Assembly: GCA_927407015.1 (NCBI GenBank)
Contig: CAKMJT010000015.1
Span: 1 to 64,000 of the forward strand
DNA: 64,000 nucleotides
Source of the DNA: an uncultured Proteiniphilum sp.
Lineage (GTDB): Bacteria; Bacteroidota; Bacteroidia; Bacteroidales; Dysgonomonadaceae
Reading direction: 5' to 3'
Made by a program: the position numbers and the translations under genes. Within the stretch, counting starts at the first letter, position 1. Each line of letters starts with the position of its first letter. Positions 1-64,000 of this stretch are shown here, piece after piece. The notes under the pieces are model-generated. The model saw only the letters and a program-made list of their open reading frames with translations, was not told the origin of the DNA and ran no database searches.

Positions 1-139
1 CTTAAAGGTCGAAATTATATCTCAAAATACAATTGTTACCGTTTTTACTGCACTATTGTTACCATTATCGCTGTAGTCTTGTTACCGTTTTCACTGTACT
101 GGATTTCCATTTTTACTGTATTTCTAATTTCCGGTAACA
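1..139. mobile_element. Probable end of an IS21-like insertion sequence (partial)
   Basis: Four related 18-bp units start at 33, 56, 79 and 101, so the period is 22-23 bp. The first three begin TTGTTACC and all four end in CTG. An inverted copy, GGTAACA, closes the array at 133-139. Read on the minus strand the block starts with TGTTACCGG and then repeats CAGTAAAAACGGTAACA-like units. Terminal TG...CA and several transposase-binding repeats near each end are known traits of the IS21 family. The transposase genes would lie left of the window, so identity rests on this end alone. An iteron-like binding array is the alternative. Confidence 0.42.
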
Positions 140-277
140 ATTCGTCAAATCCGGATGCGGTGGTGGAAATAAGGAGTATTCCATCAGTATCAGGGTTGTG
201 CGGCAAATATAACCATAATTTAGATAAAAAAAGAAAATGGGAGTATTTTTGTTAATCCTGAACGTTTTTCTGTTGTG

Positions 278-1240
278 TCAGTACCTCCGGTTCCGCATGG
301 TTTGGGATGCGGAGGTGGATGCGGTGCCGGAAGATTTTTTATTGCTGCGCCGGCTGGCCTCACTGGGTGGGGCGGCAACCGTTTTTTCTTCCTGGCGGAG
401 GAGTTGCTCAAAATCGAGCAGCTCCTGTTCGATCCGTTCCTGTTCTGCCTTCATCTCCTCAGGGGTGGAGGTGTATTGCGAGATGGAGCGGTTGCCGGGG
501 TTGCCGGTTTTATAGATTTCGCCGCTATAGCTCCGCTTCCGGAAGAAGTCATCCACCGTCTCGGTGACGCGGTTGTTGAGGGCGGAGGCCATCAGCGGCA
601 TACGACGGGTGTAGGGCTCGAGCTCACCATATTGAATCCAGAAGAGGGGATAGCGGGTATCGGCGGAGGCATCGTCGTCCTGCCGGAAGAGGATGGGGCA
701 GAGGGCCACAGGCTGCACTTGGAAGGCCGATGTGGCGGTGTCGAAGTAGTAGGCTTCCTTCAGGTAGTAGCCCAGCACTTCATTGGAGGGCACGTCGGCA
801 TCGTTCACCGTGATCACGCCGTTCTCCGTTTCATGGTAGATGCCGAAGCGGTTGACCAGCCCGGAAAAGTTAACACGGTACTCCTCGGTGAACTCCTCAC
901 GGCCGTCGAGGTACTCATACGCCCGAATGCGATCTTCCTGCAGCAGCCGGAAGATCATGGCAAAGAGATTGCGCTGACCCCCTGCGGATGTGGAGGGATG
1001 ATAGAGAGGTGCATTGCCCTCCTTTCTGAGGTCGATATAGCGGTAGATGACGCGTGACCAGCGGGCATCGGCGATCTCCTCTTCGATGTTTGGTCGGTTT
1101 TCCCGGATGGCAGGGGATACAGATGCTTGCCGCTCCTGCTGCCGCCGTTGCTCAATTCGTTCCCGGGCAGTGGTTTGCGGGTAGAGGGCCGTTACTTGCC
1201 CTACTAAAATGAATAGGATGAATATTGTCTTGGTTGTCAT
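278..1240 (-). CDS. gldN: Type IX secretion / gliding protein GldN (PorN)
   Basis: 320 residues with an N-terminal signal peptide (hydrophobic residues 5-20). GldN/PorN is a periplasmic partner of the lipoprotein GldK and builds the ring under the outer membrane in the type IX secretion system. The body is the usual charged alpha/beta region and contains the conserved stretch around WSRVIYRYIDL. The tail is basic and low in complexity. It is the last gene of the porP-gldK-gldL-gldM-gldN run, 10 bp after gldM, matching the order known from Porphyromonas and Flavobacterium. The ATG at 1240 follows directly. No terminator is visible downstream; a probable IS end lies within 140 bp of its stop. 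Confidence 0.95.
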   Translation of the reverse strand: MTTKTIFILFILVGQVTALYPQTTARERIEQRRQQERQASVSPAIRENRPNIEEEIADARWSRVIYRYIDLRKEGNAPLYHPSTSAGGQRNLFAMIFRLLQEDRIRAYEYLDGREEFTEEYRVNFSGLVNRFGIYHETENGVITVNDADVPSNEVLGYYLKEAYYFDTATSAFQVQPVALCPILFRQDDDASADTRYPLFWIQYGELEPYTRRMPLMASALNNRVTETVDDFFRKRSYSGEIYKTGNPGNRSISQYTSTPEEMKAEQERIEQELLDFEQLLRQEEKTVAAPPSEASRRSNKKSSGTASTSASQTMRNRRY

Positions 1241-1250
1241 AGCTTTTTAA

Positions 1251-2801
1251 TCAATTTACTCTCAGTTCCATTACCGCAATTTCGCGTTCCGTACCATCGG
1301 GGCCGGTGGCACGCACGCCGGAGATGTAGAAGTAGCTGCCACGAATCAGCCGCCGGATCTGCTCCCTTTGTCGCTCCGAGAAGCGACTGCCGTCTGATAC
1401 CTCGGGGATGGCATTGCCCATGGAATCAAAGAAGACGGTGCGGAAGCTTCTCACCTGAAAAGGCACGTGGAGGATGCCGTCGTCGATGGCGGCTTTGAGG
1501 CCGTCGTTCTGCAACAGGGCTGCCTTCGGGATGCTGCCTCCTTTCCGCATCACCGGGTTGCCCCCGGCATCGCGGTATTCGATATAGGGGGTGGGGTCGG
1601 GGAGGGTGCGCACCCGGAAGGTGTGCGTCGCCACCCTGCGTGCCTCACCTCCCGCCGTGCGTGCCGAGACGGTGATGACCGCCTCCCTGCCGGCAGAAGC
1701 GGGACGGGCCACCCAGAGGTTGCCGCGGCGACCGAGGGTGCCGTTGGTCATCACGGCGCTCACCTCCTGCGGTGCGACACCAGGCACCGATATGCTGACC
1801 TCATTGTCGATGCCGGCATAGAGCACGTTCATCAGTGTGGGGGCGACGGTGGCCATCGGCTCGATAACTGTATAGCTGCTGCTGAAATCACGCCGGGTGA
1901 CGCTGCCGTCACTGCCGGTCAGTTCCACATACCCCTCCACCGGGAAGGTGCCGCTGCGGGGAGCCGGCAGCGAGAAGAAGCCGTCGTCGCCGACTTCCGG
2001 CGCCTGCCCCTGCACCACGATGTGCGGACGGCTGGTGCTGTCCTCTGCCGCGAGAATCACCCGTGCGTTGTAACTCCCGCCCTGCAGTACCGTCTCCGAC
2101 TCGGGGATCAGCCAGGCGTTGAGTCGGTTCAGCCGGAAGTCGCCCATATCCACACTCTGGAGGAGCGATGCCAGTGCCTCTCCCTCTGAGAGACGGATGT
2201 CGTTCTCAATCTTGGTGAGCAGGGTAACGGCTGCCGCCAGCGGCATCTGCTCAAACAGCGACGCCTCCCAGCTCCTGCCGCCGGCTCGGGGATCCGTGGA
2301 GAGGTTGCAGGCGATCAGTGCGCGGCGCGACGGGTCGTCCACCCACGTCATCAGCTGCTCACGGTAGCTGTCGATAGCCATTCTTAGCTTCTTTCCCTCA
2401 CCCCGCAGGGGAGAGAGCATCACCACCGCAGCGGCCTCCAGGTCGTCCTTATGCCGGATGTGACTGATGTCGCCCCGCTTCCCGTCCGCCTCCCGCACCA
2501 TCTGCAGCTTCAGGTCACGGATGTACTGTGTGAGTGAATCGCTCATGCTGCGCACCTGCAGGCCTTTGTCGGTCCACGCACCCGCTTTTTCGGGGTTCGC
2601 GGCGCGGTAGGCGGAGAGCTCCTCCATGATGAGCCTGTTCTGCTCCTGCAGGGTCTGCGACGATTCGCCGAGCCGCTCATCCACCACCCCGAAGCCGTCG
2701 AGCACCTCCACCGAGACGTTGAGGGCCAGCATCGCGATGAAGACCAGGTACATCAGGTTGATCATCTTCTGACGGGGGGAGTTGGGACTGTTGACTGCCA
2801 T
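1251..2801 (-). CDS. gldM: Type IX secretion / gliding motor protein GldM (PorM)
   Basis: 516 residues. A single membrane helix at about residues 13-32 follows a short cytoplasmic tail, and the remaining 480 residues are periplasmic, as in known GldM. GldM and GldL form the proton-driven inner-membrane motor that powers type IX secretion and gliding, and the GldM periplasmic arm reaches the GldK/GldN ring. Acidic residues expected near the helix (EVLDGF) are present just after it. The gene sits 13 bp after gldL and 10 bp before gldN, so translation is probably coupled. Length and order are ordinary for the family. Confidence 0.96.
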   Translation of the reverse strand: MAVNSPNSPRQKMINLMYLVFIAMLALNVSVEVLDGFGVVDERLGESSQTLQEQNRLIMEELSAYRAANPEKAGAWTDKGLQVRSMSDSLTQYIRDLKLQMVREADGKRGDISHIRHKDDLEAAAVVMLSPLRGEGKKLRMAIDSYREQLMTWVDDPSRRALIACNLSTDPRAGGRSWEASLFEQMPLAAAVTLLTKIENDIRLSEGEALASLLQSVDMGDFRLNRLNAWLIPESETVLQGGSYNARVILAAEDSTSRPHIVVQGQAPEVGDDGFFSLPAPRSGTFPVEGYVELTGSDGSVTRRDFSSSYTVIEPMATVAPTLMNVLYAGIDNEVSISVPGVAPQEVSAVMTNGTLGRRGNLWVARPASAGREAVITVSARTAGGEARRVATHTFRVRTLPDPTPYIEYRDAGGNPVMRKGGSIPKAALLQNDGLKAAIDDGILHVPFQVRSFRTVFFDSMGNAIPEVSDGSRFSERQREQIRRLIRGSYFYISGVRATGPDGTEREIAVMELRVN

Positions 2802-2814
2802 GTATAGGATTGAA

Positions 2815-3528
2815 TTACAGTTGAGAGGCTGTGCTGTTGCCGCCCCTGTGTACGGTCATGGCCTGCAGCATGCGTGCATAGGCGTCGTTCAGCTCGCGGA
2901 GCTGTGCCGCCATTCGTTCTGTCTCGCGACCGATCACCGTGCCGTCGGGAATGGTGTCGCTATAGGTGTTCTTTAGCCGCTGCAGCCCCCGGTTGATCTG
3001 CTCAATGGTGTCGATCTGTCCGCTGATGCTCTTCAGCTGTACCTCGTAGAGCGCATTGAGGCCCGACAGTGTGCGGTTCAGGCTCTCCATCTGTTTGCCG
3101 TATTCCTCGGCGTGACCGTTCAGTTGCGGGGGAATCGCCGTCGTTGTTCCGGGGAGGGATTGTACGGGCTGATCTCCGGCAGGCATACCCTGTGTCGCGG
3201 AAGGCCTGGCAGCGGATAGTGGTGTAAAGGCATCTGTTCCGAAATCGGGGTGCTCCTCCGGGTTCTGCGAGGCGAGCACCGGGAATACCTGCTCCCAGGG
3301 ATAATCGCGAACCGGCGTGTCGAAGGCGGAGATGATAAAGACGCACACCTCGGTCACCATCCCGATAAAGAGCATCTCGTTGCCGAAGGGGAAGTGCAGC
3401 AACTTGAACATGGCACCCAGGATCACGATGGCCGCACCGAAGCTGTAGGCAAAATTAATGAATCGTTTTCCGCGTTCCGTTTGCAGGAACTGTTCGAGCC
3501 TGTTTTTATATTTCTTGTATGCATTCAT
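2815..3528 (-). CDS. gldL: Type IX secretion / gliding motor protein GldL (PorL)
   Basis: 237 residues. Two adjacent hydrophobic helices lie at about residues 26-44 and 49-68, followed by a long cytoplasmic domain with a heptad-like C-terminal part. GldL forms the pentameric inner-membrane ring around the GldM dimer. The conserved glutamate expected in the second helix is present (MVTEVCVF). A proline/glycine/glutamine-rich linker at about residues 95-140 separates the membrane part from the coiled-coil tail. It lies 27 bp after gldK. Confidence 0.95.
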   Translation of the reverse strand: MNAYKKYKNRLEQFLQTERGKRFINFAYSFGAAIVILGAMFKLLHFPFGNEMLFIGMVTEVCVFIISAFDTPVRDYPWEQVFPVLASQNPEEHPDFGTDAFTPLSAARPSATQGMPAGDQPVQSLPGTTTAIPPQLNGHAEEYGKQMESLNRTLSGLNALYEVQLKSISGQIDTIEQINRGLQRLKNTYSDTIPDGTVIGRETERMAAQLRELNDAYARMLQAMTVHRGGNSTASQL

Positions 3529-3555
3529 ATGGGTGTCTTTTTCCTGTGTTGGTTT

Positions 3556-4971
3556 TTACTTTCCTCCTCCCACCTGCGTCCTCACGCAACGGAATCCAAT
3601 ATAGGAGCGGCCTCTGTGATGGTATTCGGAGTCACGCATATCGGAACGGATAAAGGTGGCATTGTCTTTCCAGGAGCCCCCCTTCACCACCTTGCGTTTC
3701 AGCAGGGACGGGTCGTCCGTGGTTGCATCGTACCTGTATTCCGGATTCAGGTCGGTCATCAGCTCATTCCCCGACCCGGTATAGGAGGTCGATGTCCATT
3801 CCGCTGCATTGCCCGCCATATCGTACAGCCCGAGCTGGTTGGGCTTGAAGCTCCGTACTTTGGCCGGGATCAGATGATTGTCCGCCGCATAGGCACCCTC
3901 GCCCGGGTTGAAGTTGGCCTGGTAACAGCCACCCTCACCGGTGGTGCTGTCCGAATTCCACGGGTAGCGGTTGTCGGAGTTGGCATTGCGCGCCGCCATC
4001 TCCCATTCCGCCTCGGTGGGCAGCCGGTATTTCTCGATCTGCACCCCTTCCTTGTTGATGCTCCTGCGCAGGAACAGGGTGCGCCACTCGCAGAAGGCGG
4101 TGGCCTGATCCCAGCTGACCCCCACCACAGGGTGATGGGCATAGCCGGGATGGGCGAAGTAGTTGCGCATATAGACCTCGTTGTTGGCATTGGGGAAGTC
4201 GTTCACCCAGCAGGTGGTGTCGGGGTAGATGTTGACGATGCGGGTGTGGACGAAGTCGTAGAGGCTGCCCAGCGGCCGGGTGAGGGTCTCGTTGACGATG
4301 CGTCCGTCGCTGGCCACATACGCAGTGTCCTTGGTGATCATCACCGTTTGTTCCGCAGCGGGACTGCCTCCCGCAGCGACGGCTCCCAGCACCCTGCTGA
4401 GGTGGTGCTGCAGTCTGGCTGCCTCCGCCGCATCGAACCATTCGTAGCGGAAGTTGAGTTGTGCCGCATCGAGCATCTTCTGTCCCGTGATGGGATGGGT
4501 GACGTAGAGGCTGTTGATGGCTGCCTCCTCCTCTTCGGTGTTGCGGGTCCAGGGGATGGGGGCGGACCAGTTGAGGCGTGGGGTGACGGGCTCTCCGTAT
4601 TCATCCTCGGCGATTTTATAAAAGTCGTCACCCGCATAGCGCGGGTCGGCGATTCGTTCGCGGATGATGGAGTCGCGTACCCAGTAGACAAACTGTTTGT
4701 ACTGCGAGTTGGTAATCTCGGTCTCATCCATCCAGAAGTTGTCGACCGATACACCCCGTGTGGGAATGGTGATGCCCCAGAGCGAGTCGATTTCGCCCGG
4801 ACCCATGGTATAGGCGCCGCGTGTCACCAGCACCATGTTGTAGGGTGTGGGCTCATCCCACACCTTTCCCACGGGAACGCCGGTCAGCTCGCCCCCCATA
4901 CTGCCGATCCCCGGACGTCCACAGGAGATAATCAGTATCAGCACTGAAAGGAAAAGGAAATATTGCTTCAT
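3556..4971 (-). CDS. gldK: Type IX secretion lipoprotein GldK (PorK)
   Basis: 471 residues. A lipoprotein signal ends at Cys17 (LIISCG), so the protein should be anchored to the outer membrane. The rest is a formylglycine-generating-enzyme-like (SUMF1) domain with the fold markers MDETEITNSQY, LPTEAEWEMAARN and a C-terminal GFRCVR. In GldK/PorK this fold is structural and forms the periplasmic ring with GldN. The 340-bp gap between gldK and the upstream porP is filled with short tandem repeats and holds no promoter I could recognise. Confidence 0.95.
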   Translation of the reverse strand: MKQYFLFLSVLILIISCGRPGIGSMGGELTGVPVGKVWDEPTPYNMVLVTRGAYTMGPGEIDSLWGITIPTRGVSVDNFWMDETEITNSQYKQFVYWVRDSIIRERIADPRYAGDDFYKIAEDEYGEPVTPRLNWSAPIPWTRNTEEEEAAINSLYVTHPITGQKMLDAAQLNFRYEWFDAAEAARLQHHLSRVLGAVAAGGSPAAEQTVMITKDTAYVASDGRIVNETLTRPLGSLYDFVHTRIVNIYPDTTCWVNDFPNANNEVYMRNYFAHPGYAHHPVVGVSWDQATAFCEWRTLFLRRSINKEGVQIEKYRLPTEAEWEMAARNANSDNRYPWNSDSTTGEGGCYQANFNPGEGAYAADNHLIPAKVRSFKPNQLGLYDMAGNAAEWTSTSYTGSGNELMTDLNPEYRYDATTDDPSLLKRKVVKGGSWKDNATFIRSDMRDSEYHHRGRSYIGFRCVRTQVGGGK

Positions 4972-4979
4972 ATTGTTAG

Positions 4980-5110
4980 AAATCAGTAGTCAGCTATCAG
5001 TTTTCAGTGTTCAGCTCTCAGCATTTAGTAATCAGTAATCAGTAATAGTTCTCAACAATCAGCATTGAACTATCAGTATTCAGTAATCAGTATCAGCTTT
5101 CCCGTTTCGC
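4980..5110. repeat. Degenerate AATCAGT/TTCAGT short tandem repeats
   Basis: This part of the gldK-porP gap is built from imperfect 6-10 bp units around TCAG (for example AATCAGTAATCAGTAATCAG at 5031-5050). The same unit recurs at 8470-8515 and 46950-47040. It holds no open frame. It is not a CRISPR, because no constant repeat and spacer lengths can be found. Confidence 0.8.
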
Positions 5111-5144
5111 AGGATATTCGCTGCGCTGCAATCAACAATCAGCG

Positions 5145-5311
5145 TCAGTTTCATCATATTCACCACATTCACCGCATCAGCACATTCACCACTTTATCGC
5201 ATCATCACATCATCGCATCATCGCATCATCGAATTACCACATTCATCACATCATCACATCATCACATCATCGCATTATCACATCTGCTAATCGTTGAATC
5301 GTTGAATCGTT
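5145..5311. repeat. CATCACATCATCG microsatellite-like tract and remainder of the gap
   Basis: Trinucleotide-rich tract made of CAT/CAC/TCG units (ATCATCACATCATCGCATCA and variants), followed by two copies of TCGTTGAA at 5291-5307. It completes the gene-free stretch upstream of gldK and directly follows the 3' end of porP. No promoter or terminator could be recognised in it. Confidence 0.75.
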
Positions 5312-6286
5312 TCACAACAGCCGGATGCTCTTCTGGGGCTGCAGCTTCGGTTTGAAATAGTCCAAAGGAAAGTTGCAGCGAAGATAGAGCTCATGACTGC
5401 CTTTGCTTTCACTCCCCACACCAGAGGTATGCAGGCTGTAGGCATATCCCAGCTCCAGCCCCTGCAGCGTGGCTCCGGCAAAGAAAGCGTAGCCGTCGTC
5501 TGACAGCCACGACACACCGCCCGAGAACCTTTTGTCGTATTTCAGGCGCAGTGTGGCCTGTACCTGTGTCACACTGAGATCGGACTGCACCCGCACCATC
5601 GGTTGTATTTCTAACGGAGAAAACAGTCTGATATTGTATCTGGCCAGCAAATGCCAGGAGCGGGGAATGGATGACCGGGCTGAATCGCTCTGCAGGCCGA
5701 TGGCGGCAATGGAATCGGGTACCGCATCAAACGCGGGTTGAGTGAGGTGCAGCACCGACAGGCCCGCGTAGAAATGCCCGCTCCAGGCAATGCCGGCATT
5801 CAGATCGGCCAGCTGTCGCTCCGCGGGGTTCACCTGCAGTGTACCCCGCTCATAAGGCTCACCACCGGGGATAAGGTGCAGACTGCCTGCATCATATTGC
5901 AGGCTGTAGATGCCGCCCTGCAGCCCAAGCTGCAGCGCCCCTGACCCCCATGCCTGCCGGAAGCTGTACTGGCCGGCCAGCAACGTATTGCGGAGCGAAC
6001 CCATCTGCTCGGAAGAGGCCACGATGCCGGCACCATGGCGTCGCTGCAGAAACGCCACCGGCATATCGGCAGTCAGCACCACTCTTTGGGGTGCATTGTC
6101 GATGCCTGCCCACTGATACCGGTAAACGGCTGCGGTGCGTATCTGCTCTGTTTCGCCGGCGAAAGCGGGGTTATAAAATCCCCTTACCGTCCAATAGTGA
6201 CTGAACGGTGCATCCCATTGCGCCTGTATCGCAGAGAGGCAGAACAACAGAAGAAGCGATAAGCAGAGAAATCGCCGTTTTTCCAT
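5312..6286 (-). CDS. porP: PorP/SprF family outer-membrane protein of the type IX secretion system
   Basis: 324 residues from ATG 6286; two codons upstream there is only a GTG, so the ATG is preferred. A signal peptide covers about residues 1-22. The body is a predicted beta-barrel: alternating hydrophobic strands, the early motif FYNPAFAG, and a sequence ending on the outer-membrane strand. PorP/SprF proteins tether secreted adhesins or the PorKLMN machinery at the outer membrane. Its place just before gldKLMN is the Porphyromonas order. It lies 140 bp after the VOC gene on the same strand. It could instead be a SprF-like paralogue dedicated to one substrate, but the context favours the core role. 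Confidence 0.88.
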   Translation of the reverse strand: MEKRRFLCLSLLLLFCLSAIQAQWDAPFSHYWTVRGFYNPAFAGETEQIRTAAVYRYQWAGIDNAPQRVVLTADMPVAFLQRRHGAGIVASSEQMGSLRNTLLAGQYSFRQAWGSGALQLGLQGGIYSLQYDAGSLHLIPGGEPYERGTLQVNPAERQLADLNAGIAWSGHFYAGLSVLHLTQPAFDAVPDSIAAIGLQSDSARSSIPRSWHLLARYNIRLFSPLEIQPMVRVQSDLSVTQVQATLRLKYDKRFSGGVSWLSDDGYAFFAGATLQGLELGYAYSLHTSGVGSESKGSHELYLRCNFPLDYFKPKLQPQKSIRLL

Positions 6287-6426
6287 TATCACTATAACTG
6301 AAAAACGGCGGAAAAATTGTGTAGAGAAACCGCTTATTTTTGTGGACAGGATTTTTTATGTTTATTTGTGCGGACAGTACCTTATCGGGCTGACTCCGGG
6401 AGACAGAAGCGGTGTGCAATAACAGC

Positions 6427-7521
6427 TTACAGACTTTCCGGTTTCACCCGCATAAAGCGCAGCATGCCCAGCATCCAGCGTGGCAGTGGTTTTTCGGGAT
6501 CCCGTTTGCGCAGGTCGAGGCTCAGGTTCAGCTTCTTTATCACCGGGATCTTATGGGTCTCCACGAACTCGATCAGCGTGCCGTCGGGATCTTCGATGTA
6601 GGCAAACTGGCCGGCGGCATCTCCCATACCGAAGGAGCTACCCTCCCTGTACTTCTGTGTGGTGTCGACGGTGAAAGGGAAACCCATATCCGTGCATTTA
6701 TCACGCAACGCATCCATATTCCGGATGTCGAAACAGATCTGGATAAACCCGGGATCTCCCCAGTAGCGGCCTTCATAAATTTTTCGGGGTGTACGTTCAA
6801 GCGGCTGCACCAGTTCAATGGCTGATTTTCCCAGCAGCTCACTGAAGCCGCCTTTGCGGGGTGAGCTGTGTGTGAGCAGGCGTCGCCGGAAACGACCTTC
6901 GCCAGCGGGAAGCGCTTTCAGATCGTCGAAGGTGCCGGTTTGGTCGGAAACGATGGTGTCATAGCCCAGAATATCCCGGTAGACCGGCATTGCTTTTTCG
7001 ATGTCGGTCACCCCGATCATGGCGCCGGCGATACCGCCTGTCAGTCGTTTCTCATCGCGGAAGAGCGAAGTTTCCTGCACAACCTGGAACAGGTTGCCGA
7101 ACGGATCTTTGATGAAAAAGGTTTTGGTACCGTCAATCGTATCGGTCAATCCTCCCAAAAGATGCACATTCGGCTTGCCGGAGAACAGGTCGTAGGCTTT
7201 CGCCACATCGCGGCTCTTGATCTTTGCCACGAATACCCCCAGGTCACCCGTTTGAATTTCAAAGCCGACGGGTTGCGGTTTCCGTTCGGAGTACTGCCAT
7301 ATCTCAAATCCCCCGCCGCCCTGCATGTTGATGGCAATGGCCGCATGACGCTTCTGTGGTTTGCCACCGGTATAGGGGAGCATCAGCTCCGCCACGGTGT
7401 CATCTTCCAGGATGCGGATGTTCATCTGGAACATGTCGATGTAATATTTCCAGGCTTCGGCAAAGTTTTCCACGCCGATGCCGATCTGCTGGATGCCGGC
7501 GATATAGTACTTTTTGTCCAT
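6427..7521 (-). CDS. VOC (glyoxalase/HPPD-fold) family protein with degenerate metal ligands
   Basis: 364 residues from ATG 7521; the open frame runs 39 bases further up but those residues lack family similarity. Four beta-alpha-beta-beta-beta units are arranged in two halves, like 4-hydroxyphenylpyruvate dioxygenase and extradiol dioxygenases. The histidines normally found in HIG/HVCF-type strands are replaced (QIGIGV near residue 12, FIQICFDI near residue 265). The late glutamate strand GTLIEFVETH is kept. It is the last gene of the same-strand run alpha-oxoamine synthase, threonine-synthase-like enzyme, reductase, VOC. A lipid-modifying role is only an inference from position. It is commonly annotated as glyoxalase or HPPD. 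Confidence 0.8.
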   Translation of the reverse strand: MDKKYYIAGIQQIGIGVENFAEAWKYYIDMFQMNIRILEDDTVAELMLPYTGGKPQKRHAAIAINMQGGGGFEIWQYSERKPQPVGFEIQTGDLGVFVAKIKSRDVAKAYDLFSGKPNVHLLGGLTDTIDGTKTFFIKDPFGNLFQVVQETSLFRDEKRLTGGIAGAMIGVTDIEKAMPVYRDILGYDTIVSDQTGTFDDLKALPAGEGRFRRRLLTHSSPRKGGFSELLGKSAIELVQPLERTPRKIYEGRYWGDPGFIQICFDIRNMDALRDKCTDMGFPFTVDTTQKYREGSSFGMGDAAGQFAYIEDPDGTLIEFVETHKIPVIKKLNLSLDLRKRDPEKPLPRWMLGMLRFMRVKPESL

Positions 7522-7677
7522 ATGTGTGCTTAACTGAGATAATGATGATTCAATTGCCAATGCCTCTTCCGGCGCTGCGGCTGCTGTTGTGGCATCCTTG
7601 TTCCTGGCCGGGACAATAGTGATTCCATTTGCAACGGGTTCGAAATAAATGGGTACAGACGGAACGCGTTGCAGCGG

Positions 7678-8469
7678 TCAGACGGGTTTGATCCGGCGTG
7701 CCAGCCTGCGCGAAAGGGCCGGGAGAAACCGTTTGATATAGACCATCAGCAGTTCGGAACCTCCCACCAGCACCTCCGGCTTTTGTTTTTTGATCGCTTT
7801 CACGATCTTGCGGGCCGCTTTTTCTGCCGTGATCCCTTTCTCCTGCCCCTCGTCCATCCGTCCGTGTTTTTTTCCGTCTGCCTCCAGTGCGTTGTAAGAG
7901 ATATTTGTTTGTATGCGGCCCGGGCAGACCATCACCACCCGTATCCGGTCGTTGTAATACTCGGCTTGTACCGTCTCGAAGAAGCCGTAGAGGGCAAACT
8001 TCGATGCGGCATAGGCTGAGCGCAACGGAAAGCCGAACTTGCCGGAGATGCTGCTGGTGACGGCGATGGTGCCGCCCCCCTGTGCTATCATCGCGGGCAG
8101 GAGCCGCTTGGCGATTTGCATCGGTGCGAAGAAGTTCACCTGCATGATCTTTTCATCCACCCAGGCAGAGGTCTCCAGCGTTGTGGAACGCTGACTGATG
8201 CCGGCATTGAGAAAAGCTATATCCATATTGCCGAAGAGCGCAATGGCCTTGTCTGTCAGCACATCCATATGAATCAGATCAGACAGGTCGTAAGGCAATA
8301 TCTCACAACGGGCGCCCAGCCGAATGCATTCCTGCTGCACCACTGCCAGCCTGTCGGCGCGTGTGGCCGTGAGGATCAGATTGCACTTCTCCCGGGCGAA
8401 CAGATAGGCGCACGCTTCGCCGATACCGGAAGAAGCGCCTGTGATCCATATCGTTTTGTTGGGTTGCAT
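7678..8469 (-). CDS. Short-chain dehydrogenase/reductase, candidate 3-ketocapnine reductase
   Basis: 263 residues of a classical SDR. The cofactor loop TGASSGIG spans residues 10-17, NAG is at 88-90, and the catalytic set is Ser139/140, Tyr153 and Lys157 (YAASK). A basic hydrophobic C-terminus (YIKRFLPALSRRLARRIK) suggests membrane contact, as in 3-ketodihydrosphingosine reductases. The neighbours are an alpha-oxoamine synthase that makes a 3-keto amino lipid and a threonine-synthase-like enzyme. The likely job is therefore to reduce the 3-keto group of the acylated amino acid, giving capnine if the amino acid is cysteate. The substrate is inferred; the SDR family assignment is secure. Confidence 0.85.
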   Translation of the reverse strand: MQPNKTIWITGASSGIGEACAYLFAREKCNLILTATRADRLAVVQQECIRLGARCEILPYDLSDLIHMDVLTDKAIALFGNMDIAFLNAGISQRSTTLETSAWVDEKIMQVNFFAPMQIAKRLLPAMIAQGGGTIAVTSSISGKFGFPLRSAYAASKFALYGFFETVQAEYYNDRIRVVMVCPGRIQTNISYNALEADGKKHGRMDEGQEKGITAEKAARKIVKAIKKQKPEVLVGGSELLMVYIKRFLPALSRRLARRIKPV

Positions 8470-8585
8470 TTTTTTAGCTGTCAGCTGTCAGCTGTCAGCG
8501 ATCAGCTTTTTTAGTTGGGTTGATGATGCTTTCAGCGTTATTGGTTTTAGCGATCAGCTTTCACTTTTCACTTTTCACTTTTCAC
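8470..8585. repeat. GCTGTCA and TTTTCAC short tandem repeats
   Basis: The gap between the reductase and the threonine-synthase-like gene holds three copies of AGCTGTC (8478-8500), several GATCAGC units, then TTTCACTTTTCACTTTTCAC up to the stop codon at 8586. The second unit recurs at 55300-55325, again directly behind a minus-strand gene. No promoter element was seen. Confidence 0.75.
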
Positions 8586-9911
8586 TCAATCCAGCACATC
8601 CTTCCAGAGTTGTGCGCGGTAATCATCGATGGAGTGGGGCGCACATTCATCCACATTGCTCACGTTGTGAGTGGTGTAGATCATCTGTTCCAGGTAAGCA
8701 GGTGCGCGGTTGGGGCCTTCGCCGAGATTGATCAGCACGGTCTCGCCGTTTTTGATCAGGTTCTTCCGCAAAGCGATAAAGAATCCGGCCATGGCCACTG
8801 CCGAGGCGGGACCGGGGATCACTTTCTGCTCATAGGCCATCAGCTTGCCCACCGGAACGAGCTTCTCTTCCCGCATCCGGAGGAATGTGCCGCCCGATTT
8901 TTTCACCAGTCGCGCAATGATAGGGTAGGTGGCCGGGTTGCCGGTAGCCAGCGTGGGTACCTCAGTCTGGGGATTATCGATTACCGGGTACTCTTTTTCA
9001 AATCCCTCAGGAAATCCCTCTGCTTCCGACTTCTCCCACGCCTGCACCATCGGGTCACACTGGTCGGTCTGCACCAGCAGAAAACGGGGGTTCTTCAGCT
9101 CCGGATACACATGGCTGATCTCCCGGATGCCCTTGTCGATGGCGATAGGTCCCGTGCCGCCGCTCACCGCCTGGATGTATACATCGGGAAACTGATCCAT
9201 CTGACGGAGCCACTCGAACACCATGGTCTTCTTGGCTTCCACACGGATGGGATCTATGTTGCCGGTGGACATCGGGATATGATAATACCCGGCATATCCG
9301 GCAGCAATCTCCTTTGCCTTCGCATAATCACCCATCACCCGGAAGACCTGTTGTCCGAAGGAGCTGATGGTTGCTTCAGAGCTCCTGATGGCATCTTCCG
9401 GCATGAAGACGGAGCAGTTCACACCTGCCATGGAAAGGTATTTGGCATAGGCCGTTGCGGAGTTACCTGTGGAGGCGATGCAGTACTGTTTGATACCCAA
9501 CTCATTGAACAGGCTGGCAGCCATGGAGGCAGCAGGGTCCTTGAAGGTGCCGGTACCCCCGTTCAGGTCGTTGCGGTAGACGTGCACGTTGATGTCGAGA
9601 CCATGGTTCTTTTTGGCATACTCCTGCAGAAAGGTCCACCGTTCCACGGGAACGGCGCCCTCACCTCTGGAGATGATGTGCCTTCTGCGCAACAGGGGGA
9701 GAAAGGGGAAATAGTGCCAGAAGCTGTCCGGCTTGCGTTTGATGATACGCGGTAACCGTTGGTATCGTCTGTTGTACCACACCTCCGAATGTTTGCTCCC
9801 GCACTGTGGGCATTGCTGGTTCTGGTCGAACCAGGTCCAGAAATTGGGGGTCTCGTACCCGCACTGGGTACAGGTTAAGTGATACTTGTGCTGAATTTTT
9901 ACTCGAAGCAT
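8586..9911 (-). CDS. Threonine-synthase-like PLP enzyme, candidate cysteate synthase
   Basis: 441 residues of fold-type II PLP enzyme. An N-terminal zinc ribbon is formed by Cys14, Cys17, Cys34 and Cys37. The PLP lysine is Lys124 in GGTGTFKDP, the phosphate or substrate loop is STGNSATAYA (147-156), and a glycine-rich SGGTGPIAI follows. Threonine synthases use O-phosphohomoserine. Archaeal cysteate synthase is a close paralogue that uses O-phosphoserine and sulfite to make L-cysteate. The gene starts 50 bp after an alpha-oxoamine synthase and precedes an SDR, which is the set needed to make a sulfonolipid base. No other threonine genes (thrA, thrB) are nearby. Plain threonine synthase is the alternative. 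Confidence 0.82.
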   Translation of the reverse strand: MLRVKIQHKYHLTCTQCGYETPNFWTWFDQNQQCPQCGSKHSEVWYNRRYQRLPRIIKRKPDSFWHYFPFLPLLRRRHIISRGEGAVPVERWTFLQEYAKKNHGLDINVHVYRNDLNGGTGTFKDPAASMAASLFNELGIKQYCIASTGNSATAYAKYLSMAGVNCSVFMPEDAIRSSEATISSFGQQVFRVMGDYAKAKEIAAGYAGYYHIPMSTGNIDPIRVEAKKTMVFEWLRQMDQFPDVYIQAVSGGTGPIAIDKGIREISHVYPELKNPRFLLVQTDQCDPMVQAWEKSEAEGFPEGFEKEYPVIDNPQTEVPTLATGNPATYPIIARLVKKSGGTFLRMREEKLVPVGKLMAYEQKVIPGPASAVAMAGFFIALRKNLIKNGETVLINLGEGPNRAPAYLEQMIYTTHNVSNVDECAPHSIDDYRAQLWKDVLD

Positions 9912-9961
9912 ATTATTCGACTTTATACCGGGATGACGGTGCGTATAGTTATCCTGCCGTT

Positions 9962-11224
9962 TTATTCAATCGACATCGATTTCATCTCCTCCGCCTTGTA
10001 TTTTCCGGCTTCCAGATTCACTTTAATCTTTTTGAACACTTCGATGGTCTCCTCCACCTCTCTAAGTGTGTGCGATGCCGTAGGGATGAGCCTGAGCATC
10101 AGCACATCGCGGGGTACAACGGGATAGGCCACAATGGAGCAGAAGATGCCGTGATTCTCCCGCAGATCCACGACGACGTTGGTCCCCTCAGCTACATTCC
10201 CTTTCACATAGACCGGTGTGACAGGCGACCGGGTATTGCCAATATTGAATCCTTCGGCTATGAGTCCTTCCTGCAGCGATTTAGCTACTTTCCATAGGTT
10301 CTCCTTGTGCTGTGGCTGTGTCTGCAGGATCTCCAGCCGTTTCAGCGCACCGATGACCATGGGCATGGGCAGCGATTTGGCGAAGATCTGTGAGCGCATG
10401 TTGTACTTCAGCGAATCGACGATTGCCTTTTCGGAAGCCACAAAAGCACCGATCCCGGCCATCGATTTGGCGAAGGTGGCGAAATAGATATCCACTTCGT
10501 TCATCAGTCCGAAATGCTCGCTGGTTCCCGCGCCGGTTTCACCCATGGTGCCGAAGCCGTGGGCATCGTCAATCATGATCCGGAAGTCGTACTTCTCCCG
10601 TAGCTTCACGATGCCGGGAAGATCGCCCAGGCTGCCCGACATACCGAAGACACCTTCGGTCACGACCAGGATTCCGCCATTGTTCTCTTCGGCCTTCTTC
10701 ACGGCAAAGCCGAGCATTTTATCGCACTTCTCCATGTCGTTGTGTGCATACACGAAGCTCTTGCCTCCTTTGGCCTTGTGCAGAAAGATACCGTCCATGA
10801 TGCAGGCGTGTACTTCGGAATCATAGACGATCACATCGTTTCTCGATACCAGTGAATCGAGGATGGAGACCATCCCCTGATAACCGTAGTTTAACAGATA
10901 GGCAGCCTCTTTTTTCTCGAAGCGGGCCAGTCTCTCCTCCAGCTCCTTGTGGTATCTGGTCTGCCCTGACATCATCCGGGCACCCATCGGATAAGCCATC
11001 CCCCATTCTGCGGCCGCTTTGGCGTCTGCTTCCCGCACTTCGGGATGGTTGGCCAGTCCCAGGTAGTTGTTCAGACTCCAGGTGATGACCTCTTTGCCGT
11101 GAAATCTCATTCTCGGTCCTATTTCTCCTTCCAGCTCGGGAAACATGAAATAACCTTCCGCTTTTTTGCGGTATTGCTCCAGTGGCCCGTTGACATTTTT
11201 CAGCCTCTCAAAAATATCTGTCAT
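9962..11224 (-). CDS. Alpha-oxoamine synthase, candidate cysteate fatty acyltransferase
   Basis: 420 residues. Fold-type I PLP enzyme of the family of serine palmitoyltransferase, 2-amino-3-ketobutyrate CoA ligase and 8-amino-7-oxononanoate synthase. Key residues are His139 (DSEVHACIMDG), Asp219 and His222 (DDAHGFG) and the PLP lysine Lys253 (FAKSMAGIG). These enzymes condense an amino acid with an acyl thioester, losing CO2. In Flavobacterium johnsoniae an enzyme of this family makes the capnine precursor from cysteate and acyl donor and is needed for sulfonolipids and efficient gliding. The neighbouring cysteate-synthase-like gene makes the same role likely here. It is first in its operon, with a promoter at 11286. 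Confidence 0.86.
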   Translation of the reverse strand: MTDIFERLKNVNGPLEQYRKKAEGYFMFPELEGEIGPRMRFHGKEVITWSLNNYLGLANHPEVREADAKAAAEWGMAYPMGARMMSGQTRYHKELEERLARFEKKEAAYLLNYGYQGMVSILDSLVSRNDVIVYDSEVHACIMDGIFLHKAKGGKSFVYAHNDMEKCDKMLGFAVKKAEENNGGILVVTEGVFGMSGSLGDLPGIVKLREKYDFRIMIDDAHGFGTMGETGAGTSEHFGLMNEVDIYFATFAKSMAGIGAFVASEKAIVDSLKYNMRSQIFAKSLPMPMVIGALKRLEILQTQPQHKENLWKVAKSLQEGLIAEGFNIGNTRSPVTPVYVKGNVAEGTNVVVDLRENHGIFCSIVAYPVVPRDVLMLRLIPTASHTLREVEETIEVFKKIKVNLEAGKYKAEEMKSMSIE

Positions 11225-11285
11225 AATCTGTAAAAATGGTGTTTGTTGATTCTCCTGTATGATAATGATTGATTTTCTTCCCGTA

Positions 11286-11293
11286 CAAAAATA
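11286..11293 (-). promoter_or_regulatory. TAnnTTTG promoter for the sulfonolipid-type operon
   Basis: On the minus strand the sequence reads TATTTTTG, an exact match to the Bacteroidetes -7 element. Transcription would start near 11280, about 55 bases before the alpha-oxoamine synthase ATG. No other match to this element was found between here and gldN. Confidence 0.6.
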
Positions 11294-11319
11294 GTCAGGT
11301 AAGGTTAAACGGGAAAGGG

Positions 11320-11574
11320 TTATGATCCGGCTTCCCCTTTATTCCCCTTGATCTCCACGAAATCCACATCCTCTGCTTCGCTGATCTCGAATGTCTTTTT
11401 TTGGTATTCAATGATGCGTTTCTCCTGTGTCACAGGCTGGTTGGATTGTTCAGGCCGTTGCGGTTGACGGGGTGATGTCTGTTTGCCCCGTTTACCCAGT
11501 AGGAAGCTGACGAACCCTTTCAACAGGAAGTAGATAACCATGAAAACAAGCAGAAATTTGATCAGAAATCCCAT
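11320..11574 (-). CDS. DUF4834 family small membrane protein
   Basis: 84 residues. One N-terminal hydrophobic helix (about residues 4-27) is followed by a basic proline/glutamine-rich linker and a short acidic end with the motif EDVDFVEIKG. This matches the Bacteroidetes family DUF4834, whose function is unknown. It lies downstream of pssA on the same strand, 70 bp after its stop, and upstream of the sulfonolipid-type operon, whose promoter lies between. It probably sits in the inner membrane with the tail in the cytoplasm. Confidence 0.8.
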   Translation of the reverse strand: MGFLIKFLLVFMVIYFLLKGFVSFLLGKRGKQTSPRQPQRPEQSNQPVTQEKRIIEYQKKTFEISEAEDVDFVEIKGNKGEAGS

Positions 11575-11644
11575 ATGTTAAACGATTTTTTAAATGATAA
11601 AGTAAAGATACGATGAATCGGATGATCCATCTCCCTCATTTGTA

Positions 11645-12358
11645 TTATTTAACGATTTGCCGCTCCCGATTGCGGGTGATCACGGAAAGAGCGATATAGG
11701 CCAGTATCCCCGCTGCTATGCCCATGATACCCCATAGTACCACAAAAACAATCATCAGAAGGATCAACAGCACCTGCCTCCCGTTTCCCTTCAGGCTTAT
11801 TTTTTTGATTTTCAGAGAGAACATGGGGATCCCGGTAATCATCAGCAGGGAGAGAGAGAGAATGAAAAAGAGGGTGACGTAGAACAGTGGTAACGGTGCC
11901 GGTGTGAGTAAATGTACACCGTAGCAATAGCTGATCCAGAAAAGGGCGTTGGCCGGTGTGGGCAATCCCCGGAAAGAGGTTGTCTGTCGCTCGTCGAGGT
12001 TGAATTTGGCCAGCCGGTAGGCGGAGAACACGGGAATCAGAAAAGCCGTATAGGGCAGGTAAAGGGTAAGGGGCTGCAAGATGCCGGGGATTGGCAGGGT
12101 ATCGCGCAACAGCATGAAGACAGTTACGGCGGGGGCTACACCAAAACTAACCACATCGGCCAGTGAATCGATCTCTTTCCCGATAGGAGAATAGGCTTTC
12201 AGTAACCTTGCGGCCGTGCCGTCAAGAAAATCGAAGAGTGCTGCCACAACCACCCAGATGACCACGGCTTTAAAATTAGCCTGCAAGGCCATCGTAATGG
12301 CAATGCAACCAGCCAGCAGATTGAGTAACGTGATGATATTGGGTATCTGTTTTCTCAT
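11645..12358 (-). CDS. pssA: CDP-diacylglycerol--serine O-phosphatidyltransferase
   Basis: 237 residues with about seven or eight hydrophobic helices. The CDP-alcohol phosphotransferase motif is complete: DGTAAR, then G eight residues later, then D...D in GKEIDSLAD (about residues 46-67). It transfers phosphatidyl from CDP-diacylglycerol to serine in the inner membrane, the first committed step to phosphatidylethanolamine. Its start overlaps the psd stop by 4 bp (ATGA), so the two enzymes of one pathway are translationally coupled. Confidence 0.95.
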   Translation of the reverse strand: MRKQIPNIITLLNLLAGCIAITMALQANFKAVVIWVVVAALFDFLDGTAARLLKAYSPIGKEIDSLADVVSFGVAPAVTVFMLLRDTLPIPGILQPLTLYLPYTAFLIPVFSAYRLAKFNLDERQTTSFRGLPTPANALFWISYCYGVHLLTPAPLPLFYVTLFFILSLSLLMITGIPMFSLKIKKISLKGNGRQVLLILLMIVFVVLWGIMGIAAGILAYIALSVITRNRERQIVK

Positions 12359-13041
12359 GATTGTCCGTTGTCTTGTTTGTTGAGCCGCGCCAGGAAGGTG
12401 ATGTTGGCGCGTACTTCTTCACCGGGTTCAACCAGTATCTCGCTGTCGGGAGGTAGAAAAATATCCATGCGCGACCCCAGCTTGATGAATCCCAGGGGTG
12501 AGCCGATATGCAGTTCATCACCCTCGTGCACGTAGGTCACAATCCGGCGTGCCATCGCTCCCGCAATCTGTTTGGTGAGGATCACCCCATGTCCGGGTGT
12601 TTCGATCAGTATGTTGGTATGTTCATTCTCGTGACTCGATTTAGGAAGGTATGCCGCATGGAAATTACCCTCCACATGCGAGAAATGGATGAGCCTGCCG
12701 CTAACGGGTACCCAGTTGGAGTGGGCATTGAAGAGCGACATGAAAATAGAGATCTTGATACGTTCATCGTGGAAGAACTCCTTTTCGAATACCTTCTCAA
12801 TCACCACGACCCTGCCGTCGGTAGGCGCGTTCACCAGCCCGTGCAGATCGCCCTTGTAGGTCCGTTCCGGCTTCTTGTAGAAATTAAGGGTGGTGACCAG
12901 CAGCAGGATGGAACAGGCGAGCACGACGACCGTGAAGAGGGTCTCGGTCAGCAGGGTGAAGGTGACCGCATTGACGAGCAGCAGGACCGTCAATACCCTG
13001 ATCAGTGGTTTTTTTCCCTCGTTGTGGATATGTATCTTCAT
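12355..13041 (-). CDS. psd: Phosphatidylserine decarboxylase proenzyme (short type)
   Basis: 228 residues. Two hydrophobic helices lie in residues 15-55. The self-cleavage site is the LGS within KLGSRMDIF at about residues 184-192; cleavage before this serine creates the pyruvoyl cofactor. A conserved histidine-rich stretch, NAHSNWVPVSG, precedes it. The enzyme converts phosphatidylserine to phosphatidylethanolamine and is encoded just upstream of pssA, with a 4-bp overlap. It follows cvpA by 5 bp. Confidence 0.95.
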   Translation of the reverse strand: MKIHIHNEGKKPLIRVLTVLLLVNAVTFTLLTETLFTVVVLACSILLLVTTLNFYKKPERTYKGDLHGLVNAPTDGRVVVIEKVFEKEFFHDERIKISIFMSLFNAHSNWVPVSGRLIHFSHVEGNFHAAYLPKSSHENEHTNILIETPGHGVILTKQIAGAMARRIVTYVHEGDELHIGSPLGFIKLGSRMDIFLPPDSEILVEPGEEVRANITFLARLNKQDNGQS

Positions 13042-13046
13042 TTCAA

Positions 13047-13658
13047 TTAGTTAACGTCGAAATAACGATGCTGATAAGCGGAATCTATTGAATTGCTGTC
13101 CGGCAGGCTCTGGTAGATGCTGTCCGATTTTTTTTCGATCTCTTCACGGTATTTCTCCGGGATAAAGTCATCCCAAAATGTTTGGTTCAGATAGGGGACA
13201 AGGGCCGGCACAACCGCCTCGACACGCTCGAAGAAAAAAGATTCCTCCCTGATCTCTTTTTTGATGACAACCTGCTCTTTATCGAGCATCAGGACAAGGT
13301 TAAGGATGATGCTCAGAAACAACATCATGGTACCGAGGGCTATCACCGCTCCGGACAGCCGGTTGATGAAGCTGAGCAACACCACATCGATGAATTTCTG
13401 AATCAATTTACCCACCAGCGAGAGAACAATGGCGATCAGCGCAAAGGCAAGCACAAAGGACAATACCCTGGCAGCGTCGGGTGAGATCTCGATCAGTCGA
13501 TGAATCTCAGGCAGTATCCTTTCTGCCAGCCTCCCCCCGAAGATGGCCGCTAACACAAGGGTTGCCAATCCCACGAGCTGCATGATGAGCCCTTTACGGT
13601 ACCCGTTGATGAAGGCGATCAGCAGCAGCAGGCCAATGAGTAAATCGAACCAGTTCAT
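13047..13658 (-). CDS. CvpA family membrane protein
   Basis: 203 residues with four hydrophobic helices in the first 120 residues, starting with the family signature WFDLLIGLLLLIAFINGYRKGL. The C-terminal tail is soluble and charged. CvpA proteins are needed for colicin V export in Escherichia coli and for envelope stress tolerance elsewhere; the molecular job is unsettled. It overlaps the murI stop by 4 bp and precedes psd by 5 bp, so it belongs to an envelope operon. Confidence 0.85.
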   Translation of the reverse strand: MNWFDLLIGLLLLIAFINGYRKGLIMQLVGLATLVLAAIFGGRLAERILPEIHRLIEISPDAARVLSFVLAFALIAIVLSLVGKLIQKFIDVVLLSFINRLSGAVIALGTMMLFLSIILNLVLMLDKEQVVIKKEIREESFFFERVEAVVPALVPYLNQTFWDDFIPEKYREEIEKKSDSIYQSLPDSNSIDSAYQHRYFDVN

Positions 13659-14506
13659 AGTTTCTTTTCCAGTGTTGTTTTGCGGGCATCAATCTGTTCG
13701 TTGAGGAAGAGCGAGGCCTGCAGGTTGAATTTTTCCGGTGTTTCGGTCGTATAGTATTGCACGGTACCCTGTCTGGTGCATTGTTGCGCTATCTCCGGAT
13801 GCCTTTGCAGGTAGTCTTTCAGGCTCGCGGCGACATATTTCCCCTGCGCAATGACCTTCACATTGTCCGGCAGGTACTGGCGGATCTTGTTCATTAGCAG
13901 GGGGTAGTGCGTACAGCCAAGGATAATCGTATCTATCAGCGGATCTCTTTCAAAAAGGTGACTGATATGCTGTTTCACGAAATAATCGGCACCCGGCTTA
14001 TCATATTCCCTGTTTTCCACCAGCGGCACCCACATGGGGCATGCCTCACCGGTGACGGTCAATTGCGGGTGAAGCTTCTCTATCTCCATCTCGTAGGAAT
14101 GCGACTGGATGGTTCCTTCCGTACCCAGGATGGCGATGTGGTTGCTGGCGGATAGACCCGTCAGACTTTCGGCCGTGGGACGAATAACGCCCAGCACTCT
14201 CTTCCCGGAACCCAATGTGGGCAGATTGATCTGTTGAATGCTACGCAAGGCTTTTGCCGATGCCGTATTGCATGCGAGGATGACCAGCTGGCACCCCTGT
14301 GCGAAGAACCACTCTACCGCTTCGAGGGTGAACGCATACACACTGTCGTAGGAGCGATTCCCATAGGGAGCACGGGCATTATCACCCAGATAGATATAGT
14401 CATAGGCGGGCAGCAGTGCCCTTATTTCGGATAAGATCGTGAGCCCGCCGTATCCGGAATCGAATATACCGATTGCACCCGCCTGTCCGACCGATTGCTC
14501 CTTCAC
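13655..14506 (-). CDS. murI: Glutamate racemase
   Basis: 283 residues. Both catalytic cysteines are in family motifs: ACNTASAKA (about residue 79) and GCTHYPLL (about residue 197). The N-terminal DSGYGGLT loop is present. It makes D-glutamate for peptidoglycan in the cytoplasm. The start is a GTG at 14506; no ATG in frame would keep the first strand GIFDSGYGG with a normal leader. It follows the OmpH-like gene by 16 bp and overlaps cvpA by 4 bp. Confidence 0.95.
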   Translation of the reverse strand: MKEQSVGQAGAIGIFDSGYGGLTILSEIRALLPAYDYIYLGDNARAPYGNRSYDSVYAFTLEAVEWFFAQGCQLVILACNTASAKALRSIQQINLPTLGSGKRVLGVIRPTAESLTGLSASNHIAILGTEGTIQSHSYEMEIEKLHPQLTVTGEACPMWVPLVENREYDKPGADYFVKQHISHLFERDPLIDTIILGCTHYPLLMNKIRQYLPDNVKVIAQGKYVAASLKDYLQRHPEIAQQCTRQGTVQYYTTETPEKFNLQASLFLNEQIDARKTTLEKKL

Positions 14507-14522
14507 AATTGTTGAAGATTGG

Positions 14523-15050
14523 TTAGCGAATGCCCAGTTTTTCTTTTACATAAGGATTGGCATCCACCGCTGCCGGTGATACAAAGGCAATGCCCGGATC
14601 TGCAAGATCGTAGATAACGGAGAAATTACGTTCAATGCCCACCGCACGGATGGCATCGCTGATTCGTTGCTTCAAGGGCTTTATCAATCCTTTCTCCTGA
14701 TTCTCTATATCTTTCTGTGCCAGACTCATGAATTGCTGCATCCTGTTCTCCAGCTCTGTAAGCTCCTGCATCCTGCGCAGCTTGATGTTCTCGGCCAGCG
14801 AAGCCTGGTAGGTGATGAAATCGGAATACTTTTTATTGTATTCGTTTTGCATCAGTTCCAGCTCTTTCTTGTAATTTTCACTTAAGGTAAGCAGTTGCTG
14901 TGTAGCCTGTTCCTTCTCCGGAAACTCATTCAATAGTTCCGTTGTATTGACGAATGCAACAGATACATGCGGTGTAACCTGTGCAAAGGCTGAAGCACTG
15001 ATCATCAAAATAAACAGACTAAGACTGAGAAAAATCTTTTTTGTCATCAT
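14523..15050 (-). CDS. OmpH/Skp family periplasmic chaperone
   Basis: 175 residues. The signal peptide (about residues 1-23) ends near ASAFAQ. Then comes a long alpha-helical coiled coil (about residues 45-130, rich in E, K, Q and L) closed by short strands at both ends, as in Skp. Skp-like proteins hold unfolded outer-membrane proteins in the periplasm. Bacteroidetes often carry two or three copies, commonly after bamA. Here it starts the murI-cvpA-psd-pssA run. Two ATG codons in a row (15050 and 15047) are possible starts. Confidence 0.88.
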   Translation of the reverse strand: MMTKKIFLSLSLFILMISASAFAQVTPHVSVAFVNTTELLNEFPEKEQATQQLLTLSENYKKELELMQNEYNKKYSDFITYQASLAENIKLRRMQELTELENRMQQFMSLAQKDIENQEKGLIKPLKQRISDAIRAVGIERNFSVIYDLADPGIAFVSPAAVDANPYVKEKLGIR

Positions 15051-15234
15051 ACTCTATTTTATGGCGTGAATAATTCAATACATCCGATTGCATCTTTCCC
15101 GGTAACCCGTGTTGCTATTGTAATTCTCTCCATCGCTGTGTGTTGCGACCGCATCAGCCTTGATAAAAGCGGATGCGGCCGCTGTCAGGGTAGGAATTAA
15201 AATTACAATGTCAACTGGTTACCTATATATATAA

Positions 15235-15283
15235 TGTCCCTGCATCCCGATAAACGGGATTTGTTGTATTTGAGGGGACTTCT
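15235..15283 (-). terminator. Possible nested hairpin after infB
   Basis: Directly after the infB stop the minus-strand transcript can form ATCCCG/CGGGAT (15246-15262) inside an outer GTCCC/GGGAC pair. An AT-rich run (ATTATATATATA) follows instead of a clean U tract, so termination is only possible. The rest of the 15051-15234 gap holds an inverted repeat CCGCATC/GATGCGG near 15150-15180 and no gene. Confidence 0.3.
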
Positions 15284-18200
15284 CTACAACGTTTTCCTTA
15301 CTTCTGTCTCCTCGTAGGATTCGATGACGTCTCCCACCTTGATATCGTTGAAATTACGGATGGTTATACCACATTCGTATCCTGTTGTCACTTCCTTCAC
15401 ATCTTCCTTGAAACGTTTCAGTGATTCCAGTTCTCCCGTGAAGATGACAATACCGTTACGGATCAGGCGTATCCGACTGGAGCGTTTTATTTTCCCGTCA
15501 CGTACCATACAGCCGGCCACGGTACCCACCTTCGTAATCCTGAACACATCCAGCACCTCTACGTTACCGGTGATCTCTTCCTTGATTTCCGGTGAGAGCA
15601 TCCCTTCCATGGCTGCCTTCACCTCTTCAATGGCATCGTAAATGATGGAATAGAGGCGGATGTCCACGCCATTTTTTTCGGCATCCTTGCGTGCACCCAG
15701 TGAGGGACGCACCTGGAACCCGATGATGATGGCTTCTGACGCAGCGGCAAGCGTCACGTCGGATTCTGAGATCTGTCCCACCGCTTTGTGGATGACGTTC
15801 ACCTGAATTTGTTCCGTTGAAAGCCGGATGAGTGAGTCGGAGAGTGCTTCCACTGATCCGTCCACATCGCCTTTCACGATGATGTTCAACTGCTGGAAGT
15901 TGCCAATGGCAATACGGCGGCCAATATCATCGAGGGTGAGCATCTTCTGGGTGCGCAGTGATTGTTCACGTTGCAGCTGTTCCCTGCGATTGGCGATGGC
16001 ACGTGCTTCCTGCTCCGTTTCCATCACATTGAAGGTGTCACCTGCCTGTGGTGCCCCGTTGAGGCCCAGGATCAGTGCAGGTTCTGCCGGCCCGGCGGTG
16101 TCGATGCGCTGATTGCGTTCGTTGAACATCGCCTTTACGCGACCGAAATAGGCCCCTGCGATGACAATATCACCTTGGTGCAGGGTGCCGTTTTCCACCA
16201 GCACCGTAGAGACATAACCCCGTCCCTTATCGAGCTCCGATTCAATGATCGAACCCACGGCTCTGCGGTCGGGATTGGCTTTCAGCTCCATCATATCTGC
16301 CTCGAGCAGCACCTTCTCAAGCAGTTCACGGATGCCTATACCCTGCTTGGCCGAAATATCCTGAGACTGGTATTTTCCTCCCCAGTCTTCCACCAGGTAG
16401 TTCATCTCTGCCAGTTTTTCTTTTATCTTCTCGGGGTTGGCGCCGTTTTTGTCGATCTTGTTGATGGCGAAGACAATGGGTACGCCTGCGGCACCCGCGT
16501 GGTTGATGGCTTCCACCGTCTGGGGCATCACATTGTCGTCGGCAGCCACGATAATGATGGCTACGTCCGTTACTTTAGCTCCGCGGGCACGCATGGCGGT
16601 GAACGCTTCGTGGCCGGGTGTATCGAGGAAGGTGATCTTGCGACCGTCTTCCAGCTGCACGTTGTACGCCCCGATGTGCTGTGTGATGCCGCCTGCCTCG
16701 CCGGCAATAACGTTGGTGCTGCGGATGCTGTCGAGCAGTGATGTCTTACCGTGGTCCACATGCCCCATCACCGTAACGATAGGAGGACGCGAAATCAGAT
16801 CTTCGGGATTATCCTCCTCTTCGGCAATCGCTTCAATGACGTCGGCGCTCACAAACTGAGTCTTAAACCCATATTCATCTGCCACGATATTGATGGTCTC
16901 GGCATCGAGCCGCTGGTTGATAGCTACCATTACGCCCAGGCTCATACAGGTGGAGATGACATTGGTCACCGGCACATTCATCATGTTGGCCAGGTCGTTA
17001 GCCGTCACAAACTCGGTCAACTGCAAGACACGACTCTCCCGTTCCTGCTGCTTGAGCTCTTCCTGGTGCTTGTAGGCACTGGCTTCGCGTTTCTCACGCC
17101 GGTATTTTGCTCCTCCTTTTTTGCCTCTCTTCTCCGTGAGGCGTGCGAGGGTTTCCTTGATCTGTTTTTGTACATCTACCTCACTTACCTCCGTCTTGAT
17201 CGGTTTTCTGAGTGACGGCCTCTTATCCCCTCTCGAAGTCTGGCCGAGAGGCGCTGGTTTCTCGATATTTACCTTACTGGTGCGGATGCGCGTCCTTTTT
17301 TTCTTCTTGCTGTCGTCATCTGCATAGGGCGTGTCCGTTTTTTTCTTCTTTTCATCGATGGCCTCCTTTTTCAGCAGTTTCACCTTTTCTTCCTTCAGCT
17401 TCTTGCTGTCGAGTGCCTGCTGTTCGCGATCCAGTCGGTCTTTCTTACGCTGAGCCCTCGATTTACGGGGAGGACGGGTACGATCGTTGATGGCATCCAG
17501 ATCGATCGATCCTTTCACCACGATGTTCGATTCCAGTTTATTCTTATGCAGCCGGAACACCTTGTCTGATCTGGTTCCTTCCGGTTTTACTTCCTCTACT
17601 GCAATAACGTCACTGACCTTTTCTGCCGGTGCTGCCTGACTCTCTCCGGTGTCAGCGGTCACCGCTGCTTCCTCCTTCATCGCTTCCTTTTCAACATCAA
17701 CCGATGGGGCGATCACCTCCTCAACCCGTGCCGGCACTTCCTCCTTCACCTGTTCTTCCATCACGGGTACCGGTACCTCTTTTACCGGTTCGGGTACCAC
17801 GGGTGCAGCTTTAACAGGTTGTGGTTCTTCTGTCTTTTCGACGGGCCGGAATGTTGGTTCGTCTTCCGGTACCTTCTCTCTCAAAGGTTCTTCCGGCTTC
17901 TCTTCTTTCTTCGGCTCTGTCTTCCTTTTGTTGAGGTTTTCCAGATCGATGGTACCCACCACATTGAAATGAGGCTTCATTTCCTTCGGAATCTCCGTCT
18001 CGATAGTCTCTTTTTCCGTTTTCTTCCTCGGAGCAGTTACTTCGGGAAGTTCGTATCCTTCTATCGCCACTGTTTCGCGTTTCTCATCGCGACGGTGCAT
18101 CTTCTCGCGTGTCTCCGTAGCTTCCCGGCGGATATTCTTGTCCTTACCGAATTCAGCAATCAGTATGTCATACTGTTCATCCTCTATTTTAGCGTTAGGA

Positions 18201-18298
18201 TTTGCTTCTATTTCAATACCCTTCTTGTGCAGAAACTCAACAAGGCTGTTGATTCCTACATTCAAATTTTTCGATACTTTTATTAATCTAATAGGCAT
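15284..18298 (-). CDS. infB: Translation initiation factor IF-2
   Basis: 1004 residues. The N-terminal IF2 domain opens with [15 protein letters not shown], followed by about 350 residues of charged, proline/glutamate/lysine-rich linker, a second N-domain, and the GTPase core. GTP-binding motifs are GHVDHGKTS (G1), DTPGHEAF (G3) and NKID (G4), followed by domains II, III and the fMet-tRNA binding domain IV. It delivers fMet-tRNA to the 30S subunit. It is the last gene of rimP-nusA-infB, 118 bp after nusA; the gap has no promoter I recognise. Confidence 0.98.
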
Positions 18299-18416
18299 AT
18301 TTCTCTTCTATCCTTTTCTCTCTTTGTTTGTTGTGAACAGTATTGCCGGGTGTGTATTCCGACTGCGAACCGGAACGACCTTTCTGCGTTTGAGCGCTGA
18401 GTGCCCTGACCGGAGG

Positions 18417-19841
18417 TTATTTTACTTCCTCTTCGTCTTCAGCATCAACGTCCGCAGCTGCATCTACATCTGTTTCTGGTTCAGCCGCTGCCTCTGTGTC
18501 GATGTCGGCTTCTGTGTAGTCAGTGTCATCAGTGTCAATGTCGGTGTCAGTGACTTCTTCTTCTTCTTCTTCCTCTTCTTCCTCTGCCTCATCTTCAAAT
18601 TCGTAACGCAGTATGGCCAGTATCTCGTCCACTGTGCTCTCCTCCAGGTCGGCCTCTCTGATGAGCCTCTCTCTGTTGGTTGCCAGGACGTTCTTGGCTG
18701 TGGAGCATCCAATCTTTTTCAGCTGGTCGATGACCCAGCCGTCAATTTCATCGCGAAACTCATCCAGATAGATATCCTCCTCATCCACTTCATCAATGTC
18801 ACGGAACACTTCGATGTTGTAACCGGTAAGCATGGATGCCAGCTTGATGTTGGCGCCTCCCTTGCCGATGGCCAGTGACACTTCCTCGGGATTGAGAAAG
18901 ACCTCGGCACGATGCTCTTCCTCCTTCACGGTGATCGAGTTGATCTTTGCCGGGCTTAACGCGCGCTGGATATACAGGTTCGTATTGTTTGTGAAGTTGA
19001 TGACATCAATATTTTCGTTGCGCAGCTCCCGCACGATGCCGTGGATACGAAATCCTTTCATACCCACGCAGGCCCCCACCGGGTCGATACGGTCATCATA
19101 GGCCTCTACGGACACCTTGGCACGTTCGCCGGGAATGCGGGCGATCCCCTTAATGGTGATCAGTCCGTCGGCAATTTCGGGTATCTCCTGTTCGAACAGG
19201 CGTTCGAGGAATACGGAGGATGTGCGTGACAGGATGATCCTGGGGTTGTTGTTCTTGTTCTCTACACGGGCCACCACAGCGCGGGCATGTTCTCCCTTGC
19301 GGAAGAAATCGCTGGGTATCTGTTCTGTTTTGGGCAGAATCAGTTCGTTATGCTCATCGTCGAGCAGCAGCAACTCTTTTTTCCATACCTGATAGACCTC
19401 TCCCGAGACAATCTCTCCCACTTTCTCCTTGTACTTGTTGTACAGGTTGTCCTTCTCCAGTTCCAGGATCTTGGATGCCAGTGTCTGACGGAGGTTGAGA
19501 ATGGTGCGGCGTCCGAAATGATCGAGTGATACCTCATCGGTCACCTCTTCTCCCACTTCAAAGTCAGGGTCGATTTTCAATGCTTCCGAGAGGGTGATCT
19601 CCAGGTTGGGATCTTCCAGTTCATCATCTTCCACGATGGTGCGGTTACGCCATATCTCCAGATCGCCCTTGTCGGGGTTGATGATGATGTCGTAATTCTC
19701 GTCTGTACCGTTGGTTTTCGAGATCACGTTTCTGAACGACTCTTCCAGCACGCTGATCAGCGTTGCCTTATCGATATTTTTCAGCTCGTTGAATTCGGAA
19801 AAGGTATCTATGAGACTGATGGTTTCTTTCTTCTTGCCCAT
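18417..19841 (-). CDS. nusA: Transcription termination/antitermination factor NusA
   Basis: 474 residues. Order: N-terminal RNA polymerase-binding domain (1-130), S1 domain (about 135-205), two KH domains including GMKGFRIHGIVREL and IGKGGANIKLASML, then a helix-hairpin region. A very acidic C-terminal tail (from about residue 415, a run of ten glutamates then D/T repeats) replaces the acidic repeats of enterobacterial NusA. It binds RNA polymerase and modulates pausing and termination. It starts 3 bp after the rimP stop. A terminator inside the operon leader (20330-20357) is an obvious place for NusA to act on its own synthesis. Confidence 0.97.
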   Translation of the reverse strand: MGKKKETISLIDTFSEFNELKNIDKATLISVLEESFRNVISKTNGTDENYDIIINPDKGDLEIWRNRTIVEDDELEDPNLEITLSEALKIDPDFEVGEEVTDEVSLDHFGRRTILNLRQTLASKILELEKDNLYNKYKEKVGEIVSGEVYQVWKKELLLLDDEHNELILPKTEQIPSDFFRKGEHARAVVARVENKNNNPRIILSRTSSVFLERLFEQEIPEIADGLITIKGIARIPGERAKVSVEAYDDRIDPVGACVGMKGFRIHGIVRELRNENIDVINFTNNTNLYIQRALSPAKINSITVKEEEHRAEVFLNPEEVSLAIGKGGANIKLASMLTGYNIEVFRDIDEVDEEDIYLDEFRDEIDGWVIDQLKKIGCSTAKNVLATNRERLIREADLEESTVDEILAILRYEFEDEAEEEEEEEEEEVTDTDIDTDDTDYTEADIDTEAAAEPETDVDAAADVDAEDEEEVK

Positions 19842-19844
19842 ATA

Positions 19845-20312
19845 TTATTTAAATCTTATCAGATATTTTGTATATTTTACTTCGTCGTATGTGAAACGGA
19901 GTTCATCTTCAACTTCTGTTTTGCGCTTGGCCCCTTCCGGCTTTACTTTTTTTGTGACGGTGAGGGTGAACCCATTTTCATCGGATGCTTTCAGCCGCCC
20001 CGTAATTTTTTGTCCCTTCCTGCTGAGAACCTCAACCTCCCTGCCTTCGTATTTCCTGTACTGGCGCAATGTCTTAAAGGGTGAAGTGAGGCCCGCCGAC
20101 GTTACGGTCAGTTCGAAGTCTTCCTTGTCGCGGTCGAGTTTCGATTCCAGGTGACGGCTCAACGCTACACAATCATCAATATCAACACCCTGGTCGTTGT
20201 CCATCTCAATGATGATGACACTGTCGGCACCCACAGAGAGATCCACCAGGTAATTGGGTGAACCTTTCAGATACTCCTCCACGAGGTCGGTAAGCAAGTT
20301 CTTTTCGAGCAT
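19845..20312 (-). CDS. rimP: Ribosome maturation factor RimP
   Basis: 155 residues with the two RimP domains: an N-terminal alpha/beta part with EMDNDQGVDIDDCVALSR and a C-terminal SH3-like barrel (residues about 85-155). RimP helps assemble the 30S subunit. It is the first gene of the conserved rimP-nusA-infB operon. The ATG at 20312 lies about 60 bases after the predicted transcription start and 18 bases after the U tract of a leader hairpin. Confidence 0.95.
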   Translation of the reverse strand: MLEKNLLTDLVEEYLKGSPNYLVDLSVGADSVIIIEMDNDQGVDIDDCVALSRHLESKLDRDKEDFELTVTSAGLTSPFKTLRQYRKYEGREVEVLSRKGQKITGRLKASDENGFTLTVTKKVKPEGAKRKTEVEDELRFTYDEVKYTKYLIRFK

Positions 20313-20329
20313 ATGCAGCTGTCATGAAC

Positions 20330-20357
20330 AAAAAAGGAAGCGGTGTCTCCTGCTTCC
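20330..20357 (-). terminator. Intrinsic terminator in the rimP-nusA-infB leader
   Basis: On the minus strand GGAAGC, a 10-base loop and GCTTCC are followed by TTTTTTG. The hairpin lies between the operon promoter (20375-20405) and the rimP ATG (20312), so it sits inside the leader and could act as an attenuator. It would also end transcripts arriving from the upstream subtilase operon. Confidence 0.6.
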
Positions 20358-20374
20358 CTCTCTCTATTCGAATG

Positions 20375-20405
20375 CAAAGATATTGTTTTCAAACGGATTC
20401 ACAAA
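20375..20405 (-). promoter_or_regulatory. Promoter of rimP-nusA-infB
   Basis: The minus strand shows TTTG (20402-20405), 19 bases, then TATCTTTG (20375-20382). This is a full match to the Bacteroidetes -33/-7 consensus. Predicted start of transcription is near 20370. Confidence 0.7.
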
Positions 20406-20503
20406 ATGTTTGCCTGTTTTTTTGCTTTGGCACACCGCTGAGGCAGGTCCATCCATGAGGGATGCCTGCTCACCGTTGCAGAGGATGGGGCGGGCTCTCC
20501 GGC

Positions 20504-20749
20504 CTATTCGTCGGGCAGCGACTGGATATCGGCATCGGGTGGTGGGATCGTCACCTCTTTTTCCTCGTTCAGGGAGACGATTTCCACACGGTTGCGGATT
20601 CTGGGGATGACCTCCTCATCGGCAAAGCCAATGATGACACCAAACTCGTAGAGTTGTGTCACGATCAGGCCCTCATCACGCAGGCTCTCAGCCACTGCAC
20701 CCAGACGGTCTAAATAATACTCTGATATGGTAATGATGATATGTCTCAT
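20504..20749 (-). CDS. Small stand-alone propeptide/I9-inhibitor-like protein
   Basis: 81 residues from ATG 20749; the longer frame would run back into the subtilase gene. The predicted pattern beta-alpha-beta-beta-alpha-beta (RHIIITIS, a helix YYLDRLGAVAESL, GLIVTQL, GVIIGFAD, a helix, VEIVSLNEEKEV) is that of peptidase inhibitor I9 domains, the fold of subtilisin propeptides. It ends with PPPDADIQ. No signal peptide is present. One base separates its ATG from the subtilase stop, so the two are translated together. It may act as a trans-acting chaperone or inhibitor of that protease; this is inferred from fold pattern and position. Unrelated cyanobacterial proteins with similar tails are sometimes misannotated as aldolases. 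Confidence 0.7.
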   Translation of the reverse strand: MRHIIITISEYYLDRLGAVAESLRDEGLIVTQLYEFGVIIGFADEEVIPRIRNRVEIVSLNEEKEVTIPPPDADIQSLPDE

Positions 20750-20750
20750 T

Positions 20751-22019
20751 TCATTTTGCCCTGGGTGCGATGGATAAGCCGGCTCCCACATCGTCGGGCG
20801 ATAGCGGCAGCTTTCTGGCCGTCTCTCTCAGTTCCTTTTCGATCACCGATGGCGTGGCATCGGGAAATTTCTCCCAAAGAAGGGCAAGGATACCCGCTAC
20901 ATGAGGGGTAGCCATGCTGGTCCCGGAGATCATGCGATTCCTTACCGGCATAGGCCACGATGAATAGATGGCTACTCCGGGTGCAGCGATGTCCACCAAC
21001 CCGCCCGGGTTGATGGCCCGGTTTGAGAAGTCAGCCACCTGCAGCGCTTCATCGATGGCGCCAACGGCAAGGATAGACGGACAATCGGCAGGACTGCCCA
21101 CCGGGCTGAACTGATTTTTGGACCGTCTGCTCTCATTGCCGGCTGCTGCAACGATCACCGTTCCCTTGGAGAGAGCGAACTGTGCCGCTCTTTCATAGGC
21201 TACATCATAACTCTGCCCGGGAAAGACCCTCGATCCCAGCGACATGGAGAGAACCCTGCACCCGCTGTTGGCGGCCCAGGTCATGCCGTCCAGTACCCAT
21301 GCCTGGGCACCGCTGCCCTGGTTGCTGAGTACCTTGCCGGCGTAGATGTGTGCACCGCTGGCCACCCCATATCGTTGTCCGTCACCATCCAACGAGCCGC
21401 AGGCCGTACCAATGCAATGGGTTCCGTGGCCGTGCATATCGTCAATGGTTTCGCCGGGTACGAATGAGTGGGTAGTCAGCTCTCTTCCCCTGAAATCGGG
21501 ATGGGTGGTGTCAAAGCCGGTATCGATGACTGCGACGCCGATGCCGGCACCGGTGTACTGTGAGTGCAGTGCCTCCGTGATCCGGATACCCCAGGTTGAT
21601 GCGTCAGCTGTTTCTTCCGGCACATCATCGGGGATATAGACCACTTTCTCCGGCTCAACAAGATAATCCATATCCTCAACTGATAACAGGTGGATGAGCT
21701 CGTCATCGGCACCCACCAGCACCACCCCCAGGTCATGATAGAATAGCGCATCGGCACCCTTTATCTTGCTTTCATTCAGCGTTTCCGTGACGAAGTCGGC
21801 GGTGTTTGCAACCTTAAACCCCCATTTTGTTTCCAGCATCCTGGTGGTTTTTACTTCGTTTTTGTGATCCTCTCTCAGGATCAGAAAATACCTGCCCGTG
21901 AAGAGAGGGTTCTGATCCTCTTCCCTGTCGTACACCTCTCTGATGAATTTGTCAAAAGAGCTCCCTGACGCAGGATAATCCCGCAGAAAGGTCTGTTTTC
22001 CCAGTTTTGGCGGTTTCAT
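20751..22019 (-). CDS. Cytoplasmic subtilisin-like serine peptidase (S8)
   Basis: 422 residues from ATG 22019; an upstream GTG at 22049 is less likely. The catalytic triad is complete: Asp166 (AVIDTGFD), His198 (HGHGTH), Ser368 (SGTSMATPH), with oxyanion Asn295 (AAAGNES). Residues 40-130 look like an N-terminal propeptide of I9 type (GRYFLILRE ... VVLVGADDE ... VEPEKVVYIP). There is no signal peptide and no sorting domain, so it should stay in the cytoplasm. It lies 72 bp after a membrane-protein gene and 1 bp before a second, separately encoded propeptide-like protein. An extracellular nutritional role is unlikely. Confidence 0.9.
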   Translation of the reverse strand: MKPPKLGKQTFLRDYPASGSSFDKFIREVYDREEDQNPLFTGRYFLILREDHKNEVKTTRMLETKWGFKVANTADFVTETLNESKIKGADALFYHDLGVVLVGADDELIHLLSVEDMDYLVEPEKVVYIPDDVPEETADASTWGIRITEALHSQYTGAGIGVAVIDTGFDTTHPDFRGRELTTHSFVPGETIDDMHGHGTHCIGTACGSLDGDGQRYGVASGAHIYAGKVLSNQGSGAQAWVLDGMTWAANSGCRVLSMSLGSRVFPGQSYDVAYERAAQFALSKGTVIVAAAGNESRRSKNQFSPVGSPADCPSILAVGAIDEALQVADFSNRAINPGGLVDIAAPGVAIYSSWPMPVRNRMISGTSMATPHVAGILALLWEKFPDATPSVIEKELRETARKLPLSPDDVGAGLSIAPRAK

Positions 22020-22091
22020 ATCTCTGATGATTTTAAATTGGACATACACATTCTTGCTATCGCAGCTGTTGTCTCTGACGTGTTTTCTTGT

Positions 22092-22892
22092 TTACGGTAA
22101 CCGGAGCAGCAGATCTTCATCCACAATGCTTACGGCCTCTTCGCCATCCGGCACGCGTTCACGGCGCATGGCAACAATTCCCTTTGCCAGCAGCACATTG
22201 ACAGCGGCTTTTTCCCGAACAGTCAACCGATACCGGTCTGTCAGCCGGTTATTTTGCGACTTAATCTTTCTCAACAGTTCCCTCTCTTCTTCCGTCAGCG
22301 AAGAGAGGATCAACGCCGTTTCGTTCATTTCGCCCGTCCGGGGCGCATTGTGCATTCCTTTTTGCCAGATGAAAATCTCGGCCTCTTTGACCCTGTTCTC
22401 TTCCATGATGGCAAAGAGATTGGGCAGGTACAGCCGGGTATAGACATATCCGGTGAGGAAACCGGCGATGATGAAATAAATGAGCAGTGAGATGATGGAC
22501 GGTTTTGCAAAAGCACAGTTCATTATTTCGCAGGTAGTGTCTGTGAGTATATAATCAGCCATGCGTTGAAAATAACCGGGGATTTTTGCCAGCTGGGTCA
22601 GCGTGACTCCGATGATGATTTTGGTCAGCCAGTCTGATACATCTTCCAGATTTGTATTTGGGGTGTACTTCGTACTCCTGTCATCCTCTTCCCGGGGATC
22701 GTAGTTTCGGTTCAGCCTGGGTATGCCAAAGAGAAAGCCCAGCACAACGCCCCCCAGCAGAGCCGCCAGGGAGATGATCAGCAGCAGTCCCAGGTAATTC
22801 CAATAAGTTTGTGAAACGGTTGCACAGAAAACAATCGCCGTGATACCCGCGATGATCACAGACACAGGTAACAGATGAACGGCCCGTTTCAT
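22092..22892 (-). CDS. Uncharacterised membrane protein with GFLFGIPR and NTNLEDVSDWLTK motifs
   Basis: 266 residues from ATG 22892; a GTG at 22994 would add 34 residues with no clear family character. Two hydrophobic helices lie near the N-terminus (about residues 6-26 and 33-58), followed by the loop GFLFGIPRL, a segment NTNLEDVSDWLTKIIIGVTL that dips to the membrane, a helix IISLLIYFIIAGFLTGYVYT (about 132-153) and a charged cytoplasmic C-terminal region. I do not recognise an established function. It heads the operon with the S8 peptidase and the propeptide-like protein, which suggests a membrane sensor or anchor for the protease. Confidence 0.72.
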   Translation of the reverse strand: MKRAVHLLPVSVIIAGITAIVFCATVSQTYWNYLGLLLIISLAALLGGVVLGFLFGIPRLNRNYDPREEDDRSTKYTPNTNLEDVSDWLTKIIIGVTLTQLAKIPGYFQRMADYILTDTTCEIMNCAFAKPSIISLLIYFIIAGFLTGYVYTRLYLPNLFAIMEENRVKEAEIFIWQKGMHNAPRTGEMNETALILSSLTEEERELLRKIKSQNNRLTDRYRLTVREKAAVNVLLAKGIVAMRRERVPDGEEAVSIVDEDLLLRLP

Positions 22893-23229
22893 CTGTGCAG
22901 GATGTCTTTTTTTTTCCACTGTTTCTTGCGGTTGATTGATTCGTATCCATTGCCCGTGGGGACCACCGGAGTGATCTCCAGGGAGGCAAACCACATCCTG
23001 CCGGAGCAGGTATTCCTGAAAACCGCCACAGCGCTTTTTCCTGCTGTGGGTAAATTACGTCGCTTAGTGGCTGCAAGTTAATGTATTATTTTGAATCAGG
23101 CAAGGATAAGCGTTTTTTTTATTCAGATTGCCCGGGATAGCCTGAATAGACGCTGCCGGCATCACTTTGTCGAAAATATTGTGTATTTTTGTCTGCTGAA
23201 ATGAATGACCCGATGAAAAGAAGAAGAGG
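22893..23229. other. Divergent intergenic region
   Basis: It separates the minus-strand membrane protein from the plus-strand DUF5063 gene. The right part holds a plus-strand promoter match (23184). On the minus strand only a weak TAACTTG-like element near 23070 could serve the protease operon. No gene was found; a GTG-started frame on the minus strand would extend the membrane protein to 22994. Confidence 0.4.
23184..23191 (+). promoter_or_regulatory. TAnnTTTG promoter for DUF5063-exonuclease-rlmI
   Basis: TATTTTTG matches the -7 consensus, with a TTTG at 23166-23169 upstream. The ATG at 23230 follows after about 35 bases and is preceded by an AAGAAGAGG purine stretch. Confidence 0.55.
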
Positions 23230-23802
23230 ATGGAAAAAGCAGACATCAACAACATTGTGTATGATAAAAGTGTGATTGACTTCGTGACTATTGCCGTGGA
23301 GTTCTGCGTTTTTCTGGAAAATGAAGAACAATTGCCGCGGATTGAGTGGATTGACCGAATGTTGAAAATACTTCCCCTTTTATACGTGAAAGCATCCCTG
23401 TTACCCGAAACCCTGGCAACAGATGAGGAGCCACCGTCCACTTTCGTGCGGGAAGAGGACTATTCGCGCGTGGCAAACCGTATCGCCGAGGTGATGGGAG
23501 AGGAAGACACCTATCTGGATGTTTTTATGGATGATATGAAGTACAGCGACAGACCTATCTCCGCCTTCGTCTCGGAAAATATGGCGGATATCTACCAGGA
23601 TGTCAGGAATTTTGTGTCGGTATATCAGTTTGAACTCACCGATCAGATGAATGATGCGTTATATCTGTGCTCGGAGAGCTTTCGCATGTTTTGGGGACAA
23701 AAACTGGTGAATGTGTTGCGTCCGCTGCACGCATTGAAAAGCAGTGACAGGGAAATATCGGATGAGGAAGGAACTTTAAAGGGAACAGCATTGTGGGATT
23801 GA
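23230..23802 (+). CDS. DUF5063 family protein
   Basis: 190 residues, all-helical, acidic, without signal or membrane segment. The sequence (DFVTIAVEFCVFLE near the start, MFWGQKLVNVLRPLHAL near the end) fits DUF5063, found in Bacteroidetes next to the same exonuclease. Function unknown. Its last codons overlap the GTG start of the exonuclease by 10 bp, so they are co-translated. Confidence 0.85.
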   Translation: MEKADINNIVYDKSVIDFVTIAVEFCVFLENEEQLPRIEWIDRMLKILPLLYVKASLLPETLATDEEPPSTFVREEDYSRVANRIAEVMGEEDTYLDVFMDDMKYSDRPISAFVSENMADIYQDVRNFVSVYQFELTDQMNDALYLCSESFRMFWGQKLVNVLRPLHALKSSDREISDEEGTLKGTALWD

Positions 23803-24386
23803 CGATTACGAAGGAACAGATGGCTGAACTGCCGACAGAGACGTTTGATGGAAAGATTTTTGTGATTGATCATCCGGAGGAGGCTCGGAAAGCGCTGGCC
23901 TTTCTCTCCACCAAACCGGCTCTCGGTTTTGATACCGAGACCAAGCCGGCCTTCAAAAGGGGACAGGTAAACAATGTGGCGCTGATGCAGCTGGCAACCG
24001 AACAAGAGTGTTTCCTGTTCCGTCTGAACAAAATCGGTTATCCCGAGGAGCTGGCGTCTGTGATGAGTGATCCGGGCGTCAGGAAGATAGGTCTTTCGCT
24101 GCGGGACGATTTCGCTGCCATCCGCAAACGATCCATCCGCAAACCGGAGAATTTTATCGACCTGCAGCTCTTCGTCGATAAGTTCGGAATTGAGGATAAC
24201 AGCCTGCAGAAGATCTATGCGATTCTCTTCGGCAGGAAGATATCCAAAAGCCAGCGTCTGTCGAACTGGGAAGTGCCCACGCTCACTCCTGCACAACAGG
24301 CCTATGCAGCCATCGATGCCTGGGCCTGTCTCCGCATTTACAATCATTTAATCGAAAACGACCAATGGAACAGTACAGGGAGATAG
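23793..24386 (+). CDS. 3'-5' exonuclease, RNase D-like (DEDDy)
   Basis: 197 residues. DEDD motifs: FDTETKP (Asp and Glu, about residues 48-50), a central LRDD after KIGLS, and YAAIDAW (tyrosine and aspartate of the y subclass, about 171-175). There is no HRDC domain, so it is a single-domain exonuclease acting on RNA or DNA. The start is the GTG at 23793, overlapping the DUF5063 gene. It overlaps the methyltransferase start by 22 bp, and the three genes form one operon. Confidence 0.88.
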   Translation: MGLTITKEQMAELPTETFDGKIFVIDHPEEARKALAFLSTKPALGFDTETKPAFKRGQVNNVALMQLATEQECFLFRLNKIGYPEELASVMSDPGVRKIGLSLRDDFAAIRKRSIRKPENFIDLQLFVDKFGIEDNSLQKIYAILFGRKISKSQRLSNWEVPTLTPAQQAYAAIDAWACLRIYNHLIENDQWNSTGR

Positions 24387-25561
24387 TGTTGCGGCCCAAA
24401 AAAGATGAATCACTGAAACGGTTTCATCCCTGGGTCTTCTCTGGTGCCATCACCCGCATACCCGATGATCTGGAAGAGGGAGAGGTGGTGCGCGTGCTTT
24501 CTTCCGACGGTGACTTTCTCGGGGTGGGCCATTATCAGATAGGCAGCATCACCGTGCGGATCCTGTCGTTCCGCGATGAGGTGATAGGGTCGGAATTTTA
24601 CAGAGACCGTATTGAAGGGGCCTGTAACCTGCGCCGTAACCTGCATCTGATCCGTCCCGACAACGACACCTATCGGCTGGTTCACGGCGAGGGGGATCTG
24701 CTGCCGGGCTTAATCATCGATATCTATGGTGATACAGCTGTCGTGCAGGCTCATTCGGTGGGGATGCACAAGGATCTGAATCTGATCGTTGAGGCACTGA
24801 AGGATGTGTATGCCGCCGATGCGTCGCTGGAACATATTTTTTATAAGTCGGAGGGTACCCTGCCCTTCAAAGCCGGTTTGGCGCCGGAAGATACGTATCT
24901 TGCCGGTGGAGAGAATGTCAGCGGCATTGCAATGGAAAACGGACTGAAATTTCACATCGACTGGCTGAAAGGGCAGAAGACCGGTTTTTTCGTCGATCAG
25001 CGCGAAAACCGACAGCTGCTGGAACAGTTCTCCGCTGACCGGCGTGTGTTAAATATGTTCTGCTATACCGGTGGTTTCTCTGTCTATGCCTTGCGGGGCG
25101 GCGCCGTCAGGGTCGATTCAGTGGACAGCTCATCGAAGGCTGTTACGCTTACCAGCCGCAATGTGGCACTCAATTTTGGGGATGACCCCCGCCATACGGC
25201 CTTCGCTGAGGATGCCTTTAAGTTCCTGAAAGAGATCGCCCGCGATCAGTATGACCTGATCGTGCTCGACCCGCCTGCCTTTGCAAAACATCGCGGAGCA
25301 ATCAATAACGCGCTGCAGGGTTACAAAAAGCTGAATCTCTCCGCACTGGAAAAGATTGCACCTGGAGGTATTCTCTTCACTTTCTCCTGTTCGCAGGTGA
25401 TTACCAAAGAACAGTTCCGTCTGGCTGTCTTTAGCGCGGCTGCCATTTCGGGAAGGAACGTGAGAATTCTGCATCAGCTCACCCAACCGGCCGATCACCC
25501 TATCAATATCTATCATCCCGAAGGAGAATACCTGAAAGGGCTCGTCCTCCAGGTTGAATAG
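24365..25561 (+). CDS. rlmI: 23S rRNA (cytosine-C5) methyltransferase, RlmI family
   Basis: 398 residues. An N-terminal PUA domain (about 1-75, HPWVFSGAI) is followed by a central linker domain and a C-terminal Rossmann methyltransferase. SAM-binding loop NMFCYTGGFSVYALRGG, catalytic-loop motif DPPAFAKHR, and the late cysteine FSCSQ. RlmI methylates C1962 of 23S rRNA in Escherichia coli; the family also includes YccW-like paralogues, so the exact base is inferred. It starts inside the exonuclease end. Confidence 0.88.
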   Translation: MEQYREIVLRPKKDESLKRFHPWVFSGAITRIPDDLEEGEVVRVLSSDGDFLGVGHYQIGSITVRILSFRDEVIGSEFYRDRIEGACNLRRNLHLIRPDNDTYRLVHGEGDLLPGLIIDIYGDTAVVQAHSVGMHKDLNLIVEALKDVYAADASLEHIFYKSEGTLPFKAGLAPEDTYLAGGENVSGIAMENGLKFHIDWLKGQKTGFFVDQRENRQLLEQFSADRRVLNMFCYTGGFSVYALRGGAVRVDSVDSSSKAVTLTSRNVALNFGDDPRHTAFAEDAFKFLKEIARDQYDLIVLDPPAFAKHRGAINNALQGYKKLNLSALEKIAPGGILFTFSCSQVITKEQFRLAVFSAAAISGRNVRILHQLTQPADHPINIYHPEGEYLKGLVLQVE

Positions 25562-25666
25562 CCTGAAAATTTGTTCAAAACGGTTTAAATGGCGTATTTA
25601 TAGTTAAACTATGTAAAATACGCTATTTTTCTGCTCGAAAGTTATGTTTTATAACACAAAAACGCT

Positions 25667-25751
25667 TACATTTGCACTGTGTTTTTCATGGTATTAGATT
25701 TAAGGTTAACAATGAAGATTGGTTGTCGTGAGACAACCTTTCCTTTTTTAA
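25667..25751 (+). ncRNA. Candidate small RNA between a TAnnTTTG promoter and a terminator
   Basis: TACATTTG at 25667-25674 is a full -7 match. About 45 bases after the predicted start lies the hairpin GGTTGTC-GTGA-GACAACC (25721-25738) followed by TTTCCTTTTTT. No open frame of use lies between. The unit is therefore a complete short transcription unit of roughly 70 nt. It could instead be a stray terminator for rlmI plus a chance promoter. Confidence 0.35.
25721..25751 (+). terminator. Intrinsic terminator
   Basis: Perfect 7-bp stem with a GTGA loop, then TTTCCTTTTTT. It ends the candidate small RNA and any rlmI read-through before the GSCFA promoter. Confidence 0.65.
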
Positions 25752-25816
25752 TTCCATTCCTTTTTCTTTTCACAAATTATAAACTGTTTCATTGAGTTCA
25801 TTGGCAGGTTTATTGC

Positions 25817-25824
25817 TACTTTTG
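25817..25824 (+). promoter_or_regulatory. TAnnTTTG promoter for the GSCFA gene
   Basis: TACTTTTG lies 26 bases before the ATG at 25850. The predicted transcript starts near 25830, which leaves the upstream GTG (25835) almost without a leader and favours the ATG. Confidence 0.6.
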
Positions 25825-25849
25825 TAAAGAAATAGTGAAGGCCGTTACA

Positions 25850-26830
25850 ATGGATTTTAGAACACGCATAGAGATTCCGAAACAGGACATTTCGATGAAT
25901 CACGCAACCCGGATGATGCTTTTCGGGTCCTGTTTTGCTGAACATATCGGGAGAAAGCTGCTGCAACACAAGTTTAAGACAGAGGTGAATCCGTTTGGCG
26001 TTTTATACAATCCCTCTTCTGTTGCGCGATCGATCAAAAGGTTACTTTCCGGCACATCCTTCACGGAAGCGGATCTGCTGTTTCATCAGGGAATGTATCA
26101 CAGCCTGATGCATCACGGACAATTCTCCTCCACCGATAAACAGGCCTGTCTGAACCAAATTTCGGACAGATTTGCAAAGGCGGCGGAAATGATTCGTTCC
26201 ACTGAGCTTTATCTGATCACTTTTGGGTCGGCATATGCCTATGCGTGGAGAGAGACGGGAGAAATCGCCGGGAACTGCCATAAAATTCCTGCTGACCGGT
26301 TTCATCGTTTCAGGTTGACGGTAGAGGAGATCGCCGAAGAATGGGGAGAGGTGATTACTTTGTGCAGGAGCCTTCAACCAGAGGCGAAATTTATTTTCAC
26401 GGTCAGCCCCATTCGCCACTGGAAGGATGGTGCTCATGAAAACCAGCTCAGTAAATCTATCCTTCATCTGGCGATAGACCGGTTGCAGAACCGCTACAGG
26501 GAGAGTGTCCGTTATTTTCCTGCCTATGAGGTGATGATGGACGAGTTGCGCGATTACCGTTTTTACGATGAGGATATGATACATCCCTCCTCCCTGGCAG
26601 TGGATTATATATGGCAGCGCTTTTCAGCCACCTACTTTTCTGATTCAACACGGCAGGTGAACGAAGAGTGGTCACAGATCAGACGGGCTCTCGACCATCG
26701 TCCCCTGAATCCCGTAACGGAAACTTACCGCACCTTTGTAAGGCAAACTGCCCGTAAACTGGAGGCTTTCGCCATGAACCACCCGGAGATATCGTGTGAG
26801 GAGGAAAGAGCCCTTTTGCAGATAAAATAA
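25850..26830 (+). CDS. GSCFA domain protein
   Basis: 326 residues from ATG 25850. The domain-naming motif GSCFAEHIG is at about residues 26-34. Later motifs, SPIRHWKDGAHENQLSKS and a C-terminal EDMIHPS, resemble the catalytic blocks of GDSL/SGNH esterases. The enzyme class is known but the substrate is not. It lies 9 bp before murF-alr on the same strand, a pairing common in Bacteroidales, which hints at a cell-wall or envelope substrate. No signal peptide is seen. Confidence 0.85.
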   Translation: MDFRTRIEIPKQDISMNHATRMMLFGSCFAEHIGRKLLQHKFKTEVNPFGVLYNPSSVARSIKRLLSGTSFTEADLLFHQGMYHSLMHHGQFSSTDKQACLNQISDRFAKAAEMIRSTELYLITFGSAYAYAWRETGEIAGNCHKIPADRFHRFRLTVEEIAEEWGEVITLCRSLQPEAKFIFTVSPIRHWKDGAHENQLSKSILHLAIDRLQNRYRESVRYFPAYEVMMDELRDYRFYDEDMIHPSSLAVDYIWQRFSATYFSDSTRQVNEEWSQIRRALDHRPLNPVTETYRTFVRQTARKLEAFAMNHPEISCEEERALLQIK

Positions 26831-26839
26831 AACCAGATC

Positions 26840-29308
26840 ATGATATACAGTATTCAACAAATAGCATCCGTTTTGGGAGTGAAACAGGACCATCCGCGAC
26901 CAGCGGAAATAAGCATCCTGCTCACCGACAGCCGCAGGCTGACACTTCCTTCGGAGACTCTTTTTTTCGCGCTGGAAACGAAAAACAACGATGCGCATGC
27001 TTTCGTGAGTGAACTTTACCAGATGGGCGTACGAAACTTCGTCGTTACGAAACTGTTCCCTGAATGGGCGCCCTTTACCGATGCCAATTTTCTGAAAGTG
27101 AAGAACAGCCTGTCCGCGTTGCAAAAGCTTGCCGCGTACCACCGCTCACAATTCGATATACCGGTCATCGGTATTACCGGCAGCAACGGGAAGACCATTG
27201 TGAAAGAGTGGCTTTACCAGTTGCTGGAAGAAAGTTTCAATATTGTGCGCTCACCACGGAGCTATAATTCGCAAATTGGAGTGCCGCTGTCAGTCTGGCA
27301 GCTGGACGAACAGACGGAGCTGGGCATCTTTGAAGCAGGTATCTCGATGCCCGATGAGATGGAATATCTGGAACCCGTCATCCGGCCTACCATCGGTGTC
27401 CTGACGAAAATAGGGGAGGCGCATCAGGAGAATTTCGTCTCCCTGCAGCAGAAATGTATGGAGAAACTGGAGCTTTTTGCCAATTGCGATGTCTTCATTT
27501 ACGACGAGGACAATGAACCGGTCACGCGCTGTGTCGATATGATGGTTCTTTCACAGAAAACCTTTTCCTGGTCTAGAAAAGACAGGGATGCTCATTTGTA
27601 TATCTCCGGTATCGAAAAAAAAGAGGAAGAAACAACCATTCACTATTCGTTTCTGGATTTTGATGACTCTTTTGTGATTCCTTTTACCGATGAGGCATCG
27701 ATTGAGAATGCCATTCATTGTCTGGCTGTGTCATTGTATCTGCACCTCTCCCCGGCCGATATAGCGGCAAGGATGCTTTTGCTGGAGCCGGTTGCGATGA
27801 GGCTCGATCTGCGTAAAGGGAAAAACGACTGTCTGGTGATCAATGATACCTATAACTCCGATATCAACTCGATCAAAATAGCGCTCGATTTCCAGCAACA
27901 ACGCAGGATGGATCGTCCCCGGAAAAAAACAATCATCCTGTCGGATATCCTGCAGTCAGGGGTTGCACCTAAGGTGCTCTACAAAAGGGTAGCCGGTATG
28001 GTGGAGCAGGGAGGTGTCCGGAAACTCATCGGTATCGGGCAGGACATTGCTGCCAATGCCCATCTCTTCGCTGTGCCGGAAAAGACGTTTTACACGTCAA
28101 CGGATGAGTTTATCCGGTCCGGAGAATGGAAAAATTTCCATCAGGAGCTAATCCTGTTGAAAGGTGCCCGCAGATATCATTTCGAGCTGATCAGCGCGCT
28201 GATTGAGGAACGGATCCATGAAACGCAGCTGGAGGTCGACCTTGACGCTGTTGTCCATAATTTTAATTTTTATAAATCGAAACTGCAGCCCGGCGTCAAA
28301 CTGGTCTGTATGGTGAAAGCGAACGGTTATGGTGCCGGCGCTGTTGAGATAGCCAAAACACTGCAGTATCACCGGTGTGATTACCTGGCTGTTGCCGTGG
28401 CGGAAGAAGGTATGCTGCTGCGCAATGAAGGGATTACCCTGCCTGTCATTGTGCTCAACCCGGAAGTGAACGGTTTTGAAGAGCTGTTGTCCGCTGATCT
28501 GGAGCCGGAAGTGTATAGTTTCCGGATCCTGGGGGCCTTTATCAGAGAAGCAGAGAGAAGAGGTATCACCGATTATCCGGTCCACCTGAAGATAGACAGC
28601 GGTATGCACCGGCTGGGTTTCCTGCCGGAAGAGGTACCGCAGTTAGTGCGAACGCTGAAAGCTCAAAAAGGACTGAAGGTACGCTCTCTCTTCTCGCATT
28701 TATCAGCCAGTGAAAGCTGGACTTTTGATGATTTTACACATCATCAGATGGATACGTTCAAACGGGTAGCCGATGATATTGAGACGGCGTTGCGCTATAA
28801 AGTATACAAACATATCCTCAATTCTGCCGGAATAGAACGTTTTGCAGATAGTCACTGGGATATGGCACGGTTAGGTATCGGCCTGTACGGCATCAGCGCC
28901 AGCGGACTCTCCGGACTCAGGAATGTGTGCACACTGAAGACAACCATCTTACAGATTAAAGAGATCGCTTCCAACGAGACCATCGGTTACGGGAGAAAAG
29001 AACGATTAAACCGGGATGCACGGATCGCCACGATCCGGTTCGGTTATGCCGACGGGCTGGATCGCCAGTTCGGCAACCGTAAAGGGAAAGTAAAAATCAA
29101 CGGACAATATGCCCCCATCGTGGGAAATGTCTGCATGGACCTCTGTATGGTAGATGTGACGGATATACCGGCAAAGGAAGGTGATACGGTGATGCTCTTT
29201 GGAGAAGGTCTCCCGGTGGTTGAGCTTGCCGACAGCATAGGAACCATTCCCTATGAGATTCTCACCTCCATCTCTCCCCGCGTGAAACGTATCTACATCA
29301 AGGAGTAA
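26840..29308 (+). CDS. MurF-alanine racemase fusion
   Basis: 822 residues in two enzymes. Residues 1-455 are a Mur ligase (ATP loop ITGSNGKT near 111-119, central EAGISMPDEM, C-terminal ligase domain) that adds D-Ala-D-Ala to UDP-MurNAc-tripeptide. Residues about 460-822 are alanine racemase with PLP lysine Lys493 (MVKANGYG), the barrel motif ARLGIGLYG, and the catalytic-tyrosine region FGYADGLDR. The fusion couples D-alanine supply to its use and is known in Bacteroidetes. The ligase part keeps its ATP loop but lacks some usual length, and in such fusions its activity is less well documented. Confidence 0.95.
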   Translation: MIYSIQQIASVLGVKQDHPRPAEISILLTDSRRLTLPSETLFFALETKNNDAHAFVSELYQMGVRNFVVTKLFPEWAPFTDANFLKVKNSLSALQKLAAYHRSQFDIPVIGITGSNGKTIVKEWLYQLLEESFNIVRSPRSYNSQIGVPLSVWQLDEQTELGIFEAGISMPDEMEYLEPVIRPTIGVLTKIGEAHQENFVSLQQKCMEKLELFANCDVFIYDEDNEPVTRCVDMMVLSQKTFSWSRKDRDAHLYISGIEKKEEETTIHYSFLDFDDSFVIPFTDEASIENAIHCLAVSLYLHLSPADIAARMLLLEPVAMRLDLRKGKNDCLVINDTYNSDINSIKIALDFQQQRRMDRPRKKTIILSDILQSGVAPKVLYKRVAGMVEQGGVRKLIGIGQDIAANAHLFAVPEKTFYTSTDEFIRSGEWKNFHQELILLKGARRYHFELISALIEERIHETQLEVDLDAVVHNFNFYKSKLQPGVKLVCMVKANGYGAGAVEIAKTLQYHRCDYLAVAVAEEGMLLRNEGITLPVIVLNPEVNGFEELLSADLEPEVYSFRILGAFIREAERRGITDYPVHLKIDSGMHRLGFLPEEVPQLVRTLKAQKGLKVRSLFSHLSASESWTFDDFTHHQMDTFKRVADDIETALRYKVYKHILNSAGIERFADSHWDMARLGIGLYGISASGLSGLRNVCTLKTTILQIKEIASNETIGYGRKERLNRDARIATIRFGYADGLDRQFGNRKGKVKINGQYAPIVGNVCMDLCMVDVTDIPAKEGDTVMLFGEGLPVVELADSIGTIPYEILTSISPRVKRIYIKE

Positions 29309-29396
29309 TGGTCCGGCGGAAAAGCTTTCTGTAAAGACAGGCCGGCATGCTATCGGACAAGGGTCCTTGAAACAGATTCAATCGCGTTTTAAAACA

Positions 29397-29428
29397 AAAA
29401 AAACACCTCCTAGGAGGTGTTTTTTTTT
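29397..29428. terminator. Bidirectional intrinsic terminator between murF-alr and ompA
   Basis: The stem ACACCTCC/GGAGGTGT meets at a TA centre and is flanked by nine A on the left and nine T on the right. It therefore ends both the plus-strand murF-alr and the minus-strand OmpA transcripts. Confidence 0.9.
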
Positions 29429-29447
29429 GTTTACTGAGCGTGTTCTC

Positions 29448-30602
29448 TTACTCAACGAAGAAGATAGCAACACGGTTCCAGTCGTTTTCAGCATAAGGCT
29501 GTTCGGTATCACCCTTCCAGTCGATGGAGATACGATCGCTGCTGATTCCGTATTCGCTGGTCAATGCATCGGCAACCGCTCTTGCACGTCTTTCAGACAG
29601 TGCGAAGTTGTACTCGGGAGTACCGGTTTGTCTGTCAGCATAAGCCACGATGTTTACTTTTGCATTTTCGTTGGCCTTCAGGTATTCTGCGGTGTTGTAA
29701 ACACTGATCTGCTGTCCTTTGTCGATGGTTGAAGAGTTGATGCGGAAGAATACTACGTTGGGAACGTATACTGTTTCTGCTGCTTCTACAGTCTGCACTT
29801 CAGGACATTCCGGACAAGACTCAGGTCTCAGTCTCAGTTCTTCGTTTTCTGCACGAAGTCTGTTGATCTGGCTGTTGAGGTCGTTGATCAGGTTGTAATC
29901 CATCAATTCAGCAGGTGTGAAATCTTGTTTTCCGCCCAGGCCGAATTTAACACCAGCGGTACCGGTGAACATGCTGTCATATTCAAAATCTCCGCCAAGT
30001 CCGCTTCCATCAAAACTTTCCTGCATTACCCTCCATCCCAGTTCAAGGAAGAGAGCTACATTGCTTGAGAGCTGGAAATTATTGATCAAACCAACATTAT
30101 AGGTAAGAGTCTGGTTCTGATTTTTGAACAGGTCTCCGTCAGGGTTTGGTTTCTTCCAGTCAGCATCTAATCCGTACATATAACCGATACCCAAGTATGG
30201 GATCAGGCTGTATACCCTTTCAGGATCATATGAACCCCAGGCGTTGATGATGTTGTACATCACATCAACATGACCGCCCAGCCAGTTCTGTTCAGGATCA
30301 ATTCCTGCAGCTACATGTTTGATATGACCACCGTCGATCACCAAACGTCCACCCCAGTTAGGAGAGTTCCAGCGTCCGATTTCCAGTTGTCCCATCCATC
30401 CCAAACGATCGCCGAAACTTGCGTCAGCGTCATTTTCACCTTTTGTCATGTAAAGGTTTGTTCCACCCCCAAGACCTATATACCAGTTGTCACTTGCTTT
30501 GTTTTTCAGATACACTGTACCTTGAGAAACGTTTTGTACTTCTTGTGCACTGATGCTAAAAGCAACAAAAGCAGAAAATAAAAGTAAACTAAACTTTTTC
30601 AT
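29448..30602 (-). CDS. OmpA family outer-membrane protein
   Basis: 384 residues. Signal peptide 1-20 (ends FSISAQ), an N-terminal beta-barrel (about 25-230), a short linker with CPECP-type cysteines (about 262-268), and a C-terminal OmpA peptidoglycan-binding domain with NFALSERRARAVADAL (about 335-350). It links outer membrane and wall. The base composition of this gene is lower in GC than its neighbours and codons are even, as expected for a very abundant protein. A promoter match at 30806 implies a leader of about 200 bases. Confidence 0.92.
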   Translation of the reverse strand: MKKFSLLLFSAFVAFSISAQEVQNVSQGTVYLKNKASDNWYIGLGGGTNLYMTKGENDADASFGDRLGWMGQLEIGRWNSPNWGGRLVIDGGHIKHVAAGIDPEQNWLGGHVDVMYNIINAWGSYDPERVYSLIPYLGIGYMYGLDADWKKPNPDGDLFKNQNQTLTYNVGLINNFQLSSNVALFLELGWRVMQESFDGSGLGGDFEYDSMFTGTAGVKFGLGGKQDFTPAELMDYNLINDLNSQINRLRAENEELRLRPESCPECPEVQTVEAAETVYVPNVVFFRINSSTIDKGQQISVYNTAEYLKANENAKVNIVAYADRQTGTPEYNFALSERRARAVADALTSEYGISSDRISIDWKGDTEQPYAENDWNRVAIFFVE

Positions 30603-30920
30603 AAATTTAAATTCTAATTAAACATTTTTTATTACAATAACTCGATATTATTTTGTTCTGTGATACATGTACTGCACTCAGTACATTTTTTTTGTTTATG
30701 TATAACGTTTATGCTATAAAAATGTTCGATAAAATTACTTTAAATATGTATTTTGTACCTGTAAAAGGTTTATGCGTTTATCCTTAGCACATAAACATCA
30801 GAATGCAAATATAAAACTTAAATTTTACATAAAGTTATTTTTCTGTTAAAAAAACGCCAAATAGAATATATACAAGCCATTTTACTCACTTTTCCCCTTT
30901 TTGGGTTCAATAAAAGGAAA
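30603..30920. other. AT-rich gap with the ompA leader and promoter
   Basis: Between ompA and the 3' end of rpoD. The left two thirds would be the ompA leader; the right part is plain AT-rich DNA with runs of A and T. No open frame or strong hairpin was seen. Confidence 0.5.
30806..30813 (-). promoter_or_regulatory. TAnnTTTG promoter, probably for ompA
   Basis: The minus strand reads TATATTTG. Transcription from here would give a long untranslated leader of about 200 AT-rich bases before the ompA ATG at 30602. Confidence 0.45.
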
Positions 30921-31781
30921 TTAACCCAGGTAACTTTTCAGTAGTTTACTTCTGGAATCCTGTCTGAGTCTGCGTATCGCTTTCTCTTTAATCTGACGTA
31001 CGCGCTCGCGTGTCAGTTGGAATTTATCGCCGATCTCCTCCAGTGTCATTTCCTGGCACCCGATGCCAAAGAACATTTTGATGATATCGCTTTCTCTTTC
31101 CGTCAGGGTGGAGAGCGCTCTGTCGATCTCTTTTTGGAGTGATTCATTGATCAGGGTCCTGTCGGCAATGGGTGCATCATCATTGACCAGCACATCCAGC
31201 AAACTGTTGTCTTCCCCTTCCACAAAAGGAGCATCCATGGAGATATGGCGACCGGATACTTTCAGTGAGTCCGTTACTTTATCCACAGAGAGGTCCAGCT
31301 CATGGGCCAACTCTTCGGCAGACGGGCGTCGTTCATTCTCCTGTTCAAATTTCTGGAAAGCCTTGCTTATTTTGTTGAGCGATCCTACCTGGTTCAATGG
31401 CAGTCGTACTATTCTTGATTGTTCGGCGAGTGCCTGCAGGATGGATTGACGTATCCACCATACGGCATAGCTGATGAATTTAAATCCTCTTGTCTCGTCG
31501 AATTTCTCTGCGGCTTTTATCAGGCCAAGGTTACCTTCATTGATAAGGTCGGGCAAACTCAATCCCTGGTTCTGGTATTGCTTTGCCACAGAAACAACGA
31601 AGCGGAGGTTGGCTCTGGTGAGTTTTTCCAGTGCCTGGCGATCTCCTTTCTTGATGGCTTGCGCTAATTCTACCTCTTCTTCAACGGTAATCAGGTCCTC
31701 ACGACCTATCTCCTGAAGATATTTATCCAAGGAAGCGCTTTCCCGATTGGTGATCGATTTTGTAATTTTTAATTGTCTCAT
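30921..31781 (-). CDS. rpoD: Primary RNA polymerase sigma factor RpoD
   Basis: 286 residues from ATG 31781 ([10 protein letters not shown]). The frame is open for 34 more codons, but the promoter at 31829 starts transcription inside that stretch. Regions: 1.2 ([10 protein letters not shown]), 2 ([38 protein letters not shown]), 3 and 4 ([10 protein letters not shown]-like helix, [17 protein letters not shown]). Region 1.1 is absent, as in all Bacteroidetes RpoD. It reads the TAnnTTTG promoters seen across this window. Confidence 0.97.
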
Positions 31782-31828
31782 TTGTATATTATACTTCTGA
31801 ATAATCTTCGTTGAATCTTTTGGGGCTG

Positions 31829-31836
31829 CAAAAGTA
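31829..31836 (-). promoter_or_regulatory. TAnnTTTG promoter of rpoD
   Basis: The minus strand reads TACTTTTG, about 48 bases before the chosen ATG. Its position rules out translation from the longer open frame. Confidence 0.65.
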
Positions 31837-31885
31837 CAAATTTTTTCGTTATGATCGCGAAAAATGCACCTCTTACTTAACATGC

Positions 31886-31922
31886 AGCAAAGGAATTTGG
31901 TATAACACCCAATTCCTTTGCT
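31886..31922. repeat. Perfect 12-bp inverted repeat between degP and rpoD
   Basis: AGCAAAGGAATT (31886-31897) and its exact complement AATTCCTTTGCT (31911-31922) are separated by 13 bases. No U tract follows on either strand, so a classic terminator is unlikely. It lies 50-85 bases upstream of the rpoD promoter and 67 bases after degP. Confidence 0.6.
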
Positions 31923-31988
31923 ATAGAAACACTGATAACGTTGTTTTTGTTACCAAAAAAAGACTAATTAACCATTCTTAACCATGTA

Positions 31989-33518
31989 TTACTTTTTTGT
32001 CAGGTCAATGGCTATGTATTGTGTTCTTCCGTTGGGATAAAATCCAGCTATCAGCAACACTTTATCCTCACGGTTCGAGGTGGAAGCAACTATTCTGGCC
32101 ACATCAGCGTCACTATTCACGGGAGCGTTGTTGATCCGCATGATGATGAATCCTTTATTGATTCCCTCTTTTCTGAAAAGACCATTTTGATCGACACTTT
32201 CCACGATCACTCCGCTTGATATACCCAGTTTACTTTTTGTTTCATCGGGAACCGGTTTGAATGTAGCACCCAGGGTACTCATTGGATCTGTGCTGCGGGT
32301 AATATCGGTATTCCCCTCGTCGTTCTTAAGCTCCACGTTAAAGCTGCGTTCCTTTCCATTGCGGTCGACGGTCACACCAATCTTGTCCCCGGGTCTGTAT
32401 CTGTTGAGCTGAATCTGTAATTCGGCAAAATTATGGATAGGCACATTGTTGATGGCTGTGAGCACGTCGCCTTTCTGGATACCTGCTGATTTGGCGGCAC
32501 TGCGGTCGGAGAAATCTTCCACAAGCACCCCTTTTATTTGCGACAGTTCACGGGCTTTGGCGGGATCTTCGCGCCGGATGTTCTCAATATTGGGAACCTG
32601 GATGCCCAGCACAGCACGCTGCACGGTACCATATTCCTTCAGATCGGCAGCTACCTTACCTGCGATAGAGATAGGAACAGCAAAAGCATAACCCGCAAAG
32701 TTGCCGGTTTGCGAATAGATGGCGGTGTTGATACCAACCAGTTCACCGTGAGTGTTAACGAGCGCTCCACCACTGTTCCCCGGATTTACTGCCGCATCGA
32801 TTTGAATGAACGACTGAATACCAATGCCATCACCGATCACATTGCCCCTGTTCTTGGCGCTGACGATACCAGCAGTGACCGTAGAGGTGAGGTTAAACGG
32901 ATTCCCTACCGCCAGGACCCATTCCCCTACCTGTAAGGCGTCGGAATTGCCAAAAGTGAGATAAGGAAATTCGGTTCCCTCAATTTTCAGTAGGGCGATG
33001 TCGCTCATTTGATCGGTTCCTACCACCTTGGCTACGAACTCTCTGTTGTCGTTCAACGATACAGATACCTCAGTCGCATTTTCCACCACATGGTTGTTGG
33101 TGATGATATACCCATCTTTGGAGATGATGACTCCCGAGCCGAAGCCCACCTGTTCACGTGGTTGTGCGGGACCGCGTTCACCAAATCCGAAGAAGAAATC
33201 GAAAGGATTGATGTATTGCTGCTGACTAATGGTCTTGGTTTTCACGTGTACTACACCATCTACAGAACGTTTTGCTGCTTCCGTAAAATCGGGGTATCCC
33301 TCTGCGGTGGTGAGATTTGTCAGGACCATATTTCTGTCCTGGTCAAATGAATCGGCCATCGACCCAATCTCCTTTGAAGCCGTATTTCCTGAGGAGTCAA
33401 AGCCAAAAGAGCCTCCGTTGTTTTTATTGATCACATTGTATCCCAGCAGGGTCACAAAGGAGCTTACGATTGCAATCAGTGCAATGGAAATTACATTTTT
33501 CGTTTTATTTGTGTTCAT
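31989..33518 (-). CDS. degP: DegP/HtrA (Do) periplasmic serine protease
   Basis: 509 residues. An N-terminal membrane anchor or signal lies at about residues 9-29. The trypsin-like domain has His143 (TNNHVV), Asp173 (SDIALL) and Ser249 (PGNSGGAL). Two PDZ domains follow (about 300-390 and 405-500). It degrades or refolds damaged envelope proteins in the periplasm. It has its own promoter (33558) and precedes rpoD on the same strand. Confidence 0.95.
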   Translation of the reverse strand: MNTNKTKNVISIALIAIVSSFVTLLGYNVINKNNGGSFGFDSSGNTASKEIGSMADSFDQDRNMVLTNLTTAEGYPDFTEAAKRSVDGVVHVKTKTISQQQYINPFDFFFGFGERGPAQPREQVGFGSGVIISKDGYIITNNHVVENATEVSVSLNDNREFVAKVVGTDQMSDIALLKIEGTEFPYLTFGNSDALQVGEWVLAVGNPFNLTSTVTAGIVSAKNRGNVIGDGIGIQSFIQIDAAVNPGNSGGALVNTHGELVGINTAIYSQTGNFAGYAFAVPISIAGKVAADLKEYGTVQRAVLGIQVPNIENIRREDPAKARELSQIKGVLVEDFSDRSAAKSAGIQKGDVLTAINNVPIHNFAELQIQLNRYRPGDKIGVTVDRNGKERSFNVELKNDEGNTDITRSTDPMSTLGATFKPVPDETKSKLGISSGVIVESVDQNGLFRKEGINKGFIIMRINNAPVNSDADVARIVASTSNREDKVLLIAGFYPNGRTQYIAIDLTKK

Positions 33519-33557
33519 ATTGATTAAAATTGATAATTGTTCTCAATTCGGATGCAA

Positions 33558-33565
33558 CAAATATA
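33558..33565 (-). promoter_or_regulatory. TAnnTTTG promoter of degP
   Basis: The minus strand reads TATATTTG about 40 bases before the degP ATG, giving a short leader. Confidence 0.55.
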
Positions 33566-33719
33566 GGTCAAAAAATATGCATATTTTTGCCATACAGACC
33601 GGCTTTTAACACTTTTAACGGAATAAATTGCTGATTAACCCCATTTAACCCTCAAGGATACAGCCGGTGTTTTTTAGCTGACATAATGGCGCTTTCGTGG
33701 CCGGAAAAAACCTTCCTGG

Positions 33720-34892
33720 TCATTTTCCCCAGTTTCTTTTATTGGCATATCTTCGGAAACGTAAATTGTTGAATGGCTGAAACAGATCAAATGGAAGTAT
33801 ATTGACATGGTATCGCACAGCATCGAGGAGAGAACTGTTTCTGTTGATGATAATCAATTGAATCCAAAAGCGGATGAGGAAGAGGAACAGGGTATAGCCC
33901 AGCAGGTAATGATTGGTAGTAAGAAGGCTGATGGTACACAGAGCAATAATCGCCGCGTAAAAGAAGTATTTGGAGATGGTCTCCAAACCGAAGAGATGGG
34001 AGGAGAACCCTTTGTAGAATTGCCGGGTATAGAGGTATTTCGACTTCAGGGACCTCCACGTTAAGAAGTTGTCCACGCTGTGCGTTTCCGTCATGCTATC
34101 GGGGGAAAGAAGCACGCCGGTATTTTTCTTTCTGGCAATTTTGTTGATATACAGATCGTCCTCACCACCCTCAATATGTAAGATGGATGAATACCCTTTG
34201 TGCAGAAAGAAGAGCTCTTTTTTAAATGCCATGTTCCGGCCGATGCCCATAAAAGGTTTGCGGGCAATGGCCATGGATAAAAATTTCAAGTGATGGATCA
34301 GGTTGTCGAAAAGAATAAATTTCCGCATCCGTACTTTCTTGTCAATGATCAGCCGGCTGTATCCAAGGACGATATCGCGTCCTTGTGCGAACTCCTTGCC
34401 ATACTCCCTGATCCATTGTGTGGAGCAAGGTCTGGAGTATGATTCGGTGAAAAGGAGAATATCATTTTTCGCTGCTTTAATGCCCAGGGTGAGTGCCAGT
34501 TTTTTTTCGTTGATGCTGTCAGCTTCGGCGGGGACATAGGTATGGTAAAGTTGCGGATATTTTATTTCGGCCGCTTTCAGTACCATGTCTGTCTCATCGG
34601 TCGATCCACTGTTCACCACGATCACTTCAAAATGGGGATAATCCTGTTCCAGTACGAAGGAGAGGTTTTTTCTCAGCTCCTCAGAATTATTTTTGGAAGA
34701 GATAATGACGGAAATGCCCGGCAGCGCTTCGTCGGGAATAGTCTTCTCTTCTCTTTTTCTCTGGTAGGCAGCCGGCTTTCGATAGACGAAGAGGTAAAAG
34801 AAGAGTTGAATCAGGAAAGATAAAAACAGGATACCCCCCCAAATCAGCTCAATCAGGGAGAGGTTGGGAATGAAAGAAATGATCAAATCCAT
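33720..34892 (-). CDS. Family 2 glycosyltransferase with membrane helices
   Basis: 390 residues. A membrane helix lies at about residues 14-35. The GT-A domain has the nucleotide-sugar start ISVIISSKNNSEEL, the metal site region and an EDDLYINKIA block near residue 240 (the ED-type acidic motif). Two or three helices follow in the last 100 residues (FFYAAIIALCTISLL and following). Inner-membrane enzymes of this layout extend surface polysaccharide or modify lipids; the substrate cannot be told. It starts 11 bp after lysA and is probably expressed with it. Confidence 0.85.
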   Translation of the reverse strand: MDLIISFIPNLSLIELIWGGILFLSFLIQLFFYLFVYRKPAAYQRKREEKTIPDEALPGISVIISSKNNSEELRKNLSFVLEQDYPHFEVIVVNSGSTDETDMVLKAAEIKYPQLYHTYVPAEADSINEKKLALTLGIKAAKNDILLFTESYSRPCSTQWIREYGKEFAQGRDIVLGYSRLIIDKKVRMRKFILFDNLIHHLKFLSMAIARKPFMGIGRNMAFKKELFFLHKGYSSILHIEGGEDDLYINKIARKKNTGVLLSPDSMTETHSVDNFLTWRSLKSKYLYTRQFYKGFSSHLFGLETISKYFFYAAIIALCTISLLTTNHYLLGYTLFLFLIRFWIQLIIINRNSSLLDAVRYHVNILPFDLFQPFNNLRFRRYANKRNWGK

Positions 34893-34903
34893 TCTATCTG
34901 CAG

Positions 34904-36061
34904 TTATAGTGAATCGGAGAAATGGGATGCCGGTAATGGCCGGCAGTTGTATTGTGATGCCATTGCCTCACCGTAGGCACCGGCAGAGCGTATCGCTATC
35001 AGATCACCTCTTTCGGCCCGGTTCAGCATCATCTCTTTGGCAAAGACATCGCTCGACTCACAAATGGGTCCCACCACATCGTAAGGCGTGTACTCACCGT
35101 CGGAGCTTATGTTTTCGATGTGATGGAATGCCTGATATAGTGCCGGACGAATCAGGTCGGTCATGCCGGCATCCACGATGAGGAATTTCTTTTGCAATCC
35201 CTCCTTCACGAAGACCGTGCGGGCAATCAGTGAGCCGCAGGGGGCCACTACGGAGCGTCCCAGCTCGAAATGCAGTGACTGATCCTCCTGTAGCTTCAGG
35301 TATTTTTCAAAGAGACGGAAATAGGACTCGAAGTCAGCTATCGGACAGTGATTCGGATGCTGGTAATTGATGCCTAACCCTCCTCCTACATTGATAACCG
35401 GTAGCCGGATGCCCTTTTCGTTGAACCATTCCTGCAGCTCGGCTGCTTTCACGCAGAGATCCTCGAACGCGGAGAGGTCGGTGATTTGTGAGCCGATATG
35501 GAAGTGTATCCCAATAAGTTTGATATTCGCCGATTCGGCAATGATTTCCAGTATCTCGGGCAGGTCCTGCTGGTTGATACCGAATTTGTTTTCATTCAAA
35601 CCGGTAGTGATATAATGATGGGTATGGGCATCCACATTCGGGTTGATACGTAACGCCACCCGGGCCGTTTTACCTTTTGCGGCGGCAAGCCCGTTAAGGA
35701 TCTTCACTTCGGGTTTCGATTCCACATTAAAGCAGAAAATATCGTGATCCAGCCCGATGTTCATCTCCCGGTCTGTTTTCCCCACACCGGCAAAAGCGAT
35801 TGTTTCCGGTGAAAAACCACATGCCAGCGCCTTCAGGATTTCATTTCCGCTCACACAGTCGGCACCAAATCCGTAGGATGCGATTTCCTTCAGAATACGG
35901 GGATTGTGGTTGGCCTTGATGGCGTAATGGATATGAAAGGGTTTATTTTCTGTCTCTTTTCTGATTGTATCGAGTGTTTCCCGCAACAGATCCATATCGT
36001 AATAATAGAAGGGCGTTTCGAGTGGTGAGAATTTCTCAACGGGGAATATTCCTTTGATCAT
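34904..36061 (-). CDS. lysA: Diaminopimelate decarboxylase
   Basis: 385 residues. PLP lysine Lys49 (YAIKANHNP), the phosphate-binding GGGLG (VGGGLGINY), the dimer-partner cysteine in GPICESSDVF and the end motif GAYGEAMASQYN. It converts meso-diaminopimelate to lysine, the last step of lysine synthesis, so the cell makes its own lysine. A promoter lies at 36135; there is no lysine riboswitch in the 70-base leader. The gene order lysA then glycosyltransferase is not functionally explained. Confidence 0.95.
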   Translation of the reverse strand: MIKGIFPVEKFSPLETPFYYYDMDLLRETLDTIRKETENKPFHIHYAIKANHNPRILKEIASYGFGADCVSGNEILKALACGFSPETIAFAGVGKTDREMNIGLDHDIFCFNVESKPEVKILNGLAAAKGKTARVALRINPNVDAHTHHYITTGLNENKFGINQQDLPEILEIIAESANIKLIGIHFHIGSQITDLSAFEDLCVKAAELQEWFNEKGIRLPVINVGGGLGINYQHPNHCPIADFESYFRLFEKYLKLQEDQSLHFELGRSVVAPCGSLIARTVFVKEGLQKKFLIVDAGMTDLIRPALYQAFHHIENISSDGEYTPYDVVGPICESSDVFAKEMMLNRAERGDLIAIRSAGAYGEAMASQYNCRPLPASHFSDSL

Positions 36062-36134
36062 AAATATAAATGAATAATTGGGTTAGTGAATGCATCTGCA
36101 GGATAAAACCGGCCAATACATCCCTGTCGGATGA

Positions 36135-36142
36135 CAAAATTA
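36135..36142 (-). promoter_or_regulatory. TAnnTTTG promoter of lysA
   Basis: The minus strand reads TAATTTTG, 74 bases before the lysA ATG and just after the miaA stop at 36163. Confidence 0.55.
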
Positions 36143-36162
36143 CGATTTTTTCGGGGATTATC

Positions 36163-37074
36163 TTACTTTTCGATCAAAGAATATGCCTGTTCCAGTTTTT
36201 GCTCCAGAGGGAGCATCGTGTCAATCCAGTGGATGGTGAATCCGCGACGTTCCATACCCCTGAACCAGGTCATCTGGCGCTTGGCAAACTGATGAATGGC
36301 TATTTCGAGTTGCCTGAACATCTCCTCATATCTTAGTATTCCCACCACATGAAGTGTCACGAACTTGTATTCCAGTCCGTAATAGATCAAATCATCGGGT
36401 GAAACACCGGAATCGATGATTTGCTTCACCTCCTCAATCATTCCTTCCTGTATCCGTGATTTCAGGCGGCTCGTGATTTTCTCCCGGCGTAATGTCCGGT
36501 CAATATGAAGGCCAAGGATGGTGCTCTCCAAAGGAGGGAAGCTACATACTGACGATGCCTGTTTCGACTCGAAATCGGCAATTTCGATCGCACGGATGGC
36601 TCTTTTTTTTGTGTCGGTATCGGTTGTGTTGTGCAGCGGACGGTAACCTTGCAGTATCTGCGTGAGCTCATCGATTGATTTTTCTTCCAGTGATTGCCTT
36701 AATGCAGGGTTAACCGGTACGTCGGGCAGGTTATATCCTTTCAGTACCGATTCAATATAGAGTCCTGTGCCTCCGCAAAGGATGGGTCTTTTCCCGCGGC
36801 TGAGAATATCCGTGTAGGCTGCATGAAAATCGTGCTGATAATCGAACAGTGTATATTTGTCCCCCGGTTCACGGATATCGATGAGATGATAGGGAATGAA
36901 TCTCCCCCGGATGGTATATTCCGTTAGATCTTTCCCCGTTCCGATATCCATCTGTTTGTAGATCTGGCGGGAGTCAGCGCTCAGTATCTCACCGTCGAGT
37001 GCATGGGCGAGATGGGCGGCAAACATAGTCTTGCCGCAGGCTGTGGGCCCCAGGATGGTAATCAGCGACTTCAT
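36163..37074 (-). CDS. miaA: tRNA dimethylallyltransferase MiaA
   Basis: 303 residues from ATG 37074 (MKSLITILG). The P-loop GPTACGKT is at 9-16, DSRQIYKQMDIGTGK (about 33-47) binds tRNA and prenyl donor, and GGTGLYIESVL lies near residue 100. It adds a dimethylallyl group to A37 of tRNAs reading U-starting codons. The frame is open for 65 more codons, but these are antisense to the glycine-rich tail of the preceding TPM gene. It starts 1 bp after the TPM stop, last in lemA-TPM-TPM-miaA. Confidence 0.95.
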   Translation of the reverse strand: MKSLITILGPTACGKTMFAAHLAHALDGEILSADSRQIYKQMDIGTGKDLTEYTIRGRFIPYHLIDIREPGDKYTLFDYQHDFHAAYTDILSRGKRPILCGGTGLYIESVLKGYNLPDVPVNPALRQSLEEKSIDELTQILQGYRPLHNTTDTDTKKRAIRAIEIADFESKQASSVCSFPPLESTILGLHIDRTLRREKITSRLKSRIQEGMIEEVKQIIDSGVSPDDLIYYGLEYKFVTLHVVGILRYEEMFRQLEIAIHQFAKRQMTWFRGMERRGFTIHWIDTMLPLEQKLEQAYSLIEK

Positions 37075-37075
37075 T

Positions 37076-37870
37076 CTACCAGCTTCCTCCGGCACCGCCA
37101 CCACCAAAGCTGCCGCCGCCACCACCACCGAAACCGCCAAAGCCGCCGCCACCGAAGCCTCCGCCCCAGCTGCTGCCTCCTCTGCTCCCGCCGGTGATGG
37201 GCGGAAAGAAGATGGGTGGTCCTCCCCCTCGGCGATGCCCCTCGCTGTCGATGTGCTGGTCTCCGCCACCGAAGAAAACCGTAAACAAGATGATCAGGCC
37301 GATAATAATGATGACGACCGCAAAAGGTGGTATGCCCTCATCGTTTTCAGCGTCTGCGGCAAATTCACCCGAAAGACGCGCGATCATCACGTCGACGGCT
37401 GCATTGACCCCTCCAAAATAATCCTCTTCAATGAAATAGGGGATCATGTCGTTGCGTACGATGCGGCCGGCATACGCATCGTTGATACGTGCTTCCAGCC
37501 CGTAACCGGTGCCGATAAAAGCCTGCCCCCTGCTGTTGCCGATTTTGGGCTTGATGAGAATCACAGCACCGTTATTTTTGCTTTTTTGTCCTATCTTCCA
37601 TGCTTCACCCAGACGGAAAGCGTAATCCGATGCGGCGTAACCGCCCAGGTCGCTGACAGTGACCACATATATTTGTGTGGAGGTAGAGTCGTTATAGGCA
37701 AGCAGCTTCTGCTCCAGCGCCTCTTTTTCGGCAGCAGAGAAGATGCCGGCAAAATCATTCACCAACCGGTAGGGAACCATCGGCTCGGGAATCTCCTGTG
37801 CCGCTACACCCAGCACAATCAGCAGATAAATCAGGGTGAGAAAATATTTACTCTTCCAGAATAACTTCAT
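37076..37870 (-). CDS. TPM domain protein with glycine-rich tail (YgcG family)
   Basis: 264 residues from ATG 37870. A signal or anchor helix (about 6-24) is followed by a TPM domain (about 30-165; RLVNDFAGIFSAAEKEALEQ, GYAASDYAFRLGEAWKIG), a second helix near 185-205 and a low-complexity tail of G, S, F and W. TPM proteins of this layout occur next to lemA; TPM domains bind phosphate or calcium in the few studied cases, and the role is unsettled. It overlaps the upstream TPM gene by about 23 bp. Confidence 0.85.
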   Translation of the reverse strand: MKLFWKSKYFLTLIYLLIVLGVAAQEIPEPMVPYRLVNDFAGIFSAAEKEALEQKLLAYNDSTSTQIYVVTVSDLGGYAASDYAFRLGEAWKIGQKSKNNGAVILIKPKIGNSRGQAFIGTGYGLEARINDAYAGRIVRNDMIPYFIEEDYFGGVNAAVDVMIARLSGEFAADAENDEGIPPFAVVIIIIGLIILFTVFFGGGDQHIDSEGHRRGGGPPIFFPPITGGSRGGSSWGGGFGGGGFGGFGGGGGGSFGGGGAGGSW

Positions 37871-38270
37871 CACTTAGTTCATTAATATCGTTTTCCGAGA
37901 CAGGATAAAGTGCTTTGATCAGTTCTCCTGTTTTTCCCACACCCTTGCAGATACCCTCCGTGATGTCTCCTCTGCGGAAGCAGGCAAGCATCTCTTCCAG
38001 TGCATCGTCCCAGAAGTCGGGGCGTACATGCTCATTGATCCCTTTATCCCCTAAAATGGCTGCTTTCTGGTCGGAGGGGGAAAGGTACACAAGTACGCCG
38101 TTGCGGAGCAGGGTCCTGTCCATTTTCAGCTGATGAAATTTTTTGAAGGCTGCCACCAGCGGATCACCTTTGCAACGCCTGGCCACACACACGCGGATCT
38201 CTCCGGAAGTGTGACTTTCGGCATTCCTGATCGATTCCGATATTTTTTTCAGCTCCTCTGTGCTCAACAT
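37848..38270 (-). CDS. Small TPM domain protein
   Basis: 140 residues from ATG 38270; a GTG at 38288 would add six residues. It is a single TPM domain (SHTSGEIRVCVARRC near the start, VLVYLSPSDQKAAILGDKGI in the middle), with a very weak C-terminal helix and no clear signal peptide. It lies between lemA (25 bp gap) and the longer TPM gene (overlap). Two different TPM proteins beside LemA is the usual Bacteroidetes arrangement. Confidence 0.85.
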   Translation of the reverse strand: MLSTEELKKISESIRNAESHTSGEIRVCVARRCKGDPLVAAFKKFHQLKMDRTLLRNGVLVYLSPSDQKAAILGDKGINEHVRPDFWDDALEEMLACFRRGDITEGICKGVGKTGELIKALYPVSENDINELSDEVILEE

Positions 38271-38295
38271 AGTCTCAACGGTTTTCACAGCCTTC

Positions 38296-38877
38296 TCAAA
38301 ACGCTACCTCCGGAGCTGACTGTGCCTCGGAAGTTGCTTCAAAATAGGTCTTTGCCTCAAACTTAAACCATTTCGCGTAGATAACCTGCGGGAATTTACG
38401 GATGTATGCATTATAATCCTGCGCTATCTGATTGAACTTGTTGCGTTCCACCGCTATACGGTTCTCCGTGCCTGCCAGCTCATCCTGCAAGGCAAGGAAA
38501 TTCTGGTTCGCTTTCAACTCGGGGTAATTTTCCTGGATCAGCAAAAGCCGGCCCAATGCCTGACTCAGCTGATTCTGTGCCTGCTGGTACTCCTGCAGGC
38601 TTTCTGCCGTAAGGTTTTCCGGGTTGATGTTTGTTTGCGTGGCTTTTGCCCGGGCTTCGGTAACTTGTGTAAATGTTTCCTGTTCATGTTCGGCATAACC
38701 TTTCACCGTATTCACCAGGTTGGGTATCAGGTCGGCCCTGCGCTGGTAAGCGTTCTGGACGTTTCCCCACTGGGAAGTGACTGCCTCCTGTTTTTCGACC
38801 ATTCTGTTATAGCCCTGGCATCCGGTGAGTAACAGGCCTCCCGCAACAATCAGTAAAATGTAGGATAACTTTTGCAT
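38296..38877 (-). CDS. lemA: LemA family lipoprotein
   Basis: 193 residues. The lipobox LTGC places a lipid-anchored Cys20. The body is the LemA helical bundle (YNRMVEKQEAVTSQWGNVQ, YQRRADLIPNLVNTVKGYA). LemA proteins sit at the envelope with an N-terminal anchor; their function is poorly known. It leads the operon lemA-TPM-TPM-miaA and has a promoter at 38948. Confidence 0.92.
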   Translation of the reverse strand: MQKLSYILLIVAGGLLLTGCQGYNRMVEKQEAVTSQWGNVQNAYQRRADLIPNLVNTVKGYAEHEQETFTQVTEARAKATQTNINPENLTAESLQEYQQAQNQLSQALGRLLLIQENYPELKANQNFLALQDELAGTENRIAVERNKFNQIAQDYNAYIRKFPQVIYAKWFKFEAKTYFEATSEAQSAPEVAF

Positions 38878-38947
38878 TTCGATATTGAATTAACTGTTTA
38901 ATGAATCATGCACAAAGAAAGTTCAATCGGTTATTTTTCCGTCACAG

Positions 38948-38955
38948 CAAAAGTA
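38948..38955 (-). promoter_or_regulatory. TAnnTTTG promoter of lemA
   Basis: The minus strand reads TACTTTTG, about 70 bases before the lemA ATG. Confidence 0.5.
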
Positions 38956-39072
38956 TAAAAAATAGTTCATTTCTTCGCGGGAGGGAACCGATTAATCTCA
39001 AAAGACAGTTAAATAACAGAGGAATGGGGGGAATGGTTTCAAATGCTTCCTGTTTTAGATCAAACTTTTTTA

Positions 39073-39080
39073 TATCTTTG
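39073..39080 (+). promoter_or_regulatory. TAnnTTTG promoter of the DUF3078 gene
   Basis: TATCTTTG is an exact -7 match. Transcription from about 39086 excludes all start codons before that point in the long open frame. Confidence 0.6.
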
Positions 39081-39182
39081 CCATTTCGAAAGAAGATACA
39101 GGTGTGTTTATTTCACCTGTTGCATCCATTCGCATTGGCCTGTAAACCGGGAATAAGTATGTTAAAGAACTGTATATTATCT

Positions 39183-40754
39183 ATGAAACGAATTGTAGTA
39201 CTCCCATTGATTTTATCTGTTTTTTCATTTGTCTCCGTGGCTGCTGAGATGAATGGCGCAGTAAATGTACACTCAGATCCACGGCAGGTATTGGATAGTA
39301 CGGATCTGTTTCACGACATCACAGATATCAGCCGGCAGATAGAACGCCGTACAACGCAACCGGAGATTGCGCCGGAGGAAGTGATTCCGCAGTCTGTCTA
39401 TACGTCTGAGGACACCGTTCCGCCTGTTGTTCCTCCTCAGAGAATCGTTCCAATTGTCCCCCCAAGGAAAACGCTTTTCCTGAGAAATTCGCTCGATACA
39501 CTATACCACAGAAATGAAAACGGTACATTGCAGTTGCCCGTTCATACCTATAATCCGGAATCAATGCGCGGGCTGACGTTTCGTGATACCCTTTTTTATA
39601 ACCCTCTTTTCCTGCCGATGATTTACAATGGCAAGATACTCCCCCGCGAACTATCGTTCTATCCAACCGAAGAAGATAGAGACAGGGGATTACTTATTCC
39701 ACAGGAAAAGACATTTGCTCCGGGTCTGAGACACACTGATTTTATCCAGCATGTCAGACAGAATTATTACAGGAAATACCCCGACAGAGTCCGCTATACG
39801 GTGTTAAGCTTCGATTCAATACCACGTGTGGAGAGTGATGACAAGGTGGTGAGAGAGACATTCAACCCCTTCCGTGAGCTGATCAAAACCGAAACGACTT
39901 ATTCGCTGGATGCACCCGGTGTGGAGGGAGCCGTCATTGAGAGAAAATACTGGGAGTACCACGGAGAACACTCCTTTCAGTTTGCGCAGAATTATTTTTC
40001 CAGCAACTGGTACAAAGGAGGAACGAATAATTTGAATTTCAATAACTACCACAAGATTGAAGCGAACTACCAGAAGGATAAAGTACGGTTCAATAATGCG
40101 CTGGAATGGCGATTGTCATTATTCAACGCACCCGATGATACTGTCCGGAATTATCGGATCGGGAATGACCTTATTCGTTATTACGGTGATTTTGGCGTGA
40201 ATGCTTTTGTAAAAGGATTCTCCTACTCAACGAACCTGGAAGCCAAATCGCAGCTGTTCAATAATTATGCACCCAATTCAACCGATATCCGTTCCTCATT
40301 TCTGGCTCCGCTCTATGTCAATGCGGGTGTGGGTTTGAAATATGAGCTGGATAAAAAATCAGAGAAGGTGCGTCATCGCCGTGTGAAATGGACCCTTGCT
40401 TTGGCCCCGATATCCATTAACTACAAATACGTGGGAAATGATGCCGTGGATGTGAAACGGTACGGTATACCTGAAGGGAAGAAATCACTCCTGGATATTG
40501 GTTCTACTGTTACATCCATACTTAAATATGATATTACGCGGTATATCTCCTGGGATTCACGGCTCACCTATTTTACCAGCTATGAGAAAGTGGTGTCGGA
40601 GTTTGAAAACAGCCTGAATATGTCACTGAGCAATGCATTCTCCACCCGTATCTATGTGAATGCAAGGTATGATGACGGCGTACCAGCAGATCCCGATTTC
40701 AAATACTGGCAGTTAAGCCAGACACTCAGCTTCGGGTTGAATTACAGGTGGTAA
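39183..40754 (+). CDS. DUF3078 outer-membrane protein
   Basis: 523 residues from ATG 39183, which begins a good signal peptide (MKRIVVLPLILSVFSFVSVAA); an ATG at 39159 is also possible. Residues 25-240 are a proline-rich periplasmic or plug-like part. From about 250 the protein is a beta-barrel with the DUF3078 core (NWYKGGTNNLNFNNYHKIEA) and ends in strand residues typical of outer-membrane proteins. The function of DUF3078 is unknown. It stands alone between two minus-strand operons. Confidence 0.85.
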   Translation: MKRIVVLPLILSVFSFVSVAAEMNGAVNVHSDPRQVLDSTDLFHDITDISRQIERRTTQPEIAPEEVIPQSVYTSEDTVPPVVPPQRIVPIVPPRKTLFLRNSLDTLYHRNENGTLQLPVHTYNPESMRGLTFRDTLFYNPLFLPMIYNGKILPRELSFYPTEEDRDRGLLIPQEKTFAPGLRHTDFIQHVRQNYYRKYPDRVRYTVLSFDSIPRVESDDKVVRETFNPFRELIKTETTYSLDAPGVEGAVIERKYWEYHGEHSFQFAQNYFSSNWYKGGTNNLNFNNYHKIEANYQKDKVRFNNALEWRLSLFNAPDDTVRNYRIGNDLIRYYGDFGVNAFVKGFSYSTNLEAKSQLFNNYAPNSTDIRSSFLAPLYVNAGVGLKYELDKKSEKVRHRRVKWTLALAPISINYKYVGNDAVDVKRYGIPEGKKSLLDIGSTVTSILKYDITRYISWDSRLTYFTSYEKVVSEFENSLNMSLSNAFSTRIYVNARYDDGVPADPDFKYWQLSQTLSFGLNYRW

Positions 40755-40757
40755 ATT

Positions 40758-41735
40758 TTAGCGGAAACGTGCATCTTCCGGAAAGCTGTATCCGTTGAGG
40801 AAATCAATGGTCCTCATTCGTTTCTTGCCGGAAAGCTGGATATCCGTGATCCGGATGAATCCATTCCGCACGGCTACATCGAGATAAGTCCTGTTGTCTG
40901 TCCTCAGGGTCCCGGCAGGCAGCTCTGCTACCGGTTCGTTAATCAGCTCACTGGCAAATAGTTTAAACCGGAGCGGTTCCTCATCCGTCCCCTGTGGTAA
41001 TTCCGTCCATGCTGCCGGATAGGGCGATAAACCCCGGATGAAGTTATGTATTTCCAGGGCGGTTTTCTCCCAAATGATCTGACAGGTCTCCTTGAATATT
41101 TTGGGTGCTGGTTTTAATTCCTCCGGGTTAACTATGAACGCATCCTGGGGTACTGACTGAACTGAGTTACACAGGATGGCATCGACCGTTTGAATGACCA
41201 GACGGGCTCCCATAACCATGAGCCTGTCGTGCAGTGTCTCTGCGTTGTCACTGTCGCTGATTTCGGTCTTTTCCTGAAAAATAATCCGGCCGGTATCTAT
41301 TTCGTGAGAGAGGAAAAAGGTGGTTACGCCCGTCTCCTTTTCTCCGTTGATGATTGCCCAGTTGATGGGTGCCGCACCTCTGTACTGTGGCAGCAGAGAA
41401 GAGTGCAGGTTGAAAGTGCCTTTGGGCGGCATGCTCCATACCACTTCCGGCAGCATGCGGAACGCTACCACAATCTGCAAATCGGCTTTCAATGCGCTCA
41501 ACTGTGTGAGGAAGGTTTCCTCTTTCATCTTCACCGGCTGCAACACAGTCAATCCTTTTTCCACCGCATACTGTTTCACTGCCGATGGTTGAAGTTGATA
41601 GCCTCTTCCGCCCGGCTTGTCGGGTATGGTGATGACACCCACCACATTATACCCGTTTTCCACCAGTGCCCTGAGCGACTCCACGGCAAACGCGGGAGTA
41701 CCCATAAATATTATCCGTAACGCCTTTTTATCCAT
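40758..41735 (-). CDS. fmt: Methionyl-tRNA formyltransferase
   Basis: 325 residues from ATG 41735 (MDKKALRIIFMGTPAFAV); an earlier frame overlaps the CLC gene. Catalytic block NLHSSLLPQYRGAAPINW (Asn, His) with the aspartate in EIDTGRI, and a C-terminal OB-like domain. It formylates initiator Met-tRNA in the cytoplasm. It lies 13 bp after the CLC stop on the same strand and converges with the DUF3078 gene 3 bp away; no terminator was found between. Confidence 0.95.
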   Translation of the reverse strand: MDKKALRIIFMGTPAFAVESLRALVENGYNVVGVITIPDKPGGRGYQLQPSAVKQYAVEKGLTVLQPVKMKEETFLTQLSALKADLQIVVAFRMLPEVVWSMPPKGTFNLHSSLLPQYRGAAPINWAIINGEKETGVTTFFLSHEIDTGRIIFQEKTEISDSDNAETLHDRLMVMGARLVIQTVDAILCNSVQSVPQDAFIVNPEELKPAPKIFKETCQIIWEKTALEIHNFIRGLSPYPAAWTELPQGTDEEPLRFKLFASELINEPVAELPAGTLRTDNRTYLDVAVRNGFIRITDIQLSGKKRMRTIDFLNGYSFPEDARFR

Positions 41736-41748
41736 TGTTTTTATTGAC

Positions 41749-43539
41749 CTATTCATCCGATTCAGAGTAGTTTTCCACCAGCACCTCCCTGTAAGAGTTA
41801 AATACCGATGACTGTGACAGGATGCCCTGATAGACACCTTTGTCATCGATCACCGGCAGATTCCATGCCCTGGTGTTCTCGAACTTAGCCATTGCCTCTT
41901 CCATGCCGGAATGAATGTTTATTTTCGCGGGAGCACCCACCATGAATTTTTCTACCGTGAACCGGTCGTACAGTTCCGGGCGGAACATAATATTGCGGAT
42001 ATCATTCATCATGACAAGCCCTAACAGGATTCCCCCGTCATTGACCACCGGGAAAATATTCCTGTTGGAGGCCGAGATTATTTTCACCATATCTCCGAGC
42101 GTCATACCGGGCTTCACGGTAGGGACATCCTTCTCGATCAGATCATCCATGTTTAGAAAAGTGAGTACAGCCTTGTCCTTGTGGTGTGTAATCAGTTCTC
42201 CACTCTTGGCCAGTCGCATTGCGTAGATACTGTGCTTCTCGAACAACAGGATGGTGCCGTATGAAACCAGTGATACGATCATCAGAGGAAGAAACAACTC
42301 ATACCCCCCGGTGAGCTCCGCAATAAGGAAGGTGCCTGTGAGAGGTGCGTGCATCACACCCGCCATCACACCCGCCATACCCATCAGCGCGAAATTTTCC
42401 TGCGGAAGGTAGGTGGTGTATCCCAGCTGATTGAGCACATAGGAGAATACAAATCCGGTGATACAACCCAAAAACAGGGTGGGAGCGAAGACCCCTCCGG
42501 TACCTCCGCCGCCGTTGGTGGCGCTGGTGGCAAATACTTTAAAAAGAATGACCAAAACAAGAAATCCGGCAATGGCCCACCGGTTCTCCAGGTTGTAGAA
42601 GAAGCTTTCGTTGGTGAGCGAATGGAATGAATCGCCACCCGCCAGCAGTGTATTGATGGTGTTGTATCCTTCTCCAAAAAGAGGAGGGAAAAAGAAAATC
42701 AACACGCTAAGCAGGGTGCCCCCCAGCAGAAACCGGTTCAACGTCGATAATTGATGAAACACTTTTTCGCACCAGCTCATGGTGCGGATCACATACAGGG
42801 AGATAAATCCACACAACAGACCCAAAAGAATCACCCAGGGAATACGATTGAGTGTGAATGGCTCAACCTGTGAAAAGGCAAACATGGCGCCCATGCCCGT
42901 AAAGATGTAGGATACGGTGGTGGCAGTCACGGCCGTTACCAGAAGAGGAAGGATGGACGACATGGTGAGGTCGAGCAATAACACCTCTATCACAAAAAGA
43001 ATGCCGGCAACGGGTGCTTTGAAGATACCGGCAATGGCTCCTGCTGCACCGCAGCCGACAAGGATCATCAGGCTGTGTTGTTCCAGTTTGAAAAATCTTC
43101 CCAGATTGGACCCTATGGCCGAACCGGTGAGGACAATAGGTGCCTCGGCCCCCACCGAACCCCCGAAACCGATGGTGACGGAGCTGGCCACGAGTGATGA
43201 ATACATGTTGTGTGGTTTAATCCGGCTTTTGCGTTGCGAAATGGCGAAGAGTATCTTCGTGACGCCATGGCTGATATCATCCTTTACCATATATTTTACA
43301 TATAACCCGGCAATCAGGATGCCCACGATAGGAAAGAGCAGATAGGAAAAGTTCAGGTTGGCCTGACTGAAATTCTCCGTGAGGAAAACCTGGAAGAAGT
43401 GAATAGCCGCTTTGAGCACATAGGCGGCCACGGCTGTAAGTATACCTACCAGAAAACAAACGAACAGCAAAAAATGGCGTTCTTTGATATGGGAATCACG
43501 CCATAGCAGAAATTGATTATATGTTTCTTTGAGTTGCAT
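41749..43539 (-). CDS. CLC family chloride channel/antiporter with two CBS domains
   Basis: 596 residues from ATG 43539; the six codons upstream begin with TTG. About ten hydrophobic helices carry the anion-path motifs GSVGAEAP (with the gating glutamate), GIFKAPVAG and GGTGGVFAP. A C-terminal pair of CBS domains (about 455-590) probably senses adenine nucleotides. The gating glutamate suggests H+/Cl- exchange, but the inner proton glutamate could not be placed with certainty. It has its own promoter at 43568 and precedes fmt. Confidence 0.92.
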   Translation of the reverse strand: MQLKETYNQFLLWRDSHIKERHFLLFVCFLVGILTAVAAYVLKAAIHFFQVFLTENFSQANLNFSYLLFPIVGILIAGLYVKYMVKDDISHGVTKILFAISQRKSRIKPHNMYSSLVASSVTIGFGGSVGAEAPIVLTGSAIGSNLGRFFKLEQHSLMILVGCGAAGAIAGIFKAPVAGILFVIEVLLLDLTMSSILPLLVTAVTATTVSYIFTGMGAMFAFSQVEPFTLNRIPWVILLGLLCGFISLYVIRTMSWCEKVFHQLSTLNRFLLGGTLLSVLIFFFPPLFGEGYNTINTLLAGGDSFHSLTNESFFYNLENRWAIAGFLVLVILFKVFATSATNGGGGTGGVFAPTLFLGCITGFVFSYVLNQLGYTTYLPQENFALMGMAGVMAGVMHAPLTGTFLIAELTGGYELFLPLMIVSLVSYGTILLFEKHSIYAMRLAKSGELITHHKDKAVLTFLNMDDLIEKDVPTVKPGMTLGDMVKIISASNRNIFPVVNDGGILLGLVMMNDIRNIMFRPELYDRFTVEKFMVGAPAKINIHSGMEEAMAKFENTRAWNLPVIDDKGVYQGILSQSSVFNSYREVLVENYSESDE

Positions 43540-43567
43540 CGGAATAAAATCATTCAAAACCCGGATG

Positions 43568-43575
43568 CAAAGATA
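43568..43575 (-). promoter_or_regulatory. TAnnTTTG promoter of the CLC gene
   Basis: The minus strand reads TATCTTTG, about 29 bases before ATG 43539, which supports that start over the TTG at 43557. Confidence 0.6.
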
Positions 43576-43585
43576 ACCAAATTCT

Positions 43586-44164
43586 TTACTTACGGATAAT
43601 ATGGATGGTGCCGTTCTTTCCCAGTTTCACGATTCCTGAAGGATTGGCTTCGCTCTGGTCTTTTTGTCTGTAGGTCACAATATAATCTACCCCGTTTTTG
43701 ATGTCGGGTTGAATCTGAGAGAAGCGGGAGGGTGATTTCTCTCCGCTCACATTCGCAGAGGTGGAGACAATGGGTTTGCGGAACTGTTTGCACAATTCCC
43801 TGGAAAATAGTTCACCGGTAATACGGATGCCGATGGTTCCGTCCGATGCGATGAGGTTGGATGCCAGGTTTTTAGCCCCTTCGTAGATGATGGTGAGCGG
43901 CTTATCGGCCAGCTCGATCAGGTCCCATGCGATATCGGGAACATCCTGCACATAGGTCTGTAGCCTGGCCGGGTTGTCCAGCAGCACCAGCATCGATTTG
44001 CTGTCATCACGCTGTTTCAGCGCGTAAATACGTTTTACAGCCTCTTCATTGGTGGCATCGCAGCCTATTCCCCAGATGGTGTCGGTAGGATAGAGGATGA
44101 TCCCGCCCTTTCTGAGTACCTCACACGCTTTTTTGATGTCATCCTGCATAATCTTTTCATTCAT
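43586..44164 (-). CDS. tsaC: Threonylcarbamoyl-AMP synthase (Sua5/YciO/YrdC)
   Basis: 192 residues from ATG 44164. YrdC fold with the substrate loop YPTDTIWGIGCDA (about 24-36) and YALKQRDDSKSML, plus a later STSANVSGE. It makes the precursor of the t6A37 tRNA modification. There is no Sua5 C-terminal domain. It overlaps the GNAT gene by 8 bp and ends the recR operon. A YciO-like paralogue with a different role cannot be excluded. Confidence 0.9.
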   Translation of the reverse strand: MNEKIMQDDIKKACEVLRKGGIILYPTDTIWGIGCDATNEEAVKRIYALKQRDDSKSMLVLLDNPARLQTYVQDVPDIAWDLIELADKPLTIIYEGAKNLASNLIASDGTIGIRITGELFSRELCKQFRKPIVSTSANVSGEKSPSRFSQIQPDIKNGVDYIVTYRQKDQSEANPSGIVKLGKNGTIHIIRK

Positions 44165-44717
44165 TACGGTCAACCGGATCAGTGTATTCGTCCGGTTTGA
44201 TTCTTTGCAGTACCTGTATATTTTCAAACTTCTCACCCGATGCAAGCCAGTCCTTGAGGGTGCCTGCCGGCAAATAATCTGCTTTCGTGAACAATTGAAT
44301 GCTGCCGGTATTTTTTTCGGGGATAAACGCATAAAGTTGCCTGAGATGCAGAAACCCGAATGCATACTCTTCGAGAAGCATCAACGTTTGCAATCCGAAA
44401 CCCCTGTTCCTGTACTTTCTGTCAATCAGGATGCCTACGCCTGCCCTTTGATGAAACGGTTCGTAATCATAGAGATCGACCGTTCCGACAGCCTCCCCGG
44501 TCTCCTTGTATACGATCATCAGCCGGAGCTGCCTGTCAATATAGATATCCTGGTTGGAATCTATCAGATACTGTTTTATGGAGAAGCGGGAGAAGGGAGC
44601 AATGGCAGTACCATTTTCCCATAACGAGGTATCGTTTTCCCAGGTGTACAGTATATCCAGATCCTCAGGCTCGGGAGCCCGTAGACGGAGGATGCTATTT
44701 TCCAGCAGTTTCTTCAT
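44157..44717 (-). CDS. GNAT N-acetyltransferase, RimJ/SpeG-like
   Basis: 186 residues. GNAT core with the acetyl-CoA loop DRKYRNRGFGLQTLMLLEEY (about 109-128) after strand VGILI. The N-terminus, LRLRAPEPEDLDILYTWEND, is like those of ribosomal-protein or polyamine acetyltransferases. The substrate is unknown. It overlaps the upstream membrane-protein gene by 23 bp and tsaC by 8 bp. Confidence 0.85.
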   Translation of the reverse strand: MKKLLENSILRLRAPEPEDLDILYTWENDTSLWENGTAIAPFSRFSIKQYLIDSNQDIYIDRQLRLMIVYKETGEAVGTVDLYDYEPFHQRAGVGILIDRKYRNRGFGLQTLMLLEEYAFGFLHLRQLYAFIPEKNTGSIQLFTKADYLPAGTLKDWLASGEKFENIQVLQRIKPDEYTDPVDRNE

Positions 44718-45204
44718 CTTCTGGCAGATTATTTGGAACGTCTTCCCTGTTTATTTCCTCACCCGGAGCTTCGGTCAGACCTGCCAACTCAGGATAGGAA
44801 GGTTTGCAAAAAAGAAAAACAATCAAAAGAACCACCGTAAACCATAAAAAATTGGTGTTACGGGAGATCCCAAACAAAAGGATATGCATGAACGTTACTG
44901 CACTGATCGTGTACAGACGCAGGTATGTCGCATACTGGTATTTTCTGACTGCGACATCGGTATCCAATGGGCGTGGAAGTTTCTTCAACCTGTCGGAGAA
45001 ATGTTTCAACGACAGTGGAATGGCGATGATACTGATCATGATGACGTATCTTTCCAGTGTGATGCTGATCAATAGGGTATCCGATAAATGAGGTACATAC
45101 CGGAAGAGAATAAGAAGGAACAGGAGAGCCAGAAAGAAAAGGTGTCCGTAATAATGCCTCTTCAACAGCGTAACAGCCTTATTCATTTTCTCCTCTATTC
45201 TCAT
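44695..45204 (-). CDS. Hypothetical four-helix membrane protein
   Basis: 169 residues. Hydrophobic helices at about 20-40, 45-65, 95-115 and 118-136, with a charged loop of 25 residues between the second and third, and an acidic C-terminal tail. I recognise no family. ATG overlaps the recR stop (ATGA-type), so it is translated with recR; the end overlaps the GNAT start. Confidence 0.75.
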
Positions 45205-45833
45205 TTCGACAACAGTTTATAGGATTCATCAAAAAGTGTCCGGTTCAGGATGGAACGTCCCAGCGTCACTTCATCGGCATACTCAATCTCATCGCCCACG
45301 GAAACACCCCTGGCGATGATGCTCACCTTCACACCATAGGGCTGCAGTTTACGGTACAGATAGAAATTGGTGGTGTCTCCTTCCATCGTGGCACTTAAAG
45401 CCAGAATAACCTCGCTGATACCGCCTGCTTTCACTCTGTCCAGGAGACTGGCAATCTCCAGGTCGGACGGCCCGATGCCGTCGATAGGGGAGATGATGCC
45501 CCCTAGCACGTGATACAGGCCCCTGAATTGAACGGTCTTTTCTATGGCCATCACCTCCTTCACGTTTTCCACCACACAGACCACCGACTGATCACGGGTA
45601 TTGTCTGCGCAAATGGCACACACTTCCGTGTCGGAGATATTGTGACAGCAGGAGCAATAGTTGACCTCCTGCTTCAGTTTCAGAATCGTACTGGCGAAAT
45701 GTGCCACTTTTTCCTCGTCCTGCCGCAGCAGGTACAATGCCAGGCGTAGCGCCGATTTCCTGCCTATTCCGGGGAGCCTGGCCAATTCGTTCACTGCATT
45801 CTCGAGTAATGTGGATGGATAAGAGCTGTTCAT
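45201..45833 (-). CDS. recR: Recombination mediator protein RecR
   Basis: 210 residues. Helix-hairpin-helix ([20 protein letters not shown]), a four-cysteine zinc finger (about residues 60-75, CSCCHN ... CAIC), a Toprim domain and C-terminal Walker-like segment. It works with RecO and RecF in loading RecA at gaps. Promoter at 45858. It leads an operon with a membrane protein, a GNAT enzyme and tsaC, all overlapping. Confidence 0.96.
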
Positions 45834-45857
45834 TCAAGTGAAATCATTCGTGTAGCG

Positions 45858-45865
45858 CAAAGATA
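45858..45865 (-). promoter_or_regulatory. TAnnTTTG promoter of the recR operon
   Basis: The minus strand reads TATCTTTG, 24 bases before the recR ATG. Confidence 0.55.
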
Positions 45866-45966
45866 CGATGATTCAGTTTATCGGGCAAATATCTTTTATT
45901 GCGTATAAATTATAATCAACCGGCATTTTTTTATTCCGATTTCGTTTTTTGTTCGATATAAGTTTG

Positions 45967-45974
45967 TAATTTTG
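45967..45974 (+). promoter_or_regulatory. TAnnTTTG promoter of serA
   Basis: TAATTTTG with a TTTG at 45948-45951 upstream. A strong AGAGGAGG-type ribosome binding site directly precedes the ATG at 46018, which is unusual for this genome. Confidence 0.6.
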
Positions 45975-46017
45975 TGGCTCCATAAATTTCAGTGAATTTA
46001 TTTTAAAGAGGAGGAAT

Positions 46018-46968
46018 ATGAAGGTACTTTTAGCGACAAGTAAACCATTTGCCGCACAAGCTGTGAAAGAGATACAAAAAATTGTAGAATCTGCGGGGCA
46101 TTCATTTACGAAACTGGAGAATTATACGGATAAGTCTCAATTACTTGGTGCTGTAAAAGATGTGGATGCGATCATTATCAGAAGTGATTTTATCGATAAA
46201 GAAGTAATGGATGCCGCCTCTGCACTGAAAATAGTGGTCAGGGCCGGTGCCGGATATGACAACGTGGACCTGGAAGCTGCTACCGCGCACAATATCTGTG
46301 TGATGAACACCCCGGGGCAAAATGCCAATGCCGTGGCCGAGCTTGTATTTGGCATGATGATCTATATGCAGCGCAATCAGTTTGATGGTTCGGTGGGTCG
46401 TGAGATCAAAGACCGGCGGCTCGGCTTGTACGCTTTCGGGAATGTGGCGAAGATGGTAGCCAAGATAGCCCGTGGTTTCGGGATGCCGGTTTATGCCTAT
46501 TCTCCCGCGCTGACGCATGACGACCTGAGAAAAGAAGGTGAATACGGGGTGATCGCGGCCTACAGTAACATCGAGTTATTTCAGAGTTCTGAAATCATGT
46601 CGTTACACATGCCTTTGTTGGATGATACCCGTTATTGTGTCAATTATGAATTGCTGTCCTACATGCCTGAGGATGGCATGCTGATCAATACAGCACGCAA
46701 AGAACTCCTGGTGGAGGAAGATCTTATCCGCATCATGGAGGAACGTCCCAAATTTCAATTTGCAACCGACATAAGGCCGGACAGGCACGAAGAGTTCCTG
46801 GCCAAGTTCCCGCGGCGCTATTTCGCTACGCCGAAAAAATCGGGGGCCCAGACCACTGATGCCAACATCAACTCGGGCCTGGCTGCCGCCAAACAGATTG
46901 TCGCATTTTTCAATAATGGCGACGAATGTTACAGGGTAAATGAGAAGTCGGTAGTCAGTAATCAGTAA
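46018..46968 (+). CDS. serA: D-3-phosphoglycerate dehydrogenase, short lysine type
   Basis: 316 residues; no ACT or regulatory domain. Substrate domain with VRAGAGYDNVDL and a Rossmann domain with NTPGQNANAVAELVFGM. The usual catalytic histidine motif PHxGA is replaced by PKKSGAQT (Lys273-274), as in the Entamoeba/Bacteroidetes class where lysine serves. It oxidises 3-phosphoglycerate on the way to serine. The last eight residues (EKSVVSNQ) are encoded by the intergenic TCAG repeat, so the ancestral stop has been lost or shifted. serC follows after 174 bp. Confidence 0.93.
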   Translation: MKVLLATSKPFAAQAVKEIQKIVESAGHSFTKLENYTDKSQLLGAVKDVDAIIIRSDFIDKEVMDAASALKIVVRAGAGYDNVDLEAATAHNICVMNTPGQNANAVAELVFGMMIYMQRNQFDGSVGREIKDRRLGLYAFGNVAKMVAKIARGFGMPVYAYSPALTHDDLRKEGEYGVIAAYSNIELFQSSEIMSLHMPLLDDTRYCVNYELLSYMPEDGMLINTARKELLVEEDLIRIMEERPKFQFATDIRPDRHEEFLAKFPRRYFATPKKSGAQTTDANINSGLAAAKQIVAFFNNGDECYRVNEKSVVSNQ

Positions 46969-47040
46969 TCAGCGGACAGTGGTCAGAATTCAGGATTCGG
47001 TGATCAGGGTTCAGTGATCAGGTGTCAATGGTCCGTTTTC
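46950..47040. repeat. AATCAGT/TTCAGT short tandem repeats after serA
   Basis: Same degenerate unit as at 4980-5110 (GTCAGTAATCAGTAATCAG and later GGTCAGAATTCAGGATTCGG). It starts inside the last codons of serA and fills half of the serA-serC gap; the remainder (47041-47142) is plain sequence with a further GATTCTGGAATTCAGC. Confidence 0.75.
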
Positions 47041-47142
47041 AGGATCCTGAAGTTGATATTCGGGACGCAAAACCCGACCCGGAATGCAGGAGGCTGATTC
47101 TGGAATTCAGCAATTGGACATTAGAATTTAATAATAATAGCA

Positions 47143-48222
47143 ATGAAGAAGTACAATTTCAATGCGGGACCGTGTGTATTGCCCCGCCCCGCAGTAGAAT
47201 CAGCCATTGACGCTATACGTGATTTCGACAACACCGGAATAGGTATCCTTGAGATCTCACACCGCACACCGGGTTGGGAAAGGATCATGAAAGAGACGGC
47301 CGATCTGTGGAAAGAACTGCTTAACATCCCCGATAACTACCGGGTACTTTTACTGGGCGGGGGAGCGAGCACCCAGTTCTTCGCCGTTCCGGCCAATCTC
47401 CTGAACAAAAAGGCAGCCTACCTCCAGACGGGTGTGTGGGCCAAGAAGGCCATTAAAGAGGCGAAGTACTACGGTGAAGTTGAGGTTGTGGCTTCTTCAG
47501 AGGATAAAAACTATTCCTATATTCCCAAAGGATATACCATTCCGGCAGATGCCGATTATTTTCATATTACCACCAACAATACCATTTATGGAACGGAACT
47601 GCATGAGGATATCGACAGTCCCGTAACGTTGGTTGCCGACATGTCGTCGGACATCATGAGCCGCCCGGTGGATGTTTCCAAATACGGAATCATCTATGGC
47701 GGGGCACAGAAGAATGTAGGTCCCGCCGGCGTTGCCTTTGTCATCGTGCGGGAAGATATCCTCGGCAAACTGGAGCGGCCGCTGCAGTCGATGGTCGACT
47801 ATCGCACCCATATCGGTGCTGCTGAGAAAGATCGTTCCATGTTCAATACCCCACCGGTATTCCCTATTTTCGTGATGCACGAAACACTGAAATGGTTGAA
47901 AGAGCTGGGTGGTGTAGAGGAAATGCACCGGCTGAATCAGGAGAAAGCAGGGTTGCTCTATGAAGAGATTGAACGGAACAGGCTTTTTGTGGGTACCGCT
48001 GCAAAAGAAGACCGTTCCATCATGAATGTCTGTTTCGTGATGAACGAAGAATATAAAGATAAAGAAGCTGCCTTCCTCGAATTTGCGAAGGAGAGAGGCA
48101 TGGTGGGTATCAAGGGACATCGTTCCGTGGGCGGTTTCCGCGCTTCCATCTACAACGCCTGCCCGAAAGAGGCGGTAGATGCACTGATCCAGTGCATGCA
48201 GGATTTCGAAAAACAGGTCTGA
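47143..48222 (+). CDS. serC: Phosphoserine aminotransferase
   Basis: 359 residues. Start motif FNAGPCVLP, the PLP pocket GGGAST and [11 protein letters not shown], and the PLP lysine in [12 protein letters not shown] (about residue 195). It makes O-phospho-L-serine from 3-phosphohydroxypyruvate. Its product is the substrate for serine synthesis and, by inference, for the cysteate-synthase-like enzyme at 8586. It shares a terminator with serA; no serB is present here. Confidence 0.95.
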
Positions 48223-48246
48223 ATTTTTTTCAGCTTTTATACAAGG

Positions 48247-48280
48247 GCTGTCTCAACAGGTGTGTTGAGGCAGCTTTTTT
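48247..48280 (+). terminator. Strong intrinsic terminator after serC
   Basis: A 12-bp stem (48247-48258 with 48263-48274, one G-U pair) with GGTG loop, followed by TTTTTT. It ends serA-serC transcripts. Confidence 0.92.
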
Positions 48281-48307
48281 CGTTTATACTTATTTAACGC
48301 AAAAAAG

Positions 48308-48348
48308 TTACGAAATAATTTGTTATTTACGATATATTCGTAAATTTG
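48308..48348 (+). promoter_or_regulatory. BlaI-family promoter with two candidate operators
   Basis: TTTG (48319-48322), 18 bases and TAAATTTG (48341-48348) form a full promoter. A perfect inverted repeat TTTACGA-TATAT-TCGTAAA (48326-48344) covers the spacer and the -7 element. A weaker dyad TTACGAAAT/ATTTGTTA (48308-48325) covers the -33 element. Two dyads across the promoter of a BlaI-type repressor suggest autoregulation. Confidence 0.65.
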
Positions 48349-48378
48349 CAGTGTTGAAATATTGTAAACTGAAAAATA

Positions 48379-48741
48379 ATGGAACGATTAACCCCACAGG
48401 AAGAGAATGTGATGCTGCATGTGTGGCAATTGAATGAATGCGCCATCAAGGATGTGGTAGACAGGATGGAAGAGCCTAAGCAGCCTTACACGACGGTAGC
48501 ATCCATCTTCAAGAACCTCGAGAACAAGGGATATCTCGTGAAGCGGAAGTTCGGCAATGTGAAGGTTTTCAAACCGCTGATCACGGAGTCGGCTTACAAA
48601 AGGCATTTTTTGTCGGGGGTAGTGGAGAGTTATTTCGATAACTCGTATAAGGAACTGGTCTCCTTCTTTGCCAAAGAGCAAAAGATCACCACGGAAGAGC
48701 TCAGTGAGATTATTCGCCTGATTGAAAAAAATCAGAAGTAA
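48379..48741 (+). CDS. BlaI/MecI family transcriptional repressor
   Basis: 120 residues. Winged helix with LTPQEENVMLHVWQL and the recognition region KQPYTTVASIFKNLENKGYL, then a C-terminal dimerisation helix. BlaI-type repressors are removed when a linked M56 antirepressor protease is activated. Here the protease gene follows after 30 bp. The genes they control in Bacteroidetes are mostly unknown; no beta-lactamase lies in the window. Confidence 0.93.
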   Translation: MERLTPQEENVMLHVWQLNECAIKDVVDRMEEPKQPYTTVASIFKNLENKGYLVKRKFGNVKVFKPLITESAYKRHFLSGVVESYFDNSYKELVSFFAKEQKITTEELSEIIRLIEKNQK

Positions 48742-48771
48742 ACTATCTGTTTCATCTCAAACTGAAACGCC

Positions 48772-50808
48772 ATGCATCCTTTTTTTATCTACCTTATTCA
48801 AGCAAATATTGCTCTGTCGGTGTTCTTCATTCTCTACACCGTTATGCTGAAAAGAGACACCTTTCTGCAGCTACGACGACTCTTTTTCCTGTCGGTCATT
48901 CTTTTTTCACTTCTTTACCCGTTTTTCACCCTTCCCTCACTCACCCTTATCCGGGATCTTTTTTCCCCGGCATCTCCCGAAACGGAGGTTTCGGTATTGG
49001 TTGGAGAACTGGAAATGGCCACAGTGGTGGATGACCCCGGGGAAACACCGCGAGCGATGCCATGGAACGTCTTGCTTCCCATGGTATATGGGGCGGTCAC
49101 TTTTCTTTTCATTTTACGGTTTCTGAGCCAGTTGATATCCATCTTTCGACTCCGGAAAAAAAGTTCCATCCAGTGGATTTCCGGCATACCGGTGTACCAG
49201 CTGGACGATGATATAACTCCCTTCTCTTTTTTCCATCTGATTTTCATTTATACCCAAAAGCATACCGATACGGAACTGAATCAGATATTATTGCACGAGC
49301 AGACACATGCCAGAGAGATGCACTCCCTGGACATCCTTCTCATGGAATGGCTCTGTGTGGTGAGCTGGTGGAACCCTTTTACCTGGCTGATGAAGCGGGA
49401 GATGGCGATGAACCTTGAATACCTGGCCGATAACGGTGTGCTCACCCGGGGGGTAAACAGCCGTGAGTATCAGTACCACCTTTTACGATTGACCTATCAC
49501 AAAACTGCAGTCCCGATAGTAAACAACTTCAATGTCTCACAATTAAAATTACGCATTATGATGATGAACCAATCAAAATCCCCGGCAAACAGGCTGGGGA
49601 GATACCTGCTGATTCTCCCCCTGGCACTGCTGTTTGTAACGGCCAACAGTATCTATGCTGCTCAGAGAGAGCCTGTGGAAGCAGATACTCCGATGCTGGA
49701 TCCTGCTGTTGTTGAAACCACACAAAAACAGCTGCAATTGTCAACCGACAATGCAAACTTACCGGAACAGGTGCAGGCAGCGTTGCACGAGCAAGGCCTT
49801 CAACAGCCGCCACCTGAAAAGAAGAAAGAGGAGATTTTTGTGGTAGTTGAAAACCAGCCCGAGTTTCCCGGTGGAAATGAAGCCATGATGAAATTTATCT
49901 CCGACAGTATTCGATACCCTGCAATAGCCAAAGAAAAAGGGATACAGGGACGGGTGATCTGTAACTTCGTAGTCATGAAAGATGGCAGCATCAGTGACGT
50001 GCAGATTGTTCGGGGAGTGGATCCTGTACTGGATGCAGAAGCAGTTCGTGTCCTGGAATCGATGCCCGACTGGAAACCGGGCAAACAACGCGGTCAAACC
50101 GTAAATGTGCGATTTACGCTACCTGTGGTATTCCGGCTCACGGGCAATGAATCGAAAGTGATTATTGATGAATTGAGAACGAATGAGGGAGATCTCTTGG
50201 TGCAGGCAAGCGTGTCATCAAACTTTATTTTTCCCGGAGAAGAGAATGGTCTTTTCAAGTTTATCTCAGACAGGATTAAATATCCGGTTGAAGCGCAGAA
50301 AAATGAAGCGCAGGGTCTGGTGAATGCTTCATTCAGAGTTGATAACGCCGGAAATATAACTGATGTCAAAATTGAGTCAGGAGAAAATGCCATTTTGAAC
50401 AAGGAGGTGTTGCGGGTGATCAAAGAGATGCCGCAATGGGTAAAAGATAAGAGTTACCTTGTTTCGGGTAGGGTAACAGATTCCGATCTTCAGCCTTTAC
50501 AGGGAACATCAATCATTTTAAAGGGTACGAACATGGGTACGATAACGGATGCAAGCGGGAATTTTCAGATAAAAGTTCCCGGTAAAGAGGGGGCGCTGGT
50601 TTTCTCATTTATCGGATACAAAACGACCGAAGTTTCTTTGTCGAACATCAAAACCGGAAATGGAGCAATTGGAACAAAACTTGCGGTCGTCTTCCGTTTA
50701 CAGGGTGGTGACACAACAGAACCCTATTCAGGCCCTACACCCGATAATGCGATCGTTGTCGTAGGTTATGGGTCGAAGAAACTACCTGAAGTAAATGATC
50801 CGCGATAA
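48772..50808 (+). CDS. M56 (BlaR1-like) antirepressor with two TonB domains and an inserted regulatory-like domain
   Basis: 678 residues. Four membrane helices with the zinc-protease motif HEQTH (175-179) and WWNPFTWLM form the M56 peptidase (1-260). Another helix lies at about 265-285. A complete TonB C-terminal domain (about 365-460, FPGGNEAMMKFIS to PVVFRL) follows. A second TonB domain starts at about 488 (FPGEENGLFKFIS), reaches MPQWVKDK, is interrupted by a carboxypeptidase-regulatory-like domain (about 563-630, VSGRVTDSDLQPLQGTSI) and resumes as KLAVVFRLQ at about 636. The end VVVGYG resembles the plug motif of SusC receptors. It pairs with the repressor upstream. What its TonB parts contact is unknown. 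Confidence 0.9.
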   Translation: MHPFFIYLIQANIALSVFFILYTVMLKRDTFLQLRRLFFLSVILFSLLYPFFTLPSLTLIRDLFSPASPETEVSVLVGELEMATVVDDPGETPRAMPWNVLLPMVYGAVTFLFILRFLSQLISIFRLRKKSSIQWISGIPVYQLDDDITPFSFFHLIFIYTQKHTDTELNQILLHEQTHAREMHSLDILLMEWLCVVSWWNPFTWLMKREMAMNLEYLADNGVLTRGVNSREYQYHLLRLTYHKTAVPIVNNFNVSQLKLRIMMMNQSKSPANRLGRYLLILPLALLFVTANSIYAAQREPVEADTPMLDPAVVETTQKQLQLSTDNANLPEQVQAALHEQGLQQPPPEKKKEEIFVVVENQPEFPGGNEAMMKFISDSIRYPAIAKEKGIQGRVICNFVVMKDGSISDVQIVRGVDPVLDAEAVRVLESMPDWKPGKQRGQTVNVRFTLPVVFRLTGNESKVIIDELRTNEGDLLVQASVSSNFIFPGEENGLFKFISDRIKYPVEAQKNEAQGLVNASFRVDNAGNITDVKIESGENAILNKEVLRVIKEMPQWVKDKSYLVSGRVTDSDLQPLQGTSIILKGTNMGTITDASGNFQIKVPGKEGALVFSFIGYKTTEVSLSNIKTGNGAIGTKLAVVFRLQGGDTTEPYSGPTPDNAIVVVGYGSKKLPEVNDPR

Positions 50809-50846
50809 AACGGATCAGTCTCATTGTTGATCTTTGGTGAAATGAT

Positions 50847-50879
50847 GGGAGGTGGCGAATCAATCGGGCCTCCCTTTTT
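50847..50879 (+). terminator. Intrinsic terminator after the BlaI-M56 pair
   Basis: GGGAGG and CCTCCC enclose a 16-base loop and are followed by TTTTT. The rest of the gap to 51016 shows no gene. Confidence 0.8.
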
Positions 50880-51016
50880 CTACACCGGCTAATCAGTCCG
50901 ACCTGGAGCATATGACCACCAGGCAGATATTCTATAAAGCTGCCGCTCAGCGAGTCGATGAGCTACAGAAAACCCTCTTTTTCGAGAAAGAGAAGAGGGG
51001 CCAATAAACGAATGAA

Positions 51017-53416
51017 TCAGTTAAAGATATCATCGATCCCTTCGCTTTCAATGACCGGGTCATTGTTACGGTAAAAATCGGGTGAATACCGTTGCGAATC
51101 GACACAGGGCTGGAATTCTGCCGGGATTTCAAAGGTGCCGTTATCGCTGAGATGCAGTTCCGGGTCGGCATAGATCTTCTGATAAAAGATGCCGTGGACG
51201 GGCAGTGCCATGCTGGCCCCCTGTCCGTAGGCCATCCGGTCGAAATGGATGGAGCGCTCTTCACCGCCTACCCAGCAGCCCGCCACAAGGGTGGGGGTGA
51301 ACGACATGAACCACCCGTCAGAGTTGTTGTTCGTGGTCCCTGTCTTACCACCCATCTGCCCTTTCAGGTTATAGACGCGCCGCAGTCTGCTGCCGGTACC
51401 GCCGTCCACCACTGCTGTCAGCATATCCAGCATCTTATAGGAGGTGGATTCGCTGAAGATCTCCTTCATCCGAGGGACGAAGCTGGCCACCTCATTGCCA
51501 TACGAGTCTTCGATGCGTGTCACCAGCACGGGATCCACGCGGATGCCCCGGTTGATGAAAGAGGAGTAGGCTCCTACCATCTCAAAGACGGAAGCGTCGT
51601 TGGGCCCGAGTGCCAGGGAGACCACCGGATCGGCAGGTGTCTTCAGTCCGAACGACTGTAGCATTCGTGCAAAGGCATAAGGAGAGAACTGCTTCATCAG
51701 ATAAGCCGTCACCCAGTTGCTGGAGTTCTGCAATCCCCACTTTATCGTCACAAACTGTCCGCTGCCATGACCGGGATTTTTGGGTGTCCAGGCTTCCCCT
51801 GTCTCGGTCATCAGAGTCACCGGACCGTGAATCATCCCGTCGCAGGGAGTCATACCCTCTTCCATTGCCAGAGTATAGAGGTAGGGCTTGATGGTTGATC
51901 CTATCTGTCGTTTACCGGTGGAGACCATATCGTATTTGAAGAACTTGAAGTCGGGACCGCCCACATAGGCCTTCACATATCCCGTCAGGGGATCCATCGC
52001 CATGAAGCCTGTGCGCAGGTAGTTCTTATGGTAGCGAATCGAATCCCAGGGGGTCATCAACGTATCAATCTCCCTGTGCTTCCAGGAAAAGACCTTCATC
52101 TCCACCGCCTCTTCCTTGAAGTTCTTCTTGATGGCGTCATCACTCATCCCGTTTTTCTTCAGGATGCGGTAACGGTCGGTCTGCTTCATGGCTGTTGTCA
52201 GCAGATCTTCCACCTTGTCGCTTACCTCACTGGAGTAGGGTGCATATTTCTTTCCCGCTTTCTCCCGGAAGAACTGGTTTTGCAGATACCCTCCCATGTG
52301 TTCCCTCACGGCTGCTTCGGCATGTCGTTGCATGCGTGAATCAAGGGTAGAATATATTTTCAGACCGTCGGTATAAATATTGTAGTTGGAGCCGTCTGCC
52401 TTTTTGTTCTTGTTGCACCAGCCGTAGAGCGGGTCATCCTGCCAGGCCAGGGAATCTTCGGTGTACTGTTGCTTTTGCCAGGAGGCATAATTTTTCCTCT
52501 CCGGTTTTTCGGCCATCATGATCTTGGCCAGATGCTGCCGGTAGTAGGGAGCGGCAATATCTACGTGACCGGAACGGTTGAAATCTATTCTGATGGGGAG
52601 CTGCTTCAGCGAATCGGCTTCTTTCCGGGTAAGATGCCCCGCTTTTTCCATTTGTGAAAAGACCACATTGCGACGGTCTCTGGTGATCTCCGGGCGGCGT
52701 ACGGGGTTATAGAGTGAGGAGTTTTTCAGCATGCCGATGAGCAGGGCTGATTCCTCCACATTCAGTTCTTTGGGGGTCTTGTTGAAATAGGTACGTGCCG
52801 CTGATTCAATCCCGACAGCGTTATAGTTAAAATCGTATTTGTTCAGATAGAGGTTGATGATCTCATCTTTCGTATAGAATCGCTCCAGTTTGGCGGCGAT
52901 CACCCATTCCACCGGTTTCTGAAAGACACGTTGTAACTTGTTGTTGGCACGGGGTGAGTAGAGTAGCTTGGCCAGCTGCTGGGTGATGGTGCTGCCTCCG
53001 CCGCTGCTCTCCCTGTTCATGAGCATTGTTTTCACGATGGCTCTGCCCAGGCCAATGATATCAATGCCGGAGTGAGAATAATAGCGACTATCTTCTGTAG
53101 CTATCAGCGCGTTGATGAGATATGGCGACAGATCGGAATAATCCACAAAGATACGGTTGTCGTCGCTCTCGGAATAGGTGAAGAGCAGTTCCTTATCGGA
53201 TGAGATCACCTGTGAGGCATATTTGTCGATCGGGTTCTCCAGCTCGCTGATCTCGGGGAGATAACCCAGTAATCCCGCGGATATAAGCAGGAAAAAGAGG
53301 ATGCTTCCGGCAATGACGAGGCCGAAAAGCCGCCACATCGCTTTGACGATCTCATATTTTCCCGGGTTGTTTTTCCCTTTGCTTGTTCTCGGCTGAGTCT
53401 TGTTTTTCTTTCCCAT
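51017..53416 (-). CDS. Bifunctional penicillin-binding protein 1 (transglycosylase/transpeptidase)
   Basis: 799 residues. A cytoplasmic lysine-rich start is followed by a membrane helix (about 30-52), a GT51 transglycosylase with EDSRYYSHSGID and GGSTITQQLAKLL (about 100-150), and a transpeptidase with SxxK in STIKP, SSN in NSSNW and KTGTT near residue 690. It polymerises and cross-links peptidoglycan at the outer face of the inner membrane. Class A, PBP1a-like length. Promoter at 53467. Confidence 0.95.
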   Translation of the reverse strand: MGKKNKTQPRTSKGKNNPGKYEIVKAMWRLFGLVIAGSILFFLLISAGLLGYLPEISELENPIDKYASQVISSDKELLFTYSESDDNRIFVDYSDLSPYLINALIATEDSRYYSHSGIDIIGLGRAIVKTMLMNRESSGGGSTITQQLAKLLYSPRANNKLQRVFQKPVEWVIAAKLERFYTKDEIINLYLNKYDFNYNAVGIESAARTYFNKTPKELNVEESALLIGMLKNSSLYNPVRRPEITRDRRNVVFSQMEKAGHLTRKEADSLKQLPIRIDFNRSGHVDIAAPYYRQHLAKIMMAEKPERKNYASWQKQQYTEDSLAWQDDPLYGWCNKNKKADGSNYNIYTDGLKIYSTLDSRMQRHAEAAVREHMGGYLQNQFFREKAGKKYAPYSSEVSDKVEDLLTTAMKQTDRYRILKKNGMSDDAIKKNFKEEAVEMKVFSWKHREIDTLMTPWDSIRYHKNYLRTGFMAMDPLTGYVKAYVGGPDFKFFKYDMVSTGKRQIGSTIKPYLYTLAMEEGMTPCDGMIHGPVTLMTETGEAWTPKNPGHGSGQFVTIKWGLQNSSNWVTAYLMKQFSPYAFARMLQSFGLKTPADPVVSLALGPNDASVFEMVGAYSSFINRGIRVDPVLVTRIEDSYGNEVASFVPRMKEIFSESTSYKMLDMLTAVVDGGTGSRLRRVYNLKGQMGGKTGTTNNNSDGWFMSFTPTLVAGCWVGGEERSIHFDRMAYGQGASMALPVHGIFYQKIYADPELHLSDNGTFEIPAEFQPCVDSQRYSPDFYRNNDPVIESEGIDDIFN

Positions 53417-53466
53417 ATCTTTTTGAAAATCCCCTTATGCAGTTTGAACGCCTTCATAGTTTGCTG

Positions 53467-53474
53467 CAAAAGTA
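53467..53474 (-). promoter_or_regulatory. TAnnTTTG promoter of the PBP1 gene
   Basis: The minus strand reads TACTTTTG, 50 bases before the ATG at 53416. Confidence 0.5.
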
Positions 53475-53559
53475 CATAAAAGCATCGTAAACAAGAAAGA
53501 AGATGTATTAAAAATAGTTTCACGTATCTTATCGCTACAACTGCTTCACGGCGTGCTGA

Positions 53560-55269
53560 TCAAAAACGGAAGGTGAATCCGCCGGAGGCATTGAAACCCT
53601 GTGCCGGATGCCCGTACCAGAGATCGTATTTCTGTGACAGCAGGTTGTTGGCCCTTATGTTAAAGGAAAAAGCGTCGGTGATGTTGTAGACAGCATCCAT
53701 ATTGAGATCATTGATGTTATCCATCTCCCTGTTTGCCCCGTCATAATAACTCCACCGGTCACCCGCGAAAAAGTAGTTAAACGTAAATTTGAGTTGATCC
53801 GTGGCGGTGAGAGAGGCACTCACATCAACCTCAAAACCGGGCATGTTATAGGCTTTGGGTTCACTGACCGGTGTCTCATTGATCGTCAGTTCGCTCACAT
53901 CATAAAAATTCTTTTTCAGTCGCAGTGAAAGATCGAGCGGCGCCCAGCTATTCATCTGGATCATCCCTCCCAGGTGGGTGTGCCCCAGACTGCCATAGAC
54001 CGGTTTTAACGCCTCCTTGAAGGATCCCAGGGTGTCACCTCCGATTACATCGTGGCCATTAAGAACCAGGAAATGTTCATCATCCGTTTTCCGGAATCCA
54101 CCGAAAATATCGAAACGGAAACCGCTCACATCCCCAATACGGAACCCTCCGTTGAGATCCAGCAGGGTGAATGAAGGAGTCACGCTTCCTGTGGGAAGGA
54201 TATAACGTGATTCGTTCATCATAGCAAGCAGCGTGTTATGTTCGAATCCCCCATGTATGGTGGCATAGAGAGATGAATGTTCCGTGATGCCCAGTTGCAG
54301 CGACACATTGGGTACTACCCGTACGCGGGTCTTGTCTCCTGTCTGAAACAACACATCCACGCCCAGCCGGGCGTTTCTGTTCAATCCGCCAAACTGAAGG
54401 TAGGGGGCCGCGTTCAGGAGGAAGTAGTTGTCGATGTCCCCGTTGTAAAGGGTCGTGAAAAGTCTTCCGTCAATACCCGCCTTGCTGTTCGCGCTACGGA
54501 AAGGTTTGTCGAAGCCTGCCATGAACTCAAGCTCATTGCCTTTGACCGGTTCTGTATTCAGCTCAGGGCCGATCTTTACGGAGAAGTTCCGGAGATCAAC
54601 AGAACCCCTGTAATTCAGCAGATCCGATTCCTTCGACTCAAGGGTGATTTTCGCATTCAGTACGCCCAGGCGCTGTTTCTCATCGTTGAAGTAAGCGTCG
54701 TTGCCGAATCTGTTCCCGTAATAGTTGAACAGTGAATGCAGGTAAGAGAGATGCATATTGAAGGTGAGTGCATCGGCCAGATGGCGGTAGGCCAGTCGTC
54801 CCTGATTGTCCATAAAGTAGACGGTGGCGCCTTGTGGATCGGAATCCTGCACATAATTGACCTCTCCATTGGAGGAGTTATGCAGAAAGGTGAATGCCAG
54901 ACTGTTTTTATCATTTTCCACCAGCCGGTAGCCCAGGGCACCGTCGAGATTGGCGTAATTGCCGGCGTTGAAAGAAATATATCCTTTTTTCAGACTGTAA
55001 GGAATGCCGGTCATGATGTCCCCCGGCCGAGGCAGGTCTATTTCCAGGGGTGGGGTGGTACGTCCCGCCCACGTGGAATAGTTGGTGTTGGCCTTCTGAA
55101 TGGCAGGCTCACGCAAGGCCGGCAGCGAGTTGATCTTGTCGGCATCGAGGAGGGTGGGGTTAAAATCGCGTTCCAGCTCCAGTTGCCGTCTTAACAGTGT
55201 GTCCTGTTGTTGGGCGAAAATTCCGGCTGTAAAAGCCAGTGTTGCGATAGTAATATATATTTTTCTCAT
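53560..55269 (-). CDS. TonB-receptor-like outer-membrane beta-barrel protein
   Basis: 569 residues. A signal peptide (1-19, ends GIFAQQ) is followed by a short periplasmic segment and about 470 residues of alternating strands ending in GGFTFRF with a terminal aromatic, as in outer-membrane barrels. There is no plug domain or TonB box, so it is shorter than a full TonB-dependent receptor. It directly follows a 995-residue TPR gene on the same strand (57-bp gap filled with TTTCAC repeats). The pair probably works together at the outer membrane; the function is unknown. Confidence 0.8.
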   Translation of the reverse strand: MRKIYITIATLAFTAGIFAQQQDTLLRRQLELERDFNPTLLDADKINSLPALREPAIQKANTNYSTWAGRTTPPLEIDLPRPGDIMTGIPYSLKKGYISFNAGNYANLDGALGYRLVENDKNSLAFTFLHNSSNGEVNYVQDSDPQGATVYFMDNQGRLAYRHLADALTFNMHLSYLHSLFNYYGNRFGNDAYFNDEKQRLGVLNAKITLESKESDLLNYRGSVDLRNFSVKIGPELNTEPVKGNELEFMAGFDKPFRSANSKAGIDGRLFTTLYNGDIDNYFLLNAAPYLQFGGLNRNARLGVDVLFQTGDKTRVRVVPNVSLQLGITEHSSLYATIHGGFEHNTLLAMMNESRYILPTGSVTPSFTLLDLNGGFRIGDVSGFRFDIFGGFRKTDDEHFLVLNGHDVIGGDTLGSFKEALKPVYGSLGHTHLGGMIQMNSWAPLDLSLRLKKNFYDVSELTINETPVSEPKAYNMPGFEVDVSASLTATDQLKFTFNYFFAGDRWSYYDGANREMDNINDLNMDAVYNITDAFSFNIRANNLLSQKYDLWYGHPAQGFNASGGFTFRF

Positions 55270-55326
55270 TGTAATTGATTGAGATAATGATTCATTCTTA
55301 ATTTTTCACTCTTCACCTTTCACTCA
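55270..55326. repeat. TTTTCAC/CTTCACC tandem repeats
   Basis: The gap contains TTTTTCACTCTTCACCTTTC followed by ACTCATCAG. It shares the TTTTCACT unit with 8560-8585. Confidence 0.6.
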
Positions 55327-58314
55327 TCAGTTGAGCCGTTCATTGATCATCTGCTGGATATCGGCTTCATTGCCTTTGTAATTTGATTTCAGGCTCTCCA
55401 GGTACTGACGTGCCTGAAACTCATCGCCCTTGGCCTTATAGGTGTCCGACATCACGATGAGTGCCCGTGCCATCCAGTATTGATGAGGTGTACCTTTCTG
55501 CATAAAATCTTTTACCTGTGCTTCGGCACGATCGTACGATTTCCACCGGTAGTAGGTGTCTGCCAGTATGAACTGAGCTTCGGCACCATAGATGCTACGC
55601 GTGTCGTTTGCCACAAACTGGAAATCGGCCATGGCATTTTCTGTTTCATTCACCTGCTGATAGGCTTTGCCGCGCAGGTACCGGGCCTCTGTCACCGTTT
55701 CTGAAGAGAGATTGCTACCGGCGAGCAGTTCGGTTGCCGCTCTTGCCGCTTCATGATGTCCGCCCAGTTTCGATTGGGTGCGAACGATCCCCAACTGTCC
55801 CGTCTGCTTGTTGGTGGTGTTTCTGGCTGCACTTGCCAGCCGGGAATAATCGGCCAGGGCCTGCGGGTAATTGCCGTTGGCATATTCTGTCTGTGCGGTG
55901 TAGATGAGTGCATTGTCCATGAATTTCAGGTTGCCTGCCTCAATTACTCTGCGGAAGTGTGTCAGTGCCTGCTGCTTATTCCCTTTCTCATCGGTAATCA
56001 TACCCAGATAATAATGGGCATCACTGCTGTATGCACCGTTGGGATAGGATTGCAGATACCGGGTCATCGCTGTTTCGGCTTCCGCACGGTTACCCCGCAT
56101 ATACACGCTTTCAGCCGCGAGGTAGGTGAGTGAATCCTGACGCGAAGTGGTGATGCGCATACCGCCCGGGAGTGAATTGGCGTAATCGACATAGCTCTGG
56201 ATGTCGTTCAGCTCCCGATAGACTGTTTCCATCGACACCAATGCATTTCGGGCATCATCAGAGCCGGGGAAATGGTTGATCACATTCTTGTAGGCAGCGA
56301 TGCTCTGCGGATAATTGCCTGCGTTATAATACAACTGACCCAGTTGTACACCTCCCTGGCCGGCCAGGGGGCTCTTCGGGAACTCGTTAACCAGTCGCTG
56401 CAATACTGTGATCGCTTCATTCTCCCTGTTGAGCATGGTGAGTGCCCTGCTCTTCTCGTATAATGCATCATCAAAATACTGAGAATTGGGATACTGACGC
56501 ATCAGATTGTCGAGAGCGGTGATTTTTCCCTGATAATTGCGTTGCAGCCCCATCACGAAAGCCCGCTGGTATGCGGCATAATCGGCTGCTGAGGGGTTGA
56601 CATCTGCCGCCTGGGCATAATAGCGTTCTGCCTCACTGAAATTACGGTTGAAATAGAAACTGTCGCCCACCCGGTTCAGGGCATCGGCATATTCTGCCCT
56701 GCTACGGTTTGTTTCAGTAGAGATATATCGCTGAAAGGCGGTCACTGCCTGACCGTATTGTTGTTGTTTGAAGAGGGCATAGCCGAGGTTGTACCATCCC
56801 ATCGCATAATTCTCATTGGAGGGGGATGCACTTTGCGTGAACTGCCGGAAATCGCTGACCGCATTGCTGTAATTCCCCATCCGGTAATAGGATTCCCCTC
56901 GCCAGTAGTAGGCGTTGTCACGGGCTTTAGTATCATAATTACCTATACCTATACTGTTGTTAAAATGCTGTACAGCCTGATTCATATTCCCGTTGATGAA
57001 CTCCTGCGCACCCAGCTGGAAAAGGACCATCTGCTTTGCTTCCAGTATGCGCCGGCCGGGATTATTGATCCTGTTGATGGCATTCAGGGCGGCATTATAG
57101 TCTTTTGTGGTGAGGAACGTCTCGGCCAGGATATCGTTTACCTGATCGGTGTATGGTGAACGGGGATATTCGCGGAGGAAGTTCTCAAACAGGGTGATCG
57201 ATTCGCTGAAGACGGAGAAGTTGGTGTCGTGTGCCAGCAGGGCATAGTTGAAAAGGGCTGTCTCCCGTACCTGTGGGTCAAAATTATCGCGTGCAGCCGC
57301 TTCGAAAGCCATCTGTGCCTGCTGCTTACGGTTTAGTTTCAGGTTGGTTTGTCCCAGCTGCAGTTGTGCATTTTGAGAAAGTGCATCGGCTTCTCCCACC
57401 GCTTGCTGAAACAGGGTGAGTGCTTCGTTGTATTTGCCCGTTTCGAAATAGGATAATCCAAGGAAATAGGCATCTCCACGGAGGGGTCTGCTTGTGGCTG
57501 CAATGTAATGTTCATAGTAAGGGATGGCCCTGGAAGTCTGTCCCAGCCGGTAATAGCTGTTTCCAAGTACCCGGTATAGCTCAGTGAGATGGCTGCTTTG
57601 CGGATATCGCTGAATGAATGATTCCGACAGCCTGATGGCTTCGTCGAGCCTGCCATCGAAGAAGGTAGCCTGTGCCGTGTAGAAAGCCACCTCCTCACTG
57701 TATTCGGGATGCTCTTTCAATCGATCGAATCGTCGCAGTGCCCCGGTGTAATCTTTACCGGCATAGTCAATATAACCGAGATAGAAATCGGCTGCATCCC
57801 TGTACTTCATACTGTTCTGAGAGAGCAGCCCGAAGTAACGGGTCGCTTCGTCCATATTGCCGAGCTGCAGATGGGTATATCCCGTACGGAAACTGTAGTC
57901 TTCCTGTTCTGATAGTGTAAGGTAGTCGAGATCAGCCAGATTGAACCATGTCCGGGCTGCTTCCCACTCTTTTTTGTCGAAATGGGTTGAGCCGATCAGA
58001 AAGTTTACCTGATGCCGGTGACTCGTCTCCGGGTGCGACCCGAGGAATGCCTTCAGAATCGTTCCGCTTTCACTGTCGCCGCGCCGGAACGATGAAACGG
58101 CCATCATGTAGGCGGCCTCTTCCTTCATATAGTCATCATTGCTCTCTGCGGTGAATTTCTTCAGCAGGTCCTCAGCACCCACGTAGTTCCCCTCCAGGAA
58201 CATCTCTTTACCCTGATTGAACAGCTTCCCGGGTTGAGCGTGATAGGCCGTTCTTTGTGCCGTTGAGATTTGTGTTACAAGGGCAAGGATGCATAATAAG
58301 ATGATTTTTTTCAT
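55327..58314 (-). CDS. Large tetratricopeptide-repeat protein, exported
   Basis: 995 residues from ATG 58314 (MKKIILLCILALVTQISTAQ, a signal peptide); the promoter at 58336 starts inside the longer frame. About 20-25 TPR units fill the rest, with typical spacings (for example GDAYFLGLSYFETGKYNEAL, NYAMGWYNLGYALFKQQQYG), and it ends without a membrane anchor. Its likely site is the periplasm or the inner face of the outer membrane, acting as a scaffold. It lies just upstream of a small outer-membrane barrel. Confidence 0.88.
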   Translation of the reverse strand: MKKIILLCILALVTQISTAQRTAYHAQPGKLFNQGKEMFLEGNYVGAEDLLKKFTAESNDDYMKEEAAYMMAVSSFRRGDSESGTILKAFLGSHPETSHRHQVNFLIGSTHFDKKEWEAARTWFNLADLDYLTLSEQEDYSFRTGYTHLQLGNMDEATRYFGLLSQNSMKYRDAADFYLGYIDYAGKDYTGALRRFDRLKEHPEYSEEVAFYTAQATFFDGRLDEAIRLSESFIQRYPQSSHLTELYRVLGNSYYRLGQTSRAIPYYEHYIAATSRPLRGDAYFLGLSYFETGKYNEALTLFQQAVGEADALSQNAQLQLGQTNLKLNRKQQAQMAFEAAARDNFDPQVRETALFNYALLAHDTNFSVFSESITLFENFLREYPRSPYTDQVNDILAETFLTTKDYNAALNAINRINNPGRRILEAKQMVLFQLGAQEFINGNMNQAVQHFNNSIGIGNYDTKARDNAYYWRGESYYRMGNYSNAVSDFRQFTQSASPSNENYAMGWYNLGYALFKQQQYGQAVTAFQRYISTETNRSRAEYADALNRVGDSFYFNRNFSEAERYYAQAADVNPSAADYAAYQRAFVMGLQRNYQGKITALDNLMRQYPNSQYFDDALYEKSRALTMLNRENEAITVLQRLVNEFPKSPLAGQGGVQLGQLYYNAGNYPQSIAAYKNVINHFPGSDDARNALVSMETVYRELNDIQSYVDYANSLPGGMRITTSRQDSLTYLAAESVYMRGNRAEAETAMTRYLQSYPNGAYSSDAHYYLGMITDEKGNKQQALTHFRRVIEAGNLKFMDNALIYTAQTEYANGNYPQALADYSRLASAARNTTNKQTGQLGIVRTQSKLGGHHEAARAATELLAGSNLSSETVTEARYLRGKAYQQVNETENAMADFQFVANDTRSIYGAEAQFILADTYYRWKSYDRAEAQVKDFMQKGTPHQYWMARALIVMSDTYKAKGDEFQARQYLESLKSNYKGNEADIQQMINERLN

Positions 58315-58335
58315 ATGATTAAAACTATTTATTTT

Positions 58336-58343
58336 CAAAGGTA
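58336..58343 (-). promoter_or_regulatory. TAnnTTTG promoter of the TPR-barrel operon
   Basis: The minus strand reads TACCTTTG, 22 bases before the chosen ATG. Confidence 0.5.
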
Positions 58344-58467
58344 TCATATGGAACTCGCTTTAATCATGTACTTCTGTGAAAAACATGTTCATGCTCGTTT
58401 CATACATTTTTATTATTCGCACCTATCGCCTCCACTAATATGTGCAGGATCGTGCCAGTTGAGTGAT

Positions 58468-59229
58468 TCAGAAATGAATGCTCCATTGAACGCCATAGGA
58501 AGAATTCCCCGGGTACCCGGGACTTCCTTCTTTTAAGATAACAGGTTCCACACGCATCGATAAATCAGGGCTCATGTCAAAGTCGAACAATTGTGCATCG
58601 ACATAGGCATCCACCATGGCAAGCAGATACAGCGCGACGGTGCCAATGATACTCAGGTCCCTGTAATACCGGTAGTAATCTTTCCTTTGCTGCAAGACAC
58701 CCGTGAACCACTCTACATCGGTCGTTTCCGGATCCTGGCCGTAAGGGAGCATATTGTGCCACCTATTGGTTTCGGGGTTATCATCCATAATATCCTGGTA
58801 AGCTCCCAGGTAGTCGCGATAATAGCCGTTATTCCAGGTAATGGCATAGGTAAACCCCACGAAGCCTCCGTAGAGAATGGGCAGTTTCCAGTATTTTCGG
58901 TTGTATATCTGACCCAGTCCGGGGAAAATGGCCGAATAGATGACTGCTTTCCGGGGAGTGGGCTTAAACAGCGCGGAAGGTGCCAGAAAGGAATCGGAAG
59001 AGGTGGCGGTAAGGATGCTGTCTGTCCTTTCACGCAGGGGGTCTTCTGGCCGGGGTACCTGAACAGCTCTGTCAGCCCGGATGAGCAAAGAATCCTGCTG
59101 AATGGTTGTCACAGAATCTTTCACGACAATGCGTGCCGAATCGGGTTGTTGCGGTGTAAAAAGCTGTGCCTGCACGTCGGTCGTACAAAACGCGATAAAC
59201 ACACAGACAAACATTCCGGCCAACTTCAT
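58468..59229 (-). CDS. DUF5683 family membrane protein
   Basis: 253 residues. Signal peptide (about 1-22), a serine/threonine/aspartate-rich spacer, then the DUF5683 core KAVIYSAIFPGLGQIYNRKYWKLP with two or three hydrophobic helices and a C-terminal strand. The family is unknown in function and usually follows parA-parB in Bacteroidetes, as it does here (7 bp after parB). The last codons contain a perfect 14-bp palindrome. Confidence 0.85.
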   Translation of the reverse strand: MKLAGMFVCVFIAFCTTDVQAQLFTPQQPDSARIVVKDSVTTIQQDSLLIRADRAVQVPRPEDPLRERTDSILTATSSDSFLAPSALFKPTPRKAVIYSAIFPGLGQIYNRKYWKLPILYGGFVGFTYAITWNNGYYRDYLGAYQDIMDDNPETNRWHNMLPYGQDPETTDVEWFTGVLQQRKDYYRYYRDLSIIGTVALYLLAMVDAYVDAQLFDFDMSPDLSMRVEPVILKEGSPGYPGNSSYGVQWSIHF

Positions 59230-59236
59230 CCTGGTT

Positions 59237-60145
59237 CTATTTTTTCATTTGATCGAACATCACGATGATGCGTTCCAGGTCTTCCGGCGAATCAAAGGGA
59301 ATAGTGATTTTCCCGTTGCCGCGTTTATAATAACTGAACTGCACATCGGTTTTGAAATAGGAGGAGAGGTGTTTTTTCAGCGCATCAAAATCGTCCTGCA
59401 GCAGTTGTTTTACCGGTGTCTTCACCGAACGGTATTTTTTGCCCTCAGGGGCCACCAGTTTCCTGATGGGCGTTCCCTCACTGAATTCCCTGACGATTGT
59501 CTCCACTTTCCGTACAGAGAGTCCGTCTTCGAGAATATGGTCGTACAGGGCAAGCTGTGCCACCGGATCGTTCATTGTCACCAGGGCACGTGCATGTCCC
59601 ATATCAATTTTCTTGTCTTTCACGCCCATTTGCACTTCTGCGGGAAGCTTCAACAGGCGCAGATAGTTGGTGACAGTAGCCCTTTTTTTGCCGACGCGCT
59701 CGCTCAGCTGCTCCTGAGTGAGGGAAAGGGTATCAATCAGTGTTTGGTAGGCAAGGGCTATTTCAATGGAGTTGAGGTCCTCCCGTTGAATATTCTCGAT
59801 GAGCGCCATCTCCATGGTTTCATCATCGTCCACCGTCTTGATATAGGCAGGGATAGAGGTCAAGCCCGCCATTTGTGAGGCACGATAACGGCGCTCACCG
59901 GCAATAATCTGATAGGAATCCTCATCCAGTTTCCGTAATGTGACGGGCTGAATTAAACCGATGGATTTGATGGAAGCAGACAATTCCAGCAATGCTTCCT
60001 CGTTGAAGGCACTGCGTGGTTGATCGGGATTGGGAACTATTTTCGTCAGTTCCACCTCATTGATGGAGGAAGAGCCTTGCGTCTCTCCGTCGTTAAAAGC
60101 GATCAATGCGTCCAATCCTCTTCCCAATGCATTCTTTTTCGTCAT
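59237..60145 (-). CDS. parB: Chromosome partitioning protein ParB
   Basis: 302 residues. ParB N-terminal CTPase domain (about 30-125) with LRKLDEDSYQIIAGERRYRASQ (the GERR-type motif) and ENIQREDLNSIE, a helix-turn-helix (EQLSERVGKKRATVTNYLRLLKL, about 150-172) and a C-terminal dimer domain. It binds parS sites near the origin and slides as a CTP clamp. No parS site was recognised in the window. It follows parA by 25 bp. Confidence 0.95.
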   Translation of the reverse strand: MTKKNALGRGLDALIAFNDGETQGSSSINEVELTKIVPNPDQPRSAFNEEALLELSASIKSIGLIQPVTLRKLDEDSYQIIAGERRYRASQMAGLTSIPAYIKTVDDDETMEMALIENIQREDLNSIEIALAYQTLIDTLSLTQEQLSERVGKKRATVTNYLRLLKLPAEVQMGVKDKKIDMGHARALVTMNDPVAQLALYDHILEDGLSVRKVETIVREFSEGTPIRKLVAPEGKKYRSVKTPVKQLLQDDFDALKKHLSSYFKTDVQFSYYKRGNGKITIPFDSPEDLERIIVMFDQMKK

Positions 60146-60170
60146 AATCTAACCTGTAAAGAGGGCAAAG

Positions 60171-60935
60171 TTAGGAATTTTTTTCGATTAGCTCTTGTGC
60201 GAGCTGCATATGGTTGACAGCACCCCGGGAACCGGCATCATACATCAACGCGGGCTTGGCATGGCTCTGCGATTCGCTCAGCGTAATATTTCGCTGGATG
60301 ACTGTCGTGAAAACCATCTCCTTAAAATGATGCTTCACCTCTTCATATATCTGATTGTGCAGACGGAGGCGGGAGTCGTACATTGTCAGTACAAATCCTT
60401 CAATCTCGAGTCTGGTATTGAGTTTGGACTTGATGATCTTGATCGTGTTCAACAGTTTACTCAATCCTTCCAGGGCAAAATATTCACACTGTACAGGTAT
60501 CATGACTGAATCGGCAGCCGTCAGGGCATTCACGGTGATGATGCCCAGCGATGGTGAACAATCGATGAGGATATAATCGTAAGCATCCCGCAAGGGATGT
60601 AACAGGTCGCGGAGCCTTTTTTCCCTGTTTTCCATCTGTACCATCTCCAATTCGGCTCCCACCAGATTGATGTGAGAGGAGATGATATCTATATTTTCAA
60701 AAGGAGTGTGATGAATGGCTTCCTGAGGAGTACATTTACCTATTAACCCTTCGTAGATTGTATGGGTCGTTTTTTTGATGTCTATGCCTAAACCGGAGGA
60801 CGCGTTCGCCTGAGGATCGGCATCCACTACCAGTACTTTTTTTTCCAAAGCAGCAAGCGATGCTGCCAGATTAATGGTAGTAGTGGTTTTACCCACTCCC
60901 CCTTTCTGATTCGCCAGTGAAATGATTCTACCCAT
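60171..60935 (-). CDS. parA: Chromosome partitioning ATPase ParA (Soj)
   Basis: 254 residues. Deviant Walker A KGGVGKTTT (11-19), Walker A' DADPQANAS, and Walker B LIDCSPSLG. It segregates origins together with ParB. Full promoter at 60983-61015. Confidence 0.95.
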   Translation of the reverse strand: MGRIISLANQKGGVGKTTTTINLAASLAALEKKVLVVDADPQANASSGLGIDIKKTTHTIYEGLIGKCTPQEAIHHTPFENIDIISSHINLVGAELEMVQMENREKRLRDLLHPLRDAYDYILIDCSPSLGIITVNALTAADSVMIPVQCEYFALEGLSKLLNTIKIIKSKLNTRLEIEGFVLTMYDSRLRLHNQIYEEVKHHFKEMVFTTVIQRNITLSESQSHAKPALMYDAGSRGAVNHMQLAQELIEKNS

Positions 60936-60982
60936 ATATTCTTGTTTACAGATAAGGTCGTTTTCATCAAATAAGCAGCAAA

Positions 60983-61015
60983 CAAATTTAAAAACGAGCT
61001 ATTACGGACGGCAAA
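60983..61015 (-). promoter_or_regulatory. Promoter of parA-parB-DUF5683
   Basis: TTTG (61012-61015), 21 bases and TAAATTTG (60983-60990) on the minus strand. Confidence 0.65.
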
Positions 61016-61104
61016 ATAAGTAATAAATCAGATAATTCTGTGTTAATTAATGAAAACGTTCATCATTTTGTTGATAAATGGAAACAATGGAGAAATATCA
61101 ACCG

Positions 61105-62436
61105 CTATTCCCATAAAAAGTCGATATCTTCTTTTTGTCTGCCCAGGAGATGATCCTTCTGAAAGAAAAATTCACTTTCGCTGAAAGCAGGTTCCAGCTC
61201 ATCGAACCAGGTGGCTTTCCTGTCATACTTCGCAAAAAAGGGGATATCCACCAATTTGGGATTGCGGCACTGCAGGAATCGAAGAACAAACACTTTCTCA
61301 CCCCTGACCTCCGTTACACCCAGAATCTGAATTTTTCCCGGATTGGCGCTCATGCTGGGGCCCCGCACTGTTCGGCACACCCCGCTCACACTGCGATAAG
61401 CCCTGCGGAAGATGTTCCAGGCCTTCACCAGGGGTACCTCGAAGAATGCCTTCGAACCGGTGTCGCGTGCGACGAACATATAATAGGGTATCAGCCCCTG
61501 TCTCACCTGCGCTTTCCACATATCTGCCCATATCGCGGGATCATCATTGATATGGCGCAACAACGGAGATTGGGTCCTGATCTGAGCTCCGGTGTTTTGA
61601 ATACGTTCAATGGCCTGCTTCACGGTATCGGTCGATAGTTCCACCGGGTGGTTGAAGTGTGCCTGGAAGGCCAGGTGTTTTCCGGCATTCTTTACCTTTT
61701 CGAAGAGACGCAGCATATCATCGGCATCTTTGTCAGTCAGAAACCGATAAGGCCAATATGACAGCGTTTTGGACCCGATGCGGATATTCTGGATATGGGA
61801 AAATTCTTTCGTCAACAGCGGCTCTATATAGGCAGACATGATACTGGCCTTCGCCGTAAGCGGGTCACCTCCCGTGAACAGCACATCAGATACCCTGGTA
61901 TGCCGCTTCAGGTAGCGGTGAAGCAGGTCCGCTTCTTTCATGGCGAACTTCAACTCATTCATGCCGGTGAACTGAGGCCACCGGAAACAGAAGGTACAGT
62001 AGGCGTGACAGGTCTGTCCCTGGCTGGGGAAAAAGAGTACCGTCTCGGGGTATTTGTGTTGCATGCCGTGTAGTTTCACACCGTCGATGGTTGGCACGTT
62101 GTGTTCCTGACCCGCCGGGTTGGGGTTCAGCTTCATCCTGATTTCATACACCTTGTTTTTAAGTGCTTCCTCGTCATTCGCATCAAGGAGTCTCTTTACC
62201 TGCTCGTAGTACGATGGTGAGAGCATCTCTTTACGGGGAAAGGTAAGCGTGAAGATGGGATCATTCGGCACATTGTTCCAATCGATTAACTCTTCAACAA
62301 CATAATTATTTGATTTGAAAGGCAACACCTGCCCTACTACACCAATTGCCTCTCTTTCCTCCGCTGTCAGGGCACTTAACCAGGGTATATCGTTGTAATT
62401 GCGGAGAATATAATTTCTGTATTTTTTCGTTTCCAT
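61105..62436 (-). CDS. KamA-family radical SAM enzyme (lysine 2,3-aminomutase-like)
   Basis: 443 residues from ATG 62436. Radical SAM cluster Cys143, Cys147, Cys150 (CHAYCTFCF), FTGGDPL for SAM contact, and a C-terminal NPGKIQ segment that carries the PLP lysine position of aminomutases. Lysine 2,3-aminomutase makes beta-lysine, either for lysine fermentation or as an osmolyte. No fermentation genes (kamD, kamE, kce) are nearby, and the lysine-binding acidic residues cannot be verified by eye. It could be a paralogue with another amino acid or a protein substrate. Confidence 0.85.
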   Translation of the reverse strand: METKKYRNYILRNYNDIPWLSALTAEEREAIGVVGQVLPFKSNNYVVEELIDWNNVPNDPIFTLTFPRKEMLSPSYYEQVKRLLDANDEEALKNKVYEIRMKLNPNPAGQEHNVPTIDGVKLHGMQHKYPETVLFFPSQGQTCHAYCTFCFRWPQFTGMNELKFAMKEADLLHRYLKRHTRVSDVLFTGGDPLTAKASIMSAYIEPLLTKEFSHIQNIRIGSKTLSYWPYRFLTDKDADDMLRLFEKVKNAGKHLAFQAHFNHPVELSTDTVKQAIERIQNTGAQIRTQSPLLRHINDDPAIWADMWKAQVRQGLIPYYMFVARDTGSKAFFEVPLVKAWNIFRRAYRSVSGVCRTVRGPSMSANPGKIQILGVTEVRGEKVFVLRFLQCRNPKLVDIPFFAKYDRKATWFDELEPAFSESEFFFQKDHLLGRQKEDIDFLWE

Positions 62437-62527
62437 ATTATCTGTTTGATGATTGTACTTTAGCACTACAGGAGGAGAGCAGGGGCCCTTGAAACAGGTT
62501 GAAAAAAAGGTTACACAGCCCGGAAAA

Positions 62528-62559
62528 CAAAAATAAGAAAAAGGTATCAAAAAGACAAA
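62528..62559 (-). promoter_or_regulatory. Promoter of the KamA-like gene
   Basis: TTTG (62556-62559), 20 bases and TATTTTTG (62528-62535) on the minus strand. It predicts a leader of about 85 bases. Confidence 0.6.
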
Positions 62560-62670
62560 TTTATTTGAACATTTTTACTTTTTGAACAAAATAAAAAATC
62601 ACTTTGAATGCTTTTCCAATGGCAGAGAAGATTTTTTTCTTTTATCATCGTGAATTAAAAATATATTGAT

Positions 62671-62678
62671 TACTTTTG
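62671..62678 (+). promoter_or_regulatory. TAnnTTTG promoter of the arginine operon
   Basis: TACTTTTG predicts a start of transcription at about 62683, only a few bases before the leader ATG at 62686 and about 165 bases before the GNAT gene. Confidence 0.6.
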
Positions 62679-62685
62679 TTGTCTG

Positions 62686-62751
62686 ATGAGTATATTATTT
62701 ACACATACACACTACCCCAAAGCAACCGTCTTAGTCCGACGATGCTTTTAA
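62686..62751 (+). CDS. Candidate leader peptide with tandem arginines before the argG operon
   Basis: 21-codon open frame, MSILF at the start and LVRRCF at the end, closed by TAA. Codons 18 and 19 are CGA CGA, tandem arginines. It begins almost at the predicted transcription start. Downstream lie a CCTGCAGG dyad and a GC-rich palindrome CGCCCCGGGGCG (62797-62808). Ribosome stalling at arginine codons could control the argG operon. No clean terminator-antiterminator pair could be drawn by eye. Confidence 0.4.
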   Translation: MSILFTHTHYPKATVLVRRCF

Positions 62752-62850
62752 TCCCTGCAGGCAACCCAATGTCTGCTTCTTCTCTTACCCTGTTTTCGCC
62801 CCGGGGCGACTCACATCAACAACTTATTAATTTTTTATTATTGTTTTAGG
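62752..62850 (+). promoter_or_regulatory. Rest of the argG-operon leader
   Basis: Untranslated stretch with two dyads: CCTGCAGG at 62754-62761 and CGCCCCGGGGCG at 62797-62808. The second is GC-rich in AT-rich surroundings. An AT-rich segment with TTTTAGG directly before ATG 62851 may be the ribosome binding region. Confidence 0.3.
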
Positions 62851-63468
62851 ATGAATGTAGAAATTCATATAGCCAACAGCAACTTCATCAGATATGCACA
62901 AGAGATATGCGATTTGATTTACGAATCCGCACAGGCTCGTGGTACCGGCATTGCCAAGCGTAGTGCCGAGTATGTTGCTGAGAAAATAAATGCAGGCAAA
63001 GCAGTGATCGCCGTCGATGGCGACAAGCTGGTGGGTTTTGCCTATATCGAGACGTTCAGTCATCAGCGGTTCGTGGCGAACTCCGGGTTGGTGGTGCACC
63101 CCGAGTACCGTAACCAGGGGTTGGCGAAGAAGATCAAACGGAAGATATTTGATCTTTCCCGCAAACTGTATCCCAATGCAAAGATTTTCAGCATCACTAC
63201 CGGGCTGGCTGTGATGAAGATGAATACCGAACTGGGTTTCAAACCGGTCACCTTTTCAGAACTGACCGACGACGAAGAGTTTTGGAAAGGATGCCAGGGT
63301 TGCCGTAATTACGATATCCTGCAGCGCAACAATTATAAAATGTGCCTCTGCACGGGTCTGCTGTATGATCCAAAGGTCAAGCCCATACAGGAAGCCAGTC
63401 CTTTTGCCAAAAAAGTGGTGAAGCCGATCATCAAGACAAGAAAGGCGAATAAAATGTTTAAGAAATAA
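62851..63468 (+). CDS. GNAT acetyltransferase linked to argG
   Basis: 205 residues. GNAT core with VVHPEYRNQGLAKKIKRKIF (acyl-CoA loop, about 86-105). The last third holds a cysteine-bearing segment, KGCQGCRNYD and CLCTGLLYDP, not found in ordinary GNATs. It lies 64 bp before argG. Bacteroidetes lack classical argA and argJ and in some species use succinylated intermediates, so this enzyme is a candidate for the first, N-acylglutamate-forming step. That role is inferred from context. Confidence 0.85.
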   Translation: MNVEIHIANSNFIRYAQEICDLIYESAQARGTGIAKRSAEYVAEKINAGKAVIAVDGDKLVGFAYIETFSHQRFVANSGLVVHPEYRNQGLAKKIKRKIFDLSRKLYPNAKIFSITTGLAVMKMNTELGFKPVTFSELTDDEEFWKGCQGCRNYDILQRNNYKMCLCTGLLYDPKVKPIQEASPFAKKVVKPIIKTRKANKMFKK

Positions 63469-63532
63469 AACGAACACGATCATCATTCTCACGCTAATGG
63501 ATGATGAATGTGGGTTCAAATAATAAAATCGT

Positions 63533-64000
63533 ATGAAACAAAAAGTAGTATTGGCATTCAGCGGCGGCTTGGACACGTCGTTCTGCGTTCCTTATCTGAT
63601 GAACGAGAAAGGGTTGGAAGTCCATACCGTGATCGTGAATACGGGCGGTTTCTCCGATGAGGAGGCAAAGCGCATTGAGGAGCGGGCACTCACACTGGGT
63701 GCGGCCACACACACCTGCATCGATGCCGCCGACGATTATTATACACGCGGCATCCGGTATCTGATTTACGGAAATGTGTTAAAAAACAACACCTATCCCT
63801 TGTCTGTTAGTTCTGAACGTTTTTTCCAGGCGATGGCTGTGCTGAATCATGTGAAGAAGCTGGGTGCCGAATATGTGGCACACGGCAGCACCGGAGCGGG
63901 GAACGATCAGGTACGGTTCGACCTGGTCTTCGAGGTGCTGGCTCCTGATGTCAGGATCATTGCGCCCATCCGGGAACTGGCCCTGTCTCGTCAGCAGGAG
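63533..64000 (+). CDS. argG: Argininosuccinate synthase (5' part, cut by window end)
   Basis: The first 156 codons are present and open to the window end. The ATP loop AFSGGLDTS lies at residues 8-16, and the reading continues through GNVLKNNTYPLSVSSERFFQ and AHGSTGAGNDQVRFDLVF, both typical of argG. It joins citrulline and aspartate in arginine synthesis. The ATG at 63533 is set by the family N-terminus (MKQKVVLAFSGG). Confidence 0.97.
   Translation, partial: MKQKVVLAFSGGLDTSFCVPYLMNEKGLEVHTVIVNTGGFSDEEAKRIEERALTLGAATHTCIDAADDYYTRGIRYLIYGNVLKNNTYPLSVSSERFFQAMAVLNHVKKLGAEYVAHGSTGAGNDQVRFDLVFEVLAPDVRIIAPIRELALSRQQE

Follow-up and report, generated by a model that had tools for sequence, protein, structure and literature searches.

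A run of neighbouring genes in an uncultured Proteiniphilum sp. very probably builds capnine, the sulfonate-bearing backbone of sulfonolipids. The genes lie in a 64,000-nucleotide stretch of one contig, which is the whole stretch of DNA analysed and is called the window here (Table 1). With high confidence we read them as a capnine cassette made up of a third type of cysteate synthase, a cysteate fatty acyltransferase (CFAT), a short-chain reductase (SDR) and a two-domain VOC protein, with N-acylation encoded elsewhere. This reading draws on protein families, clade membership, gene clustering and co-occurrence, all of which were observed in this study.

Table 1. Features of the predicted capnine cassette and its upstream neighbours.
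Feature	Position	Strand	Description
Cysteate fatty acyltransferase (CFAT/CapB/SulA)	9962..11224	-	Oxoamine synthase, 420 aa
ThrC-fold zinc-ribbon PLP enzyme	8586..9911	-	441 aa; proposed third-lineage cysteate synthase
Short-chain reductase (SDR)	7678..8469	-	263 aa; PF00106; probable 3-ketocapnine reductase (CapC/KCR role)
Two-domain VOC (glyoxalase-fold) protein	6427..7527	-	PF00903/PF13669; proposed fourth pathway gene
84-aa ORF between pssA and CFAT	11320..11574	-	Hydrophobic N-terminal stretch; no Pfam match
CDP-OH phosphatidyltransferase, probably PssA	11645..12358	-	PF01066; TIGR00473 105.7 bits vs cut-off 107; phospholipid synthesis
Phosphatidylserine decarboxylase (psd)	12355..13041	-	PF02666; NF003678 230.9 vs cut-off 225

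Gene organization
The initial annotation placed three pathway genes on one strand, which is correct, since the minus strand encodes all of them at the positions it gave. Gaps of 50 bp (CFAT to PLP enzyme) and 116 bp (PLP enzyme to SDR) separate them. However, a three-gene pathway leaves out the VOC gene, which follows 150 bp past the SDR on the same strand and whose end is the very position, 6427, at which the annotated region started. Transcription from one promoter, as also proposed, is plausible only. A -7 element of the TAnnTTTG type of the Bacteroidota promoter consensus is readable at 11293-11286, roughly 62 nt ahead of the start of CFAT, and 20 nt upstream of this element TTTC stands in place of the consensus TTTG, but the strict Bacteroidota pattern has no match anywhere in the cassette. 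Read-through into the cassette is possible because it is preceded, on the same strand, by the 84-aa ORF, pssA and psd. Scans for sigma-70 promoters (7 sites vs 4.5, sd 2.0, in shuffled sequence) and for terminators (6 vs 5.9, sd 2.3) gave counts close to those of the shuffles. ORFs of the 84-aa type also occur between pssA and CFAT in other Proteiniphilum-group loci.

The acyltransferase
By family, the oxoamine synthase is a cysteate fatty acyltransferase. It shares 61% identity with the assayed SulA of Alistipes and scores 573 bits to 7u7h (SulA) and 547 to 28eh (Cysteate-C-fatty acyltransferase), compared to 251 to the serine palmitoyltransferase (SPT) 3a2b. Around the PLP-binding lysine, the window protein shares the sequence TFAKSMAGIGAF with both 7u7h and 28eh, and the lysine in it is taken to be equivalent to Lys251, given as the PLP site of SulA in PMC9304779. 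The same paper reports that SulA (7U7H) uses cysteate and not serine or phosphoserine.

In the tree, the window CFAT and the two solved CFATs split from SPT and a KBL-like enzyme with support 100/100; among its CFAT rows the tree also held two wrong ORFs, selected by length and without a BLAST match to CFAT (L240, L243), on branches of length 10. The scores and this tree led us to reject SPT, KBL and BioF as identities, and the earlier assignment of the oxoamine synthase as a cysteate acyltransferase therefore stands. That the cassette instead makes an ordinary sphingolipid base from serine is barely credible. The enzymes share a superfamily and the host genome also has an SPT, but this SPT is encoded elsewhere and passes the SPT model (662.5 vs cut-off 640), whereas the cassette protein does not (310.9).

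The PLP enzyme
Judged on its sequence, the PLP enzyme fits neither threonine synthase (ThrC) nor either of the known cysteate synthases, CapA and CapA2/TIGR03844. It stays below the cut-off of every NCBIfam model that it matches (16 matches at E 0.001), including TIGR00260 (88.3 against 167.1), PRK08197 (161.5 against 303) and TIGR03844 (98.3 against 324.9). The CapA model, NF053679, is absent from these 16 matches, and CapA was rejected as an identity on this basis. CapA looks CysK-like, as NF053679 matches the host CysK (243.7 against cut-off 600), whereas the window enzyme has the ThrC fold.

Phylogeny also sets the enzyme apart. The 42 window-type rows form one clade (100/98) that holds no ThrC rows and sits on a long branch in a tree that is midpoint-rooted only, while the TIGR03844-type rows form a separate clade with 9k3c (100/100). 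Four phylum ThrC loci (L017, L022, L032, L034) were omitted from this tree due to cut or over-long ORFs or an internal stop, two further loci (L019, L030) gave no matching ORF, and the distant PALP proteins L117, L133 and L134 are placed among the ThrC rows. CapA2 (PDB 9k3c, Alistipes finegoldii) is likewise a ThrC-fold PLP enzyme of CFAT-carrying Bacteroidales, but it is only about 21-26% identical to the window type over the BLAST-aligned part. The initial annotation had taken the enzyme for a ThrC paralogue making cysteate, with archaeal cysteate synthase as its model. For this view the tree gives an intermediate outcome, since the clade stands apart from ThrC and from the archaeal type alike; the separate clade and the TIGR03844 score speak against the archaeal model, and an archaeal-type identity was rejected. 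Among the literature matches listed, we found no report of a window-type PLP enzyme and no paper naming CapA2.

A divergent second copy of threonine synthase, standing beside CFAT incidentally, is an alternative suggested by the fold, and we regard it as very improbable. Full-length scores and Foldseek ranks put the enzyme nearer to ThrC than to CapA2, its best structural matches are ThrC, and a ThrC model gives it 161 bits. ThrC (PDB 2zsj, 1uim, 6cgq, 2d1f) shares its fold and the PLP lysine in an (S/T)FK motif, and the N-terminal cysteines C14, C17, C34 and C37 are also found in the longer ThrC rows. At 17 positions the window type agrees with ThrC and differs from the CapA2 type, compared to 12 where it agrees with the CapA2 type and the commonest ThrC residue is different (among them D195, Y196, G217, Y245, Q247 and A248). 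Against this stand the model scores, the long-branched clade of its own and genomic partners that differ from those of ThrC, namely CFAT and sulfite genes across many families. In addition, a true ThrC (306 vs cut-off 167) is encoded elsewhere in the host genome, within a thr gene cluster and near a bifunctional aspartokinase/homoserine dehydrogenase. Together these findings led us to reject a true ThrC as the identity of the enzyme.

Genomic context of the PLP enzyme
In the genus search, 32 of 37 genomes, host included, carry both the PLP enzyme and CFAT, and the two are adjacent on one contig in 31 of these; in the remaining one (G199) they are fragments on two contigs. The other five genomes have neither gene; one of them (G210) is a 99%-complete single contig and four are 59-87% complete. 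This pairing is not due to chance, since 31 of the 32 carriers have the genes side by side and the other five genomes lack both. The adjacency extends across Bacteroidales. Of the 271 encoding stretches, 80 were examined; two of these (L143, L212) were set aside as no PLP ORF was called, and among the 78 loci left, 65 also have CFAT on the examined stretch. In Proteiniphilum acetatigenes DSM 18083 the PLP enzyme is encoded at L147:10001-11332.

In other genomes and families the PLP enzyme lies beside the sulfate-to-sulfite genes cysH, cysD, cysN, cysC or cysQ. For the 32 order-sample genomes with the enzyme, the examined stretch held CFAT in 14, a cysH/D/N/C/Q gene in 12 and either in 19; the 13 with neither include some short stretches, and in two genomes (G268, G274) the PLP gene itself was missed by the ORF caller. 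Three loci (L267, L268, L269) have the order CFAT (divergent), VOC, cysH, cysD, cysN, a DASS-type transporter, cysQ and PLP enzyme; L267 has one further called ORF, and L269 has an ORF resembling an SDR. Here the cys labels exceed model cut-offs for CysH, CysD, CysN and CysQ in L267 and for CysH in L269, and come from BLAST only in L268. In L273, L274 and L265, too, CysH is encoded in the interval from CFAT to the PLP enzyme, and it is over cut-off in the first two; L265 is the same contig as L206, and the two were counted once. As a control, 20 CFAT loci were hand-chosen from the 45 CFAT genomes without either synthase, and none carried a cys, SDR or VOC gene, or a synthase, on the examined stretch, which for one was only 3.9 kb. 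Five TIGR03844 loci likewise lacked cys, SDR and VOC genes on the examined stretch.

Among the 148 genomes of the order sample, 32 carry the window-type enzyme and 39 the TIGR03844 type, with no genome carrying both. This exclusivity and the linkage to sulfite-producing genes favour cysteate synthesis for the PLP enzyme, which very probably represents a third lineage of cysteate synthases alongside the CysK-like CapA and the ThrC-like CapA2/TIGR03844. Other sources of cysteate must exist, as 45 of the 112 CFAT carriers in the order sample have neither synthase by the searches used.

It is improbable, if somewhat less so than a second threonine synthase, that the enzyme uses sulfite or sulfide for another product, such as cysteine (as an O-phosphoserine sulfhydrylase) or homocysteate, with the cysteate for CFAT coming from elsewhere. 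Linkage to cysHDN would fit any sulfur-assimilating acceptor enzyme, cysteine synthesis included, and in two genomes (G254, G269) the PLP enzyme was present and no CFAT was detected, though G360, a congener of G254, has one. However, the host genome already has a CysK over its own cut-off, the PLP enzyme adjoins CFAT, and it never overlaps with the TIGR03844 cysteate synthase even though both go with CFAT. Furthermore, every ORF above 110 aa in the interval between CFAT and the PLP enzyme in L268 and L269 has a label other than sulfite reductase.

The SDR and VOC proteins
The SDR is likely a 3-ketocapnine reductase, judging from its motifs and relatives. Its cofactor and catalytic motifs are present (TGASSGIG, NAG, YAASK), and it is 38-59% identical to ten SDRs near CFAT or VOC in other families. 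For C. gleum and A. finegoldii, PMC11211663 describes 3-ketocapnine reductases that resemble it in being SDR-family proteins with the classical motifs. That paper also reports two presumed epimers of capnine and made use of sulfonate fragments near m/z 80 and 81.

The VOC protein is proposed to join the cassette as a conserved fourth partner. Of the genomes with VOC, 50 of 52 in the order sample and 33 of 33 in the phylum sample also have CFAT, counts in which related genomes are non-independent; family f23 alone accounts for 22 of the 33, and its CFAT carriers (47-51% identical) were called by threshold. The protein has glyoxalase domains in a two-domain glyoxalase/hydroquinone-dioxygenase-like fold. 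Maize glyoxalase I, human GLOD4 and 2,6-dichlorohydroquinone dioxygenase share this fold and layout at 10-16% identity, and a phmmer search of the VOC protein against PDB sequences gave no match. Conserved are Q13 (52/52), Q14 (51/52), E75 (51/52), Q or H263 (52/52) and E320 (51/52), which, by comparison with glyoxalase I, may be metal ligands. The conserved Q/E/(Q or H)/E pattern differs from the His-His-Glu of the dioxygenases. Proteiniphilum is an anaerobe.

The VOC protein might also be a hitch-hiker, a stress or detoxification glyoxalase without a role in sulfonolipid synthesis; we consider this unlikely, but of all the alternatives it survives best. VOC is missing from 62 of 112 CFAT carriers in the order sample, and is thus not essential to capnine as such. 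Of the genomes with both genes, only 9 of 50 in the order sample and 4 of 33 in the phylum sample have VOC within 8 kb of CFAT, and all 20 control loci lack it near CFAT, though ten of their genomes carry it elsewhere. On the other hand, nearly all VOC carriers have CFAT, the two genes overlap in two genomes (G158, G064), and in G328, a genome of the TIGR03844 type, CFAT has a VOC-SDR pair as its neighbour.

Proposed pathway
For the host organism we infer every catalytic step, and most of all the identity of the substrates. The PLP enzyme would convert O-phosphoserine and sulfite to L-cysteate, which CFAT would condense with a fatty acyl donor to 3-ketocapnine with loss of CO2, and the SDR would reduce this to capnine. 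The VOC protein, encoded last, may take part as well, with the 2-amino-3-keto intermediate, which enolises readily, as a possible substrate, and capnine would then be N-acylated to sulfonolipid by an enzyme encoded elsewhere. The three products are those named by the initial annotation, and the CFAT tree, the linkage to sulfite genes and the exclusivity with TIGR03844 support them, but the synthase is not of the archaeal type and VOC was omitted. Calling the gene set complete was an overstatement, as no N-acyltransferase was identified.

These three steps resemble the CapA-CapB-CapC pathway (Liu et al. 2022), which PMC10191378 and PMC11211663 describe as phosphoserine to cysteate, acyl-donor condensation and reduction, and the window CFAT belongs to the CapB/SulA family. 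The window cassette clusters its genes, whereas PMC11211663 describes the reductases of C. gleum and A. finegoldii as encoded apart from cfat and Cys. More tentatively, and with somewhat less than an even chance in our judgement, two things may hold together: the PLP enzyme represents a third family of Bacteroidales cysteate synthases with a separate derivation, placed in some lineages within a sulfate-to-sulfonolipid cluster (transporter, cysD, cysN, cysH, cysQ, synthase, CFAT and VOC), and VOC catalyses a step that has gone unrecognised, perhaps as a metal-dependent isomerase or epimerase that acts on 3-ketocapnine and needs no oxygen.

Biological implications
The cassette predicts that Proteiniphilum, Petrimonas, Fermentimonas, Paludibacter and their relatives make sulfonolipids, which are bioactive membrane lipids. 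With a third route to cysteate, one could test whether PLP enzymes have been recruited repeatedly to the same reaction. Up to capnine the described pathway has three enzymes, to which VOC adds a conserved candidate. It has also been suggested, in PMC10191378, that sphingolipids may exclude sulfonolipids and vice versa; the presence of SPT and CFAT in one genome counts against this suggestion.

A probable capnine cassette and its setting

Three genes of this region were read in the initial annotation as a capnine pathway, and this reading holds with high probability. The known pathway consists of a cysteate synthase, a cysteate fatty acyltransferase (CFAT) and a reductase (excerpts of PMC10191378 and PMC11211663). 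The oxoamine synthase, the PLP enzyme and the short-chain reductase (SDR) all exist at the positions first assigned to them. The interval proposed for the pathway does cover the cassette, but the pathway left out a fourth gene inside it, which encodes a two-domain VOC protein. Spacers of 50, 116 and 150 bp separate the four genes. An 84-aa ORF, pssA and psd lie upstream on the same strand, and porP/sprF and gldK-L-M-N lie downstream.

Features of the window (contig C15) and the separate serine palmitoyltransferase of the host genome
Feature	Position	Strand	Remark
GldN, GldM, GldL, GldK-like (sulfatase-modifying-factor domain), PorP/SprF	278-6292	minus	type IX secretion/gliding; directly downstream of cassette
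Two-domain VOC protein	6427-7527	minus	same strand as the other three cassette genes
SDR	7678-8469	minus	gene position confirmed
PLP enzyme	8586-9911	minus	gene position confirmed
Oxoamine synthase (CFAT)	9962-11224	minus	gene position confirmed
84-aa ORF	11320-11574	minus	hydrophobic N-terminus; between pssA and CFAT; no Pfam match
Serine palmitoyltransferase (L004)	1468-2658 of locus L004, on contig C46 of G000		distinct from CFAT

The host genome comprises 3.18 Mb in 63 contigs. In the genome collection, the closest named relatives of the PLP enzyme belong to Proteiniphilum (Dysgonomonadaceae, Bacteroidales), with 88-89% identity for the top matches and 85% for P. acetatigenes DSM 18083 (L147). 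ORFs resembling the 84-aa ORF occupy the same position between pssA and CFAT in other loci of the group. Of the 37 named loci with at least 70% identity, 22 have a PorP-like gene on the examined stretch around the PLP enzyme; gliding has been linked to sulfonolipids in other Bacteroidota (excerpt of PMC9304779).

Acyltransferase and reductase

The acyltransferase (ACYLTRANSFERASE) scores 573 bits to PDB 7u7h, 547 to 28eh and 251 to the best serine palmitoyltransferase (SPT), with BLAST identities of 61, 58 and 35%. 28eh is a named cysteate-C-fatty acyltransferase. 7u7h is SulA of Alistipes finegoldii, reported to accept cysteate but neither serine nor phosphoserine (excerpt of PMC9304779). Grouping with SPT or KBL would have spoken against the first assignment. 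In a maximum-likelihood tree that includes two mis-extracted rows (L240 and L243), the CFAT rows, 7u7h and 28eh instead split at 100/100 from SPT, a KBL-like enzyme and two other oxoamine synthases of the host genome. The open frame around CFAT in genome G179 is 1171 aa long (L263, contig C1, about 441586-442785) and may be a fusion or simply a long open frame.

The SDR carries classical SDR motifs and is probably a 3-ketocapnine reductase. SDRs from distant families, encoded close to CFAT or VOC, are 38-59% identical to it (L261, L262, L264, L270, L260, L271, L274, L277, L201, L265), and three further ones at examined loci 27-32% (L249, L269 and a second one in L264). Several SDRs of C. gleum and A. 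finegoldii reduce 3-ketocapnine, and their genes are located away from cfat and Cys (excerpt of PMC11211663), so sequence alone is no proof of this role.

Placement of the PLP enzyme

The PLP enzyme falls below the model cut-offs for threonine synthase (ThrC; 88 against 167 and 161 against 303) and archaeal-type cysteate synthase (TIGR03844; 98 against 325), and the model of the CysK-like synthase CapA is absent from its NCBIfam matches. The true ThrC of the host genome reaches 306 against 167; it is encoded on another contig, two genes from a bifunctional aspartokinase/homoserine dehydrogenase. In a midpoint-rooted tree of 88 rows, 42 window-type rows form a single clade (100/98) and 16 CapA2-type rows a separate one (100/100), the latter including 9k3c, by its entry title the crystal structure of CapA2 from A. 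finegoldii. The 27 ThrC rows fall outside these two clades, and three distant PALP proteins are placed with them. For the first assignment this outcome is intermediate: the enzyme groups neither with ThrC nor with the archaeal-type cysteate synthase. Its AlphaFold model has a ThrC fold (mean pLDDT 91.1), and the best Foldseek matches are ThrC chains, with 9k3c at rank 19. Among conserved window-type positions, 12 share the CapA2-type residue and not the commonest ThrC one, and 17 share the ThrC residue and not that of CapA2-type.

Gene neighbourhood and co-occurrence

The PLP enzyme and CFAT occur together in 32 of 37 genomes of the genus, adjoining in 31 of the 32; the other five have neither. 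Of these, G210 is a single contig of 99% completeness, and the remaining four are less complete. A PLP ORF was called in 78 of 80 named loci, and the stretches around it hold CFAT in 65, an SDR related to that of the cassette in 49 and VOC in 45. CFAT was present in 37/37 loci at PLP enzyme identities of at least 70%, in 16/18 at 60-70% and in 12/23 below 60%.

In other families the PLP enzyme is linked to genes that activate and reduce sulfate. The order is cysH-cysD-cysN-PLP enzyme in L108; cysD and cysC are nearby in L106, and cysQ and a DASS-type transporter (below the NCBIfam cut-off) in L104. In L267, L268 and L269 a divergent CFAT is followed in line by VOC, cysH, cysD, cysN, transporter, cysQ and the PLP enzyme, with an extra ORF between CFAT and VOC in L267 and an SDR-like ORF before cysQ in L269; the cys labels rest on NCBIfam in L267, on NCBIfam for CysH in L269 and on BLAST alone in L268. 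Between CFAT and the PLP enzyme, cysH is found in L273 and L274 (over cut-off) and L265 (BLAST only). CysH produces sulfite, which known cysteate synthases use as co-substrate. For the 32 order-sample genomes with the PLP enzyme, the stretch holds CFAT in 14, cysH/D/N/C/Q in 12, either in 19 and neither in 13. As controls, cys, SDR and VOC genes were found in 0/5 TIGR03844 loci and in 0/20 CFAT loci chosen from 45 CFAT genomes lacking both synthases. In six order-sample genomes (L245, L246, L247, L248, L249, L272) the window-type enzyme adjoins a protein of some 465-477 aa whose N-terminus is similar from one genome to the next; the one copy checked, in L246, has TPR repeats (Pfam).

With matches accepted to E = 1e-110, CFAT was called in 112 of 148 order genomes. 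The window-type enzyme is present in 32 (30 with CFAT) and the TIGR03844 synthase in 39 (38 over cut-off; 37 with CFAT). No genome of the 148 has both, against 8.4 expected, or 9.9 within CFAT carriers (Fisher p = 2e-5 and 6e-7, values that ignore relatedness). The PLP enzyme lacks a detected CFAT in G254 and G269; since a congener of G254 (G360) has CFAT, PLP enzyme and VOC, a gap in the 190-contig assembly of G254 is possible. Neither synthase was detected in 45 of the 112 CFAT carriers, and no synthase lies near CFAT in twenty loci from such genomes (L279-L298).

Implications

Excerpts of published work place the archaeal-type synthase in Alistipes and Odoribacter (PMC10191378; PMC11211663) and capABC homologues in Labilibaculum (PMC12927429). 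Among the literature matches listed, no paper on sulfonolipids mentions Proteiniphilum, and none pairs a glyoxalase with the Bacteroidota pathway; one overlap of the two terms concerns roseobacters (excerpt of PMC8319176). Beyond the pathway first proposed, our results point to a probable third synthase lineage, backed by its linkage to sulfite genes, and to a proposed VOC partner. Because the host SPT exceeds its model cut-off (662.5 against 640) and CFAT is present as well, one genome has the initial steps of sphingolipid as well as sulfonolipid synthesis, which runs against the mutual exclusivity of these lipids suggested in an excerpt of PMC10191378.
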